A DNA stretch of 64,000 nt from NCBI GenBank assembly GCA_014169315.1, contig AP022133.1, positions 1,612,001 to 1,676,000 of the forward strand. Reading direction: 5' to 3'. Source of the stretch: Enterobacter cloacae (GTDB lineage Bacteria > Pseudomonadota > Gammaproteobacteria > Enterobacterales > Enterobacteriaceae). How positions within the stretch are numbered: position 1 is the first letter of the stretch; each line of letters opens with the position of its first letter. The translations under genes were made by a program, and so were the position numbers. This document shows, one piece after another, positions 1 through 64,000 of this stretch. The notes beneath the pieces are model-generated. The model saw only the letters and a list, made by a program, of their open reading frames with translations. It searched no databases and was not told where the DNA came from.

Positions 1-659
1 CTGCACCGGGAACGGAGATCCTCGCCGTGTGCCCGGGGGAAGGTGTGCCCTCTATCGAAGGTCACTTCGATGAAGCTATTGCTGCCGTGGGCGTCCTCGA
101 ACAGATCAAAAAAGGCAGGCAGCAGGGTGTGGACGGTCACGTTATCGCCTGCTTTGGCGATCCGGGTTTGCTGGCGGCGCGTGAGCTGGCGCAAGGACCG
201 GTCATCGGTATCGCTGAAGCGGCCATGCATATGGCGACGATGGTGGCGACACGTTTTTCTGTTGTGACCACACTGCCGCGCACGCTGATTATCGCCCGCC
301 ATCTGCTGCATCAGTATGGTTTTCAGAACCACTGTGCTGCCCTGCACGCCATTGATCTCCCGGTGCTGGCACTGGAAGACGGTAGCGGTCTGGCGCAAGA
401 GAAGGTGCGGGCCCGTTGTATTCAGGCACTGAAAGAGGATGGCTGCGGGGCGATTGTACTGGGTTGTGGTGGCATGGCGACGCTGGCGCAGGAGCTGACG
501 CGTGAGCTGCATGTTCCTGTCATCGATGGCGTCAGTGCGGCGGTGAAAATGGTCGAATCGCTGGTGGCGCTGGGGCTGTCAACCAGCAAGCACGGCGATC
601 TGGCGTTCCCGGAGAACAAAGCGTTAAGCGGTAAATTTCAGACATTGAATTCATTTTAA
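1..659 (+). CDS. hpxA: Allantoin racemase HpxA (5' end outside window)
   Basis: Racemases of this Asp/Glu/hydantoin racemase group interconvert R- and S-allantoin so that both enantiomers can be degraded. The open frame runs from the window edge (first full codon at base 3), so the N-terminus is missing. What remains includes a cysteine in the ACFGDPG stretch and a second in VLGCGGM; paired cysteines acting as the two acid/base residues are the hallmark of the family. The product fits a racemase of about 240 aa that has lost its first 25-30 residues to the window edge. The allantoinase gene starts 17 nt downstream on the same strand, so the two steps are probably co-transcribed. The hpx assignment rests on this context plus the motifs. 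Confidence 0.88.
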   Translation, partial: APGTEILAVCPGEGVPSIEGHFDEAIAAVGVLEQIKKGRQQGVDGHVIACFGDPGLLAARELAQGPVIGIAEAAMHMATMVATRFSVVTTLPRTLIIARHLLHQYGFQNHCAALHAIDLPVLALEDGSGLAQEKVRARCIQALKEDGCGAIVLGCGGMATLAQELTRELHVPVIDGVSAAVKMVESLVALGLSTSKHGDLAFPENKALSGKFQTLNSF

Positions 660-676
660 TTTTGAGGGGGCTGGTG

Positions 677-1609
677 ATGGCGCTTTTTGAACCGAATTAC
701 CCGCGCGATCTGCGTGGATACGCGGGCAACCCGCCGCATGCGCAGTGGCCGCAGCAGGCGAGAATTGCCGTGCAGTTTGTTCTTAATTACGAAGAAGGTG
801 CAGAAAACCATGTGCTGCACGGCGATGCCGGGTCAGAGCAATTCCTCTCGGACATCATCGGCGCGGCCAGTTACCCGGACAAACATATGTCGATGGACTC
901 CCTCTACGAATACGGCAGCCGTGCCGGGTTCTGGCGGATCCACAACGAATTCAAAAAACGCGGACTGCCGCTGACGGTCTTTGGCGTGGCGATGGCGCTG
1001 GCGCGTCATCCTGATATCGTGGAGGCGATCAAAGCGGCAGATTACGACGTGGCCAGCCACGGCTGGCGCTGGATCCACTATCAGAATATGGATATCCACC
1101 AGGAGCGTGAGCATCTGCAAAAGGCGGTGCACGTCCTGACCGATCTGTTTGGCAAACCGCCAACCGGCTGGTACACCGGGCGCGACAGCCCCCACACCCG
1201 TCAGCTGGTGGCAGAGCACGGCGGCTTTGACTACGACAGCGACTATTATGGCGACGATTTACCCTTCTGGACGGAAGTGACGTGCAGCGATGGCACCCGC
1301 AAACCGCACCTGATTGTGCCTTATACGCTCGATGCGAACGACATGCGCTTTGCGACCGCACAGGGGTTTAATACTGCCGAACAGTTTTATACCTATCTGA
1401 AAGACAGTTTTGATGTGCTGTATGAAGAGGGAGAGAGTGCGCCGAAGATGATGTCCATCGGCATGCACTGCCGTCTGCTGGGGCGTCCGGGGCGTTTTCG
1501 CGCGCTGCAGCGGTTCCTCGATTATATTCAGCAGCACGATCGGGTGTGGGTCTGTACCCGCCAGCAGATTGCCGATCACTGGCGGGACGTGCATCCGTTT
1601 AACAAATAG
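677..1609 (+). CDS. hpxB: Allantoinase, polysaccharide-deacetylase fold (PuuE/HpxB)
   Basis: Predicted to hydrolyse allantoin to allantoate in the cytosol. It belongs to the metal-independent allantoinase type built on the polysaccharide deacetylase (NodB) fold, not the amidohydrolase type. The 310-aa protein starts with a PNYPRDLRGYAG stretch typical of PuuE and contains FVLNYEEGAE near the N-terminus, the SHGWRW motif around residue 125 and a GWYTGRDSPHTR motif around 165. I chose ATG 677 because a GAGGGGG ribosome-binding site lies about 6 nt upstream; the frame also has a TTG at 662. It follows hpxA closely and converges on hpxZ, which ends 23 nt away on the other strand. Confidence 0.9.
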   Translation: MALFEPNYPRDLRGYAGNPPHAQWPQQARIAVQFVLNYEEGAENHVLHGDAGSEQFLSDIIGAASYPDKHMSMDSLYEYGSRAGFWRIHNEFKKRGLPLTVFGVAMALARHPDIVEAIKAADYDVASHGWRWIHYQNMDIHQEREHLQKAVHVLTDLFGKPPTGWYTGRDSPHTRQLVAEHGGFDYDSDYYGDDLPFWTEVTCSDGTRKPHLIVPYTLDANDMRFATAQGFNTAEQFYTYLKDSFDVLYEEGESAPKMMSIGMHCRLLGRPGRFRALQRFLDYIQQHDRVWVCTRQQIADHWRDVHPFNK

Positions 1610-1632
1610 CGGTGGGTTTTGCCGGGTAGCGG

Positions 1633-2028
1633 CTACGCCTGTGACATCAAACTCACCTGCGCGGCCACAATCCGCCACCCGTACGGAAACCGCACCCACG
1701 TTTGCTGCTGGCGACCAATCCTTTCTGTCCCTTCGCGGGTAAATTCGGTGCTGCACACGGCATAATCTTCCCCAAAGGTGGTGATCACCGTATGGCGTAA
1801 CGTCCGCAGTAGCCCGGCGGACGGACGTGCGGCGCGAAAGGCGCGGATCTCATCAATACCGTACAGGTTTTCTCCTGCCCCCAGGCGTACGGTATTTTTA
1901 TCGTGCCAGAACAGTTCATCCAGTACCGCGATGTTATTGCTCACCAGTGCGTCTTCATAGCGGTAAAAGGCCGCCGTGACTTCAGCAACCACCCACGGGC
2001 GATTAACGTCATCGTGGTTTATCATCAT
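1633..2028 (-). CDS. hpxZ: HpxZ, SnoaL/NTF2-like small protein (AtzH-like)
   Basis: A 131-aa protein of the DUF3225/SnoaL-like family, the last gene of the hpxWXYZ operon. The fold is a cone-shaped NTF2-like barrel; residues RYEDALVSNN near the start and the WRIVAAQVSLM C-terminus are typical. Its start overlaps the hpxY stop as ATGA, which points to translational coupling. The order amidase, small DUF4089 protein and SnoaL-like protein matches AtzE-AtzG-AtzH of the cyanuric acid pathway, where AtzH has been assigned an amidase-type activity. The exact reaction of HpxZ in the oxalurate/oxamate branch cannot be read from sequence. Confidence 0.82.
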   Translation of the reverse strand: MMINHDDVNRPWVVAEVTAAFYRYEDALVSNNIAVLDELFWHDKNTVRLGAGENLYGIDEIRAFRAARPSAGLLRTLRHTVITTFGEDYAVCSTEFTREGTERIGRQQQTWVRFPYGWRIVAAQVSLMSQA

Positions 2029-3419
2029 GCAATCTCCGCAGGACGGGCATCGGTTATGCCACGCTCTTCCAGTACCCGCGCCACCCGCAGACAGGCCTGT
2101 TCATTAAACGGCGCAGCAATCAGCTGCAGGCCAATGGGTGCGCCCTGCGCAGTACGCAACGGGACGGTAGTGACGGGCAAACCTAAAAATGAAATCGGTT
2201 GAGTGAGCATCCCCATGCTGGCCCGAACCGGCAGCGGTTGTCCGTTAATTTCCATCATCTGCTCGCCAATCAGCGTGGCGCTGCGCGGTGTCGCCGGGGC
2301 GATCAGCACGTCGGCCCGGGAAAATAACGCCTTAAACGCCAGCCTGGCGTGGGTGCGGAAACGCTGCGCCTGAATATACCAGGCAGAAGGGATCATGGAG
2401 CCTGCCAACAGCCGTTCCCGGGAGTGAGGCTCAAAGCGTTCAGGCTGGCTGCGAAGCAGGGGCAGATACTGATTTCCCCCTTCGGATGCGCTGATGATAA
2501 ACGCTGCCGAACGGGCAAGTTCTGCATCGGAGAACTGCAGCTCATCCTGCACTTCGAGCGCCTTCGCGACCCGCGCTACGGCTTCGCGGGCATCATTATC
2601 ACACCAGGTGTTGAAATAGCCACCGAGCACCGCGCAGCGCAGCCCATCCTGCCCGCGATCAAGTAAGGACCGCGTCTGCTCGCGCGAGCTGTCGGCCTGA
2701 AAACCGTCGCTGGTATCACGCCCCTGAAGTGCATCGTACACGGACGCCAGATCGCTAATGCGACGGGCAAACGGCCCGATATGATCGAGGCTTGCGACAA
2801 ACGGATGGCTACCGGAACGTGACAAGCGGCCAAACGTGGGCTTTAACCCGAATATCCCGCACAGGGAGGCCGGAACGCGAATCGATCCGTTGGTATCGGT
2901 GCCCAGTGAAAAATGGACCAGCCCGGCGGCAACCGCGGCGGCAGATCCTCCGGACGATCCTCCCGCAATGCGTGCCAGGTCGTGCGGGTTGTGCGTTGCG
3001 CCGTAGTGGCTGTTTTCGGTGGTAAACCCGTAGGCGTAGGCATCCATATTGACCATTCCCGAAAGTAGCCCTCCCGCGCTGTGCAGCTGGCGCACTGCAA
3101 AACTGTCAGTGGCGGCGACCGGGCGCTGGCTGAACAGCTCTGCTCCGGCGAGGGTGGTATGTCCGGCAACGTCAAACAGGTTTTTCACCGCGTAGGGGAC
3201 ACCCGCCAGCGGTGGCAAAGGGCGCTTTTCCCGACGCAATGTATCGATGTTGTTGGCCTCGGCCAGCATTCGCTCTTCGGTGATCGTTGTCCATGCGTTG
3301 AGCTGCGGGTGAGTGCGTGTTATCGCATCCAGCGTATGGCGGGCTATCTCATGGGCGCTCAGGTCTCCAGCACTCAGTGCCTGCTGGATAGCGCTGATAC
3401 TCATCTCGTGTAGCGTCAT
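2025..3419 (-). CDS. hpxY: HpxY, AtzE-family amidase
   Basis: A 464-aa amidase-signature enzyme predicted to hydrolyse a small amide made during allantoin/oxalurate breakdown. The catalytic Ser-cisSer-Lys triad can be located: Lys in PYAVKNLFD (about residue 79), then the Gly/Ser-rich [14 protein letters not shown] segment and the nucleophile region [15 protein letters not shown] (about 170-185). Length and an N-terminus beginning MTLHEMS... fit the AtzE group. It overlaps hpxX upstream and hpxZ downstream by 4 nt each, so it lies inside a tightly coupled operon. AtzE-type enzymes need a small AtzG partner, here presumably HpxX. Confidence 0.88.
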
Positions 3420-3604
3420 GCTTTGTATACTCCTGCTATCTCCAGACGGTCATCGAGCGGCAGCGCCATCAGCGGGGCGGCCATGCAGGCAATGCGGTTG
3501 AACTGAAGCTGAAGCTCTGCGCGGCGGGCGTCATCCAGTTCAATGTCAAGAACGGACTCCATCTGAGCAAGATATGCACTCCAGTCGGGCTGTGTGGTAT
3601 TCAT
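3416..3604 (-). CDS. hpxX: HpxX, DUF4089 small partner of the amidase
   Basis: A 62-aa acidic helical protein of the DUF4089 (AtzG-like) type, which forms a complex with an AtzE-family amidase. The sequence shows the ...YLAQMESVLDIELDD core followed by ARRAELQLQFNRIACMA, the usual two-helix pattern. ATG 3604 was chosen over the longer open frame because GAGGAG precedes it at good spacing and the start lies 10 nt after the hpxW stop. It overlaps hpxY by 4 nt. Small size makes the family call depend partly on context. Confidence 0.85.
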   Translation of the reverse strand: MNTTQPDWSAYLAQMESVLDIELDDARRAELQLQFNRIACMAAPLMALPLDDRLEIAGVYKA

Positions 3605-3614
3605 CGTGATCTCC

Positions 3615-5198
3615 TCAGAATCCGGCGGCGGAGCCGTTGCTGCGCGGGTCAAATGCCCCTTCGAACAGGCCGTCAGCGTGGCGGACTATCGCCCCTGCGT
3701 GGCCCATGACTTCGCTAAAGTCCGGGTATATTTCCACGTCGTGGCCCAGCGCGTTTAAACGGGTGAGAGTGTGTGATGAGAAGCGACCTTCGAGTTTTAA
3801 GGTGTCGGAGGTTTGCCCCCATGTGCGCCCCAGCAACCAGCGCGGGCGGGTGACGCTCTCCTGCAGCGGCACACCCTGCACCACATAGCGGGTAAACAGT
3901 GCTGCCTGGGTTTGCGGCTGTCCGTCCCCGCCCATTGATCCGTAAACCATCACGCGGCCATCGTTCAGGCGTGCGGCTGCCGGGTTCAGGGTATGGAACG
4001 GTTGCTTGCCCGGTGCGAGCGCCAGAAGATGGTCGGGGTTGAGGCTGAACGAGGCTCCCCGGTTTTGCCAGACTATCCCGGTATCGGGCAGAACCACACC
4101 GCTGCCGAACTCGTGGTAAATACTCTGGATAAACGAAACGGCAAGACCGCTGTTATCCATTACGCCCATCCACACCGTATCACCAGGGCCTTTGCCCATC
4201 CCCCACGGCGCAGCCTGGCTGTCGTCAATCTTGTCAGCGAGCGCCTGAAGGGGAGCGGATCCCAGCAGGCTCTGGATATCGGTTTTCAGCTGGCGTGGAT
4301 CGGTGATGTGGGCATCGCGCAGACCAAAGGCCAGTTTGGTGGCTTCCACGATGCGGTGAACGGTCATTGCCTCGTCGGCATCGGCCATCGCCAGACGGTC
4401 GGTTATCCCCAGGATCGCCAGAGACACCAGCCCCTGCGTCGGAGGAGCCAGGTTCCAGACCTCTCCTTGCTGGTGTTGCAATTTCAGCGGTGTGGTTCGT
4501 CGCGCAACGTGCTGGTTTAAGTCCGCAAGCGTAACGGGAAGACCCAGCTTCGCCATACCCTGCGCCAGACATTCGGCCAGCGGACCGCGATAAAAACTGT
4601 CCAGACCCTCTTCAGCCAGGCGCTTTAGGGTCGAGGCGAGAGCCGGTTGGTAAAAACGGCTTCCGGCTTGCGGCGGCTTACCGTCTACCAGCCAGGTTTC
4701 CGCAAAGCCGGGTATGTCTTTAAGTTCGTCGAATTTGCTGGCCGTGGCGCTGGCCTGGGAAGCCGTGACCGGCGTGCCGTTCTGCGCATAATCAATGGCG
4801 TCCGCCAGCAGGCGAGCCAGCGGCAGCGCGTTGCCGGTCAGTGCGTGTGAAACCTTCAGCGCATCGTCCCAGCCGCTGACAGTTCCGGCCACGGTCAGCG
4901 CCGCGCGGGGACCGCGATGGGGGATCTGCGTCAGGTCGCTATAGGCGGCAAGCGTGGCCAGTGAACCTGCCGCACCGCTGGCGTCAATGGCAATCGGTTC
5001 ACCGTCTGGCGGCACGATGAGCCAGAAGCCATCTCCCCCGAGGCCGTTCATATGAGGGTAAACCACGGCAATGGTGGCAGCGGCAGCCACCATTGCTTCA
5101 ATTGCACTCCCGCCTTCACGCAGGACAGCCAGCGCGCTCTGGCTGGCAAGATGATGGGGAGCAACGGCCATTCCGTGTGTACAGACATTACTTTGCAT
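3615..5198 (-). CDS. hpxW: HpxW, gamma-glutamyltransferase-like oxamate amidohydrolase
   Basis: An N-terminal-nucleophile hydrolase of the gamma-glutamyltransferase superfamily; the Klebsiella HpxW homologue has been described as an oxamate amidohydrolase. The 527-aa precursor should cleave itself into two chains just before the Thr of the GPGDTVWMGV motif; I count this as Thr341. Other family marks are SAIEAMVAAA near residue 31, NGLGGDGFW near 51 and the glycine-rich SMGGDGQPQTQ near the C-terminal third. It is first in the hpxWXYZ operon and is transcribed away from hpxU across a 154-bp gap that holds candidate operators. No secretion signal is seen, so a cytosolic role is likely. Confidence 0.88.
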   Translation of the reverse strand: MQSNVCTHGMAVAPHHLASQSALAVLREGGSAIEAMVAAAATIAVVYPHMNGLGGDGFWLIVPPDGEPIAIDASGAAGSLATLAAYSDLTQIPHRGPRAALTVAGTVSGWDDALKVSHALTGNALPLARLLADAIDYAQNGTPVTASQASATASKFDELKDIPGFAETWLVDGKPPQAGSRFYQPALASTLKRLAEEGLDSFYRGPLAECLAQGMAKLGLPVTLADLNQHVARRTTPLKLQHQQGEVWNLAPPTQGLVSLAILGITDRLAMADADEAMTVHRIVEATKLAFGLRDAHITDPRQLKTDIQSLLGSAPLQALADKIDDSQAAPWGMGKGPGDTVWMGVMDNSGLAVSFIQSIYHEFGSGVVLPDTGIVWQNRGASFSLNPDHLLALAPGKQPFHTLNPAAARLNDGRVMVYGSMGGDGQPQTQAALFTRYVVQGVPLQESVTRPRWLLGRTWGQTSDTLKLEGRFSSHTLTRLNALGHDVEIYPDFSEVMGHAGAIVRHADGLFEGAFDPRSNGSAAGF

Positions 5199-5352
5199 GG
5201 AGAGTCCTCGTAACCCAAAGAGTTACAAGGCATTGCAAAAGCTGTTCCAGTTATGAATGAAAAGTTTCATGTCAGTCATCACGCATCTTTTTAATAAGCT
5301 GGCATGCATAATGAAAGGTATAGTTGGGTGAAACAAAAGTTACAGAGGCTTT
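5199..5352. promoter_or_regulatory. Divergent hpxW/hpxU control region with TGAAA-type operators
   Basis: The gap between the divergent hpxW and hpxU genes holds a perfect palindrome TGAAAAGTTTCA at 5258-5269 and a related site TGAAACAAAAGT at 5329-5340, just upstream of hpxU. The same TGAAACAAAAG word recurs, inverted, before the transporter operon at 6361-6371. RpiR-type repressors typically bind GAAA-containing inverted repeats, so these are candidate HpxU sites. This is inference from motif sharing; no binding was tested. Confidence 0.5.
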
Positions 5353-6192
5353 ATGGAACAGCTTGATGAACGTCTGAAAGGGCAGTATGCGTCATTGTCA
5401 CCGCAGGAGCAGCGCGTGGCTGATTTTATTTTCGATCACTTTGACGACCTTATTAGCTACAACAGCGCTGAGCTGGCGCAGCTGAGTGGGGTGTCAAAAG
5501 CCACGGTAAGCCGTCTGTTTAAGCGTCTGGGCTATGAGAAGTATAAGGACATGCGTGACGAGCTGCGCACGCTGCGCCAGAGCGGTATGCCGTTGACCGA
5601 TAACCGGGATGCAGTGCAGGGCAACACGCTACTGGCGCGTCACTATAAGCAGGAGATGGCGAACCTGACCCAGTGGGTGAATGCCCTGGATGCACAGCAG
5701 TTTGCCGACGCGATGGCCTGTATGGTTAAGGCGCGGCGGATTGTGATAATCGGAATGCGAAATGCTTATCCTGCGGCGCTACACCTGCGTCAGCAGCTGT
5801 TGCAGGCGCGCGGCCAGGTCCTGGTATTGCCGCAGCCGGGGCAAAGTCTGAGTGAAGAGCTGGTGGATTTAACCGCCGACGATCTGGTGGTGATGATGGC
5901 CTTTCGTCGCCGTCCGCGCATTATTCGCCCGCTGCTACAGCAGCTTCAGGACAGCGGTATTCCGGTTTTGCTGATGTGTGAGCCACAGGCTCACAGTCTG
6001 TTTCCGCTGGCAAACTGGCAGCTGTGCGCCCCGCTGGACAGCGTCTCGGCCTATGACAGCTATTCCTCAGTCAATAGCCTGATTAACCTGCTGGCCAACG
6101 CTTTCCTGCATGAAATTCTTGATAAAGGACGTCCGCGCATTCATGAGATTGCCTCACTGTACCAGCAACTGGATGAGCTGGAGCAACGATAA
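5353..6192 (+). CDS. hpxU: RpiR-family transcriptional regulator HpxU
   Basis: A 279-aa regulator with an N-terminal RpiR helix-turn-helix (residues 1-77; SPQEQRVADFIFDHFDD followed by AELAQLSGVSKATVSRLFKRLGY) and a C-terminal SIS sugar-isomerase-like sensor domain (about 110-250; IVIIGMRNAYPAAL, DDLVVMMAFRR). In Klebsiella an RpiR-type repressor named HpxU has been reported to control allantoate catabolism genes, and the position here between hpxWXYZ and the transporter/hpxJK operon matches that. The effector is unknown from sequence. A strong terminator follows, so it is probably a single-gene transcript. Confidence 0.88.
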   Translation: MEQLDERLKGQYASLSPQEQRVADFIFDHFDDLISYNSAELAQLSGVSKATVSRLFKRLGYEKYKDMRDELRTLRQSGMPLTDNRDAVQGNTLLARHYKQEMANLTQWVNALDAQQFADAMACMVKARRIVIIGMRNAYPAALHLRQQLLQARGQVLVLPQPGQSLSEELVDLTADDLVVMMAFRRRPRIIRPLLQQLQDSGIPVLLMCEPQAHSLFPLANWQLCAPLDSVSAYDSYSSVNSLINLLANAFLHEILDKGRPRIHEIASLYQQLDELEQR

Positions 6193-6227
6193 TGGGGCAT
6201 CAGGCTGGTGCTTTGCATTAAATCAGT

Positions 6228-6275
6228 GCAAAAAAACGGGGTGAAAACAGTTTGTGTTTTCACCCCGTTTTCTTT
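6228..6275 (+). terminator. Rho-independent terminator after hpxU
   Basis: A long stem with arms AAAACGGGGTGAAAAC and GTTTTCACCCCGTTTT around a short loop, followed by a T-rich tract. It separates hpxU from the following transporter operon. Confidence 0.85.
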
Positions 6276-6360
6276 TTCTCCGCTATTTACCTGCCATTCA
6301 AACAAATTTTATGGTTTTGCCGTGTCTGGCACATTAGTTGCAAAAGTTAAATTAAAGAAT

Positions 6361-6371
6361 CTTTTGTTTCA
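6361..6371. promoter_or_regulatory. Candidate HpxU operator before the transporter operon
   Basis: CTTTTGTTTCA here is the reverse complement of the TGAAACAAAAG site found upstream of hpxU. It lies 23 nt before the start codon of the solute-binding protein gene, where a repressor would block transcription. Function is inferred only from the shared word. Confidence 0.45.
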
Positions 6372-6394
6372 TGTTAATGTAACGGGTAAACACC

Positions 6395-7177
6395 ATGAAA
6401 AAACTGTTGATTGCACTGGCCGGGGCCGCTTGTCTGTTCACACAACTGCCAGCAAAAGCTGACCAGCTCCAGGATATTGAGAAACGCGGCACCATCCGCA
6501 TTGCCGTCCCGCAGGATTTTCCGCCGTTTGGCTCAGTGGGAACCGACCTCCAGCCGCAGGGCTACGACATCGACATGGCGCGCTATCTGGCAAAGCAGAT
6601 GAAGCTCAGGCTGCAACTGGTGCCGGTAACCAGCGCTAACCGCGTTCCGTATCTGCAAACCGATAAGGTGGATCTGGTTATCTCAAGCCTCGGTAAAAAC
6701 GCTGAACGCGAAAAGGTGATCGATTTTAGCCGCGCCTATGCGCCATTCTTCCTTGGCGTATTTGGCCCGAAAGGGGCGGAGCTGAAAGATGCCACCGCGC
6801 TGAGCGGGAAAACCATTGGCGTGACGCGCGGTGCGGTGGAAGACATGGTGTTGACCAGCCTGGCTCCGAAAGATGCCGAGGTGAAACGCTACGAAGACAA
6901 CAACACCACGCTGTCGGCGTATCTCTCCGGTCAGGTGCAGTATGTGGCTACCGGCAACCTTGTGGTGGCAGCGATTTCACGGCAGAACGCGGATAAAGCC
7001 CCGGTCCCGAGTTTTATGCTGAAAGACTCGCCGTGTTTTATCGGTCTGAAGAAAAACGAACCGGCCCTGAAAGCGAAAGTGGATGCGCTGATTGAGCAGG
7101 GTATCAAGGACGGCACGCTGAATGGACTCTCTGAGCAGTGGCTGAAAGCACCGTTACCGGCAAGCCTTGGCGCATAA
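6395..7177 (+). CDS. hpxF: ABC transporter periplasmic substrate-binding protein (allantoate cluster)
   Basis: A 260-aa polar amino-acid-type (family 3) solute-binding protein. Residues 1-22 are a Sec signal peptide cut after AKA. The mature part starts with the family pattern DIEKRGTIRIAV and continues with YDIDMARYLAK and the KVDLVISSLGKNAEREKVIDFS segment that lines the ligand site. It is the first gene of a run of transporter, aminotransferase and amidohydrolase genes, so the cargo is probably allantoate or a related ureide, not an ordinary amino acid. The name hpxF follows the Klebsiella hpxFGHIJK order as I recall it and is less sure than the function. Confidence 0.82.
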   Translation: MKKLLIALAGAACLFTQLPAKADQLQDIEKRGTIRIAVPQDFPPFGSVGTDLQPQGYDIDMARYLAKQMKLRLQLVPVTSANRVPYLQTDKVDLVISSLGKNAEREKVIDFSRAYAPFFLGVFGPKGAELKDATALSGKTIGVTRGAVEDMVLTSLAPKDAEVKRYEDNNTTLSAYLSGQVQYVATGNLVVAAISRQNADKAPVPSFMLKDSPCFIGLKKNEPALKAKVDALIEQGIKDGTLNGLSEQWLKAPLPASLGA

Positions 7178-7186
7178 GGCCTGTGA

Positions 7187-7852
7187 ATGACAGAACAACT
7201 TCACTTTTCTGCGCTCTGGCCGTACTGGCCGGAGCTGCTGGCAGGACTTTGGATCACCATTCAACTGACGGTGATGGCGACTATCGGCGGGCTGGCGATC
7301 GGTATTTTCGGGGCGGCCATTCGCAGCGGGCGGGCGACGTGGTTCAGCCGGATTTGGGGCGGTTACGTGGAGGTTATCCGCAATACGCCGTTTGTGGTGC
7401 AGCTGTTCTTTATTGTTTTTGGCCTGCCTAACATGGGGCTGAAAATGACGGCGGGTGAAGCGGCGCTGCTGGCGATGGTGGTGAATCTTGGGGCCTACAG
7501 CACCGAAATCATCCGCGCGGGTATTCAGGTCACGCCAAAAGGACAGTGGGAAGCCGGACGTGTGCTGGGGCTAACCCGCTTACAGACCTTTATCCGCGTG
7601 GTACTGCCACCCGCGCTGCAGCGTATTTATCCGGCGCTGGTAAGCCAGTGCATCATCGTGATGCTGGGTTCATCGGTCGTGTCTCAGGTCTCATATGAAG
7701 AGCTGACCTTTGCCGCCAGCCTCATCCAGTCCAGAACGTTTCTGAGCTTTGAGGTGTATCTGGTGACGACCGGGATTTACTTAGTACTGTCGATTACCCT
7801 GCGCCAGCTGATGATGGCGGCAGGACGGAAATGGCTGGGGGTGCAGGCATGA
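7187..7852 (+). CDS. hpxG: Amino-acid-type ABC transporter permease 1
   Basis: A 221-aa inner-membrane permease of the HisM/GlnP type. It has about five hydrophobic segments, the N-terminal LLAGLWITIQLTV signature and the cytoplasmic EAA loop (EIIRAGIQ...GQWEAGRVLGL) that docks the ATPase. It starts 9 nt after the binding-protein gene and overlaps the second permease by 4 nt (ATGA), so the two are likely translated as a pair and form the heterodimeric channel. The symbol is by gene order only. Confidence 0.82.
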   Translation: MTEQLHFSALWPYWPELLAGLWITIQLTVMATIGGLAIGIFGAAIRSGRATWFSRIWGGYVEVIRNTPFVVQLFFIVFGLPNMGLKMTAGEAALLAMVVNLGAYSTEIIRAGIQVTPKGQWEAGRVLGLTRLQTFIRVVLPPALQRIYPALVSQCIIVMLGSSVVSQVSYEELTFAASLIQSRTFLSFEVYLVTTGIYLVLSITLRQLMMAAGRKWLGVQA

Positions 7853-8508
7853 TGACCACCTTTACCGACTGGGACATTATTCGCAACCTGCTGCTCGCCG
7901 GGCGCTGGACGGTGCTGCTGTCGCTGGTGGCGTTTGTCGGCGGAGCGCTGGTGACGCTGCCGCTGTTGCTGCTGCGGCTGACGGGCGGGCGCACGGTAAA
8001 ACGTCTGATCCGCGGCTATATTGAGCTGTTTCAGGGCACACCGCTGCTGATGCAGCTGTTCCTGGCCTTCTTCGGCGTGGCGCTGTTTGGCATCGACGTT
8101 TCGCCGTGGACGGCCGCGTCGCTGGCACTGACGTTCTACACCAGCGCCTTTTTACTCGATATCTGGTTTGGCAGCATTCGGGCACTGCCAAAAGGACAGT
8201 GGGAAGCCTCGCGCTGTCTGGGGCTGAGCTTTGGTCAGACGCTGTTCCGGGTGGTCGCTCCGCAGGCGTTACGCATCGCCATCGCGCCGACGGTTGGTTT
8301 TGCCGTGCAGGTCATCAAGGGTACGGCGCTGGCGTCGATTATCGGTTTTATCGAGTTGACTAAAGCCGGAACGATGCTCACCAACGTGACCTATCAGCCG
8401 TTTAAAGTCTTTGCGCTGGTGGCGCTGGGCTACTTTATTTTGTGTTATCCGCTGTCGCGCTACAGCCGTTATCTGGAGACTCAATTCAATGCCTCTCATC
8501 ACCATTAA
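7849..8508 (+). CDS. hpxH: Amino-acid-type ABC transporter permease 2
   Basis: A 219-aa permease homologous to the preceding one, with the same LLLAGRWTVLLSLVAF start, a GYIELFQGTPLLMQLF motif and an EAA loop (GSIRALPKGQWEASRCLGL). The start chosen is ATG 7849, which overlaps the preceding stop codon; the frame is open a little further upstream. The downstream ATPase begins 20 nt inside its 3' end in another frame, again pointing to tight coupling. It completes the membrane part of the presumed allantoate/ureide importer. Confidence 0.82.
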   Translation: MMTTFTDWDIIRNLLLAGRWTVLLSLVAFVGGALVTLPLLLLRLTGGRTVKRLIRGYIELFQGTPLLMQLFLAFFGVALFGIDVSPWTAASLALTFYTSAFLLDIWFGSIRALPKGQWEASRCLGLSFGQTLFRVVAPQALRIAIAPTVGFAVQVIKGTALASIIGFIELTKAGTMLTNVTYQPFKVFALVALGYFILCYPLSRYSRYLETQFNASHHH

Positions 8509-9226
8509 TCAGGTGCAGAAGTTCTACGGCAATAACCACGTGCTCAAGGGCGTGGATCTGGATATCGACATGGGCCAGGTGATTTCGATAATCGGGCGCA
8601 GCGGGTCCGGCAAGAGCACGCTGCTACGCTGCATCAACGGCCTGGAAGGGTATCAGGATGGCAGCATCAAGCTCGGCGGTATGACCATCACCGACCGGGA
8701 CTCTCAGGCGCGTGAAATCAGCCGATCGGTCGGGATGGTGTTCCAGAACTTCAACCTGTTCCCGCACATGACCGCGCTGGAAAACGTGATGCTCGCCCCG
8801 CGTCGGGTGCTGAAGAAAAGCGCTGCCGAATGCCGGGAGCTGGCGCAGCAGATGCTGGAGAAAGTGGGCTTAGGCGATCGCCTGGACTATTATCCGTCGA
8901 ACCTCTCCGGCGGCCAGCAGCAGCGCGTGGCGATTGCCCGCGCGCTGGCGATGACGCCAAAAGTTTTACTCTGTGACGAGATAACCTCTGCGCTTGACCC
9001 GGAACTGGTGGGCGAAGTGCTCAGGGTGCTGGAACAGCTGGCGGCAGAGGGGATGACGCTTATTCTCGTGACGCATGAAATGAATTTTGCCCGCGAAGTG
9101 GGCGACCGCGTGGTGTTTATGCATCAGGGGACAGTCTGGGAGCAGGGCGACAGCAAAACGCTGTTTGCCAATCCGCAGACCACTGAACTGAAGCAATTTA
9201 TCTCCTCCGTACGCGGCTTAAATTAA
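8489..9226 (+). CDS. hpxI: Amino-acid-type ABC transporter ATP-binding protein
   Basis: A 245-aa cytosolic ATPase with every expected motif: Walker A GRSGSGKST (about residue 34), Q-loop in MVFQNFNLFPHMT, signature LSGGQQQRVAIARAL, Walker B VLLCDEITSALD and the switch His in ILVTHEM. The start is ATG 8489, inside the 3' end of permease 2; the longer open frame upstream is only permease coding sequence in another phase. It energises uptake through the two permeases above. The symbol is by order in the Klebsiella cluster. Confidence 0.85.
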   Translation: MPLITINQVQKFYGNNHVLKGVDLDIDMGQVISIIGRSGSGKSTLLRCINGLEGYQDGSIKLGGMTITDRDSQAREISRSVGMVFQNFNLFPHMTALENVMLAPRRVLKKSAAECRELAQQMLEKVGLGDRLDYYPSNLSGGQQQRVAIARALAMTPKVLLCDEITSALDPELVGEVLRVLEQLAAEGMTLILVTHEMNFAREVGDRVVFMHQGTVWEQGDSKTLFANPQTTELKQFISSVRGLN

Positions 9227-9240
9227 TTAAGGACTCAACA

Positions 9241-10482
9241 ATGGATATCGCTCAATTTCCGCAAATCAATCCGCCGCAGCGTCTGCTGATGGGGCCGGGG
9301 CCGATCAACGCCGATCCGCGCGTGCTGCGCGCCATGTCGAGCCAGCTGATTGGCCAGTACGATCCGGCCATGACCCACTACATGAATGAGGTGATGGCGC
9401 TCTATCGCGGGGTGTTCCGCACTGAAAACCGCTGGACGATGCTGGTGGATGGCACTTCCCGCGCGGGGATTGAGGCGATTCTGGTGTCGGCTATTCGTCC
9501 GGGGGATAAAGTGCTGGTGCCGGTGTTTGGTCGTTTTGGCCATCTGCTGTGCGAAATTGCCCGCCGCTGTCGCGCCGAAGTGCATACCATCGAGGTGCCG
9601 TGGGGGGAGGTCTTCACGCCGGATCAGGTTGAAGATGCGATTAAACGCGTACGTCCGCGCCTGCTGTTGACCGTGCAGGGCGACACGTCGACCACCATGC
9701 TGCAACCGCTCGCGGAACTCGGTGCTATCTGCCGTCGCCACGATGTGCTGTTTTACACCGATGCGACCGCGTCGCTGGGGGGGAATGCGCTGGAGACCGA
9801 TGCCTGGGGGCTGGATGCGGTCTCGGCAGGCATGCAGAAATGCCTCGGTGGCCCATCCGGGACGTCGCCCGTCACCCTGAGCGCACGCATGGAAGAGGCG
9901 ATCCGCCGCCGGAAATGCATTGAAGAGGGCATCCGTACCGATGCGCATCACAACGGTGTGGATGAGATGGTTTACTCCAACTATTTCGACCTCGGCATGG
10001 TGATGGACTACTGGGGGCCGGAACGACTGAACCACCACACGGAAGCCACCACGGCGCTGTTTGGCGCACGCGAATGCGCCCGGCTTATCCTGCAGGAAGG
10101 GCTGGATAACGGCATCGCCCGCCACAAGCTGCATGGCGATGCGCTGCTGAAAGGTATTCAGGCGATGGGGCTGGAAACCTTTGGCGATCTGAAGCACAAG
10201 ATGAACAACGTGCTGGGCGTGGTGATCCCGCAGAGCGTGAACGGCGATCAGGTGCGTAAGCTGATGCTGGAGGATTTTGGCATCGAAATTGGCACCTCAT
10301 TTGGCCCGTTGCACGGCAAAGTGTGGCGTATTGGTACTATGGGCTATAACGCGCGCAAGGACTGCGTTATGACCACGCTGAGTGCGCTGGAATCGGTCCT
10401 GAACTACCTGAAGTTTTCCACCACGCAAGGTGCCGCGATGCAGGCCGCGTGGGATCACTACCGCAGCGAGACGGCGCGATGA
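9241..10482 (+). CDS. hpxJ: PLP-dependent aminotransferase class V, PucG-like (HpxJ)
   Basis: A 413-aa class-V aminotransferase similar to ureidoglycine-glyoxylate aminotransferase PucG and alanine-glyoxylate aminotransferases. The N-terminal LLMGPGPINADPRVLRAM motif is typical of the group, and the PLP lysine should be the K in SAGMQKCLGGPSG (about residue 200). It would move the amino group of ureidoglycine, formed from allantoate, onto glyoxylate. It starts 14 nt after the ATPase gene and overlaps hpxK by 4 nt, placing transport, deimination and transamination in one operon. Confidence 0.88.
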   Translation: MDIAQFPQINPPQRLLMGPGPINADPRVLRAMSSQLIGQYDPAMTHYMNEVMALYRGVFRTENRWTMLVDGTSRAGIEAILVSAIRPGDKVLVPVFGRFGHLLCEIARRCRAEVHTIEVPWGEVFTPDQVEDAIKRVRPRLLLTVQGDTSTTMLQPLAELGAICRRHDVLFYTDATASLGGNALETDAWGLDAVSAGMQKCLGGPSGTSPVTLSARMEEAIRRRKCIEEGIRTDAHHNGVDEMVYSNYFDLGMVMDYWGPERLNHHTEATTALFGARECARLILQEGLDNGIARHKLHGDALLKGIQAMGLETFGDLKHKMNNVLGVVIPQSVNGDQVRKLMLEDFGIEIGTSFGPLHGKVWRIGTMGYNARKDCVMTTLSALESVLNYLKFSTTQGAAMQAAWDHYRSETAR

Positions 10483-11717
10483 GCCAAATCACGCGCCAGC
10501 AGACGGCAGAACGAGTGATGGCGCGCGCCGATGCGCTGGCTGCCATCAGTGAAACCCCGAATGCTCTCACCCGGGTCTATCTCTCAACGCAACATCTGCA
10601 GGCCAATCAACTGGTCGGGCAGTGGATGAGCCAGGCGGGCATGACCGTCTGGCAGGACAGTGTGGGTAATATTTGCGGACGCTATGAGGGTGAGCAGGAG
10701 GGGGCACCGGCGGTGTTACTCGGCTCGCATCTGGACACCGTGCGTAATGCCGGACGCTACGATGGCATGCTTGGCGTGCTGACGGCCATTGAAGTGGTGG
10801 ACAGCCTGCATCAGCAAGAGAAACGTCTGGCGCAGGCCATCGAGATTGTCGGTTTTTGCGACGAAGAGGGTACCCGCTTCGGTATTACCCTGTTAGGCAG
10901 CCGTGGCCTGACCGGTACCTGGCCGGAGAGCTGGCTCGATAAATGTGATGCAAACGGGGTCAGCGTGGCACAGGCAATGGTCCTGGCCGGGTTAGATCCT
11001 GCCCGGGTACCGCTTGCTGCCCGGAATAAAGACGATTTCAGTGCCTATCTGGAACTGCATATTGAGCAGGGGCCGTGTCTGGAGCAGCAACGGCTGGCAC
11101 TGGGCGTTGTGGAAGCCATTAACGGCGCGCGTCGCCTGAACTGCCGCTTTACCGGCGAGGCCGGACATGCCGGTACCGTGCCAATGGCCCATCGCAAGGA
11201 CGCCCTGGCTGCCTCCGCAGAGTGGATGGTGATGATCGAGAGCACCACGTTGCAGCACGGTGGCAATCTGGTGGCGACCGTGGGAGAGCTGCGCTGCCTG
11301 CCTGGTGCGGTAAATGTTATTCCCGGTGAGGTTGCGCTTTCCCTGGATATTCGCGGCCCACAGGATGCTCCGCTGGATGTGCTGCTCAATACGTTGTTGG
11401 CACAGGCACAAACGATAGCCACCCGCCGCGGATTGTCTTTCAGCGCCGAGGAGTTCTACCGTATTGCCGCCACGCCGTGTGATGCGCATTTACAAACCCG
11501 GCTGGGGGAGGCGGTTGCCGCGGTACAGGGACGCACGGTATCGCTGCCAAGCGGAGCCGGGCATGACGCCATCGCGATGGCGGAGCGCTGGCCGGTAGGC
11601 ATGCTGTTTGTACGTTGCAAGGGGGGTGTCAGCCATCATCCGGCAGAATCGGTGATGGCTGAGGATGTCGCTCAGGCCATTGACGCTTTCACCCGTGCGG
11701 TCACGTCGCTGGCATAA
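10479..11717 (+). CDS. hpxK: Allantoate amidohydrolase HpxK (M20 metallohydrolase)
   Basis: A 412-aa zinc/manganese-dependent amidohydrolase of the M20/AllC group, predicted to hydrolyse allantoate to ureidoglycine, ammonia and CO2. Metal-binding motifs are visible: LLGSHLDTVRNAGRYDGMLG (about 82-100), GFCDEEGTRFG (about 125-135) and LHIEQGPCLE (about 195), with the late histidine in SGAGHDAIAMA. ATG 10479 overlaps the hpxJ stop (ATGA) and begins MSQITRQQTAERV. It ends 3 nt before the convergent cytochrome b561 gene. Confidence 0.9.
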   Translation: MSQITRQQTAERVMARADALAAISETPNALTRVYLSTQHLQANQLVGQWMSQAGMTVWQDSVGNICGRYEGEQEGAPAVLLGSHLDTVRNAGRYDGMLGVLTAIEVVDSLHQQEKRLAQAIEIVGFCDEEGTRFGITLLGSRGLTGTWPESWLDKCDANGVSVAQAMVLAGLDPARVPLAARNKDDFSAYLELHIEQGPCLEQQRLALGVVEAINGARRLNCRFTGEAGHAGTVPMAHRKDALAASAEWMVMIESTTLQHGGNLVATVGELRCLPGAVNVIPGEVALSLDIRGPQDAPLDVLLNTLLAQAQTIATRRGLSFSAEEFYRIAATPCDAHLQTRLGEAVAAVQGRTVSLPSGAGHDAIAMAERWPVGMLFVRCKGGVSHHPAESVMAEDVAQAIDAFTRAVTSLA

Positions 11718-11720
11718 CGG

Positions 11721-12272
11721 CTATTTTACGGATTTTTTGACCCGCATTGCGGGCAGCATCCTTTCCAGGGTGTTGTCACGTACCACGTAATGGTGGAACA
11801 GCGCAGCGGCAGCATGCAGACCAATCAGGTAATAGCCCGCGTTGGCGATAATTTCGTGAAGCTCTTTCAGGCTGTGCTGCATACCCACGTTCTGGGTTGC
11901 GGCGACGGGCAGAGGGAGCCCGAAGAAAGACCACGCGACCTGGCCGAACCAGAGTGAGGCCACTCCCAGCACCGGCAGTGCAATAAACATCAGATAGAGC
12001 AGTCCGTGAAGGGATTTGGAGGCGATAACCTGCCAGCGCGGCGGTGCGGGAAGAATGTCCGGGTCGCTGTTTCTCATCTTCAGCACCACTCTGATGACCA
12101 TCAGAAACAGGACGCTGAACCCTGCGGTGTAGTGGATCAGTGACATTGTGGCGCGTTCAGGGCTTCCCTTCGCGGCAAACCCTTTCAGGTTTATGGCGGC
12201 ATAGGCAACGACAATCAGGATGAGAACCAGCCAGTGGATGACTATCTGGCTTCGTGCGTAGCTGTTTTTCAT
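11721..12272 (-). CDS. cybB: Cytochrome b561 family protein (CybB-like)
   Basis: A 183-aa, four-helix inner-membrane dihaem cytochrome that E. coli CybB work links to superoxide:ubiquinone oxidoreduction. Likely haem-ligating histidines lie in QIVIHWLV near the N-terminus, SLIHYTAGFS in helix 2, SKSLHGLLYL and GLHAAAALFHHYV near the C-terminus. The closing HHYVVRDNTLERMLP resembles the CybB C-terminus. It is convergent with hpxK and appears monocistronic. Enterobacteria carry several paralogues (YceJ, YodB), so the exact name is provisional. Confidence 0.78.
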   Translation of the reverse strand: MKNSYARSQIVIHWLVLILIVVAYAAINLKGFAAKGSPERATMSLIHYTAGFSVLFLMVIRVVLKMRNSDPDILPAPPRWQVIASKSLHGLLYLMFIALPVLGVASLWFGQVAWSFFGLPLPVAATQNVGMQHSLKELHEIIANAGYYLIGLHAAAALFHHYVVRDNTLERMLPAMRVKKSVK

Positions 12273-12329
12273 GTTAATCCACCTTATATTTCCATTATGG
12301 TGAGTTATAGATAAATTAACTTAAGCAGA

Positions 12330-12373
12330 CATTAACGGCTGCGGAGAAAAGAATTCACCCGCAGCCGTTATTA
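12330..12373 (-). terminator. Terminator after mgtE
   Basis: Inverted repeat with arms TAACGGCTGCGG and CCGCAGCCGTTA just past the mgtE stop codon, lying between mgtE and the start of the cybB gene. Flanking T/A-rich sequence fits a rho-independent terminator. Confidence 0.7.
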
Positions 12374-12384
12374 TTGGGTATGGA

Positions 12385-13386
12385 TCACTCCAGCCCCAGC
12401 GTGTACTGGGCGATTTTAAAGTAGATGATCAGTCCGGTACCGTCGATAAGCGTCGCGATGAACGGCGCGGAAACCACTGCCGGGTCGATACCACAACGCT
12501 TGAGTACCATCGGGATCACCGAGGAGACAATCGCACTCCAGAGCGTAATACAGACCAGCGTCAGGCTGACGATAAGGGTGATTTCCATCCCAATTCCCAT
12601 CATCCAGGCGCGGATACAGCCTGCCAGGCCGAGCGTGACGGCAATCATTAACGACGTGCTGATCTCTTTACGCAGCACGCGGCCAACATCGCGCAAATGC
12701 ACTTCACCCAGCGCCATAGCGCGCACCAGCGTGGAGGTGATTTGCGTACCGCTGTTTCCGCCGGTACCAATCAGGAGCGGAATGAAGAACGCCAGTGCGA
12801 TGGCGGATTCCAGCGCCTCTTCAAAATGCTGAATCACCGAGCTGGTGTAGGCCTCGGCGACAAACAGCAACAGTAGCCAGACGGAGCGCTTTTTCCACAG
12901 GTCAAACGCGCTGGTTTCCAGATAGGGTTTTTCCAGCGGCAGAGTGGCCCCCTGGAGCTGGGCATCTTCAGTGACATCATCTTCCAGCAGGTGCGCAATC
13001 TCGCGTTCGGTGAGGCAACCCACCAGCTTGCCGTGTGTCACCACCGGCACGACATCCGTGCTACCGTGAGCCAGCAGCCCGGCGACATCGGCGCGTTCGT
13101 CTTCGGGTTTAACCTGCAAAAACTGCGAAATCATCAGCGCTTTCACCGGCTGCCCCGTATCAGTGGACTGCAATAATTTGCGTACGGCAATCATGCCCGC
13201 CAGGCGACCATTATCTTCGATAAAAATATGCGACGGAATATCATCGTCTTTTAATTTTTCGAAAAACTGCTCACGTGCAAGTGCGACGCATAATGAAATA
13301 TTGAGGACGATAAAATCGGTATTCATATATTGCGCGATGGCGCTGTCATTGAATGGCAGAATGGAGTTGTGAATAGCGTAAGACAT
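12385..13386 (-). CDS. mgtE: MgtE-family magnesium transporter
   Basis: A 333-aa protein with tandem CBS domains (about residues 25-135) followed by an MgtE membrane domain of five hydrophobic segments starting near WLLLLFVAEAYTSS. The LLIGTGGNSGTQ sequence is the conserved selectivity motif of the MgtE pore, and FIATLIDGTGLIIYF ends the last helices. The usual N-terminal superhelical domain of full MgtE (about 450 aa) is absent, so this is the shorter CBS-MgtE form. ATG 13386 follows an AGGGAATTC stretch; the open frame extends upstream only through the riboswitch leader. It is probably induced at low magnesium by the M-box described next. Confidence 0.88.
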   Translation of the reverse strand: MSYAIHNSILPFNDSAIAQYMNTDFIVLNISLCVALAREQFFEKLKDDDIPSHIFIEDNGRLAGMIAVRKLLQSTDTGQPVKALMISQFLQVKPEDERADVAGLLAHGSTDVVPVVTHGKLVGCLTEREIAHLLEDDVTEDAQLQGATLPLEKPYLETSAFDLWKKRSVWLLLLFVAEAYTSSVIQHFEEALESAIALAFFIPLLIGTGGNSGTQITSTLVRAMALGEVHLRDVGRVLRKEISTSLMIAVTLGLAGCIRAWMMGIGMEITLIVSLTLVCITLWSAIVSSVIPMVLKRCGIDPAVVSAPFIATLIDGTGLIIYFKIAQYTLGLE

Positions 13387-13449
13387 AGTGAATTCCCTTT
13401 GAATAATAAAATCTCTCAGGGGCGAGCAAGACAGGGCATGTCGAAGAAG

Positions 13450-13615
13450 AGATCCCCACGTCCTGGGTTCAGCACTGTACACCGTATCCCGCAAGGGAAG
13501 TTATACTGACAAAGCCTTGATTCGACAGTGCCTGTTTTACCCTGTGCCGGTTCTCTCGAACCCACCAGAGCGATAACGTGTATTTGTACAGGAGCCTCGC
13601 CATAACGAGATCGTT
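13450..13615 (-). promoter_or_regulatory. M-box (ykoK-type) magnesium riboswitch in the mgtE leader
   Basis: Read on the minus strand, the leader begins with CTCGTTATGGCGAGGCTCCT then GTACAAATAC. About 110 nt later it has TGTACAGTGCTGAACC followed by CAGGACGTGGGGATC. These match, from memory, the conserved 5' GUUAGGUGAGGCUCCUGUA and 3' UACAGUGCUAAAGCUC blocks of the B. subtilis ykoK M-box, which senses Mg2+. Length (about 165 nt) and position (about 65 nt before mgtE) both fit. Between it and the start codon an ATCTCT/AGAGAT pairing may form the expression platform. Confidence 0.82.
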
Positions 13616-13773
13616 GTAAAACGTGGGGGATAATACCGTTATTTTCTTTTGCTGCTTATAAATTTAAATCACGTTTAGGGAATGTTTAGGTGAATATTGT
13701 CAGCAGCATGTTGACGGTTTATTTAGGAATGTTCATTTTAAATGGAGGAGGGCATATTGATAAGGGAGGTAAA

Positions 13774-14277
13774 ATGGCATGGTTTGACAATCTGCTGAAT
13801 CATTTTGCGCTCTATCCGACGCATCTGTTCGCTCTGTTGTTTTTAATGGCGTTGAGTAAATCGACCGTGTTGATCTCCTCTGTCCTTCCCCCGGCGTCGG
13901 TCATGCTGCTGGCGGGGGTGACTGTCAGCCAGTCGAGCCTGCATCCGGGGCTGACGTGGCTTGCGGTAGTGATGGGGGCAACGGCCGGTTCGGTGCTGAA
14001 CTACCATATTGGCCAGTTGATGGGGCAGACGCGGCCGATCGCGCGCATCACCTCCAGACATGCTGACACATTTTTACGCGTACAGCACCAGCTGCAAAAG
14101 AACGGTGTGCTGGTGCTGTTTACCTCGCGTTTTCTGGCGGTACTGCGCTATGTCGTGCCGCTGGCAGCGGGCATGCTCAGGCTGAACGCGGTGAAAGTTT
14201 ATGTCGTCAGTCTGTTTTCTGCCTGCGTATGGGCGGCGCTGTATGTCGGTATTATCACTGGTATCAGCACTTTTTGA
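13774..14277 (+). CDS. DedA/VTT-domain membrane protein
   Basis: A 167-aa inner-membrane protein of the DedA (VTT) superfamily, whose members act as flippases or transporters for undecaprenyl-phosphate and other lipids. Four hydrophobic segments are visible, with the conserved FTSRFLAVLRYVVPLAAGML segment that carries the family's F..R..P/R..G signature. The start chosen is ATG 13774 with GGGAGG 7 nt upstream; the longer open frame has no convincing start. It is shorter than typical DedA (about 200-220 aa). It converges on the SDR gene with a 1-nt gap. Confidence 0.8.
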   Translation: MAWFDNLLNHFALYPTHLFALLFLMALSKSTVLISSVLPPASVMLLAGVTVSQSSLHPGLTWLAVVMGATAGSVLNYHIGQLMGQTRPIARITSRHADTFLRVQHQLQKNGVLVLFTSRFLAVLRYVVPLAAGMLRLNAVKVYVVSLFSACVWAALYVGIITGISTF

Positions 14278-14278
14278 G

Positions 14279-15028
14279 CTACAGACTTCCCGTTCCACCG
14301 TCGACCAACAGCTCTGTTCCCACCGTGTAACTCGATTCATCGGACGCCAGATAGAGCGCAGCTTTCGCCAGCTCCGTCGGCGTACCCATTCTTCCCAGCG
14401 GTACCAGGCTTGCAATATCACTCTGCAATGCTTTTTGTGCTTCTTCGCTTAAACCCAGTTTATTGAGCGCCGGGGTTTTTACCGGGCCAGGGCTCAGGCC
14501 GTTGACGCGAATACCGCGTGGCAGCAGTTCTGCCGACAGCGTACGCGCCAGCGACAGTAAACCCGCCTTGCTTGCAGCATAGACGCTACTGGTGGGGAGA
14601 CCGATGCGCGCACTCACAGAGCCGCACAGGATCACCGAGGAGGGATTATTGAGCAGTGGCAACAGTGCCTGAATTAAAAAGAACGGCCCTTTCAGGTTGA
14701 TGCGCATCAGGCGATCCCAGGCATCTTCCTGCCACTCTTCCAGCAACCCGTGCGTCACGTCTCCGGCGTTAATAAATACCGCATCGACTCGCGGCCAGCG
14801 GGAGGCAAGCGTCTCTGCCAGCGCGTGTTGTGCGTGTATATCACCCGCATCAGCAGAGATGACCCAGGCGTTATTCCCCAGAATGCGCTGTGCTTCGGCG
14901 AGGGTTTCCGGGTTGCGTCCGGTGACGGCAACCTGTGCTCCTTCGGCAATAAACTCCTGTGCGGTGGCGAGACCGATGCCGCTGGTGCCGCCGGTAATCA
15001 GCGTATATTTACCTGCTAAACGACCCAT
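14279..15028 (-). CDS. Short-chain dehydrogenase/reductase (SDR)
   Basis: A 249-aa classical SDR. The N-terminal TGGTSGIGLA motif (about 13-22) binds NAD(P); the TGRNPE that follows beta-2 suggests NADP(H) because of the Arg. NAG appears as INAGD, and the catalytic Ser-Tyr-Lys are in CGSVSAR and SSVYAASKAG. The substrate is not evident. It is divergent from an HxlR regulator across a gap with a clear inverted repeat, the common arrangement in which the regulator controls the SDR. ATG 15028 was chosen with AGGAGAAG upstream. Confidence 0.85.
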   Translation of the reverse strand: MGRLAGKYTLITGGTSGIGLATAQEFIAEGAQVAVTGRNPETLAEAQRILGNNAWVISADAGDIHAQHALAETLASRWPRVDAVFINAGDVTHGLLEEWQEDAWDRLMRINLKGPFFLIQALLPLLNNPSSVILCGSVSARIGLPTSSVYAASKAGLLSLARTLSAELLPRGIRVNGLSPGPVKTPALNKLGLSEEAQKALQSDIASLVPLGRMGTPTELAKAALYLASDESSYTVGTELLVDGGTGSL

Positions 15029-15071
15029 GTTCTTCTCCTGAAATGTCTCTGGAGAAAGCACTATAGAAACG

Positions 15072-15110
15072 TTAGTATCAAAAGGAAACCAGGTACCAAT
15101 TGGATACTAA
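15072..15110. promoter_or_regulatory. Candidate HxlR operator
   Basis: The SDR/hxlR intergenic region contains TTAGTATC and its perfect inverse GATACTAA, separated by 23 bp, with a smaller GGTACC in between. Paired GTATC/GATAC-type arms are usual for HxlR-family dimers. Position covers both divergent promoters. Confidence 0.6.
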
Positions 15111-15128
15111 TGAGGCAAGAGGTGTGCT

Positions 15129-15500
15129 ATGGCATCACTACAGGATATTCCCGGTGAAAAAAAATCTGAGGTTCATGCCTGCCCGATGACGCGGTTTGTG
15201 AATCTGATCTCCGGTAAGTGGGCAATCCCGATCCTCTATCGGCTGATTGTGCTCAATACCCCGGTACGGTTTGGCGATTTACTTCGTGCTGCTGCGCCCA
15301 TCACTCAAAAAGAGCTGACGAAGCAGTTACGTCTGTTTGAACAGCGCGGGCTGGTGTCGCGTACGGTTTACCCGGAGATCCCGCCGCGCGTGGAGTACCA
15401 GATAACCGGGCTGGGTTTGACTCTACAAAATGCGCTCTCTCCGCTGGCCGCCTGGATGACCGAATATGGCGATCAACTCGAGAAGTCATCATCAGTTTGA
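15129..15500 (+). CDS. HxlR-family transcriptional regulator
   Basis: A 123-aa winged-helix regulator. The CPMTRFVNLISGKWAIPILYRL stretch is the family's signature, including the N-terminal cysteine that acts as a redox or electrophile sensor in several members; ITQKELTKQLRLFEQRGLVSR is the recognition helix plus wing. It probably represses the divergent SDR gene. The GTGCT before the ATG is a weak ribosome-binding site. The gene ends 19 nt before a Pho box belonging to the next locus. Confidence 0.87.
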   Translation: MASLQDIPGEKKSEVHACPMTRFVNLISGKWAIPILYRLIVLNTPVRFGDLLRAAAPITQKELTKQLRLFEQRGLVSRTVYPEIPPRVEYQITGLGLTLQNALSPLAAWMTEYGDQLEKSSSV

Positions 15501-15519
15501 GAAATGCTTCAGGGAAAAA

Positions 15520-15541
15520 TGTCATCAATCTGTCACACTTA
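15520..15541 (+). promoter_or_regulatory. Pho box, now separated from agp by an IS
   Basis: TGTCATCAATC followed directly by TGTCACACTTA gives two 11-bp direct repeats, close to the PhoB consensus CTGTCATAWAWCTGTCAYA. Joining the sequence across the IS (removing one TTAA) places this box roughly 50 nt before the agp start, with a TTTAAA-like -10 at promoter distance. The IS lies immediately after the box. Confidence 0.65.
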
Positions 15542-15542
15542 A

Positions 15543-16739
15543 GGAAGCTGCGATTAAGTGGTCCGCAGCTCCCGATATGACGCCCCAAACCGTCCTTTAT
15601 CGACGTCCTGTGGCTCAATTTTCCAATTTTCAGCCCAAAATCGTCTCTTCGTGGCTGATTTTGGCCCTGTTTCAGGCCAATTTCCTCATTTCAGGTAGAT
15701 CTCGCCTGTGCCCGTATCAATTGGTCAACTCGAACCAGGTTCGCCAGGGTGAATAACATCGCCAGTTGACTGTCATTTTTAGCCAGCCCCTTGTACCTGG
15801 CTTTGACGAAACCAAACTGACATTTTACTATCCGAAATGGATGCTCAACCTTCGCTCGGATACTCGCTTTCAGGTATTCGTAACGGATGGCCAGCTTGTT
15901 CTTGCGCGGGTGTTGCTTCAATGCATTCACTTTGCCGGGACGCTTGGCGATAAGCCAGTCTGCGCTGACATCGCTGAGCTCATCGCGCTTTTCGGCCCCC
16001 TGATAACCAGCATCGGCTGAGATAAATTCTTCATCGCCATGCAGTAACTTGCCAACCTGATTGAGGTCGTGCTCGTTAGCCGCCGTGGTCACCAGACTGT
16101 GGGTCAGGCCACTTTTGGCGTCCACGCCAATGTGCGCTTTCATGCCGAAGTACCACTGGTTACCTTTCTTGGTCTGGTGCATGTCTTCATCACGGCTGTT
16201 GTGTTTGTTTTTGGTAGAGCTGGGGGCTTGAATGATGGTGGCATCCACCAAGGTGCCCTGGGTCATTAGAACGCCACACTCTGCTAGCCAGTGATTAACG
16301 GTACTGAAGATTTTGCGGGCCAGTTCATGCTGCTCCAGCAAATGCCGGAAATTCATGATGGTAGTGCGGTCTGGAATGGCTTTATCCAGTGACAGGCGAG
16401 CAAATTGGCGCATGGAGGCGATTTCATAGAGGGCATCTTCCATGGCCTCATCGCTCAGGTTGTACCATTGCTGCATGCAGTGAATACGCAGCATGGTTTC
16501 CAGCGGATAGGGCCTGCGACCATTACCGGCCTTGGGATACACAGGCTCGATAACGCCAAGTAATTTGTCCCAGGGAAGCAAGTCATCCATTCTGCCAAGG
16601 AAAACTTCTTTGCGGGTCTGGCGGCGTTTACTGGAAAACTCACTGTCGGCAAAAGTCAGTTGCTGGCTCATCCGGTTACTCATTCTGGGTTCAGGTTACA
16701 ACACGATGATCTCACATCTCGGACTTATTCGCACCTTCC
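15543..16739 (-). mobile_element. ISKpn26-like IS5-family insertion sequence, copy 1
   Basis: A 1197-bp element bounded by imperfect inverted repeats: GGAAGCTGCGATTAAGT at the left edge, and the inverse of GGAAGGTGCGAATAAGT at the right edge. A TTAA target duplication lies at 15539-15542 and 16740-16743, matching the 4-bp YTAR-type targets of IS5. It encodes one transposase on the minus strand. The transposase is identical to that of copy 2 at 22474-23670. Insertion is between hxlR and agp, cutting the agp promoter region. Confidence 0.93.
15691..16671 (-). CDS. IS5-family transposase (ISKpn26-like)
   Basis: A 326-aa DDE transposase of the IS5 group, very like E. coli IS5 InsH in the [20 protein letters not shown] start and the [19 protein letters not shown] region. 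DDE residues can be placed in [19 protein letters not shown] and the R-x3-E-x6-R segment [12 protein letters not shown]. The frame could start four codons earlier, but the 981-nt form starting MSQQ is the usual one. Intact, so probably active. Confidence 0.92.
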
Positions 16740-16774
16740 TTAACGCGACATTTAAAACGAGTGAGGAATTAGGG

Positions 16775-18016
16775 ATGAGAAAAGCACTACTCGCTGTTGC
16801 CGTGGCAGGTACCCTTTCAATGACGTTCGGCGCGCAGGCGCAAGAGACGCCAGAGGGGTATCAACTGGAGCAAGTTTTAATTATGAGTCGCCACAACCTG
16901 CGTGCGCCGCTCGCCAATAACGGCAGCGTACTGGAACAATCCACGCCGGATAAGTGGCCGGAATGGGATGTGCCTGGCGGCCAGCTCACCACCAAAGGTG
17001 GCGTGCTTGAAGTCTATATGGGCCACTACATGCGTGAGTGGCTGGCCGCGCAGGGGATGGTATCGACGGGCGAGTGTCCTCCGGCCAACGCCGTTTATGC
17101 TTACGCCAACAGTCTGCAGCGGACCGTGGCGACCGCACAGTTCTTTATTACCGGCGCGTTCCCGGGGTGCGATATTCCTGTGCATCACCAGGAAAAAATG
17201 GGCACGATGGACCCGACGTTTAACCCGGTCATCACCGATAACACCCCTGCATTCCGTGAAAAAGCATTGAACGCGATGGCAACGGAACGGCAGAAAATGC
17301 AGCTCGATGAGAGCTACAGGTTGCTGGAGCAGATGACGCATTACGCTGACTCACCGTCCTGCAAGGAGAAAAAGGTCTGCTCGCTGACGGACGCCAAAGA
17401 CACCTTCAGTGCTGATTACGAAAAAGAGCCGGGTGTTTCCGGGCCGCTGAAGGTGGGGAACTCGCTGGTCGATGCGTTCACATTGCAGTACTACGAAGGT
17501 TTCCCGGCCGATCAGGTGGCGTGGGGCGAGATCAAAACCGATCAGCAATGGCGGGTGCTGTCGAAGCTGAAAAATGGCTATCAGGATTCGTTATTCACCT
17601 CGGGTGAGGTGGCGCGCAATGTGGCGAAACCACTGGTGAAATACATCGATAACGCCCTGGTGACTGAGCAGGGGAAAGCCGCCAGGATAACGCTGCTGGT
17701 GGGACACGATTCCAACATCGCCTCACTGCTGACGGCGCTCGATTTCAAACCTTATCAGCTGCATGACCAGTACGAACGCACCCCGATTGGCGGCAAAATT
17801 GTCTTCCAGCGCTGGCATGACAAGAACGCTAACCGGGAGTTGATGAAAATCGAGTATGTCTATCAAAGCGCAACGCAACTGCGTAACGCCGATGTTCTGT
17901 CGCTAAAGTCACCCGCGCAGCGTGTCACGCTGGAGCTTTCAGGGTGTCCGGTCGATGAGAACGGATTCTGCCCGGTAGAGAAATTTAATACGGTGTTGAA
18001 TAACGCGGCGAAATAA
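16775..18016 (+). CDS. agp: Glucose-1-phosphatase Agp (periplasmic histidine acid phosphatase)
   Basis: A 413-aa exported phosphatase, the same length as E. coli Agp. Residues 1-22 form a signal peptide ending AQA. The active-site [10 protein letters not shown] (RHxxRxP, His about 40) and the late [11 protein letters not shown] (HD motif, about residue 312) are both present. It releases glucose from glucose-1-phosphate and also acts on phytate-type substrates. ATG 16775 follows AGGAATTAGGG. Its natural promoter is broken: an IS ends 35 nt upstream, so expression now depends on a remnant -10 or on the IS end. Downstream is a GC-rich hairpin shared with yccJ. Confidence 0.93.
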
Positions 18017-18022
18017 AAGAGA

Positions 18023-18043
18023 CCCCCCGCTGCGGCGGGGGGG
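18023..18043 (-). terminator. Bidirectional hairpin between agp and yccJ
   Basis: CCCCCCGC TGC GGCGGGGGG-type hairpin. On the minus strand it is followed by TCTCTTTTATTT, making a proper terminator for wrbA-yccJ; on the plus strand it lacks a T-run but may still end agp. Confidence 0.7.
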
Positions 18044-18049
18044 AAACGG

Positions 18050-18277
18050 TCAGACGTTTTTACGTTCGATGGTTTGCTCACCCCAGAAGAGCGAGTCTTT
18101 GTCCGTTTTTTCGAAGGCGCGCGTCAGGACTTCATCGCTGCCTTCTTCCCAAATCTGCTCTGCCAGCTTTTCGTCATATTTTGCGACTTCAAAGATAGCC
18201 TCGGCAATTTCCGGAGAGGTATTGCGTAAACTTGCCCATTCACCCACGCGGTGAGCTTTGGATTCTTGAGTTGGCAT
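18050..18277 (-). CDS. yccJ: YccJ family protein
   Basis: A 75-aa acidic protein, the same size as E. coli YccJ, with [20 protein letters not shown] and [15 protein letters not shown]. Function is unknown. As in E. coli it follows wrbA (19-nt gap) and is probably co-transcribed with it as part of the RpoS-dependent stationary-phase operon. An AGGAGGACAAGC site precedes the ATG. No membrane segment or signal peptide is seen. Confidence 0.9.
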
Positions 18278-18295
18278 GCTTGTCCTCCTGTTGGG

Positions 18296-19284
<989 letters not shown>

Positions 19285-19455
19285 ATGGCAAACCATCGTG
19301 GTGGTTCAGGCAATTTTGCTGAAGACCGTGAGAGAGCATCAGAAGCAGGTCGTAAAGGTGGCCAGCACAGTGGGGGTAACTTCAAAAATGACCCTCAGCG
19401 CGCATCTGAAGCGGGCAAAAAAGGGGGAAAAAACAGCCACGGCAGCAACAAGTAA
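19285..19455 (+). CDS. ymdF: YmdF, KGG-repeat stress-induced protein
   Basis: A 56-aa, very hydrophilic, Gly- and Lys-rich protein with two copies of the KGG motif repeat (ERASEAGRKGGQ and QRASEAGKKGGK), the mark of the GsiB/YciG/YmdF stress-protein family. Such proteins are disordered and RpoS-induced, and may protect against desiccation or aid motility. GGAGG lies 9 nt before the ATG. A strong terminator follows. In E. coli ymdF lies between wrbA and the rut operon; here the rut genes are absent after it. Confidence 0.9.
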   Translation: MANHRGGSGNFAEDRERASEAGRKGGQHSGGNFKNDPQRASEAGKKGGKNSHGSNK

Positions 19456-19474
19456 TATGCCGGATTGATACCCT

Positions 19475-19501
19475 GCCGCCGGGAGCCCCGGCGGTTTTTT
19501 T
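19475..19501 (+). terminator. Terminator after ymdF
   Basis: GCCGCCGGGAGCCCCGGCGG hairpin followed by a run of seven T. Confidence 0.9.
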
Positions 19502-19571
19502 ATTTCTGCAACATTGAACTGTAACCAAAGGCATCGCACACTACAGAATTGATTCTTATTTCTGGTGTCGC

Positions 19572-20477
19572 ATGTCCGTTTCACGTTTCAAATTCTCCGT
19601 CAAACCTCAGGAAGCGATCCTCATCCTGATCACCATGTTTTGGGGTGGGACATTTCTTGCCGTTCAGTACGCCGTCACGTTGAGCGATCCGTTCTTCTTT
19701 GTGGGTCTGCGTTTTGCGACGGCGGCGGTTGCGGTTGCGCTCATTTCGCTCAAAACCCTGCGCGGGCTGACCCTCAAAGAGCTGAAAGCCGGGGTGGCGA
19801 TAGGCGTGGCGATTGCGATGGGGTACAGCCTGCAAACGTGGGGGTTACAGTCGATCTCCAGCAGTAAATCAGCCTTTATCACCGCCATGTATGTGCCGCT
19901 GGTGCCGTTATTACAGTGGCTGTGCCTGGGCAGAATGCCGGGGCTGATGTCCTGCATTGGCATTGTGCTGGCATTTATTGGCCTGATTTTGCTTGCCGGA
20001 CCGGAAAACAACCTTCTGGCACTGGGGCCGGGCGAGATGATTACCCTGGTCGGCGCGGTGGCGATTGCGGCGGAAATTATTCTGATTAGCGCCTGGGCCG
20101 GGAAGGTGGACGTGAAGCGGGTGACGGTTGTGCAGCTGGCGACGGCGTCGCTGGTGGCGTTTGCCGCCATGGTGCCAGCGGGGGAATCTGTGCCACCGAT
20201 GTCCACCGGGCTTGTCGTGGTTGCTCTGGGGTTGGGGATCTTTAGCGCCATTATTCAGGTCACCATGAACTGGGCACAGCGTAGCGTGTCGCCAACGCGG
20301 GCAACGGTTATCTATACCGGTGAGCCGGTCTGGGCGGGGGTTTTCGGGCGTATTGCCGGGGAGCGTCTGCCGCTGCTGGCACTCGTTGGTGCGGCGTTTA
20401 TTGTCGCCGGGGTGCTGGTGAGTGAGTTAAAGCTCAAAAAGCGGCGCAACGAAGTTCAGGATCTGACGGTTGAATGA
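19572..20477 (+). CDS. DMT-superfamily (EamA) transporter
   Basis: A 301-aa inner-membrane protein with about ten hydrophobic segments in two EamA repeats (about 12-140 and 150-285). It carries the FWGGTFLAVQYAV pattern early in repeat 1 and VIYTGEPVWAGVFG late in repeat 2, typical of drug/metabolite exporters such as RhaT/YdcZ/YcxC relatives. The substrate cannot be told. No operon partner: a terminator lies upstream and a toxin-antitoxin locus starts 73 nt downstream. Confidence 0.85.
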   Translation: MSVSRFKFSVKPQEAILILITMFWGGTFLAVQYAVTLSDPFFFVGLRFATAAVAVALISLKTLRGLTLKELKAGVAIGVAIAMGYSLQTWGLQSISSSKSAFITAMYVPLVPLLQWLCLGRMPGLMSCIGIVLAFIGLILLAGPENNLLALGPGEMITLVGAVAIAAEIILISAWAGKVDVKRVTVVQLATASLVAFAAMVPAGESVPPMSTGLVVVALGLGIFSAIIQVTMNWAQRSVSPTRATVIYTGEPVWAGVFGRIAGERLPLLALVGAAFIVAGVLVSELKLKKRRNEVQDLTVE

Positions 20478-20512
20478 GGTTTTTGTTGAAAAAACTCGCA
20501 ACGCATTCTACG

Positions 20513-20539
20513 ATATGTACGGATTAATGCCGTACATAT
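20513..20539. promoter_or_regulatory. Palindromic operator of the tacAT-like module
   Basis: ATATGTACGG and CCGTACATAT form a perfect 10-bp inverted repeat with a 7-bp centre, ending 11 nt before the antitoxin start codon. Autoregulation by the ribbon-helix-helix antitoxin, alone or with toxin, is usual for this family. Confidence 0.65.
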
Positions 20540-20550
20540 TGGACTAGATC

Positions 20551-20820
20551 ATGCCAGCATTGAAAAAACAGCGTATCGACCTTCGCTTAACTGATGAAGA
20601 CAAAACGATGATCGAAGAAGCGGCGGCGATGACGAATCAAACGATCACCCAGTTTATGGTGAACAGCGCTTCGGAACGTGCTGCAGAAGTGATAGAACAG
20701 CATCGACGTCTGGTGTTAAACGAAGCATCATGGAATGCAGTGATGGATGCCATAAACAATCCGCCAGAGCCGAATGAGAGACTAAAACGAGCGGCAAAGC
20801 GTCTTCAAAACATGGAGTGA
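20551..20820 (+). CDS. tacA: TacA-like DUF1778 antitoxin
   Basis: An 89-aa DUF1778 protein. Its N-terminal ribbon-helix-helix (KKQRIDLRLTDEDKTMIEEAA) binds DNA and the C-terminal tail (about 55-89) should wrap the GNAT toxin. It precedes the toxin by 3 nt, the normal order for TacAT pairs. A palindrome just upstream is the likely autoregulatory site. The exact name is by family, not by strain. Confidence 0.85.
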   Translation: MPALKKQRIDLRLTDEDKTMIEEAAAMTNQTITQFMVNSASERAAEVIEQHRRLVLNEASWNAVMDAINNPPEPNERLKRAAKRLQNME

Positions 20821-20823
20821 AGC

Positions 20824-21348
20824 GTGGCCAATCTCACGATCGACATGTTTTCAGAGGGAACCGATTACACTTTCGAGGATTTCGATTGTGGTGAGCCCTC
20901 ACTCAATTCCTTCCTCACAGAGCATCTGGTGCGTCAGCACAATGGGCGTATTTTAAGAGGCTATCTACTCAAAGATCGTGACCATCCTCGTGTGCTGGGG
21001 TACTACACGTTGTCCGGAAGTTGTTTTGAGAAAGCATTGTTACCCTCTAAAACCCAGCAGCGCAGAATTCCTTATACAAACGTCCCAGGTGTGACTTTAG
21101 GCCGTTTAGCGGTACATAAAGAATTGCAGGGGAATGAGTGGGGGACAACACTCGTCACGCACGCTATGCGGGTTGTCTACCTGGCATCGCAGGCTGTGGG
21201 CGTGCATGGGATTTTTGTTGATGCACTTAATGAGCAGGCAAAAAGATTTTATCTGAAGCAAGGTTTTATCCCGTTATCCGGTGAAAACAGCAATTCGCTT
21301 TTTTATCCCACGAAATCAATCGAACGATTGTTTGAAGCAGACGAGTAA
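20824..21348 (+). CDS. tacT: TacT-like GNAT acetyltransferase toxin
   Basis: A 174-aa GNAT toxin of the kind that acetylates the amino group of charged aminoacyl-tRNAs and stops translation. The N-terminus matches the family (DYTFEDFDCGEPSLNSFL), the acetyl-CoA loop region is VTLGRLAVHKELQGNEWG with GTTLVTHAMR, and the late YLKQGFIPL is typical. The start codon is GTG at 20824, 3 nt after the antitoxin stop, suggesting coupled translation. A terminator immediately follows, so it is a two-gene unit. Confidence 0.87.
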   Translation: MANLTIDMFSEGTDYTFEDFDCGEPSLNSFLTEHLVRQHNGRILRGYLLKDRDHPRVLGYYTLSGSCFEKALLPSKTQQRRIPYTNVPGVTLGRLAVHKELQGNEWGTTLVTHAMRVVYLASQAVGVHGIFVDALNEQAKRFYLKQGFIPLSGENSNSLFYPTKSIERLFEADE

Positions 21349-21370
21349 AGCCCTCCCGGAGAAGGGCTTT
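21347..21370 (+). terminator. Terminator after the tacAT-like module
   Basis: AAAGCCCTTCTCC-type hairpin (AAAGCCCT ... AGGGCTTT) overlapping the toxin stop codon. Confidence 0.75.
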
Positions 21371-21432
21371 AGCGTTATCACGGATCCTGATGCACCACCT
21401 CGCCCTGCGGTGTCGGGATCGCAGGTGAGCGT

Positions 21433-21897
21433 TTATTGTGGTTTTACAACCCCGTTCATGCGTTTGGGCTCCGGCAAATCACCCGTATCATTCAGTGCCC
21501 CCGGGAACGTCGACAGCCACGCTTTCACCTTCTGCTTATTGGTATACACTGCGCTTAACCCTTCTAAACATCCCCATAGCTCGCGGGAATTCTGCGGGGT
21601 GATCACAATGCAATCCGGCATCACGCGGATTTTTACCGCCCGGCCATACGTAAACCCGGCGCGGGAAAGCCAGTCACCGGACAGCGGCAGATAGTTGCGC
21701 TCCATTCGCGTATACAGCTCACCGCATGATGAACCCGACTCATCCCTCGCGTGAACACGCCCGGAATGGGTAGGCTCCCCATGCAACGTCCGTGGGTTCT
21801 TTTTGCATACCTGATCGCGAATTTCTTCACTATTTTCAGATACTGCATTTTTCGTTTGGGCAACAGCCCGCTCTGGCATAAAATTCTTCGCAGCCAT
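21433..21897 (-). CDS. SymE-like type I toxin
   Basis: A 154-aa protein with a SymE-type core, LPLSGDWLSRAGFTYGRAVK followed by IRVMPDCIVITPQ (about residues 76-110). That core folds like an AbrB/SpoVT swapped-hairpin domain. E. coli SymE is an SOS-induced toxin kept off by the antisense RNA SymR; proposed roles are mRNA cleavage or nucleoid condensation. This protein is longer than E. coli SymE (113 aa), with a hydrophilic N-terminal extension and a Pro/Gly-rich tail. ATG 21897 has GGAG 9 nt upstream. The leader carries a strong inverted repeat that may belong to a SymR-like RNA. I see no LexA box. Confidence 0.75.
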   Translation of the reverse strand: MAAKNFMPERAVAQTKNAVSENSEEIRDQVCKKNPRTLHGEPTHSGRVHARDESGSSCGELYTRMERNYLPLSGDWLSRAGFTYGRAVKIRVMPDCIVITPQNSRELWGCLEGLSAVYTNKQKVKAWLSTFPGALNDTGDLPEPKRMNGVVKPQ

Positions 21898-21961
21898 ATT
21901 CAACTCCGGTTTAGTTGTTTGTGGTTAGCGGTATAAAGGTGTTCCACCATCTTTATACCGC
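21885..21961 (+). ncRNA. Possible SymR-like antisense RNA over the symE start
   Basis: On the strand opposite symE, the sequence over its start and leader ends in a hairpin, GCGGTATAAAG (21928-21938) paired with CTTTATACCGC (21951-21961). The GTGGTTAGCGG stretch before it resembles part of the E. coli SymR sequence as I remember it. Placement and polarity fit an antisense regulator, but no promoter was confidently found and the 5' end is a guess. Confidence 0.35.
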
Positions 21962-22216
21962 GATCTCGTTTATCTACTTTCCTGTATAAAACTCACTGCT
22001 TGTGTTGTCGGTTTCAGTACACCGATTATACCCCCTATGGATAAATACACAGGGGTAAATGGTGGTGAAAATAGTGAAAATGCGAGGCGGCTCGAGGAAA
22101 GGTGTGGGGCGGGAGTGGGGGGGTTAATGATGGTTTTCATTGGTAAAAAAGAGCTATGCCTGCTGGTAATGTAAGTGCCTGACTAGAGTGGTTGTTGAGG
22201 GCTGGTTTGAGGTGTA

Positions 22217-22242
22217 GGTCCGCGGTGAGCGAGGAGCGGAGG
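22217..22242 (+). repeat. Family-A hairpin repeat, copy A1
   Basis: GGTCCGCGGTGAGCGAGG followed by AGCGGAGG: a short stem around a GAGCGAG loop, one of six related elements in the accessory regions. Confidence 0.7.
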
Positions 22243-22303
22243 TTTATATGCATTACGTTGCTCTAATCAACTAGGAGCTAGTAACGTGACCTTGAGTAAA
22301 TAA

Positions 22304-22319
22304 GCCCGCATCTGCGGGC
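22304..22319 (-). terminator. Terminator of the DUF262 gene
   Basis: GCCCGCAGATGCGGGC hairpin followed on the minus strand by TTATTTA, about 40 nt past the original stop codon of the DUF262 gene. Confidence 0.6.
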
Positions 22320-22473
22320 GTTGTGTACGCTCTACTATGTATGGTGCAAAGTAACCCGCCTATCTGAAACGCTCAAATAGTGCAACCATTCCTTCAGGAG
22401 AGATATCTTTGACTTGGGCTCCTTGCCGCTCAACCCACTTACCAGCTAAATGTGAAGGGGTATCCTGACCTAA

Positions 22474-23670
22474 GGAAGGTGCGAATAAGTCCGAGATGTG
22501 AGATCATCGTGTTGTAACCTGAACCCAGAATGAGTAACCGGATGAGCCAGCAACTGACTTTTGCCGACAGTGAGTTTTCCAGTAAACGCCGCCAGACCCG
22601 CAAAGAAGTTTTCCTTGGCAGAATGGATGACTTGCTTCCCTGGGACAAATTACTTGGCGTTATCGAGCCTGTGTATCCCAAGGCCGGTAATGGTCGCAGG
22701 CCCTATCCGCTGGAAACCATGCTGCGTATTCACTGCATGCAGCAATGGTACAACCTGAGCGATGAGGCCATGGAAGATGCCCTCTATGAAATCGCCTCCA
22801 TGCGCCAATTTGCTCGCCTGTCACTGGATAAAGCCATTCCAGACCGCACTACCATCATGAATTTCCGGCATTTGCTGGAGCAGCATGAACTGGCCCGCAA
22901 AATCTTCAGTACCGTTAATCACTGGCTAGCAGAGTGTGGCGTTCTAATGACCCAGGGCACCTTGGTGGATGCCACCATCATTCAAGCCCCCAGCTCTACC
23001 AAAAACAAACACAACAGCCGTGATGAAGACATGCACCAGACCAAGAAAGGTAACCAGTGGTACTTCGGCATGAAAGCGCACATTGGCGTGGACGCCAAAA
23101 GTGGCCTGACCCACAGTCTGGTGACCACGGCGGCTAACGAGCACGACCTCAATCAGGTTGGCAAGTTACTGCATGGCGATGAAGAATTTATCTCAGCCGA
23201 TGCTGGTTATCAGGGGGCCGAAAAGCGCGATGAGCTCAGCGATGTCAGCGCAGACTGGCTTATCGCCAAGCGTCCCGGCAAAGTGAATGCATTGAAGCAA
23301 CACCCGCGCAAGAACAAGCTGGCCATCCGTTACGAATACCTGAAAGCGAGTATCCGAGCGAAGGTTGAGCATCCATTTCGGATAGTAAAATGTCAGTTTG
23401 GTTTCGTCAAAGCCAGGTACAAGGGGCTGGCTAAAAATGACAGTCAACTGGCGATGTTATTCACCCTGGCGAACCTGGTTCGAGTTGACCAATTGATACG
23501 GGCACAGGCGAGATCTACCTGAAATGAGGAAATTGGCCTGAAACAGGGCCAAAATCAGCCACGAAGAGACGATTTTGGGCTGAAAATTGGAAAATTGAGC
23601 CACAGGACGTCGATAAAGGACGGTTTGGGGCGTCATATCGGGAGCTGCGGACCACTTAATCGCAGCTTCC
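22474..23670 (+). mobile_element. ISKpn26-like IS5-family insertion sequence, copy 2
   Basis: A 1197-bp element identical in its coding content to copy 1 but in the opposite orientation. Ends are GGAAGGTGCGAATAAGT and the inverse of GGAAGCTGCGATTAAGT. The CTAA target duplication is at 22470-22473 and 23671-23674. It interrupts the 3' end of the DUF262 gene. Confidence 0.94.
22542..23522 (+). CDS. IS5-family transposase (ISKpn26-like)
   Basis: A 326-aa DDE transposase whose translation is identical to that of copy 1, so the two elements are recent arrivals by transposition from one source or from each other. The coding frame is intact. It reads away from the 3' part of the split DUF262 gene. 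Confidence 0.93.
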
Positions 23671-25700
23671 CTAAGATTTCGAAGACGAAGACCGTCTTAT
23701 CGAAATATCGAACGCATTTAAGATGAGTGTTTATGTAGGACTTAAGCGGCTCTGAAAGTGCTGAGCGTCCTAGCCGATCAGAGATGTCTTGGAACATCTG
23801 GTCAGGGTTCTTTCCGGCGTGGTTCGCTTCGTGATCAACACCAGTTATATGGAAGCCGTTATAAGATAAAGCCTTGCTTCCAAAAATCTCCTGAACTCTT
23901 GTTGCAGTATTCGCATTTTCTGCGACCCCTACAAGAACATAGCCCTTGTGTCCTCTGCCGATATTAGCGATGGCAGCGCAGGTCTCCAAAATTTTGTCGA
24001 AGGAGCGTTCATCAAAGGAGGGGGATGGGTCTAAAGTATAGAAACCTTGTTTAAAATCGTAGGCTGCTTGCTCCGTTGTTGAGTTAGTGAGTAAATTTTG
24101 GAGCTTCGTAATCCAATGAACTTTTGCAGGGTCTGGATTTTGGTCGTTTTCAAAAAAGCCCTGAATCCAACCAATTATTGAATCAACCATTCTACTCCGG
24201 TTGTCAGCACCCCACCTCCCTCCATCTTGAACCTGAATATTCCTACCGCAATCTTTCAGCCGCCCGATGAGACCCGCACTATCTGACACCACCATGCCCC
24301 TTTTAATTATCAGGTCATGCAGGGCGAGAAAGACTACTTGGAAGTAACGGGGAACCGGATTACCGCCATTTCCGTTAGGAAAAATCAATCCAGAGAATGT
24401 CGTTTGAGCTTGGCTAAGAAGTAGAATTATCGCATCGTGCACTCTTTGATAGTCAAGATCAACTAGCTCTCCACTTCTCTTTTTAATAGCTTGATCAATC
24501 GCCTCGAATCTTGATTTGCTAGCTAAAGCTTCCGGAGATATTGCGCCATAATAGTCATCAAGAAGCTCTGTGCGCGAGGCCACTGGTTTCTCAGAGACCA
24601 TATAAGCAACGATATCCGCCACTATCTCTTCATCTCTGCTCTGTCTAAGCTGCTCCTTCGTCAAGATTCCATTAACAATCCAGAAGACGCTATCGGCACT
24701 GATACCGTAGTCTAACTCCTTGTTCGTGATGCTAATTTTTTTCATCTCGCTTAAGAGCAAGAGATCCGCGTTAGATGTGTCACCGCGAACTCTTGCGGAG
24801 ACCTTACGAACACATTCCGCGAACACATTTGTAGCACCTGCCGCCCGCAACTCCTGTCGTGAGAGCTGACGCCCTCCCGAGTTAATTCGCCGAAATACTT
24901 CCTCAACTGAGTCTCTCTCGGCTGCTTCATAAATTGAAAGCGGGACAGGATATGATGCAATTGCAAGACACTGGCTTCGATCAAGGAGTGGTGTTTTCTG
25001 AGCAATGACTCCGCGATCAAGTAGGTCTTTCGTCGTCGCAAATGTGTTTAAATCAAAGTAGAATCCATTAAACGAAAAATCGTTCGTGATATAAGACATG
25101 ATGGCATTCATACGCTGCATCCCATCAATAATCTCGAGAGTGCCGTCTTTTCTCCCAAGAGGTTCTGCTAACAAAATGATAGGTATTGGAAATCCTTTGA
25201 TTATTGAGTCAATAAAATTTTGTTTTTCCTCAATAGTCCAAATCAATTTACGTTGATATTGCCGATTCACAACATATTTTTTATCCTGATAGTTGATAAA
25301 CACTCGCTCAACTTGTTCGCCACGAACTATTAATTCTTGTTGTAACGTTGCCATTATGTTGCTGTCCTGAGCCAATTATAGAAATATAATGATTAGGCAA
25401 AACCTGCCCTACACCACACTTACTATCATAAAAAGTTATAAGAATAAATATTCTTCTGCAGCATCGTTCTGCATGTTCAAAATACCTCCCAAAAATATAT
25501 AGCAAATAGTTTAATCACTTGTAACAAAGAATAAACTATGATAAATCAATTTCTTATGCTGATGCTTCTTCAGCGGTGAATAGAACCTGTTGTTCATTAA
25601 AATCTCTTGATTTTACAATTTTTTTTGTGCGGGCTGGAAATGGTTTTGAACCGTAGATACATGATCTAATTGGAATTAAGTTTCGGAATATGTTTATAGC

Positions 25701-25730
25701 TCTGTCCGCTCCTGGCACGGAACGGACAGA
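25701..25730 (+). repeat. Family-B hairpin repeat, copy B1
   Basis: TCTGTCCGCTCC TGGCAC GGAACGGACAGA: near-perfect stem with a TGGCAC loop. The best-preserved copy of the B family; a family-A copy follows 14 bp later. Confidence 0.75.
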
Positions 25731-25744
25731 AAGCAAGGTTATAA

Positions 25745-25770
25745 GGTCCGCTGCGAGCGAACCGCGGAAG
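25745..25770 (+). repeat. Family-A hairpin repeat, copy A2
   Basis: GGTCCGCTGCGAGCGAACC then GCGGAAG; same pattern and orientation as the other family-A copies. Confidence 0.7.
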
Positions 25771-25860
25771 TACAAAATTGTTCTGGCCGCCGAGGGCACA
25801 TTTCAAACATAACTGTGTGTTACTCAACGGGGGGCAGGTCAGTGGATCCCTACAGACAGC

Positions 25861-25892
25861 AAAAAAGCCGTAAGCAGTTATCTGCTTACGGC
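25861..25892 (-). terminator. Terminator after yebG
   Basis: On the minus strand, GCCGTAAGCAG ATAA CTGCTTACGGC followed by TTTTTT, 30 nt beyond the yebG stop. Confidence 0.88.
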
Positions 25893-25921
25893 ACCAGGAT
25901 CGGTGATGATTTTTCTGACAA

Positions 25922-26239
25922 TCAGGCCGCTTTCACTGGTCTGATTTTTTTCGTGTCAGCCGCATCGGATTCTGTATTATCCGTTGCAGCTGGGGCATGG
26001 AGATCGGGAAGCTTGCTGGTTCGCAGAATATGCTGCACGGTCTCTTTCTGTTCGGCGAGATACAGACCAAGATTTTCAGCCTGCGTTTCATCCATCTGCA
26101 TTCCGCTTTGCAACAGCCAGTCGGTGAACGCGTCTGCCATATCGAGCAGTTTGTCGTAAGCGTCAGCCTCTTTCTTACTGGCAAATGTCATTTTCTCTTC
26201 ACCTTTTCTTACAACAACAAATTTTGTTTCAACAGCCAT
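25922..26239 (-). CDS. yebG: YebG family DNA-damage-inducible protein
   Basis: A 105-aa protein with the YebG pattern MAVETKFVVVRKGEEKM at the start, followed by FASKKEADAYDKLLDMAD and an acidic, Ala/Asp-rich tail. E. coli YebG is SOS-induced and of unknown biochemical function. ATG 26239 gives the E. coli-like N-terminus; a GTG nine bases upstream is in frame but less likely. A near-perfect LexA box sits 16 nt upstream. In E. coli yebG lies beside purT, so this position inside an accessory stretch is unusual and it may be a second copy. Confidence 0.88.
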   Translation of the reverse strand: MAVETKFVVVRKGEEKMTFASKKEADAYDKLLDMADAFTDWLLQSGMQMDETQAENLGLYLAEQKETVQHILRTSKLPDLHAPAATDNTESDAADTKKIRPVKAA

Positions 26240-26254
26240 TATGCGCACCCCATA

Positions 26255-26270
26255 CTGTGGTTATATACAG
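26255..26270. promoter_or_regulatory. LexA (SOS) box upstream of yebG
   Basis: CTGTGGTTATATACAG fits the CTGT-N8-ACAG LexA consensus exactly at the eight key bases and lies 16 nt before the yebG start codon, overlapping the expected promoter. Confidence 0.85.
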
Positions 26271-26310
26271 TATAGCGGTTCCGGGTTTATGTTGCAGCTA
26301 AAAAGTGCAT

Positions 26311-27297
26311 TCACGCCTGGCGAGCAGGGGGCATATTCGAAAACCGTGCGCTGATCGCATCACGCTCATAGCCCTGCGGCTGTGTCAGTATCTGGTATAA
26401 ATCAGGACGACGACCGTGGATCCAGCGGCGTCCGGTGCTCATTGCAAGCAGGCTTAAATCCAGTTCAGCGCTCACCATAGTATCTTCAGCCGCCCAGGTT
26501 TCATCAATGATCCGTCCATAAGGATCGAGGATCATTGCATTACCTGTGCGCACTTCGTCATCATCTGCACCGACACCGTTACTGAAGAGGATAAATAAGC
26601 CGTTGTCATGCGCACGGGCAGGCAGCCAGCGCATTAGCCATTCCCGACCGCTTGCCCCTTTGAAGGCAGCCGTAATTTCTTCCTTGCGCGTTTCCCGCTC
26701 CTCCCACAGCGCCAGCGGAATAGGCTTCATCGCATGAGGGCTGCGGGAATCGGTACCACCTGTTTGATGCGGCGCGAGAAGAATATCTGCGCCCAGCAAC
26801 GCCGTCGCACGCACATTTTCGACCAGATTATTGTCCCAGCAAATCAGGATACCGACTTTCACTCCCCAGGGCGTATCAAAAACGGTAAAGCTGTCCCCGC
26901 TGCTGATGGCCGGATGTTCAAAAGCATGGAGTTTACGATGCGTATGCATTGAGCCGTCCGGCATACAGGCCACATACGCATTGTAAAGGCGGCCATCGTC
27001 GGCTCTTTCAATAAGACCAGCACCAATAAGCATTTGATGTTTTATCGCCAGGGAGCGAATTAACGTCAGGGAAGGGCTCTCAGCAAGCGGCTCTGCCAGA
27101 GCAGACACCTCCGCTGCCGTGAGCTTAGGTACATGCCAGTAGCCGGTGATACACATTTCAGGGAACGTGAGAATTTTCACCTGCTCATGCGCCGCCTGTT
27201 CAATAAATTTCTCCATTATCAATAGATTGTATTTTTTGTTATTGGCCTGATGCTGAAACTGTACGGTTGCCGCTTTTAAGGATTGAGGTTCGTTCAT
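26311..27297 (-). CDS. Carbon-nitrogen hydrolase (nitrilase superfamily)
   Basis: A 328-aa enzyme of the nitrilase/amidase superfamily. The catalytic Glu-Lys-Cys are visible: Glu in LTFPEMCITGYW (about 47), Lys in HRKLHAFEHP (about 130) and Cys in VGILICWDNNLVEN (about 165). Such enzymes hydrolyse nitriles, aliphatic amides or carbamoyl compounds; the substrate here is not evident. A long insertion around residues 200-225 (ALWEERETRKEEITAAF) is seen in aliphatic amidase-like members. It is divergent from a LysR regulator, which probably controls it. Confidence 0.85.
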   Translation of the reverse strand: MNEPQSLKAATVQFQHQANNKKYNLLIMEKFIEQAAHEQVKILTFPEMCITGYWHVPKLTAAEVSALAEPLAESPSLTLIRSLAIKHQMLIGAGLIERADDGRLYNAYVACMPDGSMHTHRKLHAFEHPAISSGDSFTVFDTPWGVKVGILICWDNNLVENVRATALLGADILLAPHQTGGTDSRSPHAMKPIPLALWEERETRKEEITAAFKGASGREWLMRWLPARAHDNGLFILFSNGVGADDDEVRTGNAMILDPYGRIIDETWAAEDTMVSAELDLSLLAMSTGRRWIHGRRPDLYQILTQPQGYERDAISARFSNMPPARQA

Positions 27298-27397
27298 GGT
27301 GTGTCTCCAGTGGTCATCGAAACTGAATTACATAACGATTACCAATAACTGTATAATCAATTCATTTCTTGTTTCGATAACCATATGGAATGAAAAA

Positions 27398-28273
27398 TTG
27401 AACATCCGTTTGCTCAAAGCCTTTTTGATACTGGCTGAAAAAGGAAATTATGCCGATGCGGCGCGGGCGCTGTTTATCTCGCAACCGGCATTGACCAAAC
27501 AGATTAATCTCCTCGAATCTCAGGTGAATATGTCCCTTTTTTCACGAGGTCGTCACGGCGCAATACTGACGGCCGGCGGCAGGCGTTTGCTGCCAGAGGC
27601 TGAAAAAGTGGTCAGGCAAACCCAGTTATTTATGCAGCATGCTGAGCGGGTATCAAAAGGCGTGGAGGGGCATATCGCCGTTGGGTTCGGTCTCTCAAGT
27701 TTTTATCTGGCACCACGCTGTATCGCTGATTTTCGTCGGGACTACCCGGGAGTCGAGATGTCATTGACGGATCTCCCTTCCTTCCAGCAGTACGAGCTAT
27801 TGCAAAATGATGAGCTACAGGTGGGATTTGTCAGGGTTCCTCCCCCCGTGGTGCTTGAATACCTGCCGTTATTTACCGACCGGCTGGTTCTGATTGCGCC
27901 CGCAACGTCACCGACAATGTCTGCTGCTGAGTGGCTAACGAAACGCCCTCTGTTGCGGCTTTATGATGAGCGAGGGCAGGGTTTAAATGCGCAGATTGAC
28001 CGCTTTTTGCATGACAACGGTCTTTTCATCTCATCGACTCAACTGACTGACGATATACAAACTATCGTCGCGATGGTGATTGCGGGTATCGGTGTGGCCA
28101 TGCTGCCCACCAGCGTTACGCATATCGCGCCGCCGGAACTGGTGATGATTCCGTTAACCGGGGAGTCAATACGCTGGAAGGTGGGCATCGCCTGGGACGC
28201 AAGCAAGGAGGATGTCATCCGTGACAATTTTATTGCCAGCATACGAAAGGGCATTTCTGTCGATGGCGGGTAA
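27398..28273 (+). CDS. LysR-family transcriptional regulator
   Basis: A 291-aa LysR regulator with an N-terminal winged helix-turn-helix (NIRLLKAFLILAEKGNYADAA then RALFISQPALTKQINLLE) and a periplasmic-binding-like effector domain from about residue 90. I set the start at TTG 27398 because homologues begin with M-x-I-R-L-L-K-A-F and the frame offers no ATG there; the open frame extends upstream to 27296 without a domain. The neighbouring divergent nitrilase is the likely target. It converges on rarA with a 9-bp gap. Confidence 0.82.
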   Translation: MNIRLLKAFLILAEKGNYADAARALFISQPALTKQINLLESQVNMSLFSRGRHGAILTAGGRRLLPEAEKVVRQTQLFMQHAERVSKGVEGHIAVGFGLSSFYLAPRCIADFRRDYPGVEMSLTDLPSFQQYELLQNDELQVGFVRVPPPVVLEYLPLFTDRLVLIAPATSPTMSAAEWLTKRPLLRLYDERGQGLNAQIDRFLHDNGLFISSTQLTDDIQTIVAMVIAGIGVAMLPTSVTHIAPPELVMIPLTGESIRWKVGIAWDASKEDVIRDNFIASIRKGISVDGG

Positions 28274-28282
28274 TTATTCGCA

Positions 28283-28645
28283 CTACCTGGACTGCTGACG
28301 TAGCTGTTGCATGTCCGGGCCACCCAAACTCCGTCGCCATGCCCCTGGTGCCTGACCATACTGGCGCTTAAAACTGCGGTTGAAGGACTGCTGGGAGTCA
28401 AAACCCAGCGCGATCGCCACGTTCAGAATGGGTTCATCACTGCGGGTTAAGCGCTCAACCGATTTTTGCAGCTTTTGCGCGCGAATATACCCGGCGAGGG
28501 GATAGCCCGTATGTTCTTTGAACAGGCGCTGGAGGTGCCATTTTGAGTAGCCGGAGCGCCTGGCGACGGACTCAATGTCCAGACGGCTATCCAGGTTGTT
28601 GTCGATCCAGTCGAGTAAATCATGCATAAATGCGCCAGTGTTCAT
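28283..28645 (-). CDS. rarA: AraC-family regulator RarA
   Basis: A 120-aa, stand-alone AraC/XylS DNA-binding domain of the MarA/SoxS/RamA group. Two helix-turn-helix motifs are visible: LDIESVARRSGYSKWHLQRLF (about 20-40) and ILNVAIALGFDSQQSFNRSF (about 68-87). The MNTGAFMHDLLDWIDNNLDS start and its location beside oqxAB match Klebsiella RarA, which activates oqxAB and, when overproduced, gives multidrug resistance. ATG 28645 has GGAGG upstream. It is divergent from oqxA over a 336-bp control region. Confidence 0.88.
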   Translation of the reverse strand: MNTGAFMHDLLDWIDNNLDSRLDIESVARRSGYSKWHLQRLFKEHTGYPLAGYIRAQKLQKSVERLTRSDEPILNVAIALGFDSQQSFNRSFKRQYGQAPGAWRRSLGGPDMQQLRQQSR

Positions 28646-28981
28646 CTGGTTACCTCCACGCAGCCTGTATAAAAGTATCTTTGTTTGTTGCATTTAAAGG
28701 TGGCGCGTTTTTGCAGTAATTGCAAGTTTTATTGTTGCATTTAAATCCCTGTCCGAAACGGGTCTTTTCACATCGGCTCAAATAGCACATAAAGTGCAAC
28801 AATTATTCTTGCACTTAGTTAAGCGCCTTCCTACAATCGCCGGGATAGTGTATTCGCAACTGTTACAGTTTTGTGGCGATGAACGACACAAATGGCCTTA
28901 AGCCAGCTACCGGACAAAGGAAGTGGCGCTGCGTCTCCCGCAGCGTCTTGCCCGGCGGCTACCAATACCGGAATAAAAATA
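28646..28981. promoter_or_regulatory. Divergent rarA/oqxA control region with repeats
   Basis: The gap contains a 14-bp direct repeat TTGTTGCATTTAAA at 28685-28698 and 28732-28745, and an inverted repeat AAGTGCAA (28792-28799) / TTGCACTT (28809-28816). The GCACTTAGTTAA following the second arm is loosely like a mar/rob/rar box (GCAC then TTAA-type half). These are candidate sites for RarA activation and OqxR repression; I cannot tell which protein binds which. Confidence 0.45.
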
Positions 28982-30157
28982 ATGAGCCTGCAAAAAACCT
29001 GGGGTAATTTTCATCTGAGCGCGCTGGGGGTCATGTTGCTCTCCGTGCTGCTCGTCGGATGCGATAACAGCGTCGCGCAAAATGCCGCGCCACCTGCGCC
29101 CGCCGTCAGTGCCGCTGACGTGGTGGTGAAATCCATTAGCCAGTGGGATAGCTTTAACGGCCGGATTGAAGCGGTGGAGAGCGTTCAGCTACGTCCACGT
29201 GTTTCCGGCTACATTAATCAGGTGAATTACATTGACGGTCAGGAAGTGAAGAAGGGTGAGGTGCTGTTCACGATTGATGACCGAACCTATCGCGCGGCGC
29301 TGGAACAGGCGCAGGCGAACCTGGCAAGAGCCAAAACGCAGGCCAGCCTTGCGCAAAGTGAGGCTAACCGTACTGATAAGCTGGTCAATACCAACGTTGT
29401 CTCCCGTGAAGAGTGGGAGCAGCGTCGTTCGGCCGCCACGCAGGCGCAGGCCGATATTCGCGCCGCACAGGCGGCGGTTGATGCCGCGCAGCTCAACCTG
29501 GATTTCACCAAAGTCACCGCGCCTATCGATGGCCGCGCCAGCCGGGCGCTGATCACCAGCGGCAATCTGGTCACTGCGGGCGACACCGCCAGCGTGCTCA
29601 CTACGCTGGTCTCGCAGAAAACGGTTTACGTTTACTTTGACGTGGATGAGTCGACCTACCTTCACTATCAAAATCTGGCCCGCAGCGGGCAGGGGGCGTC
29701 CAGCAATCACACGGCGCTTCCGGTTGAGATTGGCCTGACGGGTGAGGAGGGTTATCCCCACCAGGGCAAAGTGGATTTTCTTGATAATCAGCTCACGCCA
29801 GGTACTGGCACGATCCGTATGCGTGCGCTGCTGGATAACGCGCAGCGGCAGTTCACGCCGGGACTTTTTGCCCGCGTACGTCTGCCGGGCAGCGCGGAAT
29901 TCAAAGCCACGCTTATCGACGACAAAGCGGTGCTGACCGATCAGGATCGTAAATACGTTTATATCGTGGATAAAGAGGGGAAAGCGCAGCGCCGCGACAT
30001 CACGCCGGGGCGTCAGGCCGACGGTTTACGCATCGTGCAGCAGGGGCTGAACCCTGGCGATAAAGTCATCGTCGAGGGTTTACAAAAAGTGTTTATGCCG
30101 GGTATGCCGGTTAACGCGAAAACCGTTGCCATGACCGCCAGCGCCGCCCTCAACTGA
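28982..30157 (+). CDS. oqxA: RND efflux periplasmic adaptor OqxA
   Basis: A 391-aa membrane-fusion lipoprotein. The lipobox LLVGC near residue 24 gives a lipidated N-terminus; the lipoyl half-motifs VSGYINQVNYIDGQEVKKGEVL and APIDGRASRALITSGNLV flank a coiled-coil hairpin rich in A, Q and E (about 100-165). With OqxB it exports quinolones, olaquindox, chloramphenicol and other drugs, presumably through TolC. ATG 28982 matches the usual OqxA N-terminus MSLQKTWGNF. It leads the oqxAB operon (23-bp gap to oqxB). Confidence 0.94.
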   Translation: MSLQKTWGNFHLSALGVMLLSVLLVGCDNSVAQNAAPPAPAVSAADVVVKSISQWDSFNGRIEAVESVQLRPRVSGYINQVNYIDGQEVKKGEVLFTIDDRTYRAALEQAQANLARAKTQASLAQSEANRTDKLVNTNVVSREEWEQRRSAATQAQADIRAAQAAVDAAQLNLDFTKVTAPIDGRASRALITSGNLVTAGDTASVLTTLVSQKTVYVYFDVDESTYLHYQNLARSGQGASSNHTALPVEIGLTGEEGYPHQGKVDFLDNQLTPGTGTIRMRALLDNAQRQFTPGLFARVRLPGSAEFKATLIDDKAVLTDQDRKYVYIVDKEGKAQRRDITPGRQADGLRIVQQGLNPGDKVIVEGLQKVFMPGMPVNAKTVAMTASAALN

Positions 30158-30180
30158 TCCCTTACCCGAGAATCCAACCC

Positions 30181-33100
30181 ATGGACTTTTCCCGTTTTTT
30201 CATCGACAGGCCGATTTTTGCCGCCGTACTGTCGATTCTGATTTTTATCACAGGATTAATCGCCATCCCGCTGTTGCCGGTAAGCGAATATCCTGACGTC
30301 GTGCCACCAAGTGTGCAGGTACGCGCGGAGTACCCGGGTGCCAACCCGAAAGTGATTGCCGAGACCGTGGCGACGCCGCTGGAAGAGGCGATCAACGGCG
30401 TTGAGAACATGATGTACATGAAATCCGTCGCGGGTTCCGATGGTGTGCTGGTGACCACCGTCACCTTCCGTCCTGGCACCGATCCGGATCAGGCGCAGGT
30501 TCAGGTGCAAAACCGGGTCGCGCAGGCCGAAGCGCGCCTGCCGGAAGACGTGCGGCGTTTGGGCATTACCACCCAGAAACAGTCGCCGACGCTCACGCTG
30601 GTGGTGCATCTGTTTTCGCCCAACGGTAAGTACGACTCCCTGTATATGCGCAACTACGCCACGCTGAAAGTGAAGGACGAGCTGGCGCGTCTGCCTGGCG
30701 TCGGCCAGATTCAGATTTTCGGCTCCGGCGAATACGCGATGCGCATCTGGCTGGATCCCAACAAGGTGGCGGCACGCGGGTTGACCGCTTCGGATGTGGT
30801 CACGGCGATGCAGGAGCAGAACGTACAGGTTTCCGCCGGGCAGCTTGGCGCTGAGCCACTGCCGAAAGAGAGCGATTTTCTGATCTCCATTAACGCCCAG
30901 GGCCGTCTGCATACCGAAGAAGAGTTTGGCAATATTGTCCTGAAAACGTCGCAGGACGGGACGGTCGTCCGCCTGCGCGATGTGGCGCGTATCGAAATGG
31001 GGTCCGGCAGCTATGCGCTGCGCTCCCAGCTGAACAATAAAGACGCGGTCGGGATTGGTATCTTCCAGTCTCCGGGGGCGAACGCCATCGATTTGTCTAA
31101 CGCGGTGCGCGCGAAAATGGACGAACTGTCCACGCGATTCCCGGCGGACATGAAGTGGGCGGCACCTTACGATCCGACCGTTTTCGTGCGCGACTCCATC
31201 CGTGCGGTTGTGCAAACGCTGCTGGAAGCGGTCGTGCTGGTTGTGCTGGTGGTTATTCTGTTCCTGCAAACCTGGCGCGCGTCGATCATTCCGCTGATCG
31301 CGGTGCCGGTCTCGGTGGTGGGTACCTTCAGCATTCTTTACCTGCTCGGCTTCTCGCTGAATACCCTGAGCTTGTTCGGGCTGGTTCTCGCCATCGGTAT
31401 TGTGGTGGACGACGCCATCGTGGTGGTGGAAAACGTCGAGCGAAATATTGAAGAGGGGCTTGCTCCGCTTGCGGCGGCGCATCAGGCGATGCGGGAAGTG
31501 TCCGGGCCGATTATCGCAATTGCGCTGGTGCTGTGCGCGGTGTTTGTGCCGATGGCGTTCCTCTCTGGCGTGACCGGTCAGTTCTACAAGCAGTTTGCGG
31601 TGACGATTGCGATTTCAACGGTCATCTCCGCGATTAACTCGCTGACGCTCTCTCCGGCACTGGCGGCACTGCTGTTAAAACCGCACGGCGCGCCGAAAGA
31701 TTTCCCGACCCGGCTTATCGACCGTCTGTTTGGCTGGATTTTCCGTCCGTTTAACCGCTTTTTCCACCGCAGCTCGAACGGCTATCAGGGGCTGGTGGGT
31801 AAAACGCTGGGACGACGCGGCGCGGTGTTTGTGGTTTATCTGCTGCTGCTCTGCGCGGCGGGCGTGATGTTTAAAGTGGTACCCGGCGGGTTTATTCCGA
31901 CGCAGGATAAGCTGTACCTGATTGGCGGCGTGAAAATGCCGGAGGGCTCGTCACTGGCGCGTACGGATGCGGTGATCCGCAAAATGAGCGAAATCGGGAT
32001 GAATACCGAAGGCGTGGACTATGCGGTCGCGTTTCCAGGGCTGAATGCGCTGCAGTTCACCAACACGCCGAATACCGGGACGGTCTTCTTTGGCCTGAAA
32101 CCGTTCGATCAGCGTAAACATTCTGCGGCGGAAATTAACGCTGAGATCAACGCGAAAATCGCGCAAATCCAGCAGGGCTTTGGCTTCTCCATTCTGCCGC
32201 CGCCGATTTTAGGGCTGGGTCAGGGGTCGGGTTACTCTCTCTACATCCAGGATCGCGGCGGTCTGGGCTATGGCGCGCTGCAAAATGCGGTGAACACCAT
32301 GTCCGGTGCGATTATGCAGACGCCGGGAATGCATTTCCCGATCTCAACCTATCAGGCGAACGTTCCGCAGCTGGACGTGCAGGTCGACCGTGATAAGGCG
32401 AAAGCGCAGGGCGTGTCGCTGACCGATCTTTTCGGTACGTTGCAAACCTATCTTGGCTCGTCGTACGTGAATGACTTCAACCAGTTCGGGCGTACCTGGC
32501 GCGTGATGGCGCAGGCAGACGGGCAGTTCCGCGACAGCGTGGAAGATATTGCGAATTTACGCACCCGTAATAACCAGGGCGAAATGGTGCCAATTGGCAG
32601 TATGGTGAAAATCACGACCACCTACGGGCCGGATCCGGTGATCCGCTACAATGGGTACCCGGCGGCGGATTTGATTGGCGATGCCGACCCGCGCGTGCTC
32701 TCGTCCTCGCAGGCGATGACGCAGCTGGATGCGATGTCTAAGCAGATCCTGCCAAACGGGATGAATATTGAATGGACGGACCTGAGCTTCCAGCAGGCCA
32801 CGCAGGGCAATACGGCGCTGATCGTCTTCCCGGTCGCGGTGCTGCTGGCGTTCCTGGTGCTGGCGGCGCTGTATGAAAGCTGGACGCTGCCGCTGGCGGT
32901 GATCCTCATCGTTCCGATGACTATGCTCTCCGCGCTGTTTGGCGTCTGGCTGACCGGTGGCGATAACAACGTGTTCGTGCAGGTGGGGCTGGTGGTACTG
33001 ATGGGGCTGGCCTGTAAAAACGCGATCCTTATCGTGGAGTTTGCCCGCGAGCTGGAAATTCAGGGCAAAGGGATCATGGAGGCTGCTCTGGAAGCGTGCC

Positions 33101-33333
33101 GCCTGCGTTTACGCCCGATTGTGATGACCTCCATCGCCTTTATTGCCGGGACCATTCCGCTGATCCTCGGCCACGGCGCAGGCGCAGAAGTGCGCGGCGT
33201 CACCGGGATCACCGTGTTCTCCGGTATGCTGGGGGTGACGCTGTTTGGTCTGTTCCTGACGCCGGTGTTTTACGTGACGCTGCGTAAATTCGTCACGCGC
33301 GGCAAAGTGGAAAGGGAAGTGCTGCCCGCGTAG
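30181..33333 (+). CDS. oqxB: RND multidrug efflux transporter OqxB
   Basis: A 1050-aa inner-membrane HAE1-type RND pump with twelve predicted transmembrane segments and two large periplasmic loops. The N-terminus DFSRFFIDRPIFAAVLSI is typical, and the proton-relay aspartates are in GIVVDDAIVVVENVE (TM4, about residue 410). GLACKNAILIVEFA marks the repeat in TM10. It forms the pump with OqxA. Enterobacter and Klebsiella carry this operon on the chromosome; plasmid copies elsewhere derive from it. No damage is seen. A bidirectional terminator separates it from convergent oqxR. Confidence 0.95.
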   Translation: MDFSRFFIDRPIFAAVLSILIFITGLIAIPLLPVSEYPDVVPPSVQVRAEYPGANPKVIAETVATPLEEAINGVENMMYMKSVAGSDGVLVTTVTFRPGTDPDQAQVQVQNRVAQAEARLPEDVRRLGITTQKQSPTLTLVVHLFSPNGKYDSLYMRNYATLKVKDELARLPGVGQIQIFGSGEYAMRIWLDPNKVAARGLTASDVVTAMQEQNVQVSAGQLGAEPLPKESDFLISINAQGRLHTEEEFGNIVLKTSQDGTVVRLRDVARIEMGSGSYALRSQLNNKDAVGIGIFQSPGANAIDLSNAVRAKMDELSTRFPADMKWAAPYDPTVFVRDSIRAVVQTLLEAVVLVVLVVILFLQTWRASIIPLIAVPVSVVGTFSILYLLGFSLNTLSLFGLVLAIGIVVDDAIVVVENVERNIEEGLAPLAAAHQAMREVSGPIIAIALVLCAVFVPMAFLSGVTGQFYKQFAVTIAISTVISAINSLTLSPALAALLLKPHGAPKDFPTRLIDRLFGWIFRPFNRFFHRSSNGYQGLVGKTLGRRGAVFVVYLLLLCAAGVMFKVVPGGFIPTQDKLYLIGGVKMPEGSSLARTDAVIRKMSEIGMNTEGVDYAVAFPGLNALQFTNTPNTGTVFFGLKPFDQRKHSAAEINAEINAKIAQIQQGFGFSILPPPILGLGQGSGYSLYIQDRGGLGYGALQNAVNTMSGAIMQTPGMHFPISTYQANVPQLDVQVDRDKAKAQGVSLTDLFGTLQTYLGSSYVNDFNQFGRTWRVMAQADGQFRDSVEDIANLRTRNNQGEMVPIGSMVKITTTYGPDPVIRYNGYPAADLIGDADPRVLSSSQAMTQLDAMSKQILPNGMNIEWTDLSFQQATQGNTALIVFPVAVLLAFLVLAALYESWTLPLAVILIVPMTMLSALFGVWLTGGDNNVFVQVGLVVLMGLACKNAILIVEFARELEIQGKGIMEAALEACRLRLRPIVMTSIAFIAGTIPLILGHGAGAEVRGVTGITVFSGMLGVTLFGLFLTPVFYVTLRKFVTRGKVEREVLPA

Positions 33334-33350
33334 GGGCATTGCAGATAATA

Positions 33351-33381
33351 AAAAGCCGCTTTCACTGTGAAGGCGGCTTTT
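33351..33381. terminator. Bidirectional terminator between oqxB and oqxR
   Basis: AAAAGCCGC-CTTCAC-type hairpin, flanked by A-run and T-run so that it can stop transcription from both convergent genes. Confidence 0.88.
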
Positions 33382-33399
33382 TTTGCACCAGGTAAAGCG

Positions 33400-33879
33400 T
33401 TACGACGTTTTTTGATACTGGGCAATAAGATCGGGGAGCGGATCGCATCCGCTGCTATCGGCGTTTTTGACCGCTTCCAGGGCACTTGCCACGGTATGGC
33501 GGGCTAATACCGCTAACGAAGCCTGCTCCGCTTCTTCGGATATCGATTTAAAGTACCAGCAGGCGTTAGCGCTGACCACGCAGCGGGCTGGTACGTCAGG
33601 GCGCGACGCCCACAGCTTTTTATCTTCGATGACCGAAAGGTAGATGTCGCGCAGGGTGATCTCTTCCGGCGGGCGACCAAGATGAATTGAGCCGTTACGG
33701 CCAAGCGTTGAGACGATAATGCCGTCACGCGTCAGCGGAACCATCAATTTGCGGATGAAGCTCGGATTCGCCTCCAGGCCGTAGGCCAGAATCGCACTCG
33801 TCGAACGTTCACCCAATTGCTCCGCCATCGCTACGCTGAGAACCATCTGCAAAGCTGTCGGGAAGCGGTAATCTAACAT
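33400..33879 (-). CDS. oqxR: Rrf2-family repressor OqxR
   Basis: A 159-aa Rrf2-type winged-helix repressor of oqxAB and rarA. The HTH region is RFPTALQMVLSVAMAEQLGE plus STSAILAYGLEANPSFIRKL, and the wing carries GRNGSIHLGRPPEEITLRDIY. The three Cys of the Fe-S Rrf2 members are not in the usual spacing, so an Fe-S cluster is not implied. ATG 33879 starts MLDYRF; the longer open frame upstream is not supported. Loss or mutation of OqxR is a known route to OqxAB overexpression; this copy looks intact. Confidence 0.88.
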   Translation of the reverse strand: MLDYRFPTALQMVLSVAMAEQLGERSTSAILAYGLEANPSFIRKLMVPLTRDGIIVSTLGRNGSIHLGRPPEEITLRDIYLSVIEDKKLWASRPDVPARCVVSANACWYFKSISEEAEQASLAVLARHTVASALEAVKNADSSGCDPLPDLIAQYQKTS

Positions 33880-34261
33880 TTTTCTGTCCTGGGTTGCGGT
33901 GAATCTTGTTCTTTTTGGCACCGCAGAGGTGAATAAGCAATAAACAACAATATAACAAATAGGGTAATTTTTTTGAAGCAATCTGCGGCATTTGCGATCA
34001 AACACCCTGTTCCGGTTTAGCTAAATGTGCGGTTCGGGAAATCAACCGTCACCATGAGACCACCTTCTGCAGAAGTACTCAGATTTACGATGCCGTTGCG
34101 AAGAGGTATAGGTCCGCTACGAGCGAGGAACGGACGTTTGCACCTCACGAACGAACTTAAATATAAAATTTTCCAGTTATATAGTGGCTATAAGGTATGT
34201 ATTGACATGATCTCTATGCCAAAATGAATTAAATTTAATCATTTATGGAGTAATGCAAATC
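33880..34261. other. Junction between oqxR and the accessory island
   Basis: About 380 AT-rich bases with no gene; it should contain the oqxR promoter. A family-A hairpin at 34111-34136 marks the start of the island of unknown and immunity-type genes. Confidence 0.55.
34111..34136 (+). repeat. Family-A hairpin repeat, copy A3
   Basis: GGTCCGCTACGAGCGAGG then AACGGACG; one of the better conserved family-A copies. Confidence 0.72.
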
Positions 34262-34483
34262 ATGGCTATTGTGTTTATCCCTGCCCTTGTTGCGCTGCTT
34301 GAAACCAAAGAGAAGGACTTCGGACGAGAATTGACACGAGAGGATGTTGAGTCGATTCGAGATAATGCTACTGCTATTGAGTTACCTGCAGAGATTGCCA
34401 CGGACATGATCAAAAGCCGAGGCTATCCCGATGTTGATGCGCAAAATGCCTGGGATGAGTGGTTACTACATAAAAAACCATAA
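34262..34483 (+). CDS. Small conserved hypothetical protein
   Basis: A 73-aa acidic protein with a hydrophobic N-terminus (MAIVFIPALVALLETKEKDF) and a charged remainder containing LTREDVESIRDNATAIELP and a Trp-rich end (NAWDEWLLH). I do not recognise a named family; the pattern (short nonpolar stretch then an amphipathic region) looks like small proteins that sit beside immunity genes. GGAG stands about 10 nt before the ATG. It is followed 71 nt later by the Imm42-like gene, and may be its partner. Confidence 0.6.
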   Translation: MAIVFIPALVALLETKEKDFGRELTREDVESIRDNATAIELPAEIATDMIKSRGYPDVDAQNAWDEWLLHKKP

Positions 34484-34554
34484 ATTCTTAAGAGCATTGA
34501 TGTGCTTCGAACAAAACTTCTCTAAATCGGTAAACTATTCGGTAAAGGAATATT

Positions 34555-35100
34555 ATGATTTTTGGTGATCCCTATCGTTTTGCAATCTGGATTGAATACG
34601 TTCCGCAGTGGGGCGATTCTATAAAGAATGGTTTCTTTTATTTCTTTTTGAACGGGAGTATGTATCCTAATGATATCCGCACATCAACCTTATTCGTTGA
34701 TTATGATGATGTCATTGATTCTGAAAATGCTCTTATAGCTATGCCATGCGATGATGAAATATTTAATGCATCAACAGATAAAGCTTTTGAATATCTATAT
34801 AAAATGGCTTACCCACAGCCCACACCAGAGGATGAATATCCTGATGGAATATGTAAGTTCAATGCTTCAACCACGATCATTTTAGAATCTGGGGCATGTT
34901 TTTTTGCCGTTTCGAACAAAAATTTCGTTAGAATCTTAGGTGGTAAGGTATCTGAATTAGTCGAACATGGCGAGAGGCGCGTTTGGCAAGAGATAAAACG
35001 CCCTGTTATAGAGGATATAATTATAGAAAAAATTGAAATTAATAAAATAATTTCAAGCTTTAAGGAGTATACCACCTCTTTATTACAAACAGATCGTTAA
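34555..35100 (+). CDS. Imm42-like immunity protein
   Basis: A 181-aa protein beginning MIFGDPYRFAIWIEYVPQW, then a GFFYFFLNGSMYP stretch. The FGDP..FAI....W....G.F.F.ING..YP pattern is that of Imm42 immunity proteins, which neutralise polymorphic toxin domains delivered by Rhs/CDI/T6SS systems. No toxin gene is next to it, so it reads as an orphan immunity gene. AT-rich codon use differs from the backbone. AAAGGAATATT before the ATG gives a ribosome-binding site. The family call rests on the N-terminal pattern only. Confidence 0.6.
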   Translation: MIFGDPYRFAIWIEYVPQWGDSIKNGFFYFFLNGSMYPNDIRTSTLFVDYDDVIDSENALIAMPCDDEIFNASTDKAFEYLYKMAYPQPTPEDEYPDGICKFNASTTIILESGACFFAVSNKNFVRILGGKVSELVEHGERRVWQEIKRPVIEDIIIEKIEINKIISSFKEYTTSLLQTDR

Positions 35101-35414
35101 TGACATTCAAGGGCTAGGAATTTTGCATTTAAACCACTTATATCCTCATCTGAGAAAATCACTGCGAGGGCGTTTGTAACGCCCAGTATTCAGCTTAAAT
35201 ATGCACGAAATTCCTCTACTCAATGGGCATAAACCATGTTGCAAACTTCCGCTTCTGGCACAAAGCGGATGGACATATGTGCAATGTTCCCCCTGAGTGG
35301 AATCATGGAAAAGTTGATGATGCGCAACATTTCACCCCATAGTGATTGAAAGGTCACGATAGTAGGCGTATCAAAAAAGACGGCAACTTTGCCATTCTTT
35401 TAGGAAACGCAAAT
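35101..35414. other. Intergenic region in the accessory island
   Basis: About 310 bases without a supported gene. It holds the family-B hairpin B2 at 35246-35271. No other signal is seen. Confidence 0.5.
35246..35271 (+). repeat. Family-B hairpin repeat, copy B2
   Basis: CTTCCGCTTCTGGCAC then AAAGCGGATG; stem TCCGCTT/AAGCGGA around a CTGGCACA loop. Confidence 0.72.
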
Positions 35415-35546
35415 ATGGCTGACAGAAGACCACTTAATCCAGGCGTAGTTGTTCCTAAACCCGGCGGCGGTACACAGCCCCGCGATCGTAACAATGATGG
35501 TAGAGTTCGAGAAAAGCGTTCGGATGCTGGTAAACCACGCAAATAA
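35415..35546 (+). CDS. Small basic Pro/Gly-rich hypothetical protein
   Basis: A 43-aa protein rich in Pro, Gly, Arg and Asp (MADRRPLNPGVVVPKPGGG...). AGGA lies about 9 nt before the ATG and a terminator immediately follows the stop codon, which supports a real short transcript. The frame is open further upstream but without a good start. No family is recognised; such segments can also be relics of larger toxin genes. Confidence 0.45.
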   Translation: MADRRPLNPGVVVPKPGGGTQPRDRNNDGRVREKRSDAGKPRK

Positions 35547-35550
35547 TTAC

Positions 35551-35574
35551 AAGCCGCCTACGGGCGGCTTTTTT
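35551..35574 (+). terminator. Terminator after the small gene at 35415
   Basis: AAGCCGCC TACG GGCGGCTT followed by TTTT, 4 nt past the stop codon. Confidence 0.85.
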
Positions 35575-35605
35575 CTGGAATGATCAGGTATAGCCTGATT
35601 TACGG

Positions 35606-35634
35606 CTGTCCGCTGTGAGCGAGAATCGGACGTT
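35606..35634 (+). repeat. Family-A hairpin repeat, copy A4
   Basis: CTGTCCGCTGTGAGCGAG then AATCGGACGTTGG; stem partly degraded but GAGCGAG core kept. Confidence 0.68.
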
Positions 35635-35779
35635 GGTACTTTTGCATCCACGAGAGTATTTTTATAAACAGTCGCCATTCATTCATTCATGTTCTCGACT
35701 ACCTGCGCGCTACTTTGGCGCGCAGGGCCAGGAATGTAAACTACAAAAGATACCTAAGACGTGAAGCTAAAGGACAGAC

Positions 35780-36706
35780 ATGACAGCATATTTAAACGCT
35801 GATGCGGCAAGAGACTTACGCTCGGCCTTAGACAAGGCACCCGTTGGCGCTGTGAACGGAGAATGGTTCTTTATAACCGAACAGGCTGGCGTCTCCTCAC
35901 TAACTGGAGGCTACATGTATGCAGATGGGAGTCACATTGCAGAGGGGAACCACGCCCTTCGAACGGTACGGGAGGCTGTCGAGAAACTTGAAGCATCACA
36001 TTTACAGCCTTTTAATAAGGTCATCGTTCGCTGGACAAGATCTAAAATACCGTTAATACGCGGGCGCGTTACGGTTGATACACTGTTTGATAAGACAATC
36101 GTGCCGCGCGGTCCTCAAGACCCGATTTATGAGGCCGCCTCTATAGCAAGACGAGCCTTTTGGGAAAGGTATGGCAGCGTCTCAGATGATTTTATAGCTG
36201 AACGGGATGACGCAAACGTACACAACCAGACGAACTGGTTCGGACCCCATCGTCGAGTGCTCAACATTATGAGCAAAACGACATTTACGCTGGCCACCGA
36301 TGGCCTCTCGACGCCCTGGGCCGGCATTGCAGACCCGGAAAATGGCGTGGGCTGCGAACTTTTCATGGAATTAGACGCTTCTACTACCATCAGCCACCCG
36401 ATGGATGACTGGGCTTCTCTCTTGATTAGTCTGGGCGATCTCGTTGCAGATGGGTATCAGGTTGCTGACGATGTTGAAAAATATGGGGCAATCCTGTTTT
36501 GTACGCTTACAGACGAATATCACCCATTGACCCGAATCATTCTCAGCCTTGATGACCGCAGGATTGATAATTTACCTTTTGGCTCAGTTCCGCTGATCCG
36601 TGTCACGCTGATAGCAGAGGCCGAGGTTGAACATCTGGACCAATCTGATGAATGGGCATCACGCGCAGCAAAACATGCACTCGCGGAACGGCAGAGAGAA
36701 ACATAG
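35780..36706 (+). CDS. Unknown protein with a Sufu-like C-terminal half
   Basis: A 308-aa soluble protein. The first 125 residues are of unknown type (WFFITEQAGVSSLTGGYMYADG). The second half has TLATDGLSTPWAG, then GVGCELFMELD and DDWASLLISLGDLVADGY, which resembles bacterial suppressor-of-fused (SUFU) domains, often found among immunity proteins of toxin systems. The resemblance is judged by eye and may be wrong. AAAGGACAG precedes the ATG. It sits alone between two family-A hairpins, inside the accessory island, and looks intact. Confidence 0.55.
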   Translation: MTAYLNADAARDLRSALDKAPVGAVNGEWFFITEQAGVSSLTGGYMYADGSHIAEGNHALRTVREAVEKLEASHLQPFNKVIVRWTRSKIPLIRGRVTVDTLFDKTIVPRGPQDPIYEAASIARRAFWERYGSVSDDFIAERDDANVHNQTNWFGPHRRVLNIMSKTTFTLATDGLSTPWAGIADPENGVGCELFMELDASTTISHPMDDWASLLISLGDLVADGYQVADDVEKYGAILFCTLTDEYHPLTRIILSLDDRRIDNLPFGSVPLIRVTLIAEAEVEHLDQSDEWASRAAKHALAERQRET

Positions 36707-36782
36707 AAATTACGACGATGTTGTTCACGCTCCTTACGAGGCAGATTGAGTTCAGTTACCTTCTTAACATAATGAAGTTTAA

Positions 36783-36809
36783 GGTCCGCTGTGAGCGAGT
36801 GGCGGACTT
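36783..36809 (+). repeat. Family-A hairpin repeat, copy A5
   Basis: GGTCCGCTGTGAGCGAGT then GGCGGACTT; well-preserved GTCCGC/GCGGAC stem. Confidence 0.72.
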
Positions 36810-36924
36810 AAACGGTATATTTTGAGTTATAATACTAAGTGAAGTCAGAACAGTTCAGATGTGAATGCAGGCAATCACAATACAGATCCTGTAAACAGTT
36901 AAAGTGTTATTCAGGGAGAAAAAG

Positions 36925-37272
36925 ATGTGTTTTGAGCGAAAAAAGGAACGTGCACTTGCCATTATGGAAAGTAAAAAGATGTGGCGCAGCAACTATGCCC
37001 CCCCTCTGTTGCGTGGATTATGGAAGTTAGGACTAAGAATACCGCCATTACCTTTCGCTTCATTTTGGCAAATAACATTCATTATGGGATTCGGATTTGG
37101 TCTTGTATGGGGACTCGGTATGTGGTTTTTCACATGGCAAGGTATGGGCGTTCAACCTTCCTGGGCGATATTAAGGAGTCTCTCAGGTGGGATTCTATTT
37201 GGCGTGATGATGGCAGCGTTTCACGGATGGCGCAAAAAGGCCAATAATCTGCCTGACTGGAAAAACCTGTAA
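36925..37272 (+). CDS. DUF6404-like small membrane protein
   Basis: A 115-aa protein with a charged N-terminus (MCFERKKERALAIMESK), a conserved-looking MWRSNYAPPLLRGLWKLGLRIPP segment and two hydrophobic helices (about 50-70 and 85-103). The pattern matches a small enterobacterial family I recall as DUF6404; function unknown. GGGAGA is 5 nt before ATG 36925. It lies between a family-A hairpin and a GC-rich noncoding block. Confidence 0.65.
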   Translation: MCFERKKERALAIMESKKMWRSNYAPPLLRGLWKLGLRIPPLPFASFWQITFIMGFGFGLVWGLGMWFFTWQGMGVQPSWAILRSLSGGILFGVMMAAFHGWRKKANNLPDWKNL

Positions 37273-37553
37273 ATGACTTGCAAACGAATCAGCATCGCTT
37301 AAAGCCCACTCTAGGCACTCGCTGCCGTTCCACCCATCCGCCGCCCGCTGGCGGCACCACAGCACCCGGCAGGGCCAACTCCGGCTAAGCGATAGTTTTT
37401 GAACTATGTTTAACACCATTCAGAATAATAAAATAGTTGAAGATTTATCAGGATCTGAGTGGCGGCGGCCTCAATCCGGAGCATTTGAAAACCAGAACCT
37501 CAACCAGAAATGTGCCAGCATGACGTGAGTAATATCCATATCCGGAGAATAAC
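37273..37553. other. Noncoding block upstream of the SulP gene
   Basis: About 280 bases. From roughly 37290 to 37390 the sequence is markedly GC-rich (CCGCCGCCCGCTGGCGGC) while both sides are AT-rich. I find no gene, and the block may be a remnant of another locus. The SulP promoter should lie in the later AT-rich part. Confidence 0.45.
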
Positions 37554-39275
37554 GTGTTCGGAAAACTTTTTTTAAACTACATGCCAGGGTTACAAAATTT
37601 ATTAGCCTACGATAAAAGCTGGCTAAAACATGATGTTAAAGCCGGGTTATCCGTTGCGGCTGTCGCGCTACCCGTTGCTATTGCTTATGCCGAGCTGGCG
37701 GGTGTTGGGGCAATCGTAGGGCTGTATTCCTGCGTTTTACCGATGATAGCTTATGCACTGTTTGGTTCTTCACGTCAGCTTATTGTTGGCCCTGATGCAA
37801 CAACCTGCGCGGTGATTGCGGCCGTCGTGGTTCCGCTGTCTGCCGGAAATCCCGAACTGCACTGGCAACTGACGATTATCATGACATTAATGATGGGCGG
37901 GTGGTGCCTGCTTGCCAGTAAATTTCGCCTGGGCGCACTTGCCGATCTGCTTTCTCATCCCATTCTTACTGGTTTGCTTAATGGCGTAGCCGTAACGATT
38001 ATTGTCGGGCAATTAGGTAAGGTTCTGGGGATTAAGCTTGATGAGGCGCAGGTTATTGAGAAAATAATTGCCTTGCCAGGCCGAATTTCAGACAGCCATT
38101 TATTAACCTTAGGGATATCACTTTTAACGTTAGCTATTTTAATGGCTATCAAAACGTATCGCAGCCACTGGCCTGCACCGTTGATTGCCATTGTGATAAC
38201 AACGGCACTGGTATGGGGCACATCTGCACAAAATTATGGGATAGCCACTATTGGAGGAGAAGGTTTCCAGCCGGGCTTACCCGTCGTTAACTGGGCAGCG
38301 TTTCAGCCAGGTCTGATGCGTGATTTAGTGATCCCGGCGCTGAACCTGGCGTTGGTCAGTTTTGTCAGTCTGATGCTGACCGCTCGCAGTTTCGCCGCGA
38401 AAAATGGCTATGAAATTAATGCTGATGCTGAGTTCAGAGCGCTGGGTATTGCGAATCTCATGTCTGGATTATCGCAGGGGTTTGCTATCAGTGGAGCCGA
38501 TTCCCGGACTGCGGTTAATGATTCAACTGGGGGGAAAAGTCAGCTGGTTTCCGTGGTCGCAGCCTTACTCATCGGTATCGTGGTAGTATTTTTCACTCAG
38601 CCATTACAATTTATTCCCGTTTCTGCATTAGGTATTGTTCTAATGTATGCATCGTGGTCATTGATTGATTTACGTGGGCTATGGAACCTGAGGCGAAGAA
38701 ATAAACAGGCATTTCGCCTGGCTTTCTTCACGTTTGGCTGTGTTTTAATTATCGGCGTTATCCAGGGGATCGGGCTTGCGGTGTTGCTTGGCCTGTTACA
38801 GTTCCTGCGTACAGTCTTTCGCCCCTCTGAGCACTTACTGGGAACTGACGAAAATGGAATGATTCACTCATTAGGTAATACAACCGATATTAAAATGATC
38901 CCGGGCGTGCTGATGTATCGATTTAACTCCCCGTTGACCTATTTTAATGTGGCTTATTTTAAACGTCGGGTATTGAACTTAGTTGATGGTGCAGCATTAC
39001 AACCTAAATGGGTGGTCATTGATGCCGTTGCCTGCTTCACCTATTCAGATATCAGTGTCCTGGCAACCATTAATGAGTTAAAGCGCGACCTGAAAGGGCG
39101 ACAGATCACGTTAATCCTTGCGGGCAGGAAAACGGAATTAACGCGCTGGTTTAAAGAAAGTCGGCCAACAATGAAAGATGATGACATGATTCTGGCACCC
39201 GATCTCTATCTGGCACTCCGGTTCATTCAAAGCAAAGAGAGTGCGAGTGAGGGGGAATCAGCCGGTGATGTATAA
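37554..39275 (+). CDS. SulP-family anion transporter with STAS domain
   Basis: A 573-aa SLC26/SulP transporter: about twelve or more hydrophobic segments over residues 20-420, the family's AVALPVAIAYAELAGVGAIVGLY stretch near residue 35, FAISGADSRTAVNDSTGGKSQ near 315, then a C-terminal STAS domain (about 445-555; WVVIDAVACFTYSDISVLATI). Substrates of the family include sulfate, bicarbonate and dicarboxylates; none can be assigned here. The start is GTG 37554 with GGAG 8 nt upstream. The protein is somewhat Leu/Ile-rich and AT-rich compared with the backbone, in line with its place in the accessory island. Confidence 0.85.
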   Translation: MFGKLFLNYMPGLQNLLAYDKSWLKHDVKAGLSVAAVALPVAIAYAELAGVGAIVGLYSCVLPMIAYALFGSSRQLIVGPDATTCAVIAAVVVPLSAGNPELHWQLTIIMTLMMGGWCLLASKFRLGALADLLSHPILTGLLNGVAVTIIVGQLGKVLGIKLDEAQVIEKIIALPGRISDSHLLTLGISLLTLAILMAIKTYRSHWPAPLIAIVITTALVWGTSAQNYGIATIGGEGFQPGLPVVNWAAFQPGLMRDLVIPALNLALVSFVSLMLTARSFAAKNGYEINADAEFRALGIANLMSGLSQGFAISGADSRTAVNDSTGGKSQLVSVVAALLIGIVVVFFTQPLQFIPVSALGIVLMYASWSLIDLRGLWNLRRRNKQAFRLAFFTFGCVLIIGVIQGIGLAVLLGLLQFLRTVFRPSEHLLGTDENGMIHSLGNTTDIKMIPGVLMYRFNSPLTYFNVAYFKRRVLNLVDGAALQPKWVVIDAVACFTYSDISVLATINELKRDLKGRQITLILAGRKTELTRWFKESRPTMKDDDMILAPDLYLALRFIQSKESASEGESAGDV

Positions 39276-39333
39276 CCAACATCTGGTCATCATCAGGTCA
39301 TGGCTGACCATTCACCAGGAAATTGAGATAAGT

Positions 39334-39993
39334 TCAGCTCAGTAGTCCGGCTCCGACGTTCACCGACAGACCAAGAATCGCCAGATTGAAAACAAAAGAA
39401 ACCACCGACTGGAGCAACGTAATTTGTCGCATGTCGGTGGTACCGGTCGCCACATCGGCGGTTTGTGACGCTACAGCGATGGTGAAGGAAAAATAAAGGA
39501 AATCCCAGTAACCCGGTTCCTCTGGTTTTTCCGGAAAGATCATCGGCGTGACGTCTTTACTTCGGTGTAGGTAATGGTGGTGAGCGTAATGCATGGCAAA
39601 TGAGGTGGGCAATAAGGCCCAGGAAACCGCCAGCGTGGTGCTGGTCAGCAGCAGATGCAGCACGCGCGGTGTTCCGGTGAGGTGCTTTAGTGAGGTCAGC
39701 TCAATCAGGATCGCCAGGATACTGACCAGGCAGCCGAGAATCACCATGCCCAGCACCAGCCCCGCGCTCTCATCCTGCATTCTGGCAATATGCGGAATAT
39801 CCTGCACATCAGTACGTAACATACGAAACCACATAAAGAACAGATATAGCCACGCCAGCACGTTCCAGCCTATCAGCAACCGTTGCAGATCTCCCAACTC
39901 AGGGGGAAGGGCTAAAAAGCAGATGACTCCGGCCAACATAGCAATCAGTAAACGCATGCGCCCGTGAAAATAAGTTCTGAAAGAAAAGAGCAT
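39334..39993 (-). CDS. DUF1345 inner-membrane protein
   Basis: A 219-aa protein with five hydrophobic helices and the DUF1345 pattern: RMRLLIAMLAGVICFLALP at the start, MHYAHHHYLHR in the middle and YWDFLYFSFTIAVASQTADV before the last helices (which also resembles the pore of two-helix potassium channels). Function is unknown. It converges on the SulP gene with a 58-nt gap and is probably transcribed alone. Confidence 0.82.
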   Translation of the reverse strand: MLFSFRTYFHGRMRLLIAMLAGVICFLALPPELGDLQRLLIGWNVLAWLYLFFMWFRMLRTDVQDIPHIARMQDESAGLVLGMVILGCLVSILAILIELTSLKHLTGTPRVLHLLLTSTTLAVSWALLPTSFAMHYAHHHYLHRSKDVTPMIFPEKPEEPGYWDFLYFSFTIAVASQTADVATGTTDMRQITLLQSVVSFVFNLAILGLSVNVGAGLLS

Positions 39994-40330
39994 GATGTGA
40001 GTGTATTAGCGAAGGGACGATAGATTAACTATAGACACCCGTTGAAGATTTGAGAGTCTCACGGTGGTACAAACCCGCCTCCAGACACAGACCGGCGGCT
40101 TTGAGCGAGTAGCGGAAGCTCGCAATTGTTATTACCGCGTAGGATGCATTACTAACGTTGCTATGTGTTAACGAACGGGGTGCGGGTCAAGCTAATCGTA
40201 AATGCAGGTCGAACCGATTTCAAATGCAGGTCACTACATTTATGCTTACGGCAATTGTTGACAGAAATAAGTTGGCAAGGTCGATCTCGAAGGGGTGGAC
40301 TGGAAAAAAAGCTGGTTGAGGTGGATTAAA
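39994..40330. other. Intergenic region upstream of the HNH gene
   Basis: About 340 bases without a convincing gene; a minus-strand frame covers part of it but has no support. It holds the family-A hairpin A6 at 40094-40119. Confidence 0.5.
40094..40119 (+). repeat. Family-A hairpin repeat, copy A6
   Basis: GGCGGCTTTGAGCGAGT then AGCGGAAGC; GAGCGAG core intact, 5' arm changed. Confidence 0.65.
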
Positions 40331-41359
40331 ATGGCTATGGAAGTTCACGGGTTTATTATTTCGTCTCCGTTCGTGTTCGTCTGCGATGGTAAGGTTTATC
40401 GCAGCCAATCGGGGAAAAACTGGACGGTCATATTTAGCCGTTACGGTACGCAAGCCTGGGGGAATGATACCTATGCTTCCCAGCGCGTTGACCGTGCTTG
40501 CCCGCCAAATCGTAACGAAGAAGTTCGTTTGGCTTTCCGTGGCGCAGTTATGCGCCACTTCAAGCTGAACTATACCCAAATTGAGGCATTCTTCCAGCGT
40601 CAGATCGACGAGGACAAGCAAATCCTGGTCGAAGGAAATTCGGTTAAACGCCATGTGGGTGGCCGCAGCAGCTACAGCACAGGCAGTAGCAGCACGACGT
40701 TATCTGCTCCCGCGCCCGCTCCAGTCAAAAAGGAATCCCCCCATCCAGCGCTTAAACATGGTTGTCCAGCAATTCGTTTGGAAGAATTCCTAGCCTGGGA
40801 AAAAGCGCACCTTGGGATTTTGAATCGTGTCAAAATGCCCCAGCGCGTTGCCATGTTTCTGGGAACCTGGGAAGAACCGAATGCGGTCAAACCTGAACCC
40901 GTGGTGGCCGAAGAACCCCAGGCTGAAGAACCTCGAGCCGAACGGTCGCTGGCTGAAGAACGCGAACATAAAGAAGATGTACCCTTCTATGGCCGTCGCC
41001 GTTGTGATCAGGGGAAATTCCGTGAAGATGTGATGCTTAACTGCGGTGGCCGTTGCGTCTACACGAATGCCATTGCGGTACGCTGCGAAGCCGCACACCT
41101 TAAAGCCCACGCTCGCAAAGGTGGCGCGAGCTTTAAAAACGGTCTGCTGCTGCGCGCTGATATCCACAAGCTCTTTGACGCGGGACTATGTGCCATCGAT
41201 CCGCACACGCTTAAACTCTGGTTCGCGCCAGACTTGGTAAAAAAAGACGCAGATCTCGCGGCCATTGATGGGATAACGATGCGCAAAACGCTGCTCCCTA
41301 TCAACAAAGACAACATCGAAGACCGCTGGGATGCCTTCGTTAAGATCTTGCTGGCATGA
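40331..41359 (+). CDS. HNH endonuclease domain protein
   Basis: A 342-aa protein with a C-terminal HNH_2-type nuclease domain (about 240-320): GGRCVYTNAIAVRCEAAHLKA, then NGLLLRADIHKLFDAGL, in which the EAAH and DIHKLFD histidines are the expected metal and catalytic residues. The N-terminal 100 residues are a separate folded region; between them lies a Pro/Glu/Ala-rich linker (about 145-225). HNH_2 domains occur in restriction enzymes and other defence nucleases; I see no methylase or partner gene nearby. ATG 40331 was chosen; the frame opens 12 codons earlier. It is bracketed by hairpins A6 and B3, so it looks like an inserted module. Confidence 0.78.
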   Translation: MAMEVHGFIISSPFVFVCDGKVYRSQSGKNWTVIFSRYGTQAWGNDTYASQRVDRACPPNRNEEVRLAFRGAVMRHFKLNYTQIEAFFQRQIDEDKQILVEGNSVKRHVGGRSSYSTGSSSTTLSAPAPAPVKKESPHPALKHGCPAIRLEEFLAWEKAHLGILNRVKMPQRVAMFLGTWEEPNAVKPEPVVAEEPQAEEPRAERSLAEEREHKEDVPFYGRRRCDQGKFREDVMLNCGGRCVYTNAIAVRCEAAHLKAHARKGGASFKNGLLLRADIHKLFDAGLCAIDPHTLKLWFAPDLVKKDADLAAIDGITMRKTLLPINKDNIEDRWDAFVKILLA

Positions 41360-41373
41360 TTAACTGGTCACAA

Positions 41374-41400
41374 ATGTCCGCTCCTGGCACCAAGCCGACC
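41374..41400 (+). repeat. Family-B hairpin repeat, copy B3
   Basis: TGTCCGCTCCTGGCAC then CAAGCCGACC; the 3' arm is degraded. Confidence 0.65.
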
Positions 41401-41562
41401 ATCTAAAAAACCATAGAGTCAGCTATAAACAAGGGCCAGCAACACTCTCTCCCCCACACAACCCACTTCCCTTCTTCGATTTTGCACAGCCCCACACATA
41501 CAGAATGTCGAGAGAAAGCAGGGCGTTTGCTATGCTATGGCAAACCAATAAGGAGAGCGCAG

Positions 41563-42201
41563 ATGACACAAGGTGCAGTGAAAACACCAGGTAAACGTTC
41601 GCAGGCGGTGAGCGCCAAGAAACAGGCGATCCTCAGTGCGGCGCTGGAGACGTTTTCACAGTTTGGCATCCACGGCACGCGGCTGGAGCAGGTGGCAGAG
41701 CAGGCCGGGGTGTCCAAAACCAATCTGCTCTATTACTACCCGTCCAAAGAGGCGCTTTATGTTGCGGTGATGCAGCAGATCCTCAATATCTGGCTGGCTC
41801 CGCTGAAGGCGTTCCGCCAGGAGTTCGCCCCGCTGGTGGCAATCAAAGAGTATATTCGCCTGAAGCTGGAGGTATCACGCGATTACCCGCAGGCGTCGCG
41901 ACTGTTCTGTCTGGAGATGTTGCAGGGCGCACCGCTACTGCGGGCCGAACTGACGGGAGATTTAAAACAGCTGGTCGATGATAAGTCGGCAATTATCGCC
42001 GAATGGGTGGCCAGCGGAAAACTGGCTCCCGTCGACCCGCATCATCTGATCTTTATGATTTGGGCCTCTACTCAGCATTACGCTGACTTTGCGGCCCAGG
42101 TCGAAGCGGTGACCGGTAAGACATTACGGGATGAGGCGTTTTTCCAGAGCACGCTGGAAAACGTGCAACGGATGATTATTGAAGGGATCCGCGTGCGTTA
42201 A
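41563..42201 (+). CDS. rutR: TetR-family pyrimidine-utilisation regulator RutR
   Basis: A 212-aa TetR regulator, the size of E. coli RutR, which senses uracil/thymine and controls the rut operon and other genes. The HTH is TFSQFGIHGTRLEQVAEQAGV plus SKTNLLYYYPSKEALY, identical in layout to RutR. AAGGAGAGC precedes ATG 41563. In E. coli the divergent neighbour is rutABCDEFG; here the upstream neighbour is the HNH gene and no rut enzyme gene is found in the window, so RutR seems to have lost its local target. It overlaps the convergent lprI-like gene by 4 nt. Confidence 0.9.
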   Translation: MTQGAVKTPGKRSQAVSAKKQAILSAALETFSQFGIHGTRLEQVAEQAGVSKTNLLYYYPSKEALYVAVMQQILNIWLAPLKAFRQEFAPLVAIKEYIRLKLEVSRDYPQASRLFCLEMLQGAPLLRAELTGDLKQLVDDKSAIIAEWVASGKLAPVDPHHLIFMIWASTQHYADFAAQVEAVTGKTLRDEAFFQSTLENVQRMIIEGIRVR

Positions 42202-42593
42202 TTTGCCGGTGGGAGAGGGCAGCTTAAATCGCCCTCTTCGCACTGCATCAGCGAGGCAAGAAAGGCTTCGCGCTCCACGGTTTTTTCCGTCAGGCACTGA
42301 TTCACAATCATCGGCTGAATGCTGCCGCCTTCGGTTCCGGAACCAATAAACGTACAGTCCGCATCACGCAGGGCGATCCACGCCTGCTGTGCTTTTTTCA
42401 ACAGATCCCGTTGTGGGGCTGCCGCGCGTTTGATGGCCGCCTGGTAGGTCTGGTTGAGCTTTTTATCTGCTGCCTGGTATTGCTGTGCCGTACAGGTGTT
42501 GAGTTCCAGCTGGGTGCTGGCGTTCGCGCACTCGTCGGCCAGCGCGTTTGCGCTCAGCAACAATGCCGCACCTGCGATCAGGTAGTGTTTCAT
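42198..42593 (-). CDS. LprI/DUF1311 secreted protein
   Basis: A 131-aa protein with a signal peptide (MKHYLIAGAALLLSANALA) and a DUF1311/LprI domain: CANASTQLELNTCTAQQYQAADKKL, a helical region, AWIALRDADC and C-terminal paired cysteines. Mycobacterial LprI inhibits lysozyme, but most enterobacterial members are untested. Four to six cysteines should form disulfides in the periplasm. It lies 14 nt past the terminator of putA on the same strand, so it is probably a separate transcript. Confidence 0.82.
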   Translation of the reverse strand: MKHYLIAGAALLLSANALADECANASTQLELNTCTAQQYQAADKKLNQTYQAAIKRAAAPQRDLLKKAQQAWIALRDADCTFIGSGTEGGSIQPMIVNQCLTEKTVEREAFLASLMQCEEGDLSCPLPPAN

Positions 42594-42604
42594 ACATTCC
42601 CCAT

Positions 42605-42633
42605 AAAAAAAGGCTCCGTCTCCGGAGCCTTAT
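42605..42633 (-). terminator. Terminator of putA
   Basis: On the minus strand, AAGGCTCCGGAGACGGAGCC followed by TTTTTTT, about 10 nt beyond the putA stop codon. Confidence 0.9.
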
Positions 42634-42643
42634 TAGCACAGCG

Positions 42644-45600
42644 TTAGCCTATTGTCATCAGGCTCGCGTTACCTCCCGCCGCCGCGGTGTTGACGCTGAG
42701 CGAGCGCTCAACGTACAGACGCTCCAGAAGCAGGTTGGTTTCGCCGCGTGCAAAGCCCTGCACCGAAACAATCGCTCCGCTGCGGGCTGCAACCTGTTCG
42801 CACAGCTCGCGTAACTGGTCGGAATCGCCGTGGTAGATCACCGCATCAAACGGCTGGGTCAGCAGGACATCGGCCTTCGCAAAGTGGATGCGGGCAGAAA
42901 CTGCCTTCGGCAGCTGTTTCGCCAGGTCACGATGCAGGCCATCTTCCGGCCACAGCACTTCACAACCCGTTGCGGCAGCGGCGGCCAGTTGAACCAGCGC
43001 ATCCTGCTCGTTATCCGCGACGCACAGCACGCGTTCGCGCGGCATGAGCGTCCAGGTGTTGCGCTCGCCGGTTGGCCCCGGCAGCAGACGCTGTGTGCCT
43101 GCCTGCGCCAGCTCGCCATATTGCTGAGCAACAGCGCGCAGTTCAGGACGTTTATCGGCCCACTTGATGAGCGCTTCCAGTGGCTGAGTCAGCACCGCTT
43201 TCAGCTGTGTATCCACTGGACGTTCTGCATCCTGACGCGCCAGCGTTACGCCCAGCGCATTTTCCGGGCGGTTTGCCAGCAGGCGGTACAGGTAGAGTGG
43301 TCCACCAGCTTTAGGCCCGGTTCCGGACAACCCTTCGCCGCCGAACGGCTGAACGCCCACGACTGCGCCGACCATGTTGCGGTTCACATACAGGTTGCCC
43401 ACTTTGGCACTGCCGGTGACCTGGGCGATGGTTTCATCGATACGGGTATGCACACCGAGCGTCAGGCCGTAGCCGGAGGCGTTGATCTGCTCAATCAGCT
43501 CGTTCAGGTTGTTGCGGTTGTAGCGCACCACGTGCAGCACCGGGCCGAAGACCTCTTTTTTCAGCTCGTCGAAGCTTGCCAGTTCGATAAGTGTTGGTGG
43601 TACAAAGGTGCCGGTCTGCCATTCACGGGCATCTTCGTTGTTTTCACGGACGGCCTGGAACACCGGACGACCTTTGGCGCGCATGGTCTGAATGTGGTTT
43701 TCGATATTGCTTTTGGCTTCCACGTCGATAACCGGCCCGATGTCGGTAGTGAGACGACCCGGGTTGCCCATACGGCATTCGGCCATTGCACCGCGCAGCA
43801 TCTTCAGCGTGTGGTCTGCCACGTCATCCTGCAGGCACAGCACGCGCAGGGCGGAGCAGCGTTGTCCGGCACTGTCGAACGCGGAGGCCAGCACGTCGAC
43901 CACCACCTGCTCGGTCAGCGCGGAGGAGTCAACAATCATGGCGTTCATGCCACCGGTTTCCGCCACCAGCGGCGTTGGACGACCCTGTGCGTCAAGGCGT
44001 GTCGCAATATTGCGCTGCAGCAGCGTTGCCACTTCGGTGGAGCCGGTAAACATCACGCCGCGCACGCGGTTATCGGTGGTCAGCTTCGCACCCACCGTTT
44101 CACCACGACCTGGCAGAAGCTGGATAACGCCTGCCGGTACGCCCGCTTCCAGCAGAATGCTAATTCCCTGTGCGGCAATCAGCGGTGTTTGCTCTGCCGG
44201 TTTTGCCAGCACGCTGTTGCCTGCCGCGAGTGCGGCGGCAATCTGGCCGGTGAAAATCGCCAGCGGGAAGTTCCACGGGCTGATACAGACCACCGGGCCC
44301 AGCGGGCGATGGGTTTCGTTATCGAAATCATCACGAACCTGGCCTGCGTAGTAGTGCAGGAAGTCGACCGCCTCGCGGATTTCGGCAATAGCGTTGCTGA
44401 AGGTTTTACCCGCTTCACGCACCAGAATACCGATGAGCGATTGCATCTGATCTTCCATCAGCACCGCAGCACGTTCCAGAATGGCGGCACGCTCCTGAGG
44501 CGGCGTGGCGAACCAGATAGGGGCATTGTTCACCGCACTGTCCAGTGCCAGGTCAACTTCCGCTTCCGTGGCTTCACGCACGTAACCGACAATATCTTTT
44601 GGCTCTGCCGGGTTAATCACTGGCTGCATTTCGCCGTCAGCAACAGGCTGCTCCAGGATCGGTTTGGCCTGCCATTTATGTAATGCGCTGTTGAGCAGAG
44701 CAGAAGAGAGGGACGCCAGACGGTGTTCGTTAGCGAGATCCAGACCCGCAGAGTTGACGCGGCCTGTGCCATACAGCTCACGCGGCAGGGCAATCTTCGG
44801 ATGCGGCAGACCAATCTGGCCTTCCTGTGCTGCCATTTTCTCAACGGCCTGCACCGGGTCGGCGACCAGCTCGTCCAGCGGTAGCGTGGTGTCGGCAATG
44901 CGGTTAACGAAGGAGGTGTTCGCCCCGTTCTCCAGCAGACGACGCACCAGGTACGCCAGCAGGGTTTCATGCGTGCCTACCGGGGCATAAATACGGCACG
45001 GACGGTTCAGCTTGCCATCCGCCACTTTCCCGGTGACCTGCTCGTACAGCGGTTCACCCATGCCGTGCAGGCACTGGAATTCATACTGACCCGGGTAGTA
45101 GTTCTGCCCGGCCAGGCTGTAAATCGCCGCCAGGGTGTGGGCGTTGTGGGTCGCGAACTGCGGGTAGATCAGGTTTGGCACGCCAAGCAGTTTTTTCGCG
45201 CAGGCAAGATAGGAGACGTCGGTGTAAACCTTGCGGGTATAGACCGGGTAGCCTTCCAGGCCGTCCATCTGCGCACGTTTGATTTCGCTGTCCCAGTATG
45301 CGCCTTTCACCAGACGGATCATCAGGCGACGGCGGCTGCGGGTGGCGAGGTCAATCAGGTAATCAATGACGAACGGGCAGCGTTTCTGGTAGGCCTGAAT
45401 AACAAAGCCAATGCCGTTCCAGCCGGCGAGTTCAGGTTCGAAGCACAGTTTTTCCAGCAGATCGAGGGAGATCTCCAGACGGTCGGCCTCTTCGGCGTCG
45501 ATATTGATGCCGATGTCATACTGGCGCGCCAGCATCGTCAGAGATTTCAGGCGCGGGTACAGCTCGTCCATCACGCGGTCATACTGCGCACGGCTGTAGC

Positions 45601-46606
45601 GCGGGTGCAGGGCGGACAATTTAATCGAGATGCCCGGGCCTTCATAAATGCCACGGCCATTAGAGGCTTTACCGATGGCGTGGATCGCCTGTTGGTAAGA
45701 GACCATATACGCCTGGGCATCGGCAGCGGTCAGCGCCGCTTCGCCCAGCATGTCGTAAGAGTAGCGGAAACCTTTATCTTCCAGCTTGCGGGCATTGGCC
45801 AGCGCTTCGGCAATGGTTTCGCCGGTCACAAATTGTTCACCCATCAGGCGCATCGCCATGTCCACACCTTTGCGGATCAGCGGTTCACCGCTCTTACCGA
45901 TAATGCGGTTCAGGGAGCGGGAGAGGTTGGCTTCGTTATGGGTAGAGACCAGTTTGCCGGTAAACAGCAGGCCCCAGGTCGCCGCGTTAACGAACAGCGA
46001 CGGGCTGCGGCCAATGTGTGACTGCCAGTTACCGTTACTGATTTTGTCGCGGATCAGTGCATCGCGGGTGGCTTTATCGGGGATACGTAGCAGCGCTTCC
46101 GCCAGACACATCAGCGCCACGCCTTCCTGTGAGGAGAGGGAGAACTCCTGCAGCAGGCTTTGCACCATCCCGGCACGGCCGCTGGCCGTTTTCTGGCTAC
46201 GCAGCTTGTCGGCAAGCTGATACGCCAGGCTGTGCGCCTGGGCGGCAATGGCGTCTGGCAGGCGAGCCTGCTCCAGCAGCATCGGGACTGCGTCAGTTTC
46301 GGCACGGCGGTAAGCGCCGGTAATGGCGGCACGGCTGACGGACTGGGGCAGGATCTGCTCGGCAAATTCGAGGAACGGCTGATGGCTCTCTTCGGCTGCC
46401 GGAGTGGCGTCATCGCTTTCATTGGCTGCACCCGCCAGCAGGGCTGGCAGCTCTGGCAGGCCATCTTCACTCTCCAGCCTTTCCAGATAGTTAAAAATCG
46501 CCTGCTTGATTAGCCAGTGCGGCGTGCGGTCAATGCGGGTCGCTGCGCTCTTAATCCGTTCGCGGGTCGCGTCATCCAGCTTAACCCCCATAGTGGTCAT
46601 ACCCAT
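42644..46606 (-). CDS. putA: Bifunctional proline dehydrogenase / P5C dehydrogenase and repressor PutA
   Basis: A 1320-aa trifunctional flavoenzyme, the same length as E. coli PutA. Residues 1-47 (TTMGVKLDDATRERIKSAATR) form a ribbon-helix-helix DNA-binding domain; about 260-610 is the FAD-dependent proline dehydrogenase barrel; about 650-1120 the P5C (glutamate semialdehyde) dehydrogenase with the catalytic Cys in DSAGQRCSALRVL. It oxidises proline to glutamate at the membrane and represses put genes when proline is scarce. It is divergent from putP over a 422-bp region with several GTTGCA sites. Reading frame intact. Confidence 0.97.
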   Translation of the reverse strand: MGMTTMGVKLDDATRERIKSAATRIDRTPHWLIKQAIFNYLERLESEDGLPELPALLAGAANESDDATPAAEESHQPFLEFAEQILPQSVSRAAITGAYRRAETDAVPMLLEQARLPDAIAAQAHSLAYQLADKLRSQKTASGRAGMVQSLLQEFSLSSQEGVALMCLAEALLRIPDKATRDALIRDKISNGNWQSHIGRSPSLFVNAATWGLLFTGKLVSTHNEANLSRSLNRIIGKSGEPLIRKGVDMAMRLMGEQFVTGETIAEALANARKLEDKGFRYSYDMLGEAALTAADAQAYMVSYQQAIHAIGKASNGRGIYEGPGISIKLSALHPRYSRAQYDRVMDELYPRLKSLTMLARQYDIGINIDAEEADRLEISLDLLEKLCFEPELAGWNGIGFVIQAYQKRCPFVIDYLIDLATRSRRRLMIRLVKGAYWDSEIKRAQMDGLEGYPVYTRKVYTDVSYLACAKKLLGVPNLIYPQFATHNAHTLAAIYSLAGQNYYPGQYEFQCLHGMGEPLYEQVTGKVADGKLNRPCRIYAPVGTHETLLAYLVRRLLENGANTSFVNRIADTTLPLDELVADPVQAVEKMAAQEGQIGLPHPKIALPRELYGTGRVNSAGLDLANEHRLASLSSALLNSALHKWQAKPILEQPVADGEMQPVINPAEPKDIVGYVREATEAEVDLALDSAVNNAPIWFATPPQERAAILERAAVLMEDQMQSLIGILVREAGKTFSNAIAEIREAVDFLHYYAGQVRDDFDNETHRPLGPVVCISPWNFPLAIFTGQIAAALAAGNSVLAKPAEQTPLIAAQGISILLEAGVPAGVIQLLPGRGETVGAKLTTDNRVRGVMFTGSTEVATLLQRNIATRLDAQGRPTPLVAETGGMNAMIVDSSALTEQVVVDVLASAFDSAGQRCSALRVLCLQDDVADHTLKMLRGAMAECRMGNPGRLTTDIGPVIDVEAKSNIENHIQTMRAKGRPVFQAVRENNEDAREWQTGTFVPPTLIELASFDELKKEVFGPVLHVVRYNRNNLNELIEQINASGYGLTLGVHTRIDETIAQVTGSAKVGNLYVNRNMVGAVVGVQPFGGEGLSGTGPKAGGPLYLYRLLANRPENALGVTLARQDAERPVDTQLKAVLTQPLEALIKWADKRPELRAVAQQYGELAQAGTQRLLPGPTGERNTWTLMPRERVLCVADNEQDALVQLAAAAATGCEVLWPEDGLHRDLAKQLPKAVSARIHFAKADVLLTQPFDAVIYHGDSDQLRELCEQVAARSGAIVSVQGFARGETNLLLERLYVERSLSVNTAAAGGNASLMTIG

Positions 46607-47028
46607 GCCAAAACTCCTGTTGTTCTGTAGTCGTGTTCTGTCGTTAGCGTGAAATATCCATCATGTTGCAACTTTGTGCAACCGTGTTAAATGTGACCTG
46701 GTTTGCAAGCTGGAAAATGAATGGATTGTTAATGGATGGTTAGCTGGAAAAAAGTGCTGGCTTCTGAATCCGAAGCCTGTTTTTATGCGGGACTTAACAT
46801 TTTTAAAAGGTGCAACCCGCAAAAGCGTGAGCGAGTGCAACCTATGGGAAAGACGTATAAAACCAGGGATGAATTTGATGTAAATGCAGTGTTAAATCGT
46901 TTGTCAGCGGGATGCGCATGCGGCAGGATAGCGCGCCCAATGGAAACACATACACACATCACTACGTTCCGGTGATCATATAACAAGGCAACCCGGATGG
47001 TTGTCGCTCGACATTTTGGAGAATTTGA
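46607..47028. promoter_or_regulatory. putA-putP divergent control region with PutA operator words
   Basis: PutA recognises GTTGCA. The word occurs at 46666-46671, and its inverse TGCAAC at 46678-46683, 46811-46816 and 46836-46841, in two pairs, as expected for the put control region. No gene is seen in these 422 bases; a short frame at about 46674-46883 has no support. Confidence 0.75.
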
Positions 47029-48537
47029 ATGGCAATTAGCACACCGATGCTGGTGACATTTCTCGTTTATATTTTTGGCATGATCCTGATAGGGTTTTTG
47101 GCATGGCGTTCAACGAAGAACTTTGACGACTATATTCTGGGCGGACGTAGTTTAGGGCCAATGGTGACGGCACTCTCTGCGGGTGCATCGGACATGAGCG
47201 GCTGGCTGCTGATGGGCCTGCCGGGTGCGATTTTCATCTCTGGTATTTCAGAAAGCTGGATCGCCATCGGCCTGACCGTCGGCGCGTGGATCAACTGGAA
47301 GCTGGTGGCAGGCCGTCTGCGCGTGCATACCGAAGCCAACAACAACGCCCTGACGCTGCCGGACTACTTTAGCGGACGTTTTGAAGATAACAGCCGTATC
47401 CTGCGCATCATCTCCGCGCTGGTTATCCTGGTGTTCTTCACCATCTATTGTGCTTCCGGCATTGTGGCCGGTGCGCGTCTGTTCGAAAGCACCTTCGGCA
47501 TGAGCTATGAAACGGCGCTGTGGGCCGGTGCGGCGGCGACTATCCTCTACACTTTCGTAGGCGGCTTCCTGGCCGTAAGCTGGACGGATACCGTGCAGGC
47601 GAGCCTGATGATTTTCGCGCTGATCCTGACGCCAGTGATTGTGATTTTCACCGTCGGTGGCTTTGCTGATTCTCTGGAAGTGATTAAGCAGAAGAGCATT
47701 GAAAACGTCGATATGCTGAAAGGGCTGAACTTCGTTGCCATCGTGTCTCTGATGGGCTGGGGTCTGGGCTACTTCGGTCAACCGCATATTCTGGCGCGCT
47801 TTATGGCCGCTGATTCCCACCACACCATCGTACATGCACGTCGTATCAGTATGACGTGGATGATCCTCTGCCTGGCGGGTGCGTGTGCCGTAGGCTTCTT
47901 CGGTATCGCCTACTTCAACAATAACCCGGCGCAGGCGGGTGCGGTGAACCAGAACGCCGAGCGTGTGTTCATTGAGCTGGCGCAAATTCTGTTTAACCCG
48001 TGGATTGCCGGTATCTTGCTGTCGGCCATTCTGGCGGCGGTAATGTCCACCCTGAGCTGCCAGCTGCTGGTGTGCTCCAGTGCTATCACTGAAGATCTGT
48101 ACAAAGCGTTCCTGCGTAAAGGGGCAAGCCAGAAAGAGCTGGTGTGGGTCGGGCGTTTCATGGTGCTGGTGGTGGCATTGGTTGCCATTGCGCTGGCGGC
48201 GAACCCTGAGAACCGCGTGCTGGGCCTGGTGAGCTACGCGTGGGCGGGCTTCGGTGCTGCGTTTGGCCCGGTAGTGCTCTTCTCCGTGCTGTGGTCACGT
48301 ATGACCCGTAACGGCGCGCTGGCGGGAATGCTCATTGGTGCGGTGACCGTTATCGTCTGGAAACAGTTCGCCTGGCTGGGCCTGTACGAAATCATTCCTG
48401 GCTTCATCTTCGGCAGTATCGGCATTGTGGCGTTCAGCCTGCTGGATAAAGCACCGTCAGCGGCAATGCAGAAACGCTTTGCCGACGCGGATGCGCATTA
48501 CCACTCTGCACCGCCGTCAAAACTGCAGCCGGAATAA
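47029..48537 (+). CDS. putP: Sodium/proline symporter PutP
   Basis: A 502-aa SSS-family symporter, the same length as E. coli PutP, with about thirteen transmembrane segments. Signature stretches are DDYILGGRSLGPMVTALSAGASDMSGWLL (about 33-60), with the sodium-site residues of TM2, and AAVMSTLSCQLLVCSSAITED (about 335-355) in TM9. It takes up proline for PutA. A GGAG site is 6 nt before the ATG. A terminator and REP-like hairpin follow. Confidence 0.97.
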   Translation: MAISTPMLVTFLVYIFGMILIGFLAWRSTKNFDDYILGGRSLGPMVTALSAGASDMSGWLLMGLPGAIFISGISESWIAIGLTVGAWINWKLVAGRLRVHTEANNNALTLPDYFSGRFEDNSRILRIISALVILVFFTIYCASGIVAGARLFESTFGMSYETALWAGAAATILYTFVGGFLAVSWTDTVQASLMIFALILTPVIVIFTVGGFADSLEVIKQKSIENVDMLKGLNFVAIVSLMGWGLGYFGQPHILARFMAADSHHTIVHARRISMTWMILCLAGACAVGFFGIAYFNNNPAQAGAVNQNAERVFIELAQILFNPWIAGILLSAILAAVMSTLSCQLLVCSSAITEDLYKAFLRKGASQKELVWVGRFMVLVVALVAIALAANPENRVLGLVSYAWAGFGAAFGPVVLFSVLWSRMTRNGALAGMLIGAVTVIVWKQFAWLGLYEIIPGFIFGSIGIVAFSLLDKAPSAAMQKRFADADAHYHSAPPSKLQPE

Positions 48538-48557
48538 ATTCCGTCTCGCTCCTGGAG

Positions 48558-48592
48558 GCCGGGTAAGCGGTAGCGCTACCCGGCTTTTTCTT
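48558..48592 (+). terminator. REP-like terminator after putP
   Basis: GCCGGGTAAGCGG TAGCGC TACCCGGC hairpin followed by TTTTTC; a repetitive extragenic palindrome used as terminator. Confidence 0.75.
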
Positions 48593-48651
48593 GCAAATTT
48601 TCTGTAATTACGTTGATATCGCTGCACTTATAACAATGAGGATAGCGAAGA

Positions 48652-49071
48652 ATGATGATTAAAACAGGGTTGATGGCGGCAGCATTATTGATGCTGGCAG
48701 GCTGTAACGCCCCATCGCAACACGCTGCGGCGGATACCTGCAAAGCGGATAACCAGATGCAGCAAACCACGCTCTATTTCGGGCTGAACCGCCCGGCAGG
48801 GAAAGAGATCACCGGCCAGGAGTGGCAGCAGTTTGTGGACCAGGACGTGACGCCACGTTTTCGTGATGGCTTAACGGTGTTTGATGCTCGCGGGCAGTGG
48901 CTGGGCAACGACGGGAAAGTAGCACGCGAGCAGAGTAAGGCGCTGATGCTGATCCACGGTAAAGATGCCCAGAGCGAGAAGAATATTGAGGCGTTACGCG
49001 GGATTTATAAATCACGCTTTGCGCAGGAATCGGTGATGCGTGTTGATCAGCCGGTGTGCGTGCAGTTTTGA
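48652..49071 (+). CDS. DUF3574 lipoprotein
   Basis: A 139-aa predicted lipoprotein: lipobox LMLAGC near residue 18, then a DUF3574 domain (QQTTLYFGLNRPAGKEITGQEWQQFVDQDVTPRF, with GLTVFDARGQWLGNDG). DUF3574 has no proven function. Translation could also start one codon later. It stands alone between putP and the nucleoside transporter gene. Confidence 0.8.
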   Translation: MMIKTGLMAAALLMLAGCNAPSQHAAADTCKADNQMQQTTLYFGLNRPAGKEITGQEWQQFVDQDVTPRFRDGLTVFDARGQWLGNDGKVAREQSKALMLIHGKDAQSEKNIEALRGIYKSRFAQESVMRVDQPVCVQF

Positions 49072-49079
49072 TAAAACCA

Positions 49080-49107
49080 GCCGGGTGGCGCTAACGCTTA
49101 CCCGGCA
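49080..49107. repeat. REP-type palindrome
   Basis: GCCGGGTGGCGC TAACGC TTACCCGGC closely resembles the enterobacterial REP consensus. It lies between two converging genes. Confidence 0.7.
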
Positions 49108-49112
49108 TTAAC

Positions 49113-50297
49113 TCACAATACTAACCCTGCAACGCTCGCCGACAGCAAGCTTACCAGCGTCGCGCCATACACCAGACGCAGACCGAAGCGGGATACCACG
49201 TTCCCCTGTTGCTCGTTCAGGCCCTTAATTGCCCCTGCCACAATGCCGATGGAGGCGAAGTTAGCAAACGAGACCAGGAAGATGGACAAAATCCCCAGCC
49301 CGCGCGGTGTCATCTGGTGGGCAATTTTTTGCAGCTCAATCATCGCCACAAATTCATTCGCCACCAGCTTGGTCGCCATAATACTCCCGGCATTCAGGGC
49401 GTCGCTCAGCGGAATACCGACCAGCCACGCCAGCGGATAAAACACATAACCCAGGATCTGCTGGAAACTCATGCCAAATACGCTGGAGAAGAGGGCGTTG
49501 ATGGCGCTAATCAGGGCAATAAAGCCCATCAGCATCGCCAGAATAATCATCGCCACTTTAAAGCCTGCCAGAATATACTCACCCAGCATTTCAAAGAAGC
49601 TCTGGGATTCGTGCAGTTTTTCTAGTTTGATATCCGGTTCGGCTTCCGGACGTGCCGGGTTGATAACAGAGAGAATAATAAAGGTGCTGAACATGTTCAG
49701 AACAAGTGCCGCCACGACAAATTTGGCGTCGAGCATCGTCATATAGGCACCCACAATCGACAGGGAAACGGTTGACATGGCCGTTGCTGCCATCGTGAAC
49801 AAACGACGGGAAGAGAGATCGCCAAGTATCCCTTTGTATGCAATAAAGTTTTCTGACTGACCGAGGATCAGCGAACTCACTGCGTTAAAGGACTCCAGCT
49901 TGCCCATGCCATTCAGTTTTGACAGCAGCGTACCGATGACCCGAATAAAGACTGGCAGAATTCGCCAGTGCTGAAGAATACCAATCAGTGCAGAGATAAA
50001 AATAATCGGGCAGAGCACGCCGAGGAAGATGAATGCCAGCCCTTTTTCACCCATCCCGCCAAAGACAAAATTGGTGCCTTCAGCGGCGAATTTAAGCAGT
50101 GACTCAAAGAAACCCGACACATATTTAATCAGAAACAGGCCACTTTCGGCATGCAGGAAAAAGAACGCCAGGGCGATCTCAATTACAATCAGCTGTAAAA
50201 CAAAGCGAATACGAATTTTTCGGCGGTCAAAACTCGTAAGCCAGGCAAGCGCAAGAATAATCACCAGCGCCAGCAGGAAATGGACAACGTTATACAT
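49113..50297 (-). CDS. NupC/CNT-family nucleoside transporter
   Basis: A 394-aa proton-coupled concentrative nucleoside transporter with a NupC-like layout. [16 protein letters not shown] (about 160-175) is the QSE nucleoside-binding motif, and the later [13 protein letters not shown] carries the N-E-F motif of the second hairpin. The C-terminal [17 protein letters not shown] is also typical. E. coli has the paralogues NupC, NupX and PsuT; I cannot say which this is. It is convergent with the DUF3574 gene and divergent from efeU. Confidence 0.88.
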
Positions 50298-50473
50298 AGT
50301 TTTATTTCAGTTGGTTTTTGAGGCGCATATTTAGCCACAGCGCTGATTAACCGTAAATGAGCATTTTCGTTATACGTTATAAACCTAACGATAACTACTG
50401 AAACTATTACCCTGCGAGTTTTTTACATCTCATCATCAAAACGCCACACATTTCGCTTGTGTTTCTTTTCTCC

Positions 50474-50492
50474 GTAATGATAATCACTATCA
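50474..50492. promoter_or_regulatory. Fur box upstream of efeUOB
   Basis: GTAATGATAATCACTATCA matches the 19-bp Fur consensus GATAATGATAATCATTATC at most positions and lies 57 nt before the efeU start, so iron should repress the operon. Confidence 0.8.
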
Positions 50493-50548
50493 CAAGAATT
50501 TACCTTTCTTTTCACCAGTTGACCGCGATAAACATTTAAGGTGTCGGC

Positions 50549-51382
50549 ATGTTTGTTCCATTTCTCATTATGTTACGTGAGGGGCTTGAAGCGGCCCTCA
50601 TTGTCAGCCTGATCGCCAGTTATCTGAAGCGAACCCAGCGCGGACGCTGGATTAGCGTTATGTGGGTTGGGGTTGTCCTCGCCGCAGCGCTCTGCCTGGG
50701 GCTGGGGATCCTTATCAATGAAACCACCGGAGAATTTCCGCAGAAAGAACAAGAGCTGTTTGAAGGCATCGTCGCCGTGATTGCGGTGGTGATCCTCACC
50801 TGGATGGTGTTCTGGATGCGTAAAGTCTCCCGCAACGTGAAAGTGCAACTGGAGCAGGCGGTGGATAACGCATTGCAGAAGGGCAATAACCACGGCTGGG
50901 CACTGATCATGATGGTCTTTTTTGCGGTGGCGCGGGAAGGTCTGGAATCTGTCTTCTTCCTGCTGGCTGCGTTTCAACAGGATGTCGGTATCTGGCCGCC
51001 GCTGGGCGCAATGCTGGGGCTGGCCACCGCCGTGGTGCTGGGCTTCCTGCTCTACTGGGGCGGCATTCGTCTTAACCTGGGGGCGTTCTTCAAATGGACC
51101 AGCCTGTTCATTCTGCTGGTCGCGGCAGGGCTGGCGGCAGGGGCTATTCGCGCCTTCCACGAAGCGGGTCTGTGGAATCACTTCCAGGATGTGGCGTTTG
51201 ACTTCAGTAACGTCCTCTCTACCCATTCTCTGACCGGCACGCTGCTCGAAGGTATCTTCGGCTATCAGGAAACGCCGAGCGTCAGCGAAGTGGCAATGTA
51301 TTTCATCTATCTCATTCCGGCGCTGGTGCTGTTTTTTATGCCATCGCGCCCCAGCGCTCAGCCGTCGCGTACTGCGCCCTGA
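50549..51382 (+). CDS. efeU: Ferrous iron permease EfeU
   Basis: A 277-aa FTR1/OFeT-type inner-membrane permease with seven helices. Two REGLE motifs are seen: MLREGLEAALIV in TM1 and VAREGLESVFFLLAA in TM4, the iron ligands. E. coli K-12 carries a frameshift in this gene; here it is intact. It forms the EfeUOB system, which takes up Fe2+ at low pH; a Fur box stands upstream. efeO follows 43 nt later. Confidence 0.94.
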   Translation: MFVPFLIMLREGLEAALIVSLIASYLKRTQRGRWISVMWVGVVLAAALCLGLGILINETTGEFPQKEQELFEGIVAVIAVVILTWMVFWMRKVSRNVKVQLEQAVDNALQKGNNHGWALIMMVFFAVAREGLESVFFLLAAFQQDVGIWPPLGAMLGLATAVVLGFLLYWGGIRLNLGAFFKWTSLFILLVAAGLAAGAIRAFHEAGLWNHFQDVAFDFSNVLSTHSLTGTLLEGIFGYQETPSVSEVAMYFIYLIPALVLFFMPSRPSAQPSRTAP

Positions 51383-51425
51383 AGTGCACCGTGTAGTTAC
51401 AACATACTTTTAAAAGGGAAGTGTC

Positions 51426-52553
51426 ATGGCAATTCAATTTCGTCGTAGTGCGTTACAGGCGGGTGTGGCAGCGCTGATTGCATCTGCATTTGCAGCTCAG
51501 GCTGCTGATATTCCACAGGTTAAAGTGACGGTGAATGATAAACAGTGTGAGCCGATGACCATCACGGTCAACAGTGGCAAGACCCAGTTTATTATTCAGA
51601 ACCATAGCCAGAAAGCGCTGGAGTGGGAGATCCTCAAAGGCGTGATGGTGGTGGAAGAGCGTGAAAACATCGCCCCTGGCTTCAGCCAGAAAATGACCGC
51701 TAACCTGCAGCCGGGTGAATATGACATGACCTGCGGCTTGCTGACGAACCCTAAGGGTAAGCTGATCGTTAAGGGCGAAGCCACGGCGGATGCCGCAAAA
51801 GGCGCGGCCTTGTTGAGCCTGGGTGATGCCATTACTGCCTATAAAACCTGGGTCGCCACAGAAACCGCCGGTCTGGTTACGAGCACCAAAGCCTTTACCG
51901 ATGCGGTGAAAGCGGGGGATATCGAAAAAGCGAAATCCCTGTATGCGCCAACCCGTCAACACTACGAGCGCATCGAGCCGATTGCCGAACTGTTCTCTGA
52001 CCTCGATGGCAGCATTGATGCCCGTGAAGATGATTACGAGCAGAAAGCCGCCGATCCGAAATTCACCGGTTTCCACCGTCTGGAAAAAGCCCTGTTTGGT
52101 GACAACTCCACCAAAGGCATGGAGAAATATGCCGATCAGCTGAACAGCGACGTGCTGGACCTGCAAAAACGCATTAGCGAGCTGGCCTTCCCGCCGTCAA
52201 AAGTAGTGGGTGGGGCAGCCGGTCTGATCGAAGAAGTGGCCGCGAGCAAAATCAGTGGTGAAGAAGATCGTTACAGCCACACTGACCTGTGGGACTTCCA
52301 GGCGAACGTCGACGGTGCGCAGAAAATTGTCGATCTGTTGCGTCCTCAGTTGCAAAAAGAGAACAGCGAACTGTTGGCCAAAGTGGATGCCAACTTCAAA
52401 AAAGTCGACACCATTCTGGCGAAATACCGCACCAAAGACGGTTTTGAAACCTACGACAAGCTGACCGATGCTGACCGTAACGCGCTGAAAGGCCCGATTA
52501 CAACGCTGGCGGAAGATCTCTCTTTACTGCGTGGCGTACTGGGTCTGGACTAA
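51426..52553 (+). CDS. efeO: Iron uptake periplasmic protein EfeO
   Basis: A 375-aa periplasmic protein. Residues 1-26 form a signal peptide ending AFAAQA. An N-terminal cupredoxin domain (about 30-120, ending in [13 protein letters not shown]) is followed by an M75 imelysin-like peptidase domain with the HxxE motif, here [13 protein letters not shown] (about 218-230). It hands iron to EfeU. The gene lies 5 nt before efeB and is expressed with it. Confidence 0.94.
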
Positions 52554-52558
52554 GCACG

Positions 52559-53842
52559 ATGAACAAACATGATGAATATGATGTCGCTGAGCCTTCACGA
52601 CGTCGATTGTTAAAAGGGGTTGGGGCGCTTGGCGGCGCGTTTGCGCTGGCCGGTGGGTGTCCGGTGGCGCATGCGGCGAAACCGCAAAACGCTCCCGGCG
52701 TGCACTCACCGGGTACCCGCATGGAGACGCAGCCCTTTTATGGCGAACACCAGTCGGGCATTCTGACACCGCAGCAGGCCTCCATGATGCTGGTGGCCTT
52801 TGATTCGCTGGCGAGCGATAAAGCCGGGCTGGAGCGCCTGTTCCGCCTGCTGACGACACGCATTGCGTTTCTCACCGCCGGTGGCCCGGCACCGGAAACG
52901 CCGAACCCGCGTCTGCCACCGATGGACTCCGGGATCCTCGGGCCGTTTATCGCGCCAGATAACCTGACGATTACCGTTTCGCTCGGTGAGTCGATGTTTG
53001 ATGCGCGCTACGGTCTGACACAGCAGAAGCCAAAAGCACTGCAAAAAATGACGCGTTTCCCGAACGACTCTCTGGACGCAAACCTGTGCCACGGCGATCT
53101 GTTGCTGCAGATCTGTGCCAATACGCAGGACACGGTTATCCATGCGCTGCGCGATATCATCAAGCACACGCCAGATTTGCTCAGCGTTCGCTGGAAGCGG
53201 GAAGGGTTTATCTCTGACCATGCTGCCCGCAGCAAAGGGAAAGAGACACCGGTGAACCTGCTTGGGTTTAAAGACGGTACGGCCAACCCGGACAGCCGCG
53301 ATGGCGCGCTAATGAAAGATGTGGTCTGGGTTACAGCCGATCAGGGTGAACCTGCCTGGGCGGTGGGCGGCAGCTATCAGGCCGTGCGGATTATCCAGTT
53401 CCACGTTGAGTTCTGGGATCGTACACCGCTCAAAGAGCAGCAGACGATTTTTGGTCGCGATAAACAAAGCGGTGCGCCGCTGGGTATGCAGCATGAGCAT
53501 GATGTACCTGACTACGCCAGCGACCCGGATGGTGATGCCATTGCGCTGGACAGCCATATCCGGCTGGCGAACCCGCGCACGAAGGAGACACAGTCCAGCC
53601 TGATGATGCGTCGTGGCTACAGCTACTCACTGGGGGTGACCAACTCCGGCCAGCTCGATATGGGGCTACTGTTTGTCTGCTATCAGCACGATCTGGAGAA
53701 GGGCTTCTTAACCGTACAGAAGCGGTTGAACGGTGAAGCGCTGGAAGAGTACATTAAACCCATCGGCGGCGGCTATTTCTTTGCCCTGCCAGGGCCGCGC
53801 GATAAAAATGCGTATCTCGCACAAGGCCTTATCGAAGCCTGA
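52559..53842 (+). CDS. efeB: Haem-type peroxidase EfeB (Tat-exported)
   Basis: A 427-aa dye-decolourising-type (DyP) peroxidase exported by the Tat pathway ([21 protein letters not shown] at the N-terminus, with the twin Arg). GFKDGTANP (about residue 240) is the DyP GxxDG signature bearing the distal Asp, and the proximal haem His should lie in QFHVEFWD or a nearby segment. It oxidises Fe2+ to Fe3+ for EfeO/EfeU and may recover haem iron. Last gene of the operon. Confidence 0.94.
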
Positions 53843-53907
53843 TATACATCCCTGCGATAGTTCGCAGGGATATTATTTTTTCATATGACTCCCTTCTTGT
53901 TATATTT

Positions 53908-53929
53908 CTGTAATATTCCTGTATGAGAC
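53908..53929 (+). promoter_or_regulatory. Candidate Pho box upstream of phoH
   Basis: CTGTAATATTC followed by CTGTATGAGAC form two 11-bp half-repeats similar to the PhoB consensus, 138 nt before the phoH start used here. The half-sites lack the usual TGTCA ending, so the call is tentative; phoH is PhoB-dependent in E. coli. Confidence 0.45.
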
Positions 53930-54066
53930 TGATTTCAACTGCAGGAGCGGTCTTAAAAGTTGCATTCAAGTAAAATAAATGTTGCATTTATGATAATTCT
54001 TGATGTACTTAATATAAGGCAGCGGTTGTTCCCGGCAGTGATGCTGAATCACTATGGAGATCGCGA

Positions 54067-55131
54067 ATGGTTGCGTCCTGTACTGGACAAGGTAAACATA
54101 ACAACCGCAGCACCCGGCGCGGAGGCTCAGACTCCGGCAGCGATTTCCTCACCACTAAATTCTCCCCCTCGACTCAAGAACCTCATTCTACCGACGTGCA
54201 AAATGGTGCGCGTAGCCGTTCTGTATCGTCATCCGGAAAAGCAAGCAATGGCTTACAAGGAAGCCAACCCTCAGATGTTCGTGCGCATAATCGTGCCGAA
54301 GCTGGCGCGTGTGATGAATACCAACAACTCAAGGTGCTATCCATGGGAAGACAAAAAGCAGTGATCAAAGCTCGTCGCGAAGCAAAACGTGTGCTGAGAC
54401 GGGATTCACGCAGCCATAAACAGCGTGAAGAAGAATCGGTCACCTCGCTTGTGCAGATGAGTGGCGTAGAAGCAATTGGCATGGCGCGGGACAGCCGTGA
54501 TACTTCTCCAGTTGTGGCACGCAATGAAGCTCAGGCGCACTACCTGAATGCTATCGAGAGTAAACAGCTCATCTTTGCAACCGGTGAAGCCGGATGCGGG
54601 AAAACCTGGATTAGTGCAGCCAAAGCGGCGGAGGCTCTGATCCATAAGGACGTGGACAGAATTATTGTCACCCGTCCGGTACTGCAAGCTGATGAAGATC
54701 TCGGCTTCTTGCCCGGAGACATTTCGGAGAAATTTGCCCCGTACTTCAGGCCCGTCTATGACGTGCTGGTGAAACGACTGGGGGCATCCTTCATGCAGTA
54801 CTGCCTGCGACCAGAGATTGGGAAGGTGGAAATCGCGCCGTTCGCTTATATGCGCGGACGTACATTTGAAAATGCGGTCGTCATTCTTGACGAGGCTCAG
54901 AACGTGACCGCAGCGCAAATGAAGATGTTTTTAACGCGCCTCGGGGAGAATGTGACTGTTATCGTCAATGGCGATATTACCCAATGCGACCTGCCATCCG
55001 GTGTGAAATCTGGGTTGAGCGACGCCATGTCACGTTTTGAGGAAGATGAGATGATTGGGGTGGTTCGCTTCACCAAAGAGGACTGCGTGCGCTCGGCACT
55101 CTGCCAGCGCACGTTGAAAGCGTACTACTGA
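54067..55131 (+). CDS. phoH: Phosphate-starvation-inducible ATPase PhoH
   Basis: A 354-aa protein, the same length as the annotated E. coli PhoH. The ATPase domain (about 130-354) has Walker A TGEAGCGKTW, then VTRPVLQADEDLGFLPGD and Walker B VVILDEAQNVT. The first 93 residues (STRRGGSDSGSDF..., RSRSVSSSGKASNGL) are low-complexity, and MGRQKAVIKARR at 54343 is a plausible shorter start. A PhoB-like box and long leader lie upstream. Function is RNA-linked ATPase/helicase activity of unclear role. A strong terminator follows. Confidence 0.92.
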   Translation: MVASCTGQGKHNNRSTRRGGSDSGSDFLTTKFSPSTQEPHSTDVQNGARSRSVSSSGKASNGLQGSQPSDVRAHNRAEAGACDEYQQLKVLSMGRQKAVIKARREAKRVLRRDSRSHKQREEESVTSLVQMSGVEAIGMARDSRDTSPVVARNEAQAHYLNAIESKQLIFATGEAGCGKTWISAAKAAEALIHKDVDRIIVTRPVLQADEDLGFLPGDISEKFAPYFRPVYDVLVKRLGASFMQYCLRPEIGKVEIAPFAYMRGRTFENAVVILDEAQNVTAAQMKMFLTRLGENVTVIVNGDITQCDLPSGVKSGLSDAMSRFEEDEMIGVVRFTKEDCVRSALCQRTLKAYY

Positions 55132-55150
55132 GTTTGCTGTTGTGTTCAAG

Positions 55151-55176
55151 GCCCGGGAAACCGGGCTTTGTTTTTT
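55151..55176 (+). terminator. Terminator of phoH
   Basis: GCCCGG GAAA CCGGGC followed by TTTGTTTTTT, about 20 nt after the stop codon. Confidence 0.92.
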
Positions 55177-55188
55177 GTGCTTTTTATT

Positions 55189-55266
55189 CCCTCTCCCCAG
55201 GGGCTGAGGGTTCCCCACAAATGAATGCGGGCAGTGCATAATTCCTTCGCCCCTTTGGGGAGAGGG
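55189..55266. repeat. Dispersed palindromic element (CCCTCTCCCC...GGGGAGAGGG)
   Basis: CCCTCTCCCC with adjacent GGGGC at 55189-55203 and its inverse GCCCC...GGGGAGAGGG ending at 55266 make a roughly 78-bp inverted-repeat unit like the small intergenic repeats common in enterobacteria. It may fold into a long RNA hairpin. Confidence 0.6.
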
Positions 55267-55309
55267 TTAGGGTGAGGGGCTTAGACCGCACTGAGCTGCA
55301 TAAAGCACC

Positions 55310-55720
55310 GGGGGGGATTGACTCGCTTCGCTCGCCGTTACTCGGCCCATCCACGGGCCTCGCCCCTTCGGGGCCAACGCAGGCGTTTTTGTGCGGGCAG
55401 ATTCCTCGCAGGCTCGTCATCTGTCCAACTGGCTGTCGCCAGTTGTCGAACCCCGGTCGGGTGTTCTCATCCCCCCCGCAGGCGTGCAACATGCGAAAAA
55501 AAAAGCCCGTACTTTCGTACGAGCTCTTTCTCGAATATGGCGGTGAGGGGGGGATTGACTCGCTTCGCTCGCCCTTCGGGCAGCCTGTTCGCTACGCTCT
55601 CAGTCTGTCCAACTGGCTATCGCCAGTTGTCGAACCCCGGTCGGGTGTTCTCATCCCCCCCGCAGGCGTGCAACATGCGAAAAAAAAGCCCGTACTTTCG
55701 TACGAGCTCTTTCTCGAATA
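55310..55720 (-). repeat. Tandem tRNA-3'-end repeats downstream of tRNA-Ser 1
   Basis: Downstream of the tRNA (leftwards) is a second copy of the tRNA's last 19 nt at 55538-55556, 183 bp from the tRNA 3' end, and a truncated further unit starting at 55310 (237 bp from the copy at 55538). Each full unit has the tRNA tail, a terminator hairpin (GCTCGTAC GAAA GTACGGGC then a long T-run), a GGGGTTCGA-containing stretch and a CAACTGGC/GCCAGTTG hairpin. Layout resembles the E. coli tyrT (rtT) repeats. Confidence 0.8.
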
Positions 55721-55808
55721 TGGCGGTGAGGGGGGGATTCGAACCCCCGATACGTTGCCGTATACACACTTTCCAGGCGTGCTCCTTCAGCCACTCGGAC
55801 ACCTCACC
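55721..55808 (-). tRNA. tRNA-Ser(GGA), copy 1
   Basis: An 88-nt class-II tRNA read on the minus strand, from GGTGAGGTGTCCGAGTGGC to the encoded CCA. The anticodon arm gives CCTGGAAAG with anticodon GGA; the long variable arm and GGTTCGAATCC T-arm are intact. It matches the E. coli serW/serX tRNA as I recall. A promoter of stable-RNA type lies upstream at 55851-55879. Confidence 0.95.
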
Positions 55809-55850
55809 ATATTGTTTGCTGCCTGACCGCTTGGGGGGCAACGGGGCGCT

Positions 55851-55879
55851 ACTATAGGGAGTTGCGCTAAAACGGTCAA
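55851..55879 (-). promoter_or_regulatory. Promoter of tRNA-Ser copy 1
   Basis: On the minus strand TTGACC, a 17-bp spacer and TATAGT, followed by a GC-rich discriminator (AGCGCCCC) typical of stringently controlled stable-RNA promoters. Confidence 0.85.
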
Positions 55880-55954
55880 GCAGATTTTCTGCTTTAGTGC
55901 TTGTTCGGTTAAGCAATAATCAGCTCCACGGCTTTTACACCGTGGAGAAGGCGA

Positions 55955-56632
55955 TTAACGCTGTGAATCGAGCACTTCGCTATTTTTTACGACCTCTTGC
56001 GCTTTACCATAGCTTTCGATCAGCAACTGATAGGCAGGGAAGATATGGGTATAAACCTCAGCCCACTGCGCAGCATCTTCCCGATTCCATGTGCGCTGGA
56101 TCTCGGAGGCAACAGCCGCAGTATCCATCGGTACAACGCCTGCCTGTACCACGCGTGCCAGCGTGATCTCCTGCGCCATTTTGCTGTAGGTTCCGGAGGC
56201 ATCAATGACCGCAAACACTTTATAACCGTCTGCTACCGCGCTGATCGACGGGAAGGCCATGCAGACACTGGTAATGGTTCCGGCAATAATCAGCGTGTTA
56301 CGCCCGGTAGCTTTCACTGCCGCAACGAATTCCGGGTTGTCCCAGGCGTTGATCTCGCCTTTACGTGCAACATACTGTGCATGCGGCGCGTTGGCATGGA
56401 TCTCCGGGATGAGCGGGCCGTTCGGCCCTTGCGGAACAGACGCCGTGGTAATGACCGGAATGTTTGCCAGAGTGGCAATTTTCGCCAGTGCCGCCGCACG
56501 GGCACGCAACTCCGGCATTGGCATATCACCGACGGTCTGGAACAGCCCGCTCTGGTGGTCGATAAGCAGCATGACCGCATCATTGACATCAATAACCGGA
56601 CGTGCGCCGTTGAAGTTAGCAGGGGTAGACAT
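55955..56632 (-). CDS. Isochorismatase-family cysteine hydrolase (YcaC-like)
   Basis: A 225-aa hydrolase of the isochorismatase superfamily, most like the octameric YcaC. The catalytic triad can be placed: Asp in VMLLIDHQSGLF (about 26), Lys in ARKGEINAW and Cys in TITSVCMAFPSISA (about 123). The substrate of YcaC-type enzymes is not known. Downstream of a pirin gene on the same strand (20-nt gap), so probably one operon; a LysR gene is divergent from the pair. Confidence 0.85.
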   Translation of the reverse strand: MSTPANFNGARPVIDVNDAVMLLIDHQSGLFQTVGDMPMPELRARAAALAKIATLANIPVITTASVPQGPNGPLIPEIHANAPHAQYVARKGEINAWDNPEFVAAVKATGRNTLIIAGTITSVCMAFPSISAVADGYKVFAVIDASGTYSKMAQEITLARVVQAGVVPMDTAAVASEIQRTWNREDAAQWAEVYTHIFPAYQLLIESYGKAQEVVKNSEVLDSQR

Positions 56633-56652
56633 AATCCTCTCCTTTATTACGC

Positions 56653-57513
56653 TCAGATCTGGCCGAAGCGGCCGGAATTGAAATCGCGAATAGCTTCAGC
56701 GATTTCGGTTTTACTGTTCATCACAAACGGGCCGTAGCCCACGACAGGTTCATTTAACGGTTCCCCGGCCATCAGCAGGACTTTGGCATCGCGGCTGGCT
56801 TCCAGATGTAGTTTGTTACCCTCCTGGCTCATGACGACCAGTTGGGCTTCACCCGCCTGGGCTGTGCCGTTTACCGTGATGGTACCTTCCAGCACAACCA
56901 GCGCGGTGCTCCATCTTTCGGGCTGACTGAGCGTAAGATGGCTTCCCTGATTCAGGGTGACATCCCAGACATTCAGCGGTGAGTAGGTATGCGCAGGGCC
57001 TGTCACCTCGCCGTAGCGACCCGCGATAACCCTCAGCGAGCCGCTGTTGTCCGGCAGTGTCACTACCGGGATCTCACCTTTCGTGATGCTCTGATAGCCC
57101 GGAGCCGCCATTTTGTTTTTTGCAGGCAGGTTGACCCACAGCTGCATCATTTTTAGTTCTCCTCCCTGGCGCGAGAACGCGCTGGAGTGGAACTCTTCGT
57201 GCAAAATGCCCGCACCTGCCGTCATCCACTGAACGTCGCCAGGGCCAATTACACCGCCTTTGCCCGTCGAGTCGCGATGCTCTACTTCACCGGAGTAAAC
57301 GATGGTGACCGTTTCAAAACCACGATGGGGGTGCTCGCCCACGCCGCGTTTTGCGCCATCGGCCGGGAAGGTATAGGGGCCTGCGTAGTCCAGCAGTAAG
57401 AATGGGCTGAGCGGTTCACCGTGAGTCTGATAAGAAAACATCGAACGTACCGGGAAACCATCGCCAACCCAGTGCTGACGGGGAGCGGTATAAACACCTG
57501 TTACGTTTTTCAT
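56653..57513 (-). CDS. Pirin-family bicupin protein (quercetinase-like)
   Basis: A 286-aa pirin with two cupin halves. Metal ligands are in GEHPHRGFETVTIVY (His-x-His) and GAGILHEEF (His and Glu) in the N-terminal cupin. Bacterial pirins such as YhhW have quercetin 2,3-dioxygenase activity in vitro. ATG 57513 with AGGAG upstream was chosen; the longer frame upstream is intergenic. It heads the pirin-isochorismatase unit, divergent from a LysR regulator that probably controls it. Confidence 0.87.
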   Translation of the reverse strand: MKNVTGVYTAPRQHWVGDGFPVRSMFSYQTHGEPLSPFLLLDYAGPYTFPADGAKRGVGEHPHRGFETVTIVYSGEVEHRDSTGKGGVIGPGDVQWMTAGAGILHEEFHSSAFSRQGGELKMMQLWVNLPAKNKMAAPGYQSITKGEIPVVTLPDNSGSLRVIAGRYGEVTGPAHTYSPLNVWDVTLNQGSHLTLSQPERWSTALVVLEGTITVNGTAQAGEAQLVVMSQEGNKLHLEASRDAKVLLMAGEPLNEPVVGYGPFVMNSKTEIAEAIRDFNSGRFGQI

Positions 57514-57622
57514 GATTAACTCCTGATGTTCTGTTGATGTAATTAGCTTATATTCAGAGTTAATATCCCGGTAGATAGTGAAAATGGCATTCACTGTTCT
57601 GAAAATAGAACGATGGGGGTTT

Positions 57623-58528
57623 ATGCAGGATCTCAATGACTTCGTCTGGTTCGTTAAAGTGGTCGACTACGGCGGTTTTGCGGCGGCGGGGCGGGCACTC
57701 GATCTGCCCAAGTCCAGGCTGAGCCGCCGGATTGCGCAGCTGGAGGAGCGGCTCGGTGTGCGTTTAATACAGCGCACGACCCGGCAGTTCACGGTGACAG
57801 AGGTTGGGCAAACCTTCTATCAGCACTGCAAAGCCATGATGGTGGAAGCGGAAGCCGCAGAGGAGGCCGTTGCGGCGCTACAGGCTGAACCGCGCGGTAT
57901 TGTCAGACTCACCTGTCCGGTAACGCTGTTACACGTGCATATTGGGCCAATGCTGGCACGATTTATGGCGCGTTATCCTGGTATTAATCTTCAGCTTGAG
58001 GCGACAAATCGGCGTGTTGATCTCGTCAGTGAAGGGATTGATGTGGCGATACGCGTTCGCCCACGCCCGTTTGATGACAGCGATCTGGTATTGCGGGTGT
58101 TGGCTGACAGGGGGCATTGTCTTGTCGCGGGGCCACAGCTGATCCAACAGCAGGGGATGCCCGAAATGCCGTCTGAACTTAGTGCCTGGCCGGGTCTCAG
58201 TATGGGAGAAGGGAAACAGGTGCATAAGTGGGAACTCACCGGGCCAGAGGGCGCAAGAGCGGAAATCCATTATGTGCCTCGCCTCATTACCACCGACATG
58301 CTGGCGCTGCGGGAGGCGGCGGTGGCGGGCGTGGGGGTAGTGCAGTTGCCCATTTTGATGGTGAAAGATCAGCTTGCCACAGGGGAACTGGTACGGGTAC
58401 TTGAGGCGTGGGAGCCAAGACGGGAGGTGATCCATGCGGTATATCCGTCCCGGCGCGGTTTGCTGCCGTCGGTCAGGGCGCTGGTGGATTTTCTCACTGA
58501 AGAGTATGCGCGGATGGTGGAAGACTGA
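57623..58528 (+). CDS. LysR-family regulator
   Basis: A 301-aa LysR regulator. The helix-turn-helix is LNDFVWFVKVVDYGGFAAAGRAL plus DLPKSRLSRRIAQLEERLGV; the effector domain starts near residue 90. ATG 57623 begins MQDLNDF and has GGGGG upstream; an earlier in-frame ATG at 57578 would add a non-homologous tail. Divergent from the pirin operon, its likely target; the dlt operon lies downstream on the same strand but after a 258-bp gap. Confidence 0.85.
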   Translation: MQDLNDFVWFVKVVDYGGFAAAGRALDLPKSRLSRRIAQLEERLGVRLIQRTTRQFTVTEVGQTFYQHCKAMMVEAEAAEEAVAALQAEPRGIVRLTCPVTLLHVHIGPMLARFMARYPGINLQLEATNRRVDLVSEGIDVAIRVRPRPFDDSDLVLRVLADRGHCLVAGPQLIQQQGMPEMPSELSAWPGLSMGEGKQVHKWELTGPEGARAEIHYVPRLITTDMLALREAAVAGVGVVQLPILMVKDQLATGELVRVLEAWEPRREVIHAVYPSRRGLLPSVRALVDFLTEEYARMVED

Positions 58529-58786
58529 TGCTTTTTGTCCGGCGACCCGACCGGTGACACAACGTCCTTCTGGCGACTTTATTTTTATGTACAGTGTTCA
58601 CGCGGACACTGTACATACCGTTACACAGCAACGCTCATCTTTTTATATACACCTGGTATAGAATGTCGCAAAAGATAAGTCTCAAATTCAACCGAAAAAC
58701 ACGCGGCTATTTGTTGTGTCAGTGTTAGAAAAATGAGTGTCATAAATTTTAAATAAATGAATACTATGTAGTCTTACCTACTTATA
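58529..58786. other. Intergenic region upstream of the dlt operon
   Basis: About 260 AT-rich bases that should hold the dlt promoter. A TATAAT word sits at 58782-58787, right at the dltD start codon, and no clear ribosome-binding site precedes that ATG, so the true transcription start or the true start codon may differ from what is given. CACGCGGACACTGTACATAC near 58600 could be a regulator site but has no known match. Confidence 0.5.
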
Positions 58787-59923
58787 ATGAAAATCAAAAA
58801 TACGCTTTGTTTACATATCCTGATGGCTACTCTGGCTGTCTTGTTTCTCTGTGTTCACCCGTTGGTGACAAGCTTTGATCCACCGCTTGAGTTCCAGCCG
58901 CTGATTAAATCGATGGATGGGACACCAAAAGAACAAGCGGAAAGAATAGCCACGATTTCTCATGCGTTAAAAGGGAATTCGATTTTCTTCATCGGGGCAT
59001 CTGAAGTGGCTACCTCTGAAGAAGAACATTACGCTGTATATAATTACTTTAATAAGCAATTGCACAAACCTGTAGTGGCGTATGGTGATAGTTTTGTCGA
59101 TGACACGACACAATTTTTACTGTTTTCACGCTTTAAGGATGACCTTAACGCAAACAGTAAAGTTGTTTTACTTCTGGCTCCTGACAGCTTTTATTCGAAA
59201 GGTCTGCCACCAGCAATTTTTGCCGATAATTTCCCGGGGTCTATTTTCAATCCGCTGATGAAAGATCCGCAGGCACGTCCTTTGCTGACTCATTATTTAC
59301 AGCATATTGATGCGAAGGATATAAGCCATTTAACGTTTGGCCAAATGGCTGTGTATGGCTGGCATCCGGATCTCATCTGGGAAGAGGTGAGCGATCAGTT
59401 CGCCAACTTCTGTACGATGATTAAAAACGACTGGCTGGCCATGCTCAATATTGAACCACAGACGGTACAACCGTGGCCGCAGCAGTCGACAACCCCTGTT
59501 GTTCCTGACTGGAATAAAGAGCTGGCTCATGCGCGAGAGTTGAATAAAAAACGCCAGCAGAGCGCGGCTACAATGTGGATGGATAAGTCTGTTTATGAAC
59601 CGGGGGACAAGCCGGAACAGTGGGATGACACACCTGTGGTGCCCGAACAGATTGCGTCGTTAAAGAAAACTATCCAGCTTCTGAAACAACGCCATGTACA
59701 GGTGATTGCTATCGTCGACCCTGTTAACCCCTGGGCGCTCTACAACACCAACACATTCCGGCCGGTTGATAAGCAAATTCAAACCATTCTGGAAGAGAAC
59801 CAGGTTCCCTATTTAGATATGTACGCTATGCCGTATGAGAACGGCTGGAACTGGGATCGCCTGCATCCTTCTGAACTGGCATGGGTTCCTATGATTCGCT
59901 TTATTGCAGAGAGCTTTAAATGA
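58787..59923 (+). CDS. dltD: DltD-like membrane-anchored thioesterase/acyltransferase
   Basis: A 378-aa SGNH-type protein with one N-terminal signal anchor (about 6-25) and the rest in the periplasm. The catalytic residues of DltD are in place: Ser72 in FFIGASEVAT, and Asp357/His360 in WDRLHPSELAW near the C-terminus. In Gram-positive bacteria DltD takes the D-alanyl group from the membrane carrier and puts it on teichoic acid. Here it comes first, not last, in the operon. It is followed without a gap (ATGA overlap) by dltX. Start site support is weak (see the intergenic note). Confidence 0.85.
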   Translation: MKIKNTLCLHILMATLAVLFLCVHPLVTSFDPPLEFQPLIKSMDGTPKEQAERIATISHALKGNSIFFIGASEVATSEEEHYAVYNYFNKQLHKPVVAYGDSFVDDTTQFLLFSRFKDDLNANSKVVLLLAPDSFYSKGLPPAIFADNFPGSIFNPLMKDPQARPLLTHYLQHIDAKDISHLTFGQMAVYGWHPDLIWEEVSDQFANFCTMIKNDWLAMLNIEPQTVQPWPQQSTTPVVPDWNKELAHARELNKKRQQSAATMWMDKSVYEPGDKPEQWDDTPVVPEQIASLKKTIQLLKQRHVQVIAIVDPVNPWALYNTNTFRPVDKQIQTILEENQVPYLDMYAMPYENGWNWDRLHPSELAWVPMIRFIAESFK

Positions 59924-60042
59924 TGAAAACCGCGATTCGTCTTTTTTTCCTTTATCTCCTGCTGGCAATCACCGTCGTTGCGTGGACCTCTGTCGATGAC
60001 AGCATGAGTTTACAGCTGCATTTTGAATATCAAAAGTTCTGA
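59920..60042 (+). CDS. dltX: DltX-like 40-aa membrane peptide with C-terminal FxYxxF
   Basis: A 40-residue peptide, too short to be found by usual ORF length cut-offs, lying between dltD and dltB. It has one transmembrane helix (LFFLYLLLAITVVAW) and a periplasmic tail that ends HFEYQKF. The last six residues FEYQKF match the FxYxxF C-terminal motif of Gram-positive DltX, whose tyrosine is the proposed acceptor carrying D-Ala across the membrane for DltD. The ATG overlaps the dltD stop (ATGA) and dltB starts 6 nt after its stop, so it is fully embedded in the operon. Confidence 0.85.
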   Translation: MMKTAIRLFFLYLLLAITVVAWTSVDDSMSLQLHFEYQKF

Positions 60043-60048
60043 GGTTGA

Positions 60049-61170
60049 ATGATGTACAGCTCAGGAATGTTTTTTTTCTATTTGTTTTCATCAGCCCTGG
60101 TGTTTGCGCTGGTTAATCGCCTGTTGCATCGTCGACTGACGTATTTATCTGCCTTTTCAGTGCTGTCAGCATTAGGATGGGGGTATATTTTCCAGGGTGA
60201 TTATATTGTCCCGGTTGCCGTTTTTTTAGTTTTTTATGTTCTCGTTACATTAAAAGAGAAGGGGTGGTTAAAAACCTGGCAAGCGGTCTCCTTAACGTTG
60301 CTGCCATTGTTTTTGGTGAAATTACACTTAAATAACCACTGGGGAATGATCGGCCTCTCTTTCATGACGTTCCGCGCGATTGATGTATTGCTTTATCGCA
60401 GTAAAAAAGATGGTCGGAATTTCCTGCACTATTTCTGCTATCTCTTTATGCCCTTTGTTATTCTGGCCGGCCCAATGTACCGCTGGCGGACATGGATTAG
60501 CGATGTGAGTAAGCCTGTCTTCGCGATTACCCGCGAGCAGTTTTTAGTGGCGTTAGAGCAAATAGTTACCGGTATCGTCCAGAAGTTCTTGTTCGCTATG
60601 CTGGTCGACACGCTGGTTGTGCAGCGGTGGAGCCATGAGCCGTTCTCGCTGACCGTAGGTGTGGTGATGTCGATTGCCTATAGCGCCTATCTCTACTTTG
60701 ATTTTGCTGGTTACAGCAATATGGCTATTGGGGCCGGTCGCTTATTTGGACTGAATATTCCGGCGAACTTCAATATTCCCATCCTTGCGAAAAACCCGCA
60801 GGATTTCTGGCGTCGCTTCCACATTAGCCTTTCTGAATGGCTGCGCGATGTGGTCTTTATGCCAATTTATATGAACTTGATGAAGTTCAACTTTTTCCGC
60901 CAGAACAAAACGCTGGCGCAGAATATCGGTATTTTTTGCACCCTGTTCTGTATGGGAGCGTGGAACGGACTCGAACGCCATTATGTCATCAGTGGCGCAC
61001 TCTTTGGCGCTATTTCTGTTGTTCACAACATGCTGCTGTGGTTAGCCAAACGTAACCCGACGTTGCACAACGGGTTACAGCATCCGGTTATTGCATTTTT
61101 GGGGCGAATTCTGACGCTGGGAAGCGCCGCAGCCTCCCTTTACATCTTTAGTGGAATGTCACCTCTATGA
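60049..61170 (+). CDS. dltB: DltB-like MBOAT acyltransferase
   Basis: A 373-aa multi-spanning MBOAT with the DltB pattern YFDFAGYSNMAIGAGRLFG, then DFWRRFHISLSEWLRDVVF. The first conserved His (His258, in RFHISLS) is present. The second, catalytic His of the usual WHG motif is replaced by Asn306 in MGAWNGLERHY; His311 lies close by. It would move the aminoacyl group from DltC-phosphopantetheine onto DltX. GAGG precedes ATG 60049; the gene overlaps dltA by 4 nt. Confidence 0.87.
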   Translation: MMYSSGMFFFYLFSSALVFALVNRLLHRRLTYLSAFSVLSALGWGYIFQGDYIVPVAVFLVFYVLVTLKEKGWLKTWQAVSLTLLPLFLVKLHLNNHWGMIGLSFMTFRAIDVLLYRSKKDGRNFLHYFCYLFMPFVILAGPMYRWRTWISDVSKPVFAITREQFLVALEQIVTGIVQKFLFAMLVDTLVVQRWSHEPFSLTVGVVMSIAYSAYLYFDFAGYSNMAIGAGRLFGLNIPANFNIPILAKNPQDFWRRFHISLSEWLRDVVFMPIYMNLMKFNFFRQNKTLAQNIGIFCTLFCMGAWNGLERHYVISGALFGAISVVHNMLLWLAKRNPTLHNGLQHPVIAFLGRILTLGSAAASLYIFSGMSPL

Positions 61171-62600
61171 AAAATCAATCCGATCTCCAGGAACTGCAAG
61201 ATTTCTTACGTGCGGCATTACGTGATCCCGCAGTTCCCCAGCAACTGGCCATCAGCGGTAGTGACGAAGCCTTAAGCTGGTTGCAACTTTCCTCTGCCGT
61301 GGTGGACTGGGAGCAACGCTATCAGCGTTGCCAGCCCTCCGCCGGCATGCCAGTCGTCTTGTACGGACATCAGCAGGCTGAGTTCGCCGTGGCGATTTAT
61401 AGCTGCCTGTTGCACAACATTCCGTATATCCCGGTGGACTGTATCTACCCGCAGGAGCGGCTTAAAGAGATCTGCCACCTGGCGAATGCGCCTTACTATT
61501 ACGATGTCGCGACAAAGCAGTTCATCGCCACCGGTGAAACGGGCAAGGTGCTGGCCGAACAGGATCTCGCTTATATCATGTTCACCTCTGGCAGCACTGG
61601 TAAACCGAAAGGGGTGCAGATTGGACGTGAAAGCGTATGGCACTTCATGAAATGGGTAAGCCAGGACTTTTTCCTGCCGGAAAAACCGGTGTTAATGAAC
61701 CACGCGGTGTTCAGCTTCGACCTCTCCCTGATCCCTTTACTGGCGAATCTGGCGATGGGGGGACATATCGTTCTGAACGCAAAAGAAGATATCCTGCAGG
61801 ATAACTGGCTGGACAGACTGAAAATGAATGCTGTTTCTGCCTGGGTTTCAACACCGTCTTTTGCTTATCAGAAATTGCTTTCTCCGCAGTTCAACAGTGA
61901 ATATTTGCCTGACCTGAGCGTCTTTATTTTCATTGGTGAAGTATTAAATAAAGCGTTGGTTAAACAGTTACGTCGCCGTTTCCCACAGGCAAAAATTATC
62001 AATTCCTATGGCCCAACGGAAGCGACCATCGCGACCACCGTGGTTGAGATAACGGATGAGATCCTCAACAGCGACAACGCAGTGTTGCCGGTTGGGGTGA
62101 TGATGCCTGACAGCAAAATGGAAATTACCGCCGAAGGCGAACTGATTATCTGGGGTAAGAACGTGATGCGCGGCTATCTCGGTTTACCGCAGGAGAACGC
62201 GGAAAAATTACTGCACCGGGAAAGTGAAGCGTTTCGTGGCTACCGAACCGGCGACCTGGGTTATGAAGATGGACTCATCTACTGCCAGGGGCGTAACGAT
62301 AGCCAGGTCAAACTGAACGGCTACCGTATTGAAATCAACGAGATTGAAAACCGCCTGCTGGCCATGTCAGGTATCAGTGAAGCGGTGGTTCTGCCGCTGA
62401 TGAAATCCTGCGGTAGCGTGTTGCGTATTGCCGCTTTCTGCGTGACGGATTTGGCACCGGAGGCCATTAAAACATCGCTGGCGAAAGTGGTGCCACCTTA
62501 TATGGTACCTTCACAAATCATCATTAAAGACGCTTTGCCGCTGAATCCTAACGGCAAAATTGACCGTAAGTTGCTGGACTCTCATGCCCGCACGAATTAA
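61167..62600 (+). CDS. dltA: DltA-like aminoacyl-carrier protein ligase
   Basis: A 477-aa adenylate-forming enzyme that activates an amino acid and loads it on DltC. Core motifs: FTSGSTGKPKG (about 139-149), NSYGPTEATIA (A5), GYRTGDLGYEDG (A7) and the C-terminal NPNGKIDRK with the catalytic Lys. Asp185 in FSFDLSLIP fits the residue that holds the substrate amino group. At the place where Gram-positive DltA has a Cys in FCGE (D-Ala selection) this protein has Ile256 in FIFIGEVL. Substrate is therefore probably but not surely D-alanine. ATGA overlap with dltB. Confidence 0.88.
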   Translation: MKNQSDLQELQDFLRAALRDPAVPQQLAISGSDEALSWLQLSSAVVDWEQRYQRCQPSAGMPVVLYGHQQAEFAVAIYSCLLHNIPYIPVDCIYPQERLKEICHLANAPYYYDVATKQFIATGETGKVLAEQDLAYIMFTSGSTGKPKGVQIGRESVWHFMKWVSQDFFLPEKPVLMNHAVFSFDLSLIPLLANLAMGGHIVLNAKEDILQDNWLDRLKMNAVSAWVSTPSFAYQKLLSPQFNSEYLPDLSVFIFIGEVLNKALVKQLRRRFPQAKIINSYGPTEATIATTVVEITDEILNSDNAVLPVGVMMPDSKMEITAEGELIIWGKNVMRGYLGLPQENAEKLLHRESEAFRGYRTGDLGYEDGLIYCQGRNDSQVKLNGYRIEINEIENRLLAMSGISEAVVLPLMKSCGSVLRIAAFCVTDLAPEAIKTSLAKVVPPYMVPSQIIIKDALPLNPNGKIDRKLLDSHARTN

Positions 62601-62617
62601 TTACCCCAGGAAAGGTT

Positions 62618-62836
62618 ATGGAACAAGAAATTCTCGCCCTGTTTGAAAAAGTGTTATCCCGCAAAGTGGGTTTTCACGATGAGCTGATTGAATCCGACAT
62701 TCTCGACTCCATTCTGGCGGTCGACATGGTACTGGAGGTGCAGGACGTGTACGGTTGTATGATCCCGCCGACCGAAGTTGCGACGGTGCTGAAAACTCCG
62801 GCAGATTTGGCTCGCTATATTGAAGAAAACCGTTAA
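62618..62836 (+). CDS. dltC: DltC-like carrier protein
   Basis: A 72-aa acyl-carrier-type protein with the phosphopantetheine Ser31 in ESDILDSILAVDMVLE, three to four helices and net negative charge, as in DltC (about 78 aa). It starts 17 nt after dltA with AGGAAAGG upstream. It receives the aminoacyl group from DltA and offers it to DltB. A terminator ends the operon 30 nt later. Confidence 0.85.
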   Translation: MEQEILALFEKVLSRKVGFHDELIESDILDSILAVDMVLEVQDVYGCMIPPTEVATVLKTPADLARYIEENR

Positions 62837-62865
62837 TCGCGATTGGTGTTAACGTTTCTGTGAAG

Positions 62866-62897
62866 ACCCTGGATGATTTCATTCAGGGTTTTTTATT
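62866..62897 (+). terminator. Terminator of the dlt operon
   Basis: ACCCTGGATGA and TCATTCAGGGT form the stem, followed by TTTTTTATT. Confidence 0.88.
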
Positions 62898-62904
62898 GCC
62901 CCAT

Positions 62905-63662
62905 TCGCAGGCGTGCAACATGCGAAAAAAAAGCCCGTACTTTCGTACGAGCTCTTTCTCGAATATGGCGGTGAGGGGGGGATTGACTCGCTTCGCTCGC
63001 CGTTACTCGGCCCATCCACGGGCCTCGCCCCTTCGGGGCCAACGCAGGCGTTGTTCAAAAACGCTTCCGGCGTTTTTGTGCGGGCAGATTCCTCGCAGGC
63101 TCGTCATCTGTCCAACTGGCTGTCGCCAGTTGTCGAACCCCGGTCGGGTGTTCTCATCCCCCCCGCAGGCATGCAACATGCGAAAAAAAGCCCGTACTTT
63201 CGTACGAGCTCTTTCTCAAATATGGCGGTGAGGGGGGGATTGACTCGCTTCGCTCGCCGTTACTCGGCCCATCCATGGGCCTCGCCCCTTCGGGGCCAAC
63301 GCAGGCGTTGTTCAAAAACGCTCCCGGCGTTTTTGTGCGGGCAGATTCCTCGCAGGCTCGTCATCTGTCCAACTGGCTGTCGCCAGTTGTCGAACCCCGG
63401 TCGGGTGTTCTCATCCCCCCCGCAGGCGTGCAACATGCGAAAAAAAAGCCCGTACTTTCGTACGAGCTCTTTCTCGAATATGGCGGTGAGGGGGGGATTG
63501 ACTCGCTTCGCTCGCCCTTCGGGCAGATTCCTCGCAGGCTCGTCATCTGTCCAACTGGCTGTCGCCAGTTGTCGAACCCCGGTCGGGTGTTCTCATCCCC
63601 CCCGCAGGCGTGCAACATGCGAAAAAAAAGCCCGTACTTTCGTACGAGCTCTTTCTCGAATA
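62905..63662 (-). repeat. Tandem tRNA-3'-end repeats downstream of tRNA-Ser 2
   Basis: Three extra copies of the last 19 nt of tRNA-Ser lie at 62966-62984, 63223-63241 and 63481-63499, at steps of 257, 258 and 182 bp up to the tRNA itself. Each is followed leftwards by the same terminator hairpin and GC-rich spacer as in the first array; the 182-bp unit is a shortened form of the 258-bp unit lacking a GGGGCGAGGCCCGTGGATGG-type segment. Copies are nearly identical. Confidence 0.85.
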
Positions 63663-63750
63663 TGGCGGTGAGGGGGGGATTCGAACCCCCGATACGTTGC
63701 CGTATACACACTTTCCAGGCGTGCTCCTTCAGCCACTCGGACACCTCACC
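63663..63750 (-). tRNA. serX: tRNA-Ser(GGA), copy 2 (serX position)
   Basis: Identical 88-nt tRNA-Ser with GGA anticodon and encoded CCA, minus strand. Its place next to ghrA matches E. coli serX. A promoter with TTGACG/17 bp/TACATT lies upstream at 63785-63813. The 3' end leads into three tandem repeats of its own last 19 nt. Confidence 0.95.
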
Positions 63751-63784
63751 ATATTGTCATCCCGTTGTTACCGGAACGGGCGCT

Positions 63785-63813
63785 AATGTAAGGAAAAGCC
63801 GAACTGCCGTCAA
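63785..63813 (-). promoter_or_regulatory. Promoter of tRNA-Ser copy 2
   Basis: On the minus strand TTGACG, 17 bp, TACATT, followed by the GC-rich AGCGCCCG discriminator. Confidence 0.82.
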
Positions 63814-63889
63814 CCCACTTTTTCAGTAAATTGGCGCGTTTAGACAAACTTCAGACAACCTGATTCCTAAATGTGCTGAAAGTGCCTTT

Positions 63890-63917
63890 TTTATCAGCAA
63901 CGCGGTTTGCTGATAAA
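63890..63917. promoter_or_regulatory. Perfect palindrome upstream of ghrA
   Basis: TTTATCAGCAA (63890-63900), a 5-bp centre and TTTGCTGATAAA (63906-63917) form an 11-bp perfect inverted repeat about 65 nt before ghrA. It may be an operator or a hairpin; no regulator is known to me. Confidence 0.45.
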
Positions 63918-63981
63918 TTTGTTATGCTGGCAATCTGGTTGAAAATGAAAATAAAAAGCGCAATGAAAGGCAGGAATGACT

Positions 63982-64000
63982 ATGGATATTATCTTTTATC
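63982..64000 (+). CDS. ghrA: Glyoxylate/hydroxypyruvate reductase GhrA (5' end only)
   Basis: The window ends in ATGGATATTATCTTTTATC, giving MDIIFY, the start of E. coli GhrA. GGCAGGAATGACT before it provides a ribosome-binding site. In E. coli serX also lies next to ghrA, which supports the call. Nothing more of the gene is visible. Confidence 0.75.

What the first reader, a model, noticed from the sequence alone, without database searches (positions are those of the whole stretch)
58787..62836. Complete dlt-type operon, with a DltX-like peptide, in a Gram-negative
The five genes dltD-dltX-dltB-dltA-dltC form one overlapping operon. The Dlt pathway adds D-alanine to teichoic acids, which Enterobacter does not have. 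The 40-aa gene at 59920-60042 ends FEYQKF, matching the FxYxxF tail of Gram-positive DltX, so the whole relay (DltA, DltC, DltB, DltX, DltD) is present. It should aminoacylate some periplasmic or surface polymer. The gene order is D-X-B-A-C, not X-A-B-C-D, and the segment lies between two tRNA-Ser repeat arrays, hinting at acquisition.
Basis: partly seen in the sequence, partly recalled or inferred. Interest (0 to 1): 0.82.

Follow-up and report, generated by a model that had tools for sequence, protein, structure and literature searches.

The report
Gram-negative Dlt operon, altered acyltransferase
This bacterium carries a complete five-gene machine that should attach an amino acid to its outer envelope, as Gram-positive bacteria do; the machine was already known in related bacteria, but its central membrane enzyme lacks a histidine thought to be essential in this enzyme family.

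Summary
dltD-X-B-A-C is intact at 58787-62836. The 40-aa frame is a real gene: it lies between dltD and dltB in 59 of 59 enterobacterial and 7 of 7 Bordetella-type loci, ends [F/Y]xYQ[K/Q]F, and is under purifying selection (pN/pS 0.21). It is not new in kind: dlt genes are in print for Dickeya, Pectobacterium, Photorhabdus and, as dra, Bordetella. D-X-B-A-C is the usual enterobacterial order. The acquisition hint is right: relatives have the same tRNA-Ser interval without dlt.

DltB of this Gram-negative clade has Asn (N306) where the 'invariant' MBOAT histidine should be: 115 of 117 intact homologues have Asn and none His, while 120 of 120 DltBs nearest to a Mogibacterium one have His. The partner Tyr345 is Ser. 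The other relay residues are kept, and published dlt/dra phenotypes suggest that the clade works. Enterobacterial DltA also has Ile for the D-Ala-selecting Cys269, so D-Ala is likely but Gly is open. An RstA-like box precedes dltD. The acceptor is unknown; phosphoglycerol-glucan is not the shared one. New variant of a known kind.

The parts
58610..58639 (+). Conserved upstream block TGTACATACCGTTACACAGCAACGCTCATC holding the RstA-like box TACATACCGTTACA (58612-58625)
   Evidence: TACATNNNGTWACA within 300 bp upstream of dltD in 59 of 61 enterobacterial/plasmid loci; alignment of 25 sequences, where L052-L054 keep little beyond the box; similarity to relatives' dlt segments begins at 58610 in 5 of 5
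58654..58664 (+). Extended -10-like element TGGTATAGAAT
   Evidence: TGGTATA[GT]A[AG]T in 48 of 61 loci, starting 41-42 bases after the start of the box; the generic sigma-70 scan listed no promoter
58787..59923 (+). dltD, SGNH-type periplasmic transferase; Ser72, Asp357, His360
   Evidence: PF04914 4.6e-23; the Ser and D-x-x-H motifs are in 68 of 68 aligned rows (short rows left out, L067 kept)
59920..60042 (+). dltX-like 40-aa membrane microprotein; acyl-shuttle tail FEYQKF with Tyr37 (codon 60028-60030)
60049..61170 (+). dltB, MBOAT acyltransferase; His258 kept, Asn306 (codon 60964-60966) in place of the invariant His, Ser315 in place of Tyr345
61167..62600 (+). dltA, adenylation enzyme; Ile256 (codon 61932-61934) at the place of B. 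cereus DltA Cys269
62618..62836 (+). dltC, carrier protein; phosphopantetheine Ser31
   Evidence: PF00550 9.3e-9; the Ser is in 60 of 60 aligned rows
62866..62896 (+). Likely intrinsic terminator (ACCCTG...CAGGGT, then T run)
   Evidence: read by eye; not listed by the scan
57578..58528 (+). LysR regulator, last native gene before the inserted dlt segment
   Evidence: NF011573 1.1e-186; empty-site comparison
63663..63750 (-). tRNA-Ser(GGA) after the segment; its twin is at 55721-55808

Best explanation
This is an inserted Gram-negative Dlt-type operon of the same clade as Dickeya/Pectobacterium dlt and Bordetella dra. Inferred mechanism: DltA activates a small amino acid (D-Ala most likely, Gly possible) and loads it on DltC Ser31. 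DltB takes it from the DltC arm across the inner membrane and passes it to Tyr37 of DltX. DltX hands it to Ser72 of DltD, which esterifies a periplasmic or outer-membrane acceptor and lowers negative surface charge. Shown here: the parts, their catalytic residues apart from DltB, their conservation, and the shared clade. Inferred: the chemistry. In this clade DltB works without the MBOAT histidine on TMH7: the usual [Asn/Asp/His + His] pair has become [His258 + Asn306], so His258, the only histidine kept across the clade, is the likely base and Asn306 a supporting residue. The operon is probably switched on through an RstA-like box, in the envelope/acid stress network.
Against: No biochemical test. 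The equivalent His is reported as required in PatA and DltB, so an Asn enzyme could be inactive or do something else. N306 is one of 22 columns fixed differently between the two sets, so it may be only a part of wider drift. The 120 Gram-positive-type sequences are the nearest to one query (of 6980 hits), not a survey. DltA has Ile at the D-Ala-selecting Cys in 60 of 60 enterobacterial rows, which weakens 'D-Ala'. This DltX could not be tied to Gram-positive DltX beyond the last 8 columns (hhalign probability 1.9%). The published phenotypes are from other genera. From memory, the 2016 Dickeya paper (not held) found dltB but not dltD mutants polymyxin-sensitive and no control by PhoP; the first would not fit a relay that needs DltD, the second speaks against a PhoP-driven RstA route in Dickeya.
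Confidence: 0.67

Rival explanations
1. The operon makes a glycyl (not D-alanyl) ester: the enterobacterial DltA, with Ile for Cys269, prefers Gly, so the system is a functional parallel of Vibrio AlmEFG built from Dlt parts.
For: Ile in 60 of 60 enterobacterial rows while 7 of 7 beta-type rows keep Cys. Cys269 sets D- over L-Ala preference in B. cereus DltA (PMC4176424). Gram-negative glycylation by a DltA relative is known (PMC11253843).
Against: Two Peptostreptococcus DltAs also have Ile, and Gly-loading AlmE has a Cys (C316, which I take to be the same place), so Ile does not spell Gly. A larger residue there would mainly exclude L side chains, which D-Ala tolerates.
Confidence: 0.2
2. DltB of this clade is not the acyl-transfer catalyst: it only scaffolds DltC, DltX and DltD, and another residue or protein makes the acyl-Tyr.
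For: The histidine called invariant (PMC11035591) or universally conserved (PMC12148441) is absent from every DltB of the clade examined. Catalytically dead MBOAT relatives (HHATL/Gup1) exist (recalled).
Against: Other active-site residues are held rigidly: His258 120 of 120, Asp267 119 of 120. No other acyltransferase in the operon. A Dickeya dltB mutation has a phenotype.
Confidence: 0.15
3. The acceptor is the phosphoglycerol on osmoregulated periplasmic glucans, the closest Gram-negative match to the glycerol-phosphate of lipoteichoic acid.
For: This genome has OpgB (NF003000, 1510 bits), as do 5 of 15 dlt-carrying genomes tested, at 68-85% identity.
Against: No OpgB match at E<=1e-20 in 9 of 15 dlt-carrying genomes: Dickeya (2), Pectobacterium (2), Symbiopectobacterium, Candidimonas (2), Paralcaligenes, Bordetella; one more (Serratia) has only a 33% partial match.
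Confidence: 0.05
4. An ordinary, already described operon with nothing unusual: same enzyme, same chemistry as Gram-positive Dlt.
For: dlt genes in Dickeya/Pectobacterium/Photorhabdus and dra in Bordetella are in print.
Against: All four enzymes miss their curated Gram-positive cut-offs, and DltB differs at two of the three residues (His336, Tyr345; not His289) that PMC11035591 names as key.
Confidence: 0.18

Closest known systems
dlt operon of Dickeya dadantii and Pectobacterium
   Same: Same genes and D-X-B-A-C order (Dickeya oryzae L031, Pectobacterium L015, L017-L020), same FEYQKF tail, same Asn in DltB, same Ile in DltA (Pectobacterium and Dickeya rows), same upstream box. PMC3544676 reports induction in aphids and polymyxin sensitivity of a dltB mutant.
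   Different: There it is said to be in all sequenced genomes (PMC10142376); in this genus it is accessory (15 of 61 genomes). Pandin et al. 2016, which I recall as naming 'dltDXBAC' operons, was not held.
Bordetella dra locus
   Same: DltX-like peptide, Asn-type DltB, same clade. [quoted passage not shown]
   Different: Order C-D-X-B-A; DltA keeps Cys; D, B, A, C 24-48% identical in L065.
Gram-positive dltXABCD
   Same: Same five activities, DltX FxYxxF tail, DltB fold, DltD triad.
   Different: DltB has His/Tyr where this has Asn/Ser; DltX similarity limited to the tail; acceptor is teichoic acid, which enterobacteria lack (general knowledge).
PatAB and other MBOAT-SGNH acetylases
   Same: Acyl-Tyr shuttle motif logic and MBOAT plus SGNH pair (PMC12148441).
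   Different: There the motif is fused to the MBOAT C-terminus and the donor is acetyl-CoA; here it is a separate peptide and a carrier protein.
Vibrio cholerae AlmEFG
   Same: DltA-like enzyme for an amino-acid envelope modification (PMC11253843).
   Different: The MBOAT, DltX and SGNH parts are absent there (recalled); its transferase AlmG has no counterpart here.

Membership tests
Dlt pathway (Gram-positive type) | DltA adenylation enzyme with the FDLS Asp | tested here: met
   best PDB matches are DltA 3e7w/3fcc; FDLS kept
Dlt pathway (Gram-positive type) | DltA pocket Cys269 for D-Ala selection | tested here: not met
   Ile256
Dlt pathway (Gram-positive type) | DltC with phosphopantetheine Ser | tested here: met
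Dlt pathway (Gram-positive type) | DltB MBOAT fold | tested here: met
Dlt pathway (Gram-positive type) | Invariant MBOAT His (His336) in DltB | tested here: not met
   Asn306
Dlt pathway (Gram-positive type) | DltX microprotein with FxYxxF tail | tested here: met
   FEYQKF, conserved
Dlt pathway (Gram-positive type) | DltX recognised by the Pfam family model or by profile comparison | tested here: not met
   no DltX-family hit at E<=10 for 10 members (that the family is in this copy was not checked); hhalign aligns the tail only
Dlt pathway (Gram-positive type) | DltD with Ser-Asp-His triad | tested here: met
   motifs in 68 of 68 aligned rows; sequence only
Dlt pathway (Gram-positive type) | NCBIfam equivalog cut-offs for DltA/B/C/D | tested here: not met
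   368 v 560, 193 v 375, 23 v 68, 51 v 150 bits
Dlt pathway (Gram-positive type) | Teichoic acid as acceptor | not testable with these tools
   -
Gram-negative dlt/dra clade | DltB in one clade with Dickeya and Bordetella DltB | tested here: met
   100/100 branch (the tool warns of long branches)
Gram-negative dlt/dra clade | DltX-like peptide between D and B | tested here: met
Gram-negative dlt/dra clade | Alanine esters on the outer membrane | not testable with these tools
PatAB-type MBOAT-SGNH acetylase | Shuttle motif fused to the MBOAT C-terminus | tested here: not met
   DltB ends IFSGMSPL
AlmEFG | AlmG-type lipid A acyltransferase in the operon | tested here: not met
   family scans of the five operon proteins show none

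The most novel reading that the evidence does not exclude
A whole clade of MBOAT acyltransferases, the DltB enzymes of Gram-negative dlt/dra operons, catalyses acyl transfer without the histidine held to be invariant in the superfamily, by a swapped pair (His258 as base, Asn306 as helper) acting on a separate DltX peptide; in enterobacteria it is coupled to a DltA with a re-cut amino-acid pocket and is driven by RstA.
Probability: 0.48. Interest if true: 0.78.

Novelty: new variant of a known kind. Interest (0 to 1): 0.6.

Why it matters
Papers call one MBOAT histidine invariant; a working clade with Asn there would test directly which residue is the base. The DltX-like gene, named only hypothetical, uncharacterised or 'inner membrane protein' in the records seen, gives a second, distant system for the acyl-Tyr shuttle. 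The operon also lies between insertion sequences on two Klebsiella/Enterobacter plasmids, so its spread and its link to antimicrobial-peptide tolerance deserve attention.

Tried and rejected
Phosphoglycerol on periplasmic glucans as the common acceptor: rejected, no OpgB match in 9 of 15 dlt-carrying genomes. PhoP box: none upstream of dltD in the window at up to 2 mismatches to a recalled consensus, but 10 of 25 sequences have a minus-strand match with 1-2 mismatches at -46 to -59; this is left open for those relatives. A nearby substitute His (His311): rejected, it is N, R or Q in some relatives. Class and phylum scans with the DltB profile at E<=1e-40: 3 of 369 and 10 of 398 genomes match; 1 and 6 of these (the window's genome in both) score over 600 bits, the rest 141-156 bits and probably other MBOATs. 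No near-identical match in the E. coli collection. Sigma-70 scan: no promoter. DltX profile against the PDB: nothing. Literature: 10 searches. No title or abstract start in their listings is on an Asn-type DltB or a Gram-negative DltX protein; the library lacks most subscription papers, and I recall one (Pandin 2016) that names DltX in soft-rot bacteria.

Changed on checking: the frame-shifted rows recounted, the nearest-relative statement softened because the tree disagrees, decayed loci renamed, confidence lowered slightly for the recalled dltD and PhoP results.
Full report
What is there. dltD overlaps dltX by ATGA, dltB overlaps dltA, and dltC follows after 17 bases. DltD matches PF04914. 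DltB, DltA, DltD and DltC match the Dlt models of NCBIfam clearly to weakly, and all fall short of the curated Gram-positive cut-offs. The 40-aa frame matches no Pfam or NCBIfam family.

The small peptide is a gene. A scan of genome contigs with DltB gave 77 loci, and ten more came from the genus scan. In all 59 enterobacterial loci given to the selection test (L001-L058 and L066; some may be the same species twice) a frame ending F[E/Q/V]YQ[K/Q]F precedes dltB. Seven of seven loci from Bordetella, Candidimonas, Paralcaligenes and a proteobacterial MAG have a 41-44-aa frame ending YEYQQF, FQYQQF or FVYQQF in the same slot (in L061 inside an 86-aa frame). L064 is decayed but still encodes the tail. 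Over 48 distinct DNA sequences pN/pS is 0.211; the other two frames give 1.04 and 2.71 and contain stops in every sequence. A profile search of about 5.8 billion proteins found 124 relatives; of the 120 listed, 116 have the Tyr at position -4, none has a Pfam domain, and the names given are hypothetical, uncharacterised or 'inner membrane protein'. Hydropathy peaks over residues 5-21 behind a basic N-terminus, so the tail should face the periplasm. Beyond the tail no homology to Gram-positive DltX could be shown, so I call it DltX-like: it should work like DltX.

The order D-X-B-A-C is the norm in the enterobacterial loci. The Bordetella type is C-D-X-B-A.

Papers, read in passages only, say of this His: 'universally conserved', its counterpart required in PatA and DltB (PMC12148441), and 'invariant His336' (PMC11035591). 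PMC11035591 also lists the eukaryotic pairs as Asn or Asp plus a His on TMH7. Here the pair is His on the first site plus Asn on TMH7. Since His258 is the only histidine kept across 40 diverse sequences, I infer that it is the base. That the clade works is suggested by the Dickeya dltB mutant, which dies under polymyxin (PMC3544676, passages; [quoted passage not shown] the original paper was not seen). The other relay residues, DltC Ser31 and DltD Ser72/Asp357/His360, are kept in all aligned rows. Against this, I recall that the 2016 Dickeya paper, not held, found no polymyxin defect in dltD mutants.

DltA. The Cys that gives B. cereus DltA its D-Ala preference (PMC4176424, PMC8972799, PMC11253843, passages) is Ile256 here, as in 60 of 60 enterobacterial and plasmid rows. 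The 7 beta-type rows keep Cys; of 12 Gram-positive or other rows 8 have Cys, 2 Ile, 2 Ala (rows under 400 residues left out). D-Ala stays the first guess, Gly the second.

Regulation. A 30-bp block starting TGTACATACCGTTACA lies upstream of dltD in Enterobacter, Kosakonia, Dickeya, Pectobacterium, Serratia and others; in loci L052-L054 little beyond the box is kept. TACATNNNGTWACA is found in 59 of 61 loci. The RstA box that I recall is TACATNTNGTTACA; the window has it with one mismatch (9 of 100 shuffles of the window hold such a match). In the whole genome TACATNNNGTTACA occurs three times (the reversed control pattern twice): before dlt, before csgD and before asr (identities by NCBIfam). 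Only the csgD site fits the recalled consensus exactly; dlt and asr each differ at the middle T. csgD and asr are RstA targets as I recall; two papers that I tried for this were not held. So dlt is probably an RstA operon.

Origin. In genomes G005 and G047 (no dltB match) and G007 and G019 (dlt elsewhere) the tRNA-Ser(GGA)-ycaC-like-pirin-lysR-tRNA-Ser(GGA) interval is present without dlt. In G007, G010, G019, G024 and G031 the dlt segment sits between two tRNA-Ser(TGA) genes. Homology to those five copies starts at 58610, two bases before the box, and ends at 62836-62880. Fifteen of 61 genomes of the genus carry dltB at 85% identity or more; three further weak hits are partial. By identity the window's DltB is nearest to a Pluralibacter MAG (94%), Phytobacter and one Kosakonia (90%) and 85-89% to the copies of its genus. 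The tree, which lacks the Pluralibacter row, instead joins it to an Enterobacter copy (99/89) before Phytobacter. So a separate acquisition or a move between tRNA-Ser sites are both open.

Acceptor. Unknown. OpgB is present here, but has no match in 9 of 15 dlt-carrying genomes, so phosphoglycerol-glucan is not the shared acceptor. LPS is the standing guess in print (PMC5541007 citing Pandin 2016).

Noticed in passing
L088, L089, L090 (plasmids NZ_CP041250.1, NZ_CP071862.1, NZ_CP063883.1): dltDXBAC lies between insertion sequences on two plasmids (Klebsiella electrica; Enterobacter cloacae, the latter typed conjugative with an aminoglycoside resistance gene nearby). A third record (K. pneumoniae, typed conjugative) holds part of dltB, dltA and dltC at its start.
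   Followed up: partly
55300-55830 and 62905-63750: Arrays of repeated tRNA-Ser 3'-end plus terminator-like units beside both tRNA-Ser(GGA) genes; similar arrays flank the interval in relatives.
   Followed up: partly
tRNA-Ser(GGA) v tRNA-Ser(TGA) loci, L101, L103, L107-L109: In the 6 genomes of the genus looked at (of 15 with dlt) the segment lies in a tRNA-Ser-flanked slot, but at a different tRNA-Ser in the window's genome. The segment holds only the five dlt genes, so recombination between tRNA-Ser repeats is a possible carrier.
   Followed up: partly
P0195, P0202, P0204, P0206, P0215, P0235: Metagenomic Asn-type DltBs of 374-380 aa, one labelled Bacillota, branch deep in the clade; their operons were not seen.
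   Followed up: no
L046: A contig labelled Chryseobacterium carries an enterobacterial dlt operon; probably a mixed assembly.
   Followed up: no
L044, L066 (Symbiopectobacterium), L056 (Pectobacterium sp.), L064 (labelled Enterobacter sp. EA-1), L005 (dltD only): Copies with broken frames suggest loss of the operon in some lineages.
   Followed up: no
G000:C1:1681476-1681489 and 2631330-2631343: The only other TACATNNNGTTACA sites of the genome lie before csgD and asr.
   Followed up: yes
-46 to -59 upstream of dltD in L011-L013, L027, L028, L030, L031, L036, L055, L088: A recurrent minus-strand PhoP-box-like direct repeat (1-2 mismatches to a recalled consensus), not found in the window.
   Followed up: no
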